From a virus, in the IMG/VR virus record IMGVR_UViG_3300006733_000189, positions 1 to 21,044 of that record: a DNA stretch of 21,044 bases; one strand, written 5' to 3'. The position numbers were made by a program, and so were the translations under genes. Positions 1 through 21,044 of the stretch are shown in pieces (positions within the stretch are counted from its first letter, which is position 1; each line of letters starts with the position of its first letter). The notes beneath the pieces were generated by a model that saw only the letters and a list, made by a program, of their open reading frames with translations, searched no databases and was not told where the DNA came from.

Positions 1-58
1 ACTAGCCGAGGCCAAGGCAGAGGCACCACCCACTCCCCAGCCTCAACTAGCAGGGCTG
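1..58. other. window edge, possible ends of neighbouring genes
   Basis: Two readings are possible. On the plus strand, the frame starting at base 2 stays open to a TAA at 86-88 and reads as an Ala/Glu/Pro/Gln-rich C-terminus (LAEAKAEAPPTPQPQ). This could be a convergent gene ending inside the minus-strand gene. On the minus strand, a GTG near base 36 follows GAGG by about 7 bases and could begin the next operon gene. Neither can be decided from the visible bases. Confidence 0.25.
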
Positions 59-424
59 TTAATGTACTTTGCTTTGAAGTTCCTGTAAAACCTGTCCTAT
101 AAGGCTTCTGGTCAAGGCTTCCTGAACCATCGGTACAAGTGCAGTTGTTACCTTTAGCACAACTTGTTCTGTACCTGTCTTCTCATCGAAGACCTTTTTG
201 AAATTCTCGTTGAGCCATTGCTTGATTTCTGCCTTGATAAGTTCGGTTAATTGCTCTTGTACCATACGCTCAAACTCTGAAGTCTTGCGGTTATGGTACC
301 CGCGGTCGCGCTTCTCGAAGAGGTAATCGAACTCATGCTGAATGAACTCGTCGACTTGCTCTTTAGGCAACGCCTGGATTATTACCTTGCGTACTCTGTT
401 TTTGATAGCTTCAGTTAAATCCAT
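59..424 (-). CDS. hypothetical helical phage protein
   Basis: A 121-residue protein of unknown function at the promoter-distal end of the early operon. The ATG at 424 is chosen because AGGAG lies 7 bases upstream and overlaps the stop codon of the MBL gene, which suggests translational coupling. A longer reading would extend 11 residues into the MBL gene and has no better ribosome site. The protein is charged and looks mainly alpha-helical (EFERMVQEQLTELIKAEIKQ), with a more hydrophobic C-terminal third. I see no Cys pairs, signal peptide or enzyme motif. Its operon place suggests an accessory early protein. I do not recognise the family. Confidence 0.75.
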   Translation of the reverse strand: MDLTEAIKNRVRKVIIQALPKEQVDEFIQHEFDYLFEKRDRGYHNRKTSEFERMVQEQLTELIKAEIKQWLNENFKKVFDEKTGTEQVVLKVTTALVPMVQEALTRSLIGQVLQELQSKVH

Positions 425-435
425 TTTGAATCTCC

Positions 436-1134
436 TTATGCAACTATCACGTCGCAATTCGTTATTTGCTGGACTTCCGATTTGAAGTATTCGGCGTCCG
501 AGTTATCATTTGATAAATGTAGAAGAATAACCTGTTTTAGTTTGCTCCTATCATTTACCTGAAAGAACTTGATTACTTCCTCTAAACTCATATGAGATCC
601 AACCGTCCGCCGGAAACGTTCGTTTTCTATTACATCATCTGCTGTGTTGCGCCTGATGATTTCCTGGCTATAATTGCAGCTTATCGCCACCACACAGAGG
701 CCTTCTATGCGATAACGAATATACTCACAGTCGATGGCAAATAAGCACCTCTCACCCAATTTATTGATTATTACATAAGCCATATTATCAACATCATGGG
801 GCACATCAAATGGCATTACTTTAAACGAACCGATTTGGAATAACTTTTTACTATGTATTATGTGTGCTCTGTGATGATTTATTTTAAGTGATGATATTGT
901 GTCCTCAGATGTATATACATCGATACCATACATCAACACTTTATTTACAGCCTTAGAATGATCTGCGTGCTGGTGACTCAACAAACAAGCATCAATCTCA
1001 GATGTTTTGAAATCTAATTTGTGTTGTATTTCAGCCCATGGTAGTCCGCACTCTATCATAATCTTCGTTTCGCCATCTGATAGAGTGTATAGATTACCCT
1101 TGCTGCTGCTGGCATAAGATCGAAAGTCTAGCAA
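436..1134 (-). CDS. MBL-fold metallo-hydrolase, YycJ/WalJ-like (putative nuclease)
   Basis: The metallo-beta-lactamase motif H-x-H-x-D-H is present as SHQHADH, about residues 53-59 of the chosen product. Downstream are a His in VPHD, an Asp in FAIDCEY and a His in LLHLSNDNS, in the order expected for metal ligands of this fold. The N-terminus ([18 protein letters not shown]) resembles the ASGSSGN start of the YycJ/WalJ branch, which includes DNA exonucleases. The TTG at 1134 is preferred: GGAGG lies 6 bases upstream and the fold begins immediately. The ATG at 1200 would add 22 unrelated residues. The start lies inside the HNH gene (41-base overlap). Family knowledge: MBL proteins often neighbour recT in phages of Gram-positive bacteria and are suspected exonuclease partners. 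That role here is inference. Confidence 0.85.
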
Positions 1135-1714
1135 CTTCAGCCTCCAGCTCTTCAATGTGTTTGTTTGCCCCGTCATAATATCCTTTGGTATAGCCATCAC
1201 GATAACCTTTGCTGTGGTTTTTGTGGTGACTATTTTTAGTCATGAGTTCTAGGTTCTCCAGCCTATTATCGTATCTTATACCATTTTTGTGATGTACGAT
1301 TTCCCATGATTGCAGACATCTTCCTAAGTGCTTTGCCATAACTAACCTATGTTCTGGAATTTGGTTGTGGCGGTTTGCCATTTGATGAAAGAAGTCTTCG
1401 GGGTGGACCCATATAAGTATATAGCCGCTGCCATCACTGACTCTGCCGCCTTTCCATTTATGGTTCTTTTCGCCAGTTAGTGCATAACTGCGCTTGCGGT
1501 TAATTTCCTCAGATGGTTTCCGTCCAATATTAATACAGCTACGACATCGCTGATTAGTTGGCCCTGTGGCACACAACTGAACCCAACGTTCCTTACCACA
1601 GTACACGCAACTGTGCCATATGTAATTTGCACCACCCTTGAATCCTATTTCGTGTGCCCTTTTTATATCACCTAATTTAGGACTACTGCCTGATGCTATT
1701 ACTTCTATATTCAT
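1094..1714 (-). CDS. HNH endonuclease (HNH_3-like) with N-terminal zinc ribbon
   Basis: A 206-residue protein. The N-terminal third has two CxxC pairs (CVYCGKERW and [10 protein letters not shown]) typical of a zinc ribbon, followed by the NHKWKGGR motif. The HNH core is [11 protein letters not shown]...[22 protein letters not shown], with the double His, Asn and LENL signature. The C-terminus has [13 protein letters not shown] repeats and a short coiled coil. The ATG at 1714 is preceded by AGAGG; the open frame extends upstream to 1855 without a better site. Such free-standing HNH proteins in phage operons are often selfish homing nucleases. The structured gap just upstream and the overlap into the MBL gene fit a mobile insertion, but a role in recombination or packaging is not excluded. 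Confidence 0.88.
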
Positions 1715-1730
1715 GGTGCCTCTTCTTGAT

Positions 1731-1805
1731 GCTAGGGGGAGTAAGCTAGATGCCTTTGTTCGTTGACTGTAACAAGGGTTCCTTTCTTTTAATTCTCCCC
1801 CTAGC
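1731..1805 (-). repeat. 11-bp inverted repeat enclosing nested stem-loop
   Basis: GCTAGGGGGAG at 1731-1741 and CTCCCCCTAGC at 1795-1805 are perfect reverse complements separated by 53 bases. Inside, CCTTTGTT (1753-1760) and AACAAGGG (1771-1778) can also pair with one G-U. The transcript between the 26-codon membrane ORF and the HNH gene can therefore fold into a long nested hairpin. There is no U-tract after the stem, so it is not a standard terminator. Confidence 0.6.
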
Positions 1806-1811
1806 TGTAAA

Positions 1812-1892
1812 CTACTTATGGTGCAATAAGGCGTGAATAGCGAATGCCATAACAAGAAAACCGACTATCATGCCAATATATATACCTACCAT
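1812..1892 (-). CDS. small membrane peptide (26 aa)
   Basis: The ATG overlaps the recT stop codon (TAATG), an arrangement for translational coupling. The 26-residue product is almost entirely hydrophobic ([20 protein letters not shown], then a short His/Lys tail), so it should form one membrane-spanning helix with a positively charged C-terminus. No separate Shine-Dalgarno is visible. Size and topology recall small phage membrane proteins such as holin-like or superinfection-type peptides, but nothing identifies a function, and its place in a recombination operon is unusual. It could be a chance ORF, although the exact stop/start overlap argues against that. Confidence 0.5.
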
Positions 1893-3250
1893 TAGAACGG
1901 TATCTGGTCTGATTTATTCTCCGCTGCATCCTCGGCCTCTTGTTCCTCGATGATCTCGGCCTGTGTCTGGGGTGTTTCTGGTTCCATTGGTAACTTACCC
2001 TGATCGTCCGGTGCCTCGGTGGTATAATCCAGAGCAAATGCAAGCCGTGGGTCCTCTGGCACTCCCTTGCCCATAAAGTCACGGTATCTGCGGACCTTTA
2101 CTGGTTGCCAAAGCTCCCCCGTGGCTGGGTCTATGCCATGAGCTCGGCAACCGACGGGGGCATCCATTGAGAGTTCACCTTTTACAATCCGCGGCATCTT
2201 TTCTGGATCTGGACAATAGAACCCTGTTTTTGACCAGCCTTTTGTATCAGGCAATAGTTCCGTCTTATCGTGAAGAGGGCAAAGTCCAAACCACGGCGCT
2301 ACCGGCGCGGGTGGCTCTTCGGGCGCTGGCATTACTTCGGCCTCAGCCTTTGTTACCACTTCGCCTTTTAGCGCTGCTGGCTCCATTGCTTCCTCAAGCG
2401 CCGTTGTCTCAGGGTTTACTTCATGCTCCACTACTACCGCCGGTATCTCCAACGGTATTGAATTTGCGCCGACTTCCACGGACTCTTCGTGCTGCGCGAT
2501 GGCTATCTCGTCGCTTGCCTCATTGAACGCTGCCATAAATGTTTCGTTATCGTTGGCGGACTTGATAACATACTTACAGGCTTTGTTCTCCACCGTCCGG
2601 CGGCACATTTCAACCGGGAATTTACCGTGGGTGCTATCGGCCTTCTTCCAATCGAGCTTGCTTTGGGCCCATGATTTATGTATCTGATCGATATTCATAA
2701 TCTCGGTATAATCCGGGCGTCCGTCGGCAAACTCGATGGTGCAATAAGCACCGATGATATTGGCATCGTTCACATTGGTAAACTTCTGAACGTGCGAATC
2801 GATGATCTTCCGGCCTTTCACCGTGCGGAATATCACTTCATCACCGGCATACATCACGGCGGAATAGATTTCTTTGGCGCCGAACCTCTTGGCGATAGCA
2901 TGATAGCCGAACCTTGATATCATGGCTGTAAGTTTCTTGCCATAGGCAATGAAGTACACCTGATCTCTACCTGGATTAAGACCCTGTATGGCCATATTAA
3001 GTAGCGCGTTGGCGATACTTACCTTTGTGCAAGACTCTAACACTGGTGCGCCAGATTTTGTCTCAGTCTCTTGCAGTTTGAGCCATGCCGACTTCATGGC
3101 ATTACCGGCCTTGTAGCCGTCCGGCATTTCAATTATGCCGTCATTGACGAGCGCCATTATCCGGTCTTCGGTTTGCTGCACGAGTTCGTGGGGTTTTAGG
3201 ATTGCTAATGCTGCCTCTTGCTGTGCTGTGGTTGTTAATTCTGTTGTCAC
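1892..3250 (-). CDS. recT: RecT-family single-strand annealing protein with extended C-terminus
   Basis: A 452-residue recombinase that should anneal complementary single strands during phage recombination. The RecT core spans about residues 30-255 and includes VSIANALLNMAIQGLNPGRD, a segment with YGKKLTAMISRFGYHAIAKR, and the conserved FPVEMCRRTVENKACKYVIK. After the core come a Pro/Glu/Ala-rich linker, a Cys/His module (CPLHD...FYCPDP...GCRAHG) that could bind zinc, and an acidic tail ending DQIPF, which resembles the SSB C-terminal tip. The GTG at 3250 is preferred because GAGG lies 6 bases upstream. An ATG at 3319 would add 23 residues but has a weak site. Typical RecT proteins are about 270-330 residues, so the C-terminal third is extra. 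Confidence 0.9.
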   Translation of the reverse strand: MTTELTTTAQQEAALAILKPHELVQQTEDRIMALVNDGIIEMPDGYKAGNAMKSAWLKLQETETKSGAPVLESCTKVSIANALLNMAIQGLNPGRDQVYFIAYGKKLTAMISRFGYHAIAKRFGAKEIYSAVMYAGDEVIFRTVKGRKIIDSHVQKFTNVNDANIIGAYCTIEFADGRPDYTEIMNIDQIHKSWAQSKLDWKKADSTHGKFPVEMCRRTVENKACKYVIKSANDNETFMAAFNEASDEIAIAQHEESVEVGANSIPLEIPAVVVEHEVNPETTALEEAMEPAALKGEVVTKAEAEVMPAPEEPPAPVAPWFGLCPLHDKTELLPDTKGWSKTGFYCPDPEKMPRIVKGELSMDAPVGCRAHGIDPATGELWQPVKVRRYRDFMGKGVPEDPRLAFALDYTTEAPDDQGKLPMEPETPQTQAEIIEEQEAEDAAENKSDQIPF

Positions 3251-3326
3251 TTTATTCCTCGCTTTCTGCCTTGCCCAATCGAAGAGCACGGCGACTGTTT
3301 TATAGTAGTGGGGTATCATCTAATCT

Positions 3327-3794
3327 CTACGTGCTAATAGATTTTGTGCTTCTCCCAACAACACCGCATATACCACATTTAGGTTGGTGCCTTTCGTTAT
3401 AGGTTAGCGGAAACTCTGGGTGGAATTTTTCCATATGAAGAACCTTGCTTTTGTGGCCAAGATTAACTCCACAAATATCGCATGTTGTACTAGTGCGCAG
3501 TCTCTTGACTTCTTTTTCAGTCGGTGGCTTCTTTTCGGGTTGTTGTTCGGTTTTTAAACTTTCAGGATGGTAAAAATTATAGTGTTCAATAATCCCCGCT
3601 ATCCCTGTAAGTGTTTGTCCGCACTTGGCGCATTTATATGCCGCCGAGTTGGGATAGTCTTTCGTCTTGTATTCGTATATGAATTCATACTCAGGGTGCT
3701 TTGCCCTCATATGAGCTTGTTTCCTTGCGTGTCCGTAGGTACTCTTTTCCAATACTTCGCCGCATATTTGGCAGTTGTAATCTTGCTCATTCAT
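3327..3794 (-). CDS. C2H2-like zinc-finger protein
   Basis: A 155-residue protein with three repeated fingers of the form C-x2-C-x(11-16)-H-x4-H-P: C8/C11/H28/H33, C55/C58/H71/H76 and C105/C108/H120/H125. A fourth CxxC (C140/C143) comes near the end but no His pair follows, so the last finger is incomplete. The ATG at 3794 has GAGGG 7 bases upstream; an adjacent GTG one codon earlier is less well spaced. A charged Lys/Glu/Pro linker joins fingers 2 and 3. Fingers of this kind usually bind nucleic acid. Its position between the Rad50-like ATPase and RecT suggests a DNA-binding accessory factor or regulator. The specific function is unknown. Confidence 0.8.
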   Translation of the reverse strand: MNEQDYNCQICGEVLEKSTYGHARKQAHMRAKHPEYEFIYEYKTKDYPNSAAYKCAKCGQTLTGIAGIIEHYNFYHPESLKTEQQPEKKPPTEKEVKRLRTSTTCDICGVNLGHKSKVLHMEKFHPEFPLTYNERHQPKCGICGVVGRSTKSIST

Positions 3795-3841
3795 CACTCT
3801 ACCCTCAACATTTTTTTATTTCTCCTAAAGTTGGCATAATA

Positions 3842-5755
3842 TCACTCCACGCGTAGTTTAGGGTCTGACGCTGATACATACATTCTGATTTGCTGCGCCT
3901 TGGTTTCCGGGATATCCGTTATGGCCTCGGCGTTATCTACATAGATGGGCGCCTGGTAGCCATAGTATTTCTCAAGCCGGTTAATGATATCTATGCCGAC
4001 GGCTATCTGCATACCGTTATTGAGTCCGCCGTTGTATGGCACGCCGTTTACCATGCACTCACAATGCGGCTCGATACCGCCGTTATCGTATTCCCTGAAG
4101 AGCTTGAACTTGGCGATTTTGAACTGCGAGTTGATTTTATCCTCAAGCAGTCCCACCTTGGCTTTGTCGAATAGTTCTATAAGATAGAGTTGCTTTTCGA
4201 TTTCCTCGAACTCTTTGGCCAGCGCCTTTTCTGTGGCTCTCAACTGGTCGATACGAGCCTGGGTTTCCTTGGCGGCAGCGGCTTGGGCTTTAAGTGTCTC
4301 CTGCTCGTGTATCAGGTCATTAATGGTACCGATTGTCTGTGCGAAGTTGTCGGCGTGATCGAGGTTCTTATCTTGTAGATGTTCGATTTGGCGCTCAAGC
4401 TCGGCTATATTCTTCTTTGCTTCAGCGTTATCCGGTGCCGGTGCTCCCTCAAGGGCACCGATATCGTCCTCGACTATCTCAAGCTCTGCTGTGGCCTTGG
4501 CTATTTCGTCCTCAAGTCCTGCGGTATGCTTTTTCGTCGATTCAATATCTTCCTTGATACCGGCAGCTTCACTTGTTATAACCTCTAAGCGCTCTCTCTT
4601 CTCTGCCTCGAACTTGTGGTATGCCTCTTGATAGTTGGATTCTTTTAACTCCTGCGGTATGGTCTGGCCGCAAGTAGCGCACTTGAACTCGCCTTGCTCC
4701 ATTAATAAGACTTCCGCGTTTACCTTGCTGTATTTTTTGCGTAGGTCTTGCAGCCGCAGTTCCTTACCCTCTACGAAGAGGATATTACCGGCAACTGTTT
4801 GTTTCGCTGCGGTAATAGAACCTTTTATCTTCTGTGCTTTGATTTGTAGGTCTGTTATCTGCTGGCGGATATCGTTATCGAACCCACGGACTTCATTTTG
4901 AAGCTCAAGCAACTCGGCTTTCTTCTGGGCAAGAGTCCCACCTGATACGAGGCTATCTAGCTCGGCTTGCTTTGCTTTCCGATCCTCAAGCAGTTTGTCG
5001 ATTTTGGCCTGTATCTCGTCAATGTTACCGGACTCGGTAAGTAGGCGCGTGTCCTCATCGATTCGCACGGGTATCCCTTTGAGCTCTTTGTCGATAGCGG
5101 CGCGCTTATCTTTGGCGATTGATGCAAAGTCTTTCATACTGCGTCCGTCCAGCATCATAGGTATGCCAGCCAACTCTTTATCGCTGCCGTATATCTCTTC
5201 ATCGGTTATATCGCCGCACATATCAATCAAGGTCGTGCGTTGCTTCTTCCAATCCAGGTGTTCATTGAAATACTTGGGGTTGGTGAGAATCTTAAAGAGC
5301 TCTTCGTCGATGAGGCTGGCAATATACGATTGGTAGTCCTTTGCTTTCATTGGGAGATCATTAACGTAATAGTCGGTGTCGTGACCGTCCCAGACCGCAA
5401 GAGCGCTGCCTTTCTTCTTGGTATAATGCTCTCGGTACACCTTACGCAGTTTGACGGTGCCAACTGGTGTAAGCTCGTCACTTGAAGTCAAGCCGTCCCC
5501 CATATCGGACTCATAAACGGCTTCAACTTCGTGGTCTAACTTATGGATTGTCTGCCCGTCGGCGCCGATTGTCTTTATCTCGAACTTGGTACGATTAAGA
5601 CTGTCTTTACCGAATAGCACCCATGTGTTTGCGTCCATGATAGTTGTTTTGCCGGTGCCGTTATCACCTTTGATGGTAAGGTTTTTGCCTTTGGGTTCCA
5701 GTTTTAATTCCCGAATGCCTTTGAAGTTGTGTAGCTTTAATGATAAGAGTTTCAT
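3842..5755 (-). CDS. Rad50/SbcC-like SMC-type ATPase
   Basis: A 637-residue protein with the N-terminal fold MKLLSLKLHNFKGIRELKL and Walker A GDNGTGKTT at residues 30-38. Long coiled coils at about 245-350 and 370-525 flank a zinc-hook-like CATCGQTIP (C359, C362). The C-terminal ATPase half has VNGVPYNGGLNNGMQ, where the ABC signature belongs, and a Walker B region IYVDNAEAI (604-612). This matches phage AAA ATPases related to Rad50/SbcC, which usually act with a nuclease on DNA ends. No SbcD/Mre11 gene is visible. GAGGGAG lies 8 bases before the ATG, and the start overlaps the stop of the upstream gene (ATGA). It is likely a recombination or DNA-end processing factor. Confidence 0.88.
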   Translation of the reverse strand: MKLLSLKLHNFKGIRELKLEPKGKNLTIKGDNGTGKTTIMDANTWVLFGKDSLNRTKFEIKTIGADGQTIHKLDHEVEAVYESDMGDGLTSSDELTPVGTVKLRKVYREHYTKKKGSALAVWDGHDTDYYVNDLPMKAKDYQSYIASLIDEELFKILTNPKYFNEHLDWKKQRTTLIDMCGDITDEEIYGSDKELAGIPMMLDGRSMKDFASIAKDKRAAIDKELKGIPVRIDEDTRLLTESGNIDEIQAKIDKLLEDRKAKQAELDSLVSGGTLAQKKAELLELQNEVRGFDNDIRQQITDLQIKAQKIKGSITAAKQTVAGNILFVEGKELRLQDLRKKYSKVNAEVLLMEQGEFKCATCGQTIPQELKESNYQEAYHKFEAEKRERLEVITSEAAGIKEDIESTKKHTAGLEDEIAKATAELEIVEDDIGALEGAPAPDNAEAKKNIAELERQIEHLQDKNLDHADNFAQTIGTINDLIHEQETLKAQAAAAKETQARIDQLRATEKALAKEFEEIEKQLYLIELFDKAKVGLLEDKINSQFKIAKFKLFREYDNGGIEPHCECMVNGVPYNGGLNNGMQIAVGIDIINRLEKYYGYQAPIYVDNAEAITDIPETKAQQIRMYVSASDPKLRVE

Positions 5756-6198
5756 TGTGGCGCTCCCTCTACTGGCAATTTTTCCAGTATCGTTAATTTA
5801 CCTGATTTGTTTCGACCGAATACTTGCCAACCGGCGCACTTAAAACAATATCCAGGGTTGCTACTCTTTACCTTTCCATCGTTTATATATGTATATAGGC
5901 GCTCACCTGGCCAGCGGTTCCACGCTAGTTCCTCGGCCTCTAGTATAAGGTCGCTTGATAGTTTGGTGCCCTCATTTCTAAAGACTGCACAATTCACGCC
6001 TTCTTGGTTATCATCACTGATAAACTTGCGCCATATGAATAGCGCGTCGCATTCGATCGTCAAAAGTACAATCTTCTCCCCTGGTCCTACAAACAATCGC
6101 CTGAGTCGTCCGTCTCTATACTTGCGTGCTGAGTAATGACGTAGATAAATCCCTCGAGCTCGATCGTCGCCATCCTTTACCGGTATCCAAACATTCAT
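5752..6198 (-). CDS. hypothetical protein, possibly GNAT-like
   Basis: A 148-residue protein whose start overlaps the upstream stop and whose stop overlaps the SMC-like gene (both ATGA), so it is translationally tied to both. Notable segments are HYSARKYR, LFVGPGEKIVLLT, ALFIWRKF, VNCAVFRNEG and RWPGERLYTYIN, then NPGYCFKCAGWQVFGR at about 114-129. The last part resembles the final strand-helix region of GNAT acyltransferases, where Mom-type phage DNA modifiers also belong. I see no clear acetyl-CoA loop, so this is a tentative fold guess. I have an impression that similar proteins occur in many phages without an assigned function. Confidence 0.78.
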   Translation of the reverse strand: MNVWIPVKDGDDRARGIYLRHYSARKYRDGRLRRLFVGPGEKIVLLTIECDALFIWRKFISDDNQEGVNCAVFRNEGTKLSSDLILEAEELAWNRWPGERLYTYINDGKVKSSNPGYCFKCAGWQVFGRNKSGKLTILEKLPVEGAPQ

Positions 6199-6404
6199 AC
6201 AGTGGCCTCGCTAAAGAGGCGTCCTTGCTCTTTAGGTACCGGCCTTGATCGCGTTCGTCTTGATAGTTTACGGTAGTCCCAAAGTTCAGGCATACCGGCA
6301 AAAATATCGTATTGATTACGCCCTAAATCTGGCGCTGGGCGTGCGATCTCTTCAAAGTAGATGTTACCGTCGTCAATGTCTAACTGTGCTCTCTGCGGTA
6401 TCAT
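6195..6404 (-). CDS. hypothetical protein (69 aa)
   Basis: A small protein of unknown function. The ATG at 6404 is preceded by GAGG within AAAGTGAGGCACC, the same 13 bases that precede the first operon gene at 6726. Its last codons overlap the next gene (ATGA). The N-terminal half is acidic and the C-terminal third is basic (KLSRRTRSRPVPKEQGRLF), which could contact nucleic acid or a protein partner. There are no Cys pairs or membrane segments. Identity and function are not recognised. The coupling and ribosome site support it being real. Confidence 0.65.
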   Translation of the reverse strand: MIPQRAQLDIDDGNIYFEEIARPAPDLGRNQYDIFAGMPELWDYRKLSRRTRSRPVPKEQGRLFSEATV

Positions 6405-6423
6405 GGTGCCTCACTTTATATTA

Positions 6424-6726
6424 TTATTCGTTCCAATTTGGGTTTGCTTCCTTGAATGGGCAATAGATCGTTGCTTTACTCGGCATATTATACCGCGTGC
6501 AAGTCCATTCGGTTGTGTTGGTGGCGTGGTTGTGTTCCTCTACGTTTGCCGGACAATCTTTGCATACCTCTTTTTGCATAGCCTCGATCAATAGTGGGCA
6601 AGTTTTTTCCTCGCCGGCTTTCAGGTTGCAAAAATGGAAGTCTTGCCGGAATACAAAACTGTATTCGCTAGTGTGGTGCTTGCATTGGATGTTTTCGCAT
6701 TCGTTGGCGTTGGTGGTGTTAATCAT
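6424..6726 (-). CDS. cysteine-rich hypothetical protein
   Basis: First gene of the leftward early operon, 100 residues with eight cysteines (C10, C15, C33, C43, C55, C58, C76, C89) and several histidines (HH at 17-18, HNH at 65-67). The C55-x2-C58 pair and the spread of the others suggest one or two structural metal sites. No signal peptide is visible, so a cytoplasmic zinc-binding protein is more likely than a disulfide-rich secreted one. GAGG lies 8 bases before the ATG. The candidate promoter at 6764-6792 lies just upstream. As the first early gene it may act in host takeover or regulation; this is inferred from position only. Confidence 0.75.
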   Translation of the reverse strand: MINTTNANECENIQCKHHTSEYSFVFRQDFHFCNLKAGEEKTCPLLIEAMQKEVCKDCPANVEEHNHATNTTEWTCTRYNMPSKATIYCPFKEANPNWNE

Positions 6727-6763
6727 GTCGGTGCCTCACTTTCAATATTTAATTGTGCTTTAC

Positions 6764-6792
6764 ACTCTATAGAGAGTCCGTCGGACTGTCAA
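6764..6792 (-). promoter_or_regulatory. early leftward promoter with operator in the spacer
   Basis: On the minus strand a perfect -35 TTGACA (6792-6787) is followed by a 17-base spacer and TAGAGT (6769-6764), four of six matches to the -10. The palindrome AGTCCG-T-CGGACT (6775-6787) fills the spacer and touches the -35. Transcription would begin about 30 bases before the first early gene. The layout is that of a repressor-controlled phage early promoter. Confidence 0.7.
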
Positions 6793-6884
6793 CGAGAGTA
6801 TATGAAGCTAAATTTACGTTCTCCAAAAAGTCGTAAATCGAAGCTAAAAAACAGTCCGCGGACTGTATGAGTCCGACGTTTGGG

Positions 6885-6916
6885 TTGCGGACTGTTTCAC
6901 GCGTATGTTATATAAT
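6885..6916 (+). promoter_or_regulatory. rightward promoter within the operator array
   Basis: TTGCGG (6885-6890) and TATATAAT (6909-6916) are spaced 18 bases apart if TATATA is taken as the -10. A CGGACTGT element (6888-6895) overlaps the -35. Transcription would start at about 6921, at the 5' end of the candidate small RNA. The -10 to ATGAG stretch matches that of the terminase small-subunit promoter in 13 of 17 bases. Confidence 0.5.
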
Positions 6917-6920
6917 AAGT

Positions 6921-7000
6921 ATGAGAGTTTGCCGGCCTCGTGTCGGTTCTCTTTCCTTCGGTGTCGGTTGGTTGTGGCGGCCAGCCGGCACCTATTTTTT
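6921..7000 (+). ncRNA. candidate structured small RNA (or leaderless 31-aa peptide)
   Basis: Downstream of the promoter at 6885-6916, TGCCGGC (6930-6936) pairs perfectly with GCCGGCA (6984-6990). The 3' arm is followed by CCTA and six Ts (6995-7000), as at a Rho-independent end. Between the arms GTGTCGGTT occurs twice (6940-6948 and 6961-6969), 21 bases apart. The same stretch can also be read as a 31-codon ORF from an ATG at 6921 to a TGA at 7014-7016, rich in Gly, Trp, Tyr and Phe, with no ribosome site. RNA and peptide are both possible. The family is unknown. Confidence 0.4.
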
Positions 7001-7104
7001 CGGACTGTATTATTGAAGCTGGAAAAGAGTCCAGGCCATTTATTTCCCGGCGGACCGCTCGGCGGACTGTTTTTTCGTAGCTAAAACTGGCGGACTGTTT
7101 GGGG

Positions 7105-7113
7105 TGGTATAAT
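7105..7113 (+). promoter_or_regulatory. extended -10 promoter
   Basis: TGGTATAAT is a perfect -10 with the extended TGn motif, which can work without a good -35. A CGGACTGT element lies 9 bases upstream (7091-7098), where the -35 would meet the polymerase. The transcript would run through AGCCC-TCTAG-GGGCT (a short hairpin, 7136-7150) and two tandem GGGGCTGTTTT units (7144-7165) toward the terminase genes. Confidence 0.45.
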
Positions 7114-7260
7114 TGCCTAGTTCAAAGCTAATATAGCCCTCTAGGGGCTGTTTTGGGGCTGTTTTGGTACTTTTAGCTATGAGCTACGAGTGATTGTAGC
7201 TGATAAAATAACAGTCCACACTCGAAACCTTGCCGTAGTCTCAAGCGGTAAAATGATGCT
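7114..7260. other. non-coding stretch with tandem repeat
   Basis: No gene is visible. It holds GGGGCTGTTTT twice in tandem (7144-7154 and 7155-7165), a small hairpin before it, several TAGCTA/AGCTAC motifs, and one degenerate operator half-site ACAGTCCA (7211-7218). Confidence 0.6.
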
Positions 7261-7416
7261 TTTTATCTAATTAGCCAATTGTCTAATTTGATAAGCCCGT
7301 TTGGCTAATTAGCCAAGTTTTTTTATCTAATTAGCCAAGTTATGCACTCGCTTAAAGATAAAACATAACCTTAAAGATAATATATATTAGTAGAATCTTT
7401 TTAGCTAATTAGCCAA
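7261..7416. repeat. CTAATTAGCCAA repeat array
   Basis: Four exact copies of CTAATTAGCCAA at 7267-7278, 7305-7316, 7327-7338 and 7405-7416, all in the same orientation. The second is the right half of the 16-base palindrome TTGGCTAATTAGCCAA (7301-7316). T-runs precede three copies. CTTAAAGATAA occurs twice between copies 3 and 4 (7351-7361 and 7370-7380). The array ends about 20 bases before the promoter of the terminase small subunit. It may bind an activator, or serve as a packaging or replication site. Confidence 0.75.
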
Positions 7417-7434
7417 GTTTTAACGCTTGTAGGC

Positions 7435-7463
7435 TTGACATTATCCTTGCAATGGATTATATA
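7435..7463 (+). promoter_or_regulatory. promoter of terminase small subunit
   Basis: A perfect -35 TTGACA (7435-7440), a 17-base spacer and TATATA (7458-7463). The predicted start falls at about 7470, exactly on an in-frame ATG, which implies a leaderless transcript. The upstream ATG at 7452 lies within the spacer and could not be on this transcript. Confidence 0.7.
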
Positions 7464-7469
7464 AATCTT

Positions 7470-7961
7470 ATGAGCTTTATTATTGCTAGTAACTTACCGG
7501 AACCATCTCCACACTTTGACTATAACCAGAAAGAGATCGATTTCTGTATTGCTTATGTATTCAGCGGTAGCGCTTCTAATGGTACTGAATGCGCTAAAAT
7601 AGCTAATTATACTGCTAATACTGATAATAGCGCTGCTGTTACTGCCCATAGATTGTTAAACAATGATAAGATAATAGATTATATAAGTATATTAAAACAA
7701 CATGCTTTATCTCGGTTGTCTCTAACACGCGATAAAAAGTTAGAATTGTTGTCTAAATGGGCACAAGAAACTCATTACACCGGCAAGGATGGCACCACGT
7801 TAACACGCTCTCAAAATATGAGCGCCGTTGATCTACATAATAAAATGACCGGCGAGTATGACCTGAGCCTGGCTGATATCCTGGGCCGTATTATATATGA
7901 TGTTGAATTTGTAACCAGTGACGATGAAGACGCCGAAGACAACACCTTACTATTAGAATAA
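7470..7961 (+). CDS. terS: terminase small subunit (Terminase_2-like)
   Basis: A DNA-recognition subunit for packaging, about 163 residues from this start. The opening YNQKEIDFCIAYVFSGSASNG, the helix-turn-helix-like stretch up to AAVTAHRLLNNDKIIDYI, and the following LSLTRDKKLELLSKWAQET match the pattern of Terminase_2 proteins. These bind the packaging site through the N-terminal domain. The C-terminal end is acidic (SDDEDAEDN), a common place for contact with the large subunit. The ATG at 7470 is chosen because the promoter would start transcription there. An ATG at 7452 would add six residues, but neither ATG has a Shine-Dalgarno. HNH endonuclease and terminase large subunit follow, as in many phages. 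Confidence 0.8.
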   Translation: MSFIIASNLPEPSPHFDYNQKEIDFCIAYVFSGSASNGTECAKIANYTANTDNSAAVTAHRLLNNDKIIDYISILKQHALSRLSLTRDKKLELLSKWAQETHYTGKDGTTLTRSQNMSAVDLHNKMTGEYDLSLADILGRIIYDVEFVTSDDEDAEDNTLLLE

Positions 7962-8010
7962 CCAGTTATATCGCGCGCGCGTAGAATTGACATAATGACG
8001 AGGTGGGTTT

Positions 8011-8376
8011 ATGTACAGACCTTTTGATGATGAAGCAAGGGATTGGCGCTATAAAGTTATGAATAGAGATCGTAGAACCTGTCAAGACTGCGGCGCCAAG
8101 GCCAGGTACGCCCACCATGTAAAACCGTGGAAAGACTGCCCAGAACTAAGATATGACCCCGATAATGGCATTGCGTTATGTATCCCCTACCATAAGCGGA
8201 AACATGGTCATTATATAATGACCCCTCAACAACAGGCAGAGTTGGAGAAGACATGGTATTATCGTGCTCGTAACCCGGTCATATCTACAGTTACACTGTC
8301 ACCGCACCGTAACACTTTAACCAGCATACCGCTGACGCTTACGACCCGAATGGATGGTGCCCTATGCCTAACATGA
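8011..8376 (+). CDS. HNH endonuclease beside terminase
   Basis: A 121-residue nuclease of the kind encoded next to terminase and needed for DNA packaging in HK97-like phages. The HNH core is RDRRTCQDCGA (C24, C27), ARYAHHVKPW (H35, H36), RYDPDNGIALC (N52, C57) and HKRKHG (H61, H65). Most relatives carry a second CxxC (LCxxCH), but here the fourth ligand position is Tyr (CIPYH, Y60), so the structural zinc site may be weakened. GAGG lies 7 bases before the ATG. The last 45 residues show no recognisable motif. Confidence 0.85.
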   Translation: MYRPFDDEARDWRYKVMNRDRRTCQDCGAKARYAHHVKPWKDCPELRYDPDNGIALCIPYHKRKHGHYIMTPQQQAELEKTWYYRARNPVISTVTLSPHRNTLTSIPLTLTTRMDGALCLT

Positions 8377-8565
8377 TAGCCAAAAGTCTCGCCTGGTTGT
8401 CCATAAAGAAGACGTTATTATATATACCTTTGCGCGCATGTGTTCGTTTCTTTTTGGGGGGTCGGGAAAAAAGCCGGCTCGCGCCCATGAGAATACGGTA
8501 TGTCCGCGGGCAGAATTTCCTGAAATCTGGTTTCCTAGTCTCAAATCGAGTTAAGGTGGTGTGTA
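8377..8565. other. intergenic region, possible promoter and cos-like stretch
   Basis: No convincing gene. TTGTCC (8397-8402) and TATATA (8421-8426) with an 18-base spacer could be a promoter for the terminase large-subunit operon. A G6 run (8456-8461) followed by AAAAAAGCCGGCT and GCGCCC gives a short GC-rich patch between the HNH and large-subunit genes, a plausible but unproven location for a cohesive-end site. A Shine-Dalgarno-like AAGGTGGT (8553-8560) closes it. Confidence 0.4.
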
Positions 8566-8694
8566 GTGGCTGAGAGTGAGCAGAAGCCGTTGAGCATCGA
8601 GCGGTGTAGCCGGTGCAGGGAGTACGCTGAGACCTGCCGTGGCACGATGGAGCCAGTGTGCGACAGGTGGGAAGAGGCTGGTGATGAGTGTTGA
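8566..8694 (+). CDS. small cysteine-containing protein (42 aa)
   Basis: A GTG start with AAGGTGGT five bases upstream opens a 42-residue ORF. The product has CSRCREYAETC, a later Cys at 32 and a terminal Cys, so it may bind one metal ion (ligands C14, C17, C24, C32, C42). It overlaps the next ORF by 11 bases. It is probably the first member of a compact group leading to the terminase large subunit. The function is unknown. Confidence 0.55.
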   Translation: MAESEQKPLSIERCSRCREYAETCRGTMEPVCDRWEEAGDEC

Positions 8695-8851
8695 TGGGGC
8701 TGAAAAAATAAAATCGGGCGCTGACGCGCCAAGGTCTGACAGTTTTATGCGGCCCGTGGTGCGCTGGGTGCATGAGTTTTGGTGTGCGTGGCCTGAGTTG
8801 GAATGCACCTGTAAGTTGATGTCGAGCAGGAAGAAAGAGAGAACAGCATGA
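8684..8851 (+). CDS. small hypothetical protein (55 aa)
   Basis: The ATG at 8684 lies inside the previous ORF and has AAGAGG about 7 bases upstream. The stop overlaps the next start (ATGA). The product has a Trp-rich core (RWVHEFWCAWPELEC) with three Cys and a basic C-terminus (SSRKKERT). The overlaps at both ends fit a phage operon. I do not recognise the family. Confidence 0.55.
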   Translation: MSVDGAEKIKSGADAPRSDSFMRPVVRWVHEFWCAWPELECTCKLMSSRKKERTA

Positions 8852-9174
8852 CAGAAGAGGTGAATGCCGTTATTACGATTTACGACGCGGAGAATTACAG
8901 TCTGAAACAGCCGAGTCCGTTGCTTGATGTACCATCGATAACCATAAATTGCAGCAATCCTGCCGGCATCGATGATATGTGGCCGAACTACAGCAACGGC
9001 TACCTCTGCCCGTTCTGCGGGTATTGGGTGCCCGCTGGACAGTACCACGTTTGTCCCGCGCGGGTACCACAGGTTGATTATTGGTATTGGCCTCCCGTAG
9101 ACGAAATTTGCCCTGATTGCGGGGAAGTGGTTGAGCGCTGTCCGACATGCGGTAAGATAAAAAAGGACAAGTAG
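8848..9174 (+). CDS. zinc-ribbon protein
   Basis: A 108-residue protein. Cysteines occur in CPFCGYWVPAGQYHVCP (about residues 54-70) and in CPDCGEVVERCPTCGK (about 88-103), the pattern of two zinc ribbons or one rubredoxin-like double knuckle. The N-terminal half is acidic and lacks motifs. The start overlaps the upstream stop, and the stop directly abuts the terminase large-subunit TTG, so the two are translated together. A terminase accessory or DNA-binding role is possible but not shown. The ribosome site is weak (GAGAG). Confidence 0.72.
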   Translation: MTEEVNAVITIYDAENYSLKQPSPLLDVPSITINCSNPAGIDDMWPNYSNGYLCPFCGYWVPAGQYHVCPARVPQVDYWYWPPVDEICPDCGEVVERCPTCGKIKKDK

Positions 9175-10716
9175 TTGGACGAATTTATCGAAGTTGACAT
9201 TGATGTACCGCGCAGGATAGCGATTAAGTTCATAATGAACCTGATCGTTCTCGTGTCGCTTTTCCTTGTTATAAATTGCGGTGTGGCCGTGGCTGTGCCG
9301 CAGAAAACTACGCGCATGCGTATAAAGATAAGGAAGCCGAATAGTAAGATTCAGGCGAAGTTCGTTTGGTGTACGAATTTGCGCCAGATCATCAAGGCCG
9401 GTCGGCAGTTGGGTAAAACCGTGGGCGCCGCGATAAAAGCCGCGTCCGCCTTTGTAGGCGTCTGTTTTGACTGCAAGGGTGTTCCGGGGGACACCGATTG
9501 CCCTCATTGCCACGGGACAGGCAAAGTCGCGCCACAGCGGGTATTGTACGCCGCGCCGACTGAGGCCCAGGTAGACAAGTTTTGGTACGAGGTTACGAGA
9601 GCATTGGCTGATCCGATCAGCAAGAAGATATATAAACTGAATAAGTCTAAAAAGGAAATCACCCTCAAGGGCACGGATATCATGCTCAAAGCCAAGACCG
9701 CCTACGACCCTGATTCGCTTCGTGGTGGTACGTGGCAAGGTCTGATACTTGAAGAGTACCAGCTTATGAAAGAGAACGTCTGGGGTGAGGTTGCACAGCC
9801 TATGTTGGCCAGATATCACGGCTGGTGCGTATTCATATTTACACCGCCGCGGCTCGGGTCCAAACAGAAGAGTTGGGCTGAAGACCCGCGCCATGCTTCT
9901 AAGTTGTTTAAGAAGCATGTCAATGATAAGCCCGATCCGAAAACTGGTGTTTGCCGCTGGCTGTGTTTCCACGGCACATCATATGAGAACCCAGATCTTA
10001 GTAAAGAAGCTCTCGATGAAATGCTTGAGGATATGACGCAGGACGCTTATCGACGTGAGATTATGGCGCAAGACGATGAAATCGAAACAATGTGGATGGT
10101 AAACCATGCGTGGAGAGAGAATATTTGCTATATCAACGATTTTGAGATACCTAAAAACTGGCCGGTAAAAACAGGGCATGACTTTGGCCCTGCTAATACC
10201 TGTATGCTTGCTTCCGCTGAAGTGCGTTTACCGTTACCGCCAGGAGCGCCGGAGTATATGCCGCCCGGTTCTATGGTAATTTTTGTCGAGGATAAACCGC
10301 TAGGTACGCAATCTAACAGGCAGCACGTTCAGAGTTGGGAAGACAAAACAGAAGGATATCGCGTTGTTAAGAGTGTGGGCGGGAATAAAAGCGGTGAAGA
10401 TCAGATAAGGCAAGGATTTACAGATATAGGTTGGCCGATATACGAGCCGGTAATAACTGGCCCTAATAGCCAGGGCCCACAGATTGAGCACATTACGAAG
10501 CTACAGGAAAACAACAACATCTATCTGTTCAAAAAGAATAAAGGGTTATTCCTTGAGTTCGCGAACATGATGTTTGAGCTCGACGATGAGAATATGCCAA
10601 CGAAAAAGATAGCAAACGAGAGTAAATATCACTACTATGCGGCGCTGAGATACTTGGCAGCAGAATACGACGGCACGCAGGGTACATTTGAATTACCAGA
10701 ACCAGAGGATTATTAA
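9175..10716 (+). CDS. terL: terminase large subunit (ATPase-nuclease)
   Basis: The motor that pumps and cuts DNA into proheads. Residues here count from the TTG at 9175, which has AAGGA 7 bases upstream and follows the preceding stop directly. Walker A is AGRQLGKT (75-82). The Walker B region is LILEEYQLM, with Glu (E193) at the usual Asp position and the catalytic Glu at E194. The ATPase coupling segment FIFTPPRLG follows, and the RuvC-like nuclease begins at GHDFGPANT (D336). A four-Cys insertion CFDC...CPHCHGTG (97-116) lies just after Walker A. Residues 19-41 form a hydrophobic segment not expected in terminases; if translation actually starts at the ATG at 9316, that segment is absent. 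513 residues in full. Confidence 0.88.
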   Translation: MDEFIEVDIDVPRRIAIKFIMNLIVLVSLFLVINCGVAVAVPQKTTRMRIKIRKPNSKIQAKFVWCTNLRQIIKAGRQLGKTVGAAIKAASAFVGVCFDCKGVPGDTDCPHCHGTGKVAPQRVLYAAPTEAQVDKFWYEVTRALADPISKKIYKLNKSKKEITLKGTDIMLKAKTAYDPDSLRGGTWQGLILEEYQLMKENVWGEVAQPMLARYHGWCVFIFTPPRLGSKQKSWAEDPRHASKLFKKHVNDKPDPKTGVCRWLCFHGTSYENPDLSKEALDEMLEDMTQDAYRREIMAQDDEIETMWMVNHAWRENICYINDFEIPKNWPVKTGHDFGPANTCMLASAEVRLPLPPGAPEYMPPGSMVIFVEDKPLGTQSNRQHVQSWEDKTEGYRVVKSVGGNKSGEDQIRQGFTDIGWPIYEPVITGPNSQGPQIEHITKLQENNNIYLFKKNKGLFLEFANMMFELDDENMPTKKIANESKYHYYAALRYLAAEYDGTQGTFELPEPEDY

Positions 10717-10725
10717 GGGGGCATT

Positions 10726-12498
10726 ATGTCTGAGGCAGCGGCATTATACAAACCAATGACCACTATCGAGATAGCACGGAAAAAACTTGAGTCTGAACAA
10801 TCGAAGCGCGAACGTATACAGGATACCCGTGTGCGTATTCTCATGGATAAGGATTATGTATTGAAGGATTGGAAAGGCAACAAGATTGACGACGCCTATC
10901 CGGTCAATCATAACCTTGCTGCCACGTTTGCCGAAGATGTTATTCAAGACCTCGTGGGTGCGAAGTGGCAAGATACATACAAAGGCGATATTAGCCCAGA
11001 ACAGAATAACAAGCTGTTTAATCTAGTTGACAGCCTTATGGACCAAACAGATGAAACATTGCGTAAATCAAAGCGAATAAACTCATTAGGGGAATGGAAC
11101 GCAAATCATATATGTCATACTGGCTTGATAGGCGTAAGGTGGGTTGCCGAGGTAGTTAACGGGCAACTAAAGATAATCTGTAAGCCGTGCGATATGCTGA
11201 ATACACCTTTTGAGTACGGCTCTGAAGGGCTTGACGATGGTTGGATTTGCCCTGTTACATGGCGCACATGGTACTCTCTTATGAAGGACTATCCATTTTT
11301 GAGGGAAAAACTGGAATTCACCAAAGAATTGATACAGGTGTGGGATTGGCACGATGCTGAAAAAGATGAGCTATGGGTTGGTGATGGTTCTGAGGATTCG
11401 ATACTGGTTCCCAGAACATATATGGAGAAGCCTGAAACCACTCTTAAGCATAACCGCGGCTATGTTCGCTTCGTGGTGGCCGGCACGAGTTCGGGCTTTA
11501 TGATACAGGATAAGAATTCAAAGAAGCATGAGGACGAGGACATACTGTTTCTTATCAGGAAATTGCTCGATACGAAGTCCCGCAACGAAACTATTAAAAT
11601 GACAGTGAGTATGAAAGCTGTCCGCCCTGCATATGAACAGCAGTTGAAGAACCCTGCCAATGCCCAGAAGGTGCCGAAAGACGGGCAAACATTGGGTGTG
11701 CCTGAAGATGGTATGCATCAGATAGTAGACACCGGAGATATCAAACAGGCATCGATGGCATCAGATCAAAGTGTTGATTACATGATATCGCGTGGTGCTG
11801 TAGCATCAACCAACAATGATCGCCAGGGTTCCACACCGCCATCTGCCTTACTGGTGCTGGAAGAGTCCGAAATGCGTAGCAAGCGCCATACTTCACGTAA
11901 GAACGCATTGCAGTATTTCCGTGAAGACCTTATCCGTTTAATGTTGAGGCAAATAACTGAGCACAAGGGCGGGATTACGATAGGTCGTTTGGGTAATAAA
12001 TCAGAGTACAAAGCCATACCGAAACCGGAGAAATATACTATCAAGTGCCGGTTAATGACAAAATCAAAGAAGTTGGACTACACGAACATGATGGTGGGCA
12101 TGAACGCCTTGAAGGTGCTGCCGCCTAATTTCGTGTATAAAAACATAATGATGCTTGAAAATCCCGATATCGTTGAAGAAGATAACGATATATACCGCAT
12201 GAGACGATCGAACCCAATATTCGATATGTACTGCCAAGCGTTCTCTTCAATACGAAAAGCCGAGAAAATAGAGAAGACAGATCCGGAGAGAGCCGATTAT
12301 TACTACATATCTGCAAAGACTCTGGGGATTGAAGCATCGACATTGCTAAAAGCACGTAAACAGCAACTTCTCGGTCAAGGACAGCAGAATGGCAATGGCA
12401 AGGTTCCTGATGAAGTAATCGCACCAAAGGTAGAAGAGGGCAAGGATAATCCTGGCAATACTACAGGTGCGCTGGTAGACAACGTAATGAGTTTCTAG
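10726..12498 (+). CDS. portal protein
   Basis: A 590-residue protein directly after the terminase large subunit, in the standard place and of usual size for a phage portal ring subunit through which DNA passes. The N-terminus has a helical segment then VNHNLAATFAEDVIQDLVG, a pattern seen near the start of many portals. The middle has Trp-rich wing-like segments (GWICPVTWRTWYSLM, WDWHDAEKDELWVGD), followed by a long helical stretch (about 340-420). The C-terminal 60 residues are Gly/Gln-rich and look disordered. AAGGGGG lies 5 bases before the ATG. The assignment rests on order, length and pattern rather than on a diagnostic motif. Confidence 0.8.
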   Translation: MSEAAALYKPMTTIEIARKKLESEQSKRERIQDTRVRILMDKDYVLKDWKGNKIDDAYPVNHNLAATFAEDVIQDLVGAKWQDTYKGDISPEQNNKLFNLVDSLMDQTDETLRKSKRINSLGEWNANHICHTGLIGVRWVAEVVNGQLKIICKPCDMLNTPFEYGSEGLDDGWICPVTWRTWYSLMKDYPFLREKLEFTKELIQVWDWHDAEKDELWVGDGSEDSILVPRTYMEKPETTLKHNRGYVRFVVAGTSSGFMIQDKNSKKHEDEDILFLIRKLLDTKSRNETIKMTVSMKAVRPAYEQQLKNPANAQKVPKDGQTLGVPEDGMHQIVDTGDIKQASMASDQSVDYMISRGAVASTNNDRQGSTPPSALLVLEESEMRSKRHTSRKNALQYFREDLIRLMLRQITEHKGGITIGRLGNKSEYKAIPKPEKYTIKCRLMTKSKKLDYTNMMVGMNALKVLPPNFVYKNIMMLENPDIVEEDNDIYRMRRSNPIFDMYCQAFSSIRKAEKIEKTDPERADYYYISAKTLGIEASTLLKARKQQLLGQGQQNGNGKVPDEVIAPKVEEGKDNPGNTTGALVDNVMSF

Positions 12499-12508
12499 GG
12501 GGTATGAT

Positions 12509-12700
12509 ATGGCCAGCCAATACAAGTTCACGGTAGACGACTTAAACGCAATGATGAGTGAGGCAAGTGGTGATGCAATGCCCAAACCGAGTATCAAGGG
12601 CTTTAAGAGCAAGATGGGTTTGAATAATAACAAACCCGTCGTTACTAATCCTGTTGCCAGCCAGACCACTACGACAAATCCTTTAGCAGAAGGTGAATAA
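12509..12700 (+). CDS. small structural-region protein (63 aa)
   Basis: A 63-residue protein between portal and giant protein. GGGGG lies 7 bases before the ATG, and the stop overlaps the next start (TAATG). The N-terminal part is a short helix with Met/Ala (DDLNAMMSEASGDAM), then a basic stretch, and a Thr/Asn/Pro-rich tail that looks disordered. Position suggests a head accessory or internal peptide. No family is recognised. Confidence 0.65.
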   Translation: MASQYKFTVDDLNAMMSEASGDAMPKPSIKGFKSKMGLNNNKPVVTNPVASQTTTTNPLAEGE

Positions 12701-15700
12701 TGGCCACACGCAATTTGCCCGCCGGATTGCAAGACAGGTTATCCCAGATGGGATTATCTGAACAATATAAGAACGCTGGTACGATAGAACAGATACGTCT
12801 CGGAAAAATAGCTGAAGAGGCGTATGGTGATCTACCTAGTGGAGTAACAAATCTCACTTCCGCTGAAGCATTGGAACGGTATGATGTTACTTTACCTACA
12901 GACCAGTGGCAACTACGGGTAGACCCTACTGCTGCGGACCCATTCAGTTATGTATCTCCCGATCAGTTGGTTTATGGTGATGTTGTAAGAGACGAAGATG
13001 GACTCATTACAGATTACACTACTACGTTCCCTACTGGTGAAACATTCTCACTAGCGGAATTGATGGAACAACAGGCAAACTTCGATGAACAAACAGCGGT
13101 TTCCGATCTATACCGCGAGGCTTTTGGCATACCATACGAGGACATATTCGGTGAGGGTACTGCCTACGGGGACAAATATAGTGTAATCCAATCTGGCGTG
13201 CCTGAAGGCCAGATGTTCAATGTTATGTACGAACGAGCGCAAACCGATCCCGATGGCCTTATAACAGATGTAATTAGTCATACCACAATGGCTGATGGTA
13301 GACGTATACTTTCGCAGTTCTTTGAGTTTGAGGAAGAGGATTTAGTTGAAATGTACGCTGGTCACGCCAAAACAGAAGAGGCTATAGGTATCTACCGATC
13401 AGCATTCCCAGAAACGTTCCACAGTGATGAGTATATAAAGCACTATATTACAGGGGTATTTGAGGGTGATAAAGCTAAAGGTTTTGTAGATAACTTGCGT
13501 ACTGCTGGCTGGAATGATAATACTGTAGACTTACTCACACTTATGTTTGGTGAATTAACTCCGGCTGATTTAGCCGGAATATTCGGTGAAGATGAATCAC
13601 TCAAACGTACTGCTTTTTTGGAGTATGAACGCGATCTTTTAATTGAACAGATGGGCCCGAGTGCATTTGGCGCACACGTTGGCGTTTTCTACGACCCAGA
13701 ACTTAACGGTTTACATGCACTTGATTTGCCGAACCTATACATGATCGGCAAAGCTGTCCAGGGTTTAACGGGGCAATTCCCTTTTAAGACGAAACGTTCA
13801 GATGTTAGTAGCACAGATTTGGTAGTAACTCCGTTTGGAATGATGCCAAAAGGTAATTTATATGTGATCGATCGAGGTGCTTATACAGCACAAGAGTTCT
13901 ATGATCTTTCCATGCAAGTTTTGGACCGTTACGAAGTTCTCAAGACGGAAACAGGATACAAGTTCGGGCGCAACCTACTCTCCGGTGTAGGTTCTCTCGT
14001 TAATAATATAGGCGGTGTTTTCCGCATGATGGGTGCCGAGGGCATAGGTAATAGGATATCCGAAGAATCTGTATCACTTACACGACTCGCACTAGCAAGT
14101 GATCTCGGTGCATTCCAGTGGAATCATTTATTAAATCCTGAGTTTTGGGCCACAAGCGTTGCATCTTCTCTTCCTACAACACTGGCACTTATGATACCGA
14201 GTATGGGTGCATTCAGTCTCGCGGCTGGTGGTGCCGCAGCACTAGGGCTTGGCACGATTGGGCAAACAATAGTAGGTGCCGTAGGCGGTGCATTGATATC
14301 TAGGCCATTAGAATCTGCACTTGAAGCCGCACAAACATATGATACAGCTAGGGCAAATGGCGCTAATCATGCTGAAGCGCGCGCAGCAGCCGGAAAAACA
14401 TTCAAGGGCAATATGAAATTAGTGCTTTCCGATGCACCACAGTTGGCTCTCGCTTTTATAAAAGTTCCAGCCAGAATTTTAGCCATAAAAAATGTCATAA
14501 ACAGAGGTCTAGCTAAAGTTGCTTGGACGGGCGGTAAATTCTTTATAGAAGGGCTCACCGAGGGCGGTGAAGAGGTATACCAGTCTATTATACAAAACAT
14601 GGCTCTCGGAGACAAACGTGCCTGGACACAAATGCTTAATGACCCAGAAATGCGTGAAGTATTCGCTATCGGTGCCGTGATGGGTGTAGGCTTCGGCTTG
14701 GCCGGTGAGGTTATGCAACGTAACGGTATGGGTACGGTTACTACCACAATGAAGAGACTTGAGATGGGTGTCCTCGCTAGACTTTCGCCAGAACAACAGA
14801 CTCAATTTAAGACCAGAAAAAGAGTGTTGATGGGACAGAATATCAATGAGGGTGCTGCTATCTTACAGGCTCTTGAAGAAATGTCCAAAGAAGACGCATC
14901 GATTGTCGGAAGAGTTGAGGGTATTGTAAAAGCGTCCATGGCCCTTGACCTTGCACAGCAAATCATTACCGATGATAAAGCGACCGTTGAGGCCGTAAAA
15001 CATGAATTAGCCAAGACTTTCAACGAATACGATATTAACCCAGAAGAGATAGGCGTTACCCAAAAAGACCTTGATGTGATTGGCGAAAGGGTAATAGAGG
15101 AAAAGATACCTGTTACTGAACCAGAACGGTTTACTTTTAACCTGAATGAATACGGCAAAATGACACAAGAAGAAAGAATAGCGGATATCGGCAAACCGCT
15201 TGAAGAAATGACCTTTGAAGAATATGCCGCTGCCGTTGACCCGTCTTACCAAATGTCTGATGCCTATAACACGGTGCCGGATTTAAGAGAACGTTGGGAA
15301 GCGCAAAGGACACAGACCGTTGATTTAGACAACATGACCGCGCCTATCCCTGAAGGTGTCGATGTAGCACTTGATGAGGTAAATGCTAAAATCGATGGTC
15401 TTGAGGCGGAACTGGCCTATGATTCTTTAGGACAGATACGGTTCCAAGTACCGGTAAAAAAAAGAACGGTAATGGTCGATGGTGTTCAGACTGAAAAGGG
15501 CAAAGGATATAAAGAAGTCGATATCACATATTTCATCAGTATACGAGAACAAACATTCCCAGAGTATTTCACCGTAAAACAGGCCAGACTTCTCTTCCCA
15601 GGGCATAACTTCGATCAGTATACCCAGAAGGATAGCAAGCTGTATAACCACGTTCCTAAAGATGAGGCTTTATATGATCTAACAGAGCGCTTAGATATGA

Positions 15701-18700
15701 CTCCCGATGAGATTGCAGAACAGGCTATGCACATACGGGACGTTAGAAACCAGATTAAACTCTTACAAACTGAGGTTACAACTATCCAGCCCAAACAGGC
15801 TAAAGATCTCACGCCGGCCCAGAAACGAAAGATAATCCAACTGTTCGCACAGTACCTTATCAGTCCTGAAGCGGTAAATGCGTGGGATTTAGTTAAAGCG
15901 CTTAGAACCGATATCCGCGCCAAACGTGCCGAGAACTACCATGTAAGGCTTGAAGAACTTGTATTAGAGAAGAGGCAACGAGGCCAAATACCTGATTATT
16001 ATGCCTTAAGCAGACAAGCTCGTAAGGAAACTGCCTCTGGTGCATTCCCCACCTTGACAGAAGAGTACGTGCAAGATGTTACTGATCGTATGCGTAAAGT
16101 GTTAATGGAACATATACACATGACACTCACAGATGCTTATGAGATATGGAATACTGAAACCGCTTTAGATAACGCTCTTATGGGCAAACCGATACCTCGT
16201 GACCCAGGTTCCACAGGCCGTTCAGCTTTTACTCGGTTATATAAAGTGTTCGGTTCAGATCCGGAAGTGATTAAAGCGATTGAACAAATGTCTAGTGAGG
16301 GTAGATCGCTGGCTGATGCCGCCGGCGCCTTAATTGAGGATTGGGTTAATCAAGGTAAACCGCCATCTATGCTAGATGCTGAAACAGGCGAGTATGTAAA
16401 AACCATTCCGGACAATCCTGATGAATCGTTACCAGCAACCGTACAAGCAGACATGAATATGCTGAAGTTGGAACTGGCACTATCACCGCCGCGACGCCGA
16501 GGTGGGCCGGCCCCAACGACGCCTGACCCACACAGGATTGTGAATTGGCTTAAAAAGATCGGTATGTTCGCTATGGATATAGGTAATATGGTTCGTGCGA
16601 TCAGAACATCGATCGACTTGTCCGCTGGTCGCCAGTTGGCACCGCTAATAGTTTCACACCCTGTTAAATTTACACAAGCACTTAGAAAGGCGTGGTCGGC
16701 TATGTGGTCGCCCACTTCTGCCGATGCCGCTTGGAATAGGATAACCAGTTCAAACCTATACAATCATATCTACAAAAAGGGCTTAAAGGATTACGGGGAT
16801 AAAGGCGACCCGTTGCGACCTCATATAATCAACCCTGATGCACCGACCGTGAGCAACGTTGAAGAGTACGGTTTAATGAAGGGGCAAGAGCGGCTTATAC
16901 CAAAACTGATTGAAGGTGAGTTCACCGAGGGCTGGCAACATCTGGCACAAAAACTGTTTGCTGGTGTGCGTATGTCTGAACGTGCTTTCATTACCATGAC
17001 TAATGATATGGTGTGGTCGCTGTATGAAGAACGCTTCAATCAACTCAGTCGTGAGAGAGACGAGATAATCGCTGGCAAGAGAAAGCCACCTAAGACCGAG
17101 TGGGGCGAGTACATTGTAAAAGAAATGCACGATTGGGCAACCTATCTCGCTGAAATGACAGGTCGCGCCAGCCTCGGCAAAACCCTCTCTGGTGGTGCGC
17201 GGTTCCTCAATGCTTTCTTCTTTGCGCCTAGGCTCATGGTGTCGCGCCTTGTGGCTCCGAGGCACTTGTTCAGCGGTAACAGATATATCCGCAAACAGGC
17301 ATGGAAAGATATGACCACATTCATTGGTATGTTTACTGGTATGTTGTTATTGGGTAAACATCTTGATCTATGGGAAGTCGAGTTTGACCCTCGTAGTGCG
17401 GACTTCCTGACCGCCAGAGTAGGCAATACCCGTATAGACCCGTGGGGTGGTTTTAAGCAATATGCGGTGTTATATGCTAGACTGACTTCTATTATTATCA
17501 AGCAATTTGACCCGACCGTTGAAACGATGAAGTCTTCTACTACTGGTGCAACAAGTGATGCAAACCTCGCATCGATGCTCTTTGATTTTATGAGAAGCAA
17601 GGCCGCGCCAATGACAGGTGAAATGCTTAACTTCTATGAAGGAAAAAACTATGTAGGTGAAGAGATTGATGTTACCAATCCCCAGCAATGGCTTGAGGCG
17701 ACTTTACCATTCTCAGTTTTAGATATAACTGAAGCTATTATGGAACATGAGTTTTGGGGGCTAGGTGTTGCACCATTCGCTTTCCTCGGCATGGGCGCTC
17801 AAACCTACAGTGGTGATTGGAGAGAAGATTGGGCAAACCTCGGTTTATCTAAATACGAGGACAATACATTCTACGGTGACACCGAACCGTTATACGATGT
17901 TAAAGACTTTTGGGCTGATAATGCCGCTTCGTTTTCTGGCACACAACCTGGGTTCGCTGATGAGGATAGAGGCTTTGAACCTTATATGGTCAAATTTGTT
18001 GAGGCGGTGATACTAAAGAATGAGAACCTTAAGCATGTACCATCGCAAGCAGTTATAGAACTCAACGCCGATCCAGCCGAGGGTTCTACCTTTGAAGACT
18101 ATTACGCACTCTGGCAAGAACGGCAAAGGCTGGTTGCTGCCGGAGATCAAGCTGCCCTTGAAGCGTTTGATAAAGGTGAAACCGATCATGGTGATGTTAC
18201 AACCAAAGCGTACATGGGCAACATGACACAATCTCAATATTCTTTACTTAAACAGTATTATCTACTTGATGAACGGGACCAAGTTGACTTCTTAGAGGTT
18301 CACCCAGAACTCACCACGAATAGACAACAAGAGTATCTTACTGACCGACCTGAAGAAAACGCCTTACTTGCCATTTGGGGACAGGCACCAGTTTACTCAA
18401 AAGCTGCCCTAAATCGGGCTGAGAGCCTTGTTAAAGAGTTGGGGATACCAGAGGTAGCGGTGATGGATTACATGCCCAATCCGACGATTGCTGATTCGTA
18501 CTTTGACCGCATAGATATTGTGAATGACTTTGGCCGAGGTTCATGGGAAGATAAACTATTCCTTGCCGAGAATCCCGATCTGGCTGAGTTCCTTAATCTT
18601 CAGATATCCGATACGCCTATTGAGGCGTTGCAGTTGCAAGTAGACCACCACGAGTTGTTCAAGACACTCAAGGCATATAGTGATGAGGGTTCAGAAGAGT

Positions 18701-19950
18701 ATATAGCGGATGATCAACAACGTGCCGAGGCGGTAGCTGATTTGAGGCAAACAGTAGTTGAACCTGGCGAGAAATTTCCCGACCTAGCATCGGATACTGA
18801 GTTCAGAGACATTGAACGCATGATTGATGTTATCAAGCTCGGCTTTAACGCTGATGATGAGGCGGTTGCATCGTATATAGGCTACATGAGGTTAAAAGAT
18901 GAGGGCGATACGATTGGCGCTAACCTCTATCGTGCCGACAATCCTGAATTCGATGATTTTCTAACAAGTGAACTTATCTGGGGTGATAATAAGAATGAAC
19001 CGCTTGATGAATCCCGCATACCCATATGGCGGATAACCGATGCCTATAAAGATCAGGACGCGGCATACCAGGCAATACTCGATGAGCACGTCGATGATGT
19101 TCCCATGCGGAATCAGAAGATAGCGGAATTCCTCGGCAAACCTGAGAATATGGAATACGCACAGAAACGGTTAGAGCGCGCTGCGTATGAAATAGGATAC
19201 ACCGACCCTCAACTGTATGTTGATTATATGAACTTACCTGATACCGGACACTGGCGAGAGCGGTTCCGGGCGGAAAACCCAGAGTTCGATGCCGTTCTTA
19301 CCGAGGCTCATGGGCTTACTGCGGTAGATCCGTCGACTATTCCAAATGTAGAGTACGACCAGTTATATCAACAGTATCAGCCGCTATTTGAAGAGTTCGC
19401 TGATCGAACTGGCGATGCACTTAATTTGAACGCACTTAAATGGTCTGATAGTATGGTTGAGATTGGACAATGGGACGCACAGACAGCATTGACATTCAAA
19501 CTCGCCTATTATCGCCGCCAAGCGTGGGGCGACTTTATGCCGGAAGAGTATGTAGACAACTATGTAGAGTATTATCTGTTGCCGGACACCGGCTGGGCGC
19601 AAGAGAGATATCTGGCCGAAAACCTTGAGTTTTATTATGTCATAAAAGAGAAAAGAGAGTGGATTGATACTATAGAGTTTGATATGGTTCCCAGCGAAAA
19701 AGTTGAAGACCTCTATAATATATACCTCGACGACCCAGAAGTAAGTGCGACAGCTAACACTCGCCTTAATTTCAGGTATGAGAATCCCGAGCTCGATGAT
19801 TGGATGATGCAAACTGGCAAGGTTAGCGTACCGGCATGGCAGCGAGTCGAACTTACTCAAGCTGATAGAAACGCATTAAAACTCATGGCGTTACAGGAAG
19901 AATTTGACAATCTAAATCTTGATGAATTACTGGAAGAACTAAGGAGGTGA
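12700..19950 (+). CDS. giant polyvalent internal virion-type protein (2416 aa)
   Basis: One uninterrupted frame with large-polyvalent-protein features. The N-terminal 350 residues are acidic with no known enzyme. Hydrophobic segments lie at about 488-533 and 655-669, with the motif FIEGLTEGGEEVYQSIIQ between them, typical of giant phage proteins carried inside capsids. A charged helical middle (about 790-1250) follows. The segment FFFAPRLMVSRLVAPRHLF, a hydrophobic helix (1538-1553) and FDPRSADF...VGNTRIDPWGGF (about 1562-1587) recur in such proteins as far as I recall. The last 550 residues carry degenerate repeats with NPE[FL]D cores. The protein is probably packaged in the head and ejected with DNA to help genome entry; this is inference. 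AAGGTG precedes the ATG. Confidence 0.85.
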   Translation: MATRNLPAGLQDRLSQMGLSEQYKNAGTIEQIRLGKIAEEAYGDLPSGVTNLTSAEALERYDVTLPTDQWQLRVDPTAADPFSYVSPDQLVYGDVVRDEDGLITDYTTTFPTGETFSLAELMEQQANFDEQTAVSDLYREAFGIPYEDIFGEGTAYGDKYSVIQSGVPEGQMFNVMYERAQTDPDGLITDVISHTTMADGRRILSQFFEFEEEDLVEMYAGHAKTEEAIGIYRSAFPETFHSDEYIKHYITGVFEGDKAKGFVDNLRTAGWNDNTVDLLTLMFGELTPADLAGIFGEDESLKRTAFLEYERDLLIEQMGPSAFGAHVGVFYDPELNGLHALDLPNLYMIGKAVQGLTGQFPFKTKRSDVSSTDLVVTPFGMMPKGNLYVIDRGAYTAQEFYDLSMQVLDRYEVLKTETGYKFGRNLLSGVGSLVNNIGGVFRMMGAEGIGNRISEESVSLTRLALASDLGAFQWNHLLNPEFWATSVASSLPTTLALMIPSMGAFSLAAGGAAALGLGTIGQTIVGAVGGALISRPLESALEAAQTYDTARANGANHAEARAAAGKTFKGNMKLVLSDAPQLALAFIKVPARILAIKNVINRGLAKVAWTGGKFFIEGLTEGGEEVYQSIIQNMALGDKRAWTQMLNDPEMREVFAIGAVMGVGFGLAGEVMQRNGMGTVTTTMKRLEMGVLARLSPEQQTQFKTRKRVLMGQNINEGAAILQALEEMSKEDASIVGRVEGIVKASMALDLAQQIITDDKATVEAVKHELAKTFNEYDINPEEIGVTQKDLDVIGERVIEEKIPVTEPERFTFNLNEYGKMTQEERIADIGKPLEEMTFEEYAAAVDPSYQMSDAYNTVPDLRERWEAQRTQTVDLDNMTAPIPEGVDVALDEVNAKIDGLEAELAYDSLGQIRFQVPVKKRTVMVDGVQTEKGKGYKEVDITYFISIREQTFPEYFTVKQARLLFPGHNFDQYTQKDSKLYNHVPKDEALYDLTERLDMTPDEIAEQAMHIRDVRNQIKLLQTEVTTIQPKQAKDLTPAQKRKIIQLFAQYLISPEAVNAWDLVKALRTDIRAKRAENYHVRLEELVLEKRQRGQIPDYYALSRQARKETASGAFPTLTEEYVQDVTDRMRKVLMEHIHMTLTDAYEIWNTETALDNALMGKPIPRDPGSTGRSAFTRLYKVFGSDPEVIKAIEQMSSEGRSLADAAGALIEDWVNQGKPPSMLDAETGEYVKTIPDNPDESLPATVQADMNMLKLELALSPPRRRGGPAPTTPDPHRIVNWLKKIGMFAMDIGNMVRAIRTSIDLSAGRQLAPLIVSHPVKFTQALRKAWSAMWSPTSADAAWNRITSSNLYNHIYKKGLKDYGDKGDPLRPHIINPDAPTVSNVEEYGLMKGQERLIPKLIEGEFTEGWQHLAQKLFAGVRMSERAFITMTNDMVWSLYEERFNQLSRERDEIIAGKRKPPKTEWGEYIVKEMHDWATYLAEMTGRASLGKTLSGGARFLNAFFFAPRLMVSRLVAPRHLFSGNRYIRKQAWKDMTTFIGMFTGMLLLGKHLDLWEVEFDPRSADFLTARVGNTRIDPWGGFKQYAVLYARLTSIIIKQFDPTVETMKSSTTGATSDANLASMLFDFMRSKAAPMTGEMLNFYEGKNYVGEEIDVTNPQQWLEATLPFSVLDITEAIMEHEFWGLGVAPFAFLGMGAQTYSGDWREDWANLGLSKYEDNTFYGDTEPLYDVKDFWADNAASFSGTQPGFADEDRGFEPYMVKFVEAVILKNENLKHVPSQAVIELNADPAEGSTFEDYYALWQERQRLVAAGDQAALEAFDKGETDHGDVTTKAYMGNMTQSQYSLLKQYYLLDERDQVDFLEVHPELTTNRQQEYLTDRPEENALLAIWGQAPVYSKAALNRAESLVKELGIPEVAVMDYMPNPTIADSYFDRIDIVNDFGRGSWEDKLFLAENPDLAEFLNLQISDTPIEALQLQVDHHELFKTLKAYSDEGSEEYIADDQQRAEAVADLRQTVVEPGEKFPDLASDTEFRDIERMIDVIKLGFNADDEAVASYIGYMRLKDEGDTIGANLYRADNPEFDDFLTSELIWGDNKNEPLDESRIPIWRITDAYKDQDAAYQAILDEHVDDVPMRNQKIAEFLGKPENMEYAQKRLERAAYEIGYTDPQLYVDYMNLPDTGHWRERFRAENPEFDAVLTEAHGLTAVDPSTIPNVEYDQLYQQYQPLFEEFADRTGDALNLNALKWSDSMVEIGQWDAQTALTFKLAYYRRQAWGDFMPEEYVDNYVEYYLLPDTGWAQERYLAENLEFYYVIKEKREWIDTIEFDMVPSEKVEDLYNIYLDDPEVSATANTRLNFRYENPELDDWMMQTGKVSVPAWQRVELTQADRNALKLMALQEEFDNLNLDELLEELRR
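18565..19800 (+). repeat. C-terminal protein repeats of the giant gene
   Basis: The sequence encodes five related segments with an ENPEFD-like core: ENPDLAEFL (residue 1957), DNPEFDDFL (2080), ENPEFDAVL (2192), ENLEFYYVI (2307) and ENPELDDWM (2361). Three have a preceding tyrosine-rich helix and PDTG-type turn (MNLPDTG, YLLPDTG, MRLKDEG). Spacing is 123, 112, 115 and 54 residues. VHPELTTN at 1868 may be a sixth, more diverged copy. Confidence 0.6.
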
Positions 19951-19976
19951 TGTTGAAATATAAAGCTAGGACTTGA
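19941..19976 (+). other. strong ribosome site with eight-codon ORF
   Basis: AAGGAGG (19941-19947), a near-perfect anti-16S match, encodes the end of the giant gene. It precedes ATG TTG at 19950, which opens an eight-codon frame ending in TGA at 19974-19976. Spacing suits the TTG (5 bases) rather than the ATG (2). It may be a coincidence of the Arg-Arg codons. Confidence 0.3.
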
Positions 19977-20001
19977 CAAGTTCGTTAATTTGTCTTATAT
20001 A
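19973..20001 (+). promoter_or_regulatory. strong promoter for scaffold and capsid genes
   Basis: TTGACA (19973-19978), a 17-base spacer and TATATA (19996-20001), the same elements and spacing as the terminase small-subunit promoter. GACAAGTT and AATTTGTC (19975-19982 and 19987-19994) form an imperfect palindrome across the spacer, possibly an operator. The start would be at about 20008, before AAGGAG of the scaffold gene. Confidence 0.75.
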
Positions 20002-20024
20002 AATAAACAACAAGGAGTGAACCA

Positions 20025-20753
20025 ATGGCCGATAAAGATAAAGCACCTGGGAGTGAAAACCAACAGGTTACTAATCCGAATCCGTCTGACGCCAAAACCT
20101 ATTCCAAAGCAGAATTAGACAAAGAGGTAGAAAAGGCGGTACGAGAGGCTACCGGCAAGATGGGCCAAAAGCATAAACTGGAAAAAGATGGATTGACCGA
20201 TAAGGTTACGAAATTGACCGGTGAGAATGCTTCCCTCAAAGGAACCGTTGAAAGTCAAAAAATGGAAGTTGAAACAGTTAATAAGACTCTTGATGAGTTA
20301 TCTGCGGACGACCCTGATAAGAAGAATATTGCTCGATTAACCCGTGATTTGACTTCTGCCAAAAAGGGTGCTCAATCAGAGAAAAGAGAAAATGCGGCGG
20401 CGAACGCGACAGCGAAAGCGGAGAATGACGCAGACAGGGCGAAAATAGATGCTGATAGACGCGAGGTTTTCATTGCCAAGATAGCTGCCGAGCATAAAGA
20501 CGGAACTGCCGAGGCACTAACCGAAATCTGCGACACATTTGGAGTAGGCGCTGACGAAGAAAAAATCCGCGCGGCGGCTGGGACTAAATGGGTACCATTG
20601 GGCGAAGAGACAACCACGACAACGGTTCCCGTAGATTCCCAGGATACCAGCGGTGGCGATCACCTTAGCGATGAGGATTTTATGAAGTCTTATAGTGAAG
20701 GCAAGATCGACGATCACGAACGGGCTGAAAAAATCCTCGCAAATATCAGTTAA
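20025..20753 (+). CDS. capsid scaffold protein
   Basis: A 242-residue, highly charged protein in the standard place directly before the major capsid gene. The central part (about residues 30-150) is a coiled coil with heptad patterns and many Lys/Glu/Ala (KAVREATGKMGQKHKLEKDG, then NAAANATAKAENDADRAKID). It is followed by a short folded segment with FGVGADEEKIRAAAG, a Thr-rich linker, and an acidic-basic C-terminal helix. This composition and location match phage scaffolding proteins, which shape the procapsid and leave before DNA packaging. AAGGAG lies 8 bases before the ATG. It should be expressed from the promoter just upstream. There is no visible protease domain. Confidence 0.82.
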   Translation: MADKDKAPGSENQQVTNPNPSDAKTYSKAELDKEVEKAVREATGKMGQKHKLEKDGLTDKVTKLTGENASLKGTVESQKMEVETVNKTLDELSADDPDKKNIARLTRDLTSAKKGAQSEKRENAAANATAKAENDADRAKIDADRREVFIAKIAAEHKDGTAEALTEICDTFGVGADEEKIRAAAGTKWVPLGEETTTTTVPVDSQDTSGGDHLSDEDFMKSYSEGKIDDHERAEKILANIS

Positions 20754-20769
20754 AGTGAGGGTTAGTTAA

Positions 20770-21044
20770 ATGCCTACAGGAAATACGACCACTGATGCAT
20801 TAGCAGATAGTTTACCCACTCTGATTGCTTCGGCGCGAATAGTGCGGGAAAAAGAAGGCGTTATGCCCCAACTCTGCGACAGGGTTACTTTGGGAGAAGG
20901 CGTTGGCCTATCCTGGAACGAGGTAAGTCTAGCGCAGTTGACCGCCCAGGCGATCACGGAAACTACCGAGCTCGACAACCCGCAGCAGCTTGAAGACTCT
21001 CTAATCACGATCACACCGACCGTGGTGGGGATAGAAACTTTCAT
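20770..21044 (+). CDS. major capsid protein, N-terminal part
   Basis: The window ends 91 codons into this gene. The visible residues (MPTGNTTTDALADSLPTLIA, then SARIVREKEGVMPQLCDRVT and GEGVGLSWNEVSLAQLTAQA) resemble the N-terminal arm of HK97-fold capsid proteins found in many uncultured phages: a flexible start, an interface helix, then a beta-rich segment. GAGGG lies about 9 bases before the ATG. It follows the scaffold gene by 16 bases and should share the promoter at 19973-20001. The partial length prevents checking the rest of the fold. Confidence 0.78.
   Translation, partial: MPTGNTTTDALADSLPTLIASARIVREKEGVMPQLCDRVTLGEGVGLSWNEVSLAQLTAQAITETTELDNPQQLEDSLITITPTVVGIETF

Follow-up and report, generated by a model that had tools for sequence, protein, structure and literature searches.

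A predicted small structured RNA inside a likely operator array between the opposed gene blocks of an uncultured phage

Introduction

Control regions of uncultured phages have rarely been described, and this study asked what is encoded in one of them, a gap between two opposed gene blocks in which short repeats gather around candidate promoters. The source sequence was IMG/VR record IMGVR_UViG_3300006733_000189, positions 1-21,044, an incomplete genome, and "the window" refers here to this whole stretch of 21,044 bases. The repeat array sits in the gap that separates a leftward block, encoding a RecT-like annealing protein, an SbcC-like protein and a metallo-hydrolase, from a rightward block that opens with the small and then the large terminase subunit. 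The recombination genes are similar to those of Bacillus, Paenibacillus and Staphylococcus phages, at identities below 60% and mostly 30-45%. The gap has the appearance of a control hub, and its new element is a small RNA inside the array (Table 1).

Table 1. Features of the gap and its borders, in window coordinates unless the relative (L094) is named
Feature	Position	Strand	Remarks
First gene, leftward (early/recombination) block	6424-6726	-	
P1, leftward early promoter	6764-6792	-	TTGACA-17-TAGAGT; promoter scanner
Degenerate octamer copy CGGACTCT	6773-6780	-	in P1 spacer
Octamer copy 1, CGGACTGT	6782-6789	+	reverse strand overlaps P1 -35
Second motif AGCTAAAA	6842-6849, 7079-7086; 7171-7178, 7399-7406	+, +; -, -	
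Octamer copies 2 and 3	6851-6866 (copy 2, 6851-6858; copy 3 from 6859)	-, +	head to head; perfect palindrome ACAGTCCGCGGACTGT
P2, candidate promoter of small RNA	6885-6916	+	rightward; weak TTGCGG, TGT-TATATA / TATAAT (6911-6916)
Octamer copy 4	6888-6895	+	overlaps P2 -35 and spacer; distance to -10 kept in L094
Predicted small structured RNA, ~75 nt	6923-7000	+	two hairpins and U-run
RNA hairpin 1	6923-6955	+	followed by four-base linker
RNA terminator hairpin	6960-6992	+	15 pairs; then U-run UAUUUUUU to 7000
Octamer copy 5	7001-7008	+	immediately 3' of terminator U-run
Degenerate octamer copy CGGACCGC	7051-7058	+	L094 counterpart CGGACTGC
Octamer copy 6	7063-7070	+	
Octamer copy 7	7091-7098	+	P3 spacer region; distance to -10 kept in L094
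P3, candidate extended -10 promoter TGGTATAAT	7105-7113	+	without -35
Degenerate octamer copy TGGACTGT	7211-7218	-	kept in L094 as TGGACTGC
TAATTAGCCAA element array	7267-7278, 7301-7316 (palindrome), 7327-7338, 7401-7416		upstream of P4
P4, late promoter	7435-7463	+	TTGACA-17-TATATA; conserved without gaps in L094
Small terminase gene, first in rightward (late) block	7470-7961	+	Terminase_2, 8.5e-9
AAAGTGAGGCACC leader sites	window 6726, 6404; L094 2897, 3940, 4517, 5162, 5709, 6938, 7508, 11457	- (window)	

Results

Clustered octamers in the gap

Seven exact copies of the octamer CGGACTGT/ACAGTCCG were found, all within 6782-7098. A first-order Markov model predicts 0.42 copies per contig and 0.006 per 317 bases, and the probability of at least seven in some 317-base stretch is about 1e-17. 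The first-pass annotation had claimed seven copies in about 320 bases, where chance would give far fewer than one, and a perfect 16-base palindrome at 6851-6866; both are exact in the sequence, and the search outside the array that it proposed returned no copy in the rest of the window. The octamer read backwards had zero copies in the contig. With one mismatch allowed, 18 matches were counted against 11.9 expected, which is unremarkable, so the signal comes from exact copies and from their clustering. Six of the seven copies are direct repeats, the majority are single half-sites, and the spacing of successive copies on the plus strand is irregular (77, 29, 113, 62 and 28). A second motif, AGCTAAAA, is interspersed among the octamers in the gap; it has four copies in the window and three in the relative described below, and is absent outside the intergenic regions of both phages. 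A literature search for the octamer gave no match. A perfect 11-base tandem repeat, GGGGCTGTTTT (7144-7167, 2.2 copies), lies 3' of P3 and is absent from the relative.

A relative with the same arrangement

A RecT search recovered a 36-kb contig, L094 (IMGVR_UViG_3300006733_000029), also an incomplete genome, in which RecT is 68% and the portal protein 89% identical, and the gap is flanked by a matching gene arrangement. Its capsid shows weak similarity to the capsids of two Pelagibacter phages. Seven copies of CGGACTG lie within 314 bases of the syntenic gap (array 2521-2834) and one more in the remaining 36 kb; equal density elsewhere, which the first-pass annotation had named as refuting its reading, is thus not seen in either contig. 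Since the last base is T or C, the word can be written CGGACTGY.

Identity to the relative was 82.5% across P2 and the RNA, 81.7% at 6999-7113 and 83.7% at the late promoter, and the right half of the array (82%) is better conserved than the adjacent small terminase gene (58.5%). Identity fell to 51.9% in the left half, where P1 and the palindrome lie, and to 42.5% where the first early gene begins. Within this left half (52%) octamer copies reappear in the relative although the surrounding sequence aligns poorly, which would be the pattern expected of binding-site turnover. The palindrome is not conserved as such: the relative has ACAGTCCA there, and what is kept are half-sites, mostly in one orientation.

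Further relatives were sought with four contig proteins, two alignments and DNA patterns, and these scans returned L094 as the one close relative, so that the known members are two. Such scans depend on exact matches of short peptide or DNA stretches and may therefore overlook relatives; L094 was itself missed by single-protein TerL, TerS and SbcC scans. Matches to the ACAGTCCGCGGACTGT palindrome in six IMG/VR contigs were not taken as relatives, the GC content being 54-67% in all six, and in the two that were inspected (L089 and L093) the word lay within local repeats rich in GC, and nothing pointed to kinship. There, ACAGTCCGCGGACTGT stands amid dense inverted and direct GGACTGTCC repeats (L089:1555-1610, L093:2525-2625) that are themselves operator-like.

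Promoters within the array

P1 was listed by the promoter scanner, while P2 and P3 were absent from its output, and support for these two comes from the sequence itself and from their alignment to the relative without gaps. In this region, promoter-like sites showed no excess over shuffled sequences (2 versus 2.4). The relative has a different candidate promoter in the P1 region, as judged by eye. Octamers had earlier been placed at three promoters, and the overlaps hold, with the -35 at P1, with both -35 and spacer at P2, and with the spacer at P3, but P2 serves no gene or operon. Covarying structure was not found in the P3 transcript (7114-7240).

A structured RNA downstream of P2

P2 appears instead to lead into a terminated, structured non-coding RNA. 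The second of its two hairpins is followed by a U-run and so has the appearance of a typical intrinsic terminator. The z-score of the fold was -5.3 in the window and -6.2 in the relative, and the 80-nt segment at 6921 had the most stable fold among 4,194 segments from both strands of the contig. All 26 of 26 pairs are formed in both phages, three of them, in the terminator stem, through changes on both sides, whereas slid alignments used as controls gave 33-59% paired positions and zero double changes. With two sequences only, shuffling is a weak control for covariation, and 60 of 500 shuffles reached the observed level. The two contigs share an identical run of 27 bases that reaches from hairpin 1 into the stem of the terminator.

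A coding role was rejected. A 59-aa ORF (6905-7084) stops at codon 5 in the relative (ATG TTA TAT AAT TGA), and the peptides from the ATG at 6921, at the start site, differ between the phages owing to a 1-nt change in the loop of hairpin 1. Rfam 15 contained no family above the gathering threshold, the RNA core had no exact match in the GTDB genome collection, and no similar DNA was found in 50,697 phage records; in IMG/VR the relative was the sole other carrier. A covariance-model search of 89 sources found the RNA in the two contigs only, apart from a GC-rich contig (L090) whose one weak match (17.7 bits) was regarded as chance. As far as sequence can show, this is a real, previously unlisted structured RNA of the phage pair, which presumably is made and acts.

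Late promoter and early leaders

The late block has its own predicted promoter, P4, preceded by a differently worded array of TAATTAGCCAA elements that includes a perfect palindrome, TTGGCTAATTAGCCAA, at 7301-7316; the array and promoter correspond to 2121-2330 in the relative. The centre of the last element lies about 61 bases upstream of the predicted P4 start, and this element is conserved without gaps. Only 6 nt separate the P4 -10 from the small terminase ATG at 7470, and the predicted start coincides with this ATG, so that in both phages the small terminase mRNA probably lacks a leader. The late genes thus appear to be controlled apart from the octamer array, and the earlier description of that array as the main switch of the phage was not borne out. 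Early start codons are directly preceded by a near-identical leader of 12-13 bases, AAAGTGAGGCACC, which is absent from late genes.

Discussion

In temperate phages of the lambda oL/oR type, operator arrays lie at the divergent early promoters. The array described here resembles them in that one site is clustered at core promoters, on both strands, between opposed gene blocks and not elsewhere. It differs in its small RNA gene, in the second, different array of the late genes, and in a repressor gene not being found nearby. It also differs in that most copies are single half-sites pointing the same way, which is not the layout of classical dimer operators, and in that its one perfect palindrome is lost in the relative; this is one of the points that speak against an operator array. 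A conserved operator array at 6760-7220 is nevertheless the likely interpretation, and from it we infer protein binding, repression and lysogeny. A sequence-specific, phage-encoded DNA-binding protein would bind the CGGACTGY half-sites and, in the simplest reading, block polymerase; because the octamers overlap the -35 or the spacer of P1, P2 and P3, repression of all three is most likely. P1 would supply the leftward early block with its recombination genes, P2 a tightly folded, terminated non-coding RNA of about 75 nt, and P4, under its own array, the late genes. On balance, the evidence tilts towards this arrangement, in which an octamer-bound phage protein probably represses the early block and the small RNA while the late genes are controlled through P4.

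Iteron replication origins consist of short direct repeats beside an AT-rich stretch, and the main rival interpretation is that the array is such an origin, with an initiator binding the direct CGGACTGT repeats, the AT-rich 7240-7465 melting, and the RNA linked to the origin. Six of the seven octamers are direct repeats and adjoin AT-rich sequence (GC 0.38 in the 7001-7500 bin), the sign of the GC skew switches here, and the relative has an O-like initiator gene without an iteron array of its own. However, the skew also tracks the change of coding strand and so cannot separate an origin from operators. The O-like gene of the relative (15759-16406) lies about 13 kb from its array, the repeats are irregularly spaced (28-113 bp), and at P2 and P3 the distance from octamer to -10 element is fixed. 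An origin is considered unlikely, although it deserves more weight than the other alternatives.

If the array is made of operators, the role of the RNA within it has to be considered. The lambda OOP RNA is a short phage RNA that is transcribed from a promoter of its own up to an intrinsic terminator and runs antisense to the end of cII; a LexA repressor site has been described in the oop-pO sequence (PMC12197685, PMC5869508). The P2 RNA is similar in being short, with its own promoter and intrinsic terminator, all as predicted from sequence. Unlike OOP, it overlaps no listed gene on the opposite strand and has no Rfam match; the minus strand across 6923-7000 contains no ORF of at least 50 aa with a start codon. 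With no listed gene opposite it, antisense action of the OOP kind is unlikely. The HK022 put RNA, of about 70 nt, has two stem-loops near its promoter (PMC9378689), and the P2 RNA can be likened to it in size and layout. A put-like role is possible, but the second hairpin of the P2 RNA is followed by a U-run, which favours termination over read-through. It has also to be asked whether P2 starts a late leader, the RNA serving as a pause or termination module that polymerase would pass, into the late genes, with the help of a phage factor or of the RNA itself, as the cis-acting antiterminator put does in HK022. The two hairpins beginning at the predicted start site and the direction of P2 towards the late genes would suit such a leader, but the terminator-like U-run, the presence of the conserved P4 immediately before the small terminase gene, and the lack of an Rfam match all argue against it, and we regard it as distinctly improbable.

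The regulator was sought in both contigs. No gene for a repressor or another recognisable DNA-binding regulator was found in the 21 kb of the window or in the 36 kb of the relative, both of them incomplete. A 156-aa protein (3327-3797, minus strand) carries three CxxC...H motifs similar to C2H2 zinc fingers, with weak Pfam matches only. It has no counterpart in the relative and is therefore unlikely to be the reader of a conserved array. The missing phage regulator would also be accounted for if the octamers were bound by a host regulator or by an activator; with a poor -35 in P2 and none in P3, activation also fits. However, the octamers lie inside the core promoters, not upstream of them, and there is little to recommend this explanation over a phage repressor. 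Least credible of all is a trans-acting silencer that pairs with the shared start region AAAGTGAGGCACC of early mRNAs, since pairing energies were no better than those of shuffled RNAs, and mostly worse, even though about ten early genes across both phages carry this leader and the RNA contains CUCUUUC and GCCUC stretches.

A bolder but tentative interpretation is that the RNA is the founder of a new phage RNA family and a working part of the switch, controlled by an unusual half-site operator array; this is possible, if rather less than probable. The tight fold and the lack of mRNA pairing would then point to polymerase or a protein as the target of the RNA; were it polymerase, the short list of phage RNAs known to act there would grow by one. 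The gap thus combines conservation above that of the neighbouring gene, an RNA without an Rfam relative, and early and late control that appear to be written in two differently worded arrays. The octamer, used as bait, and the 75-nt RNA are concrete targets in the search for the regulator of a phage group that lacks sequenced close relatives.

Further features were observed outside the gap. The window carries two HNH endonuclease genes (1094-1855, minus strand; 8011-8376, plus strand), possibly mobile, neither of which was seen in the relative. A single gene at 12700-19950, without a PHROG match, encodes a protein of 2,416 aa, and its counterpart in the relative encodes one of 2,630 aa.
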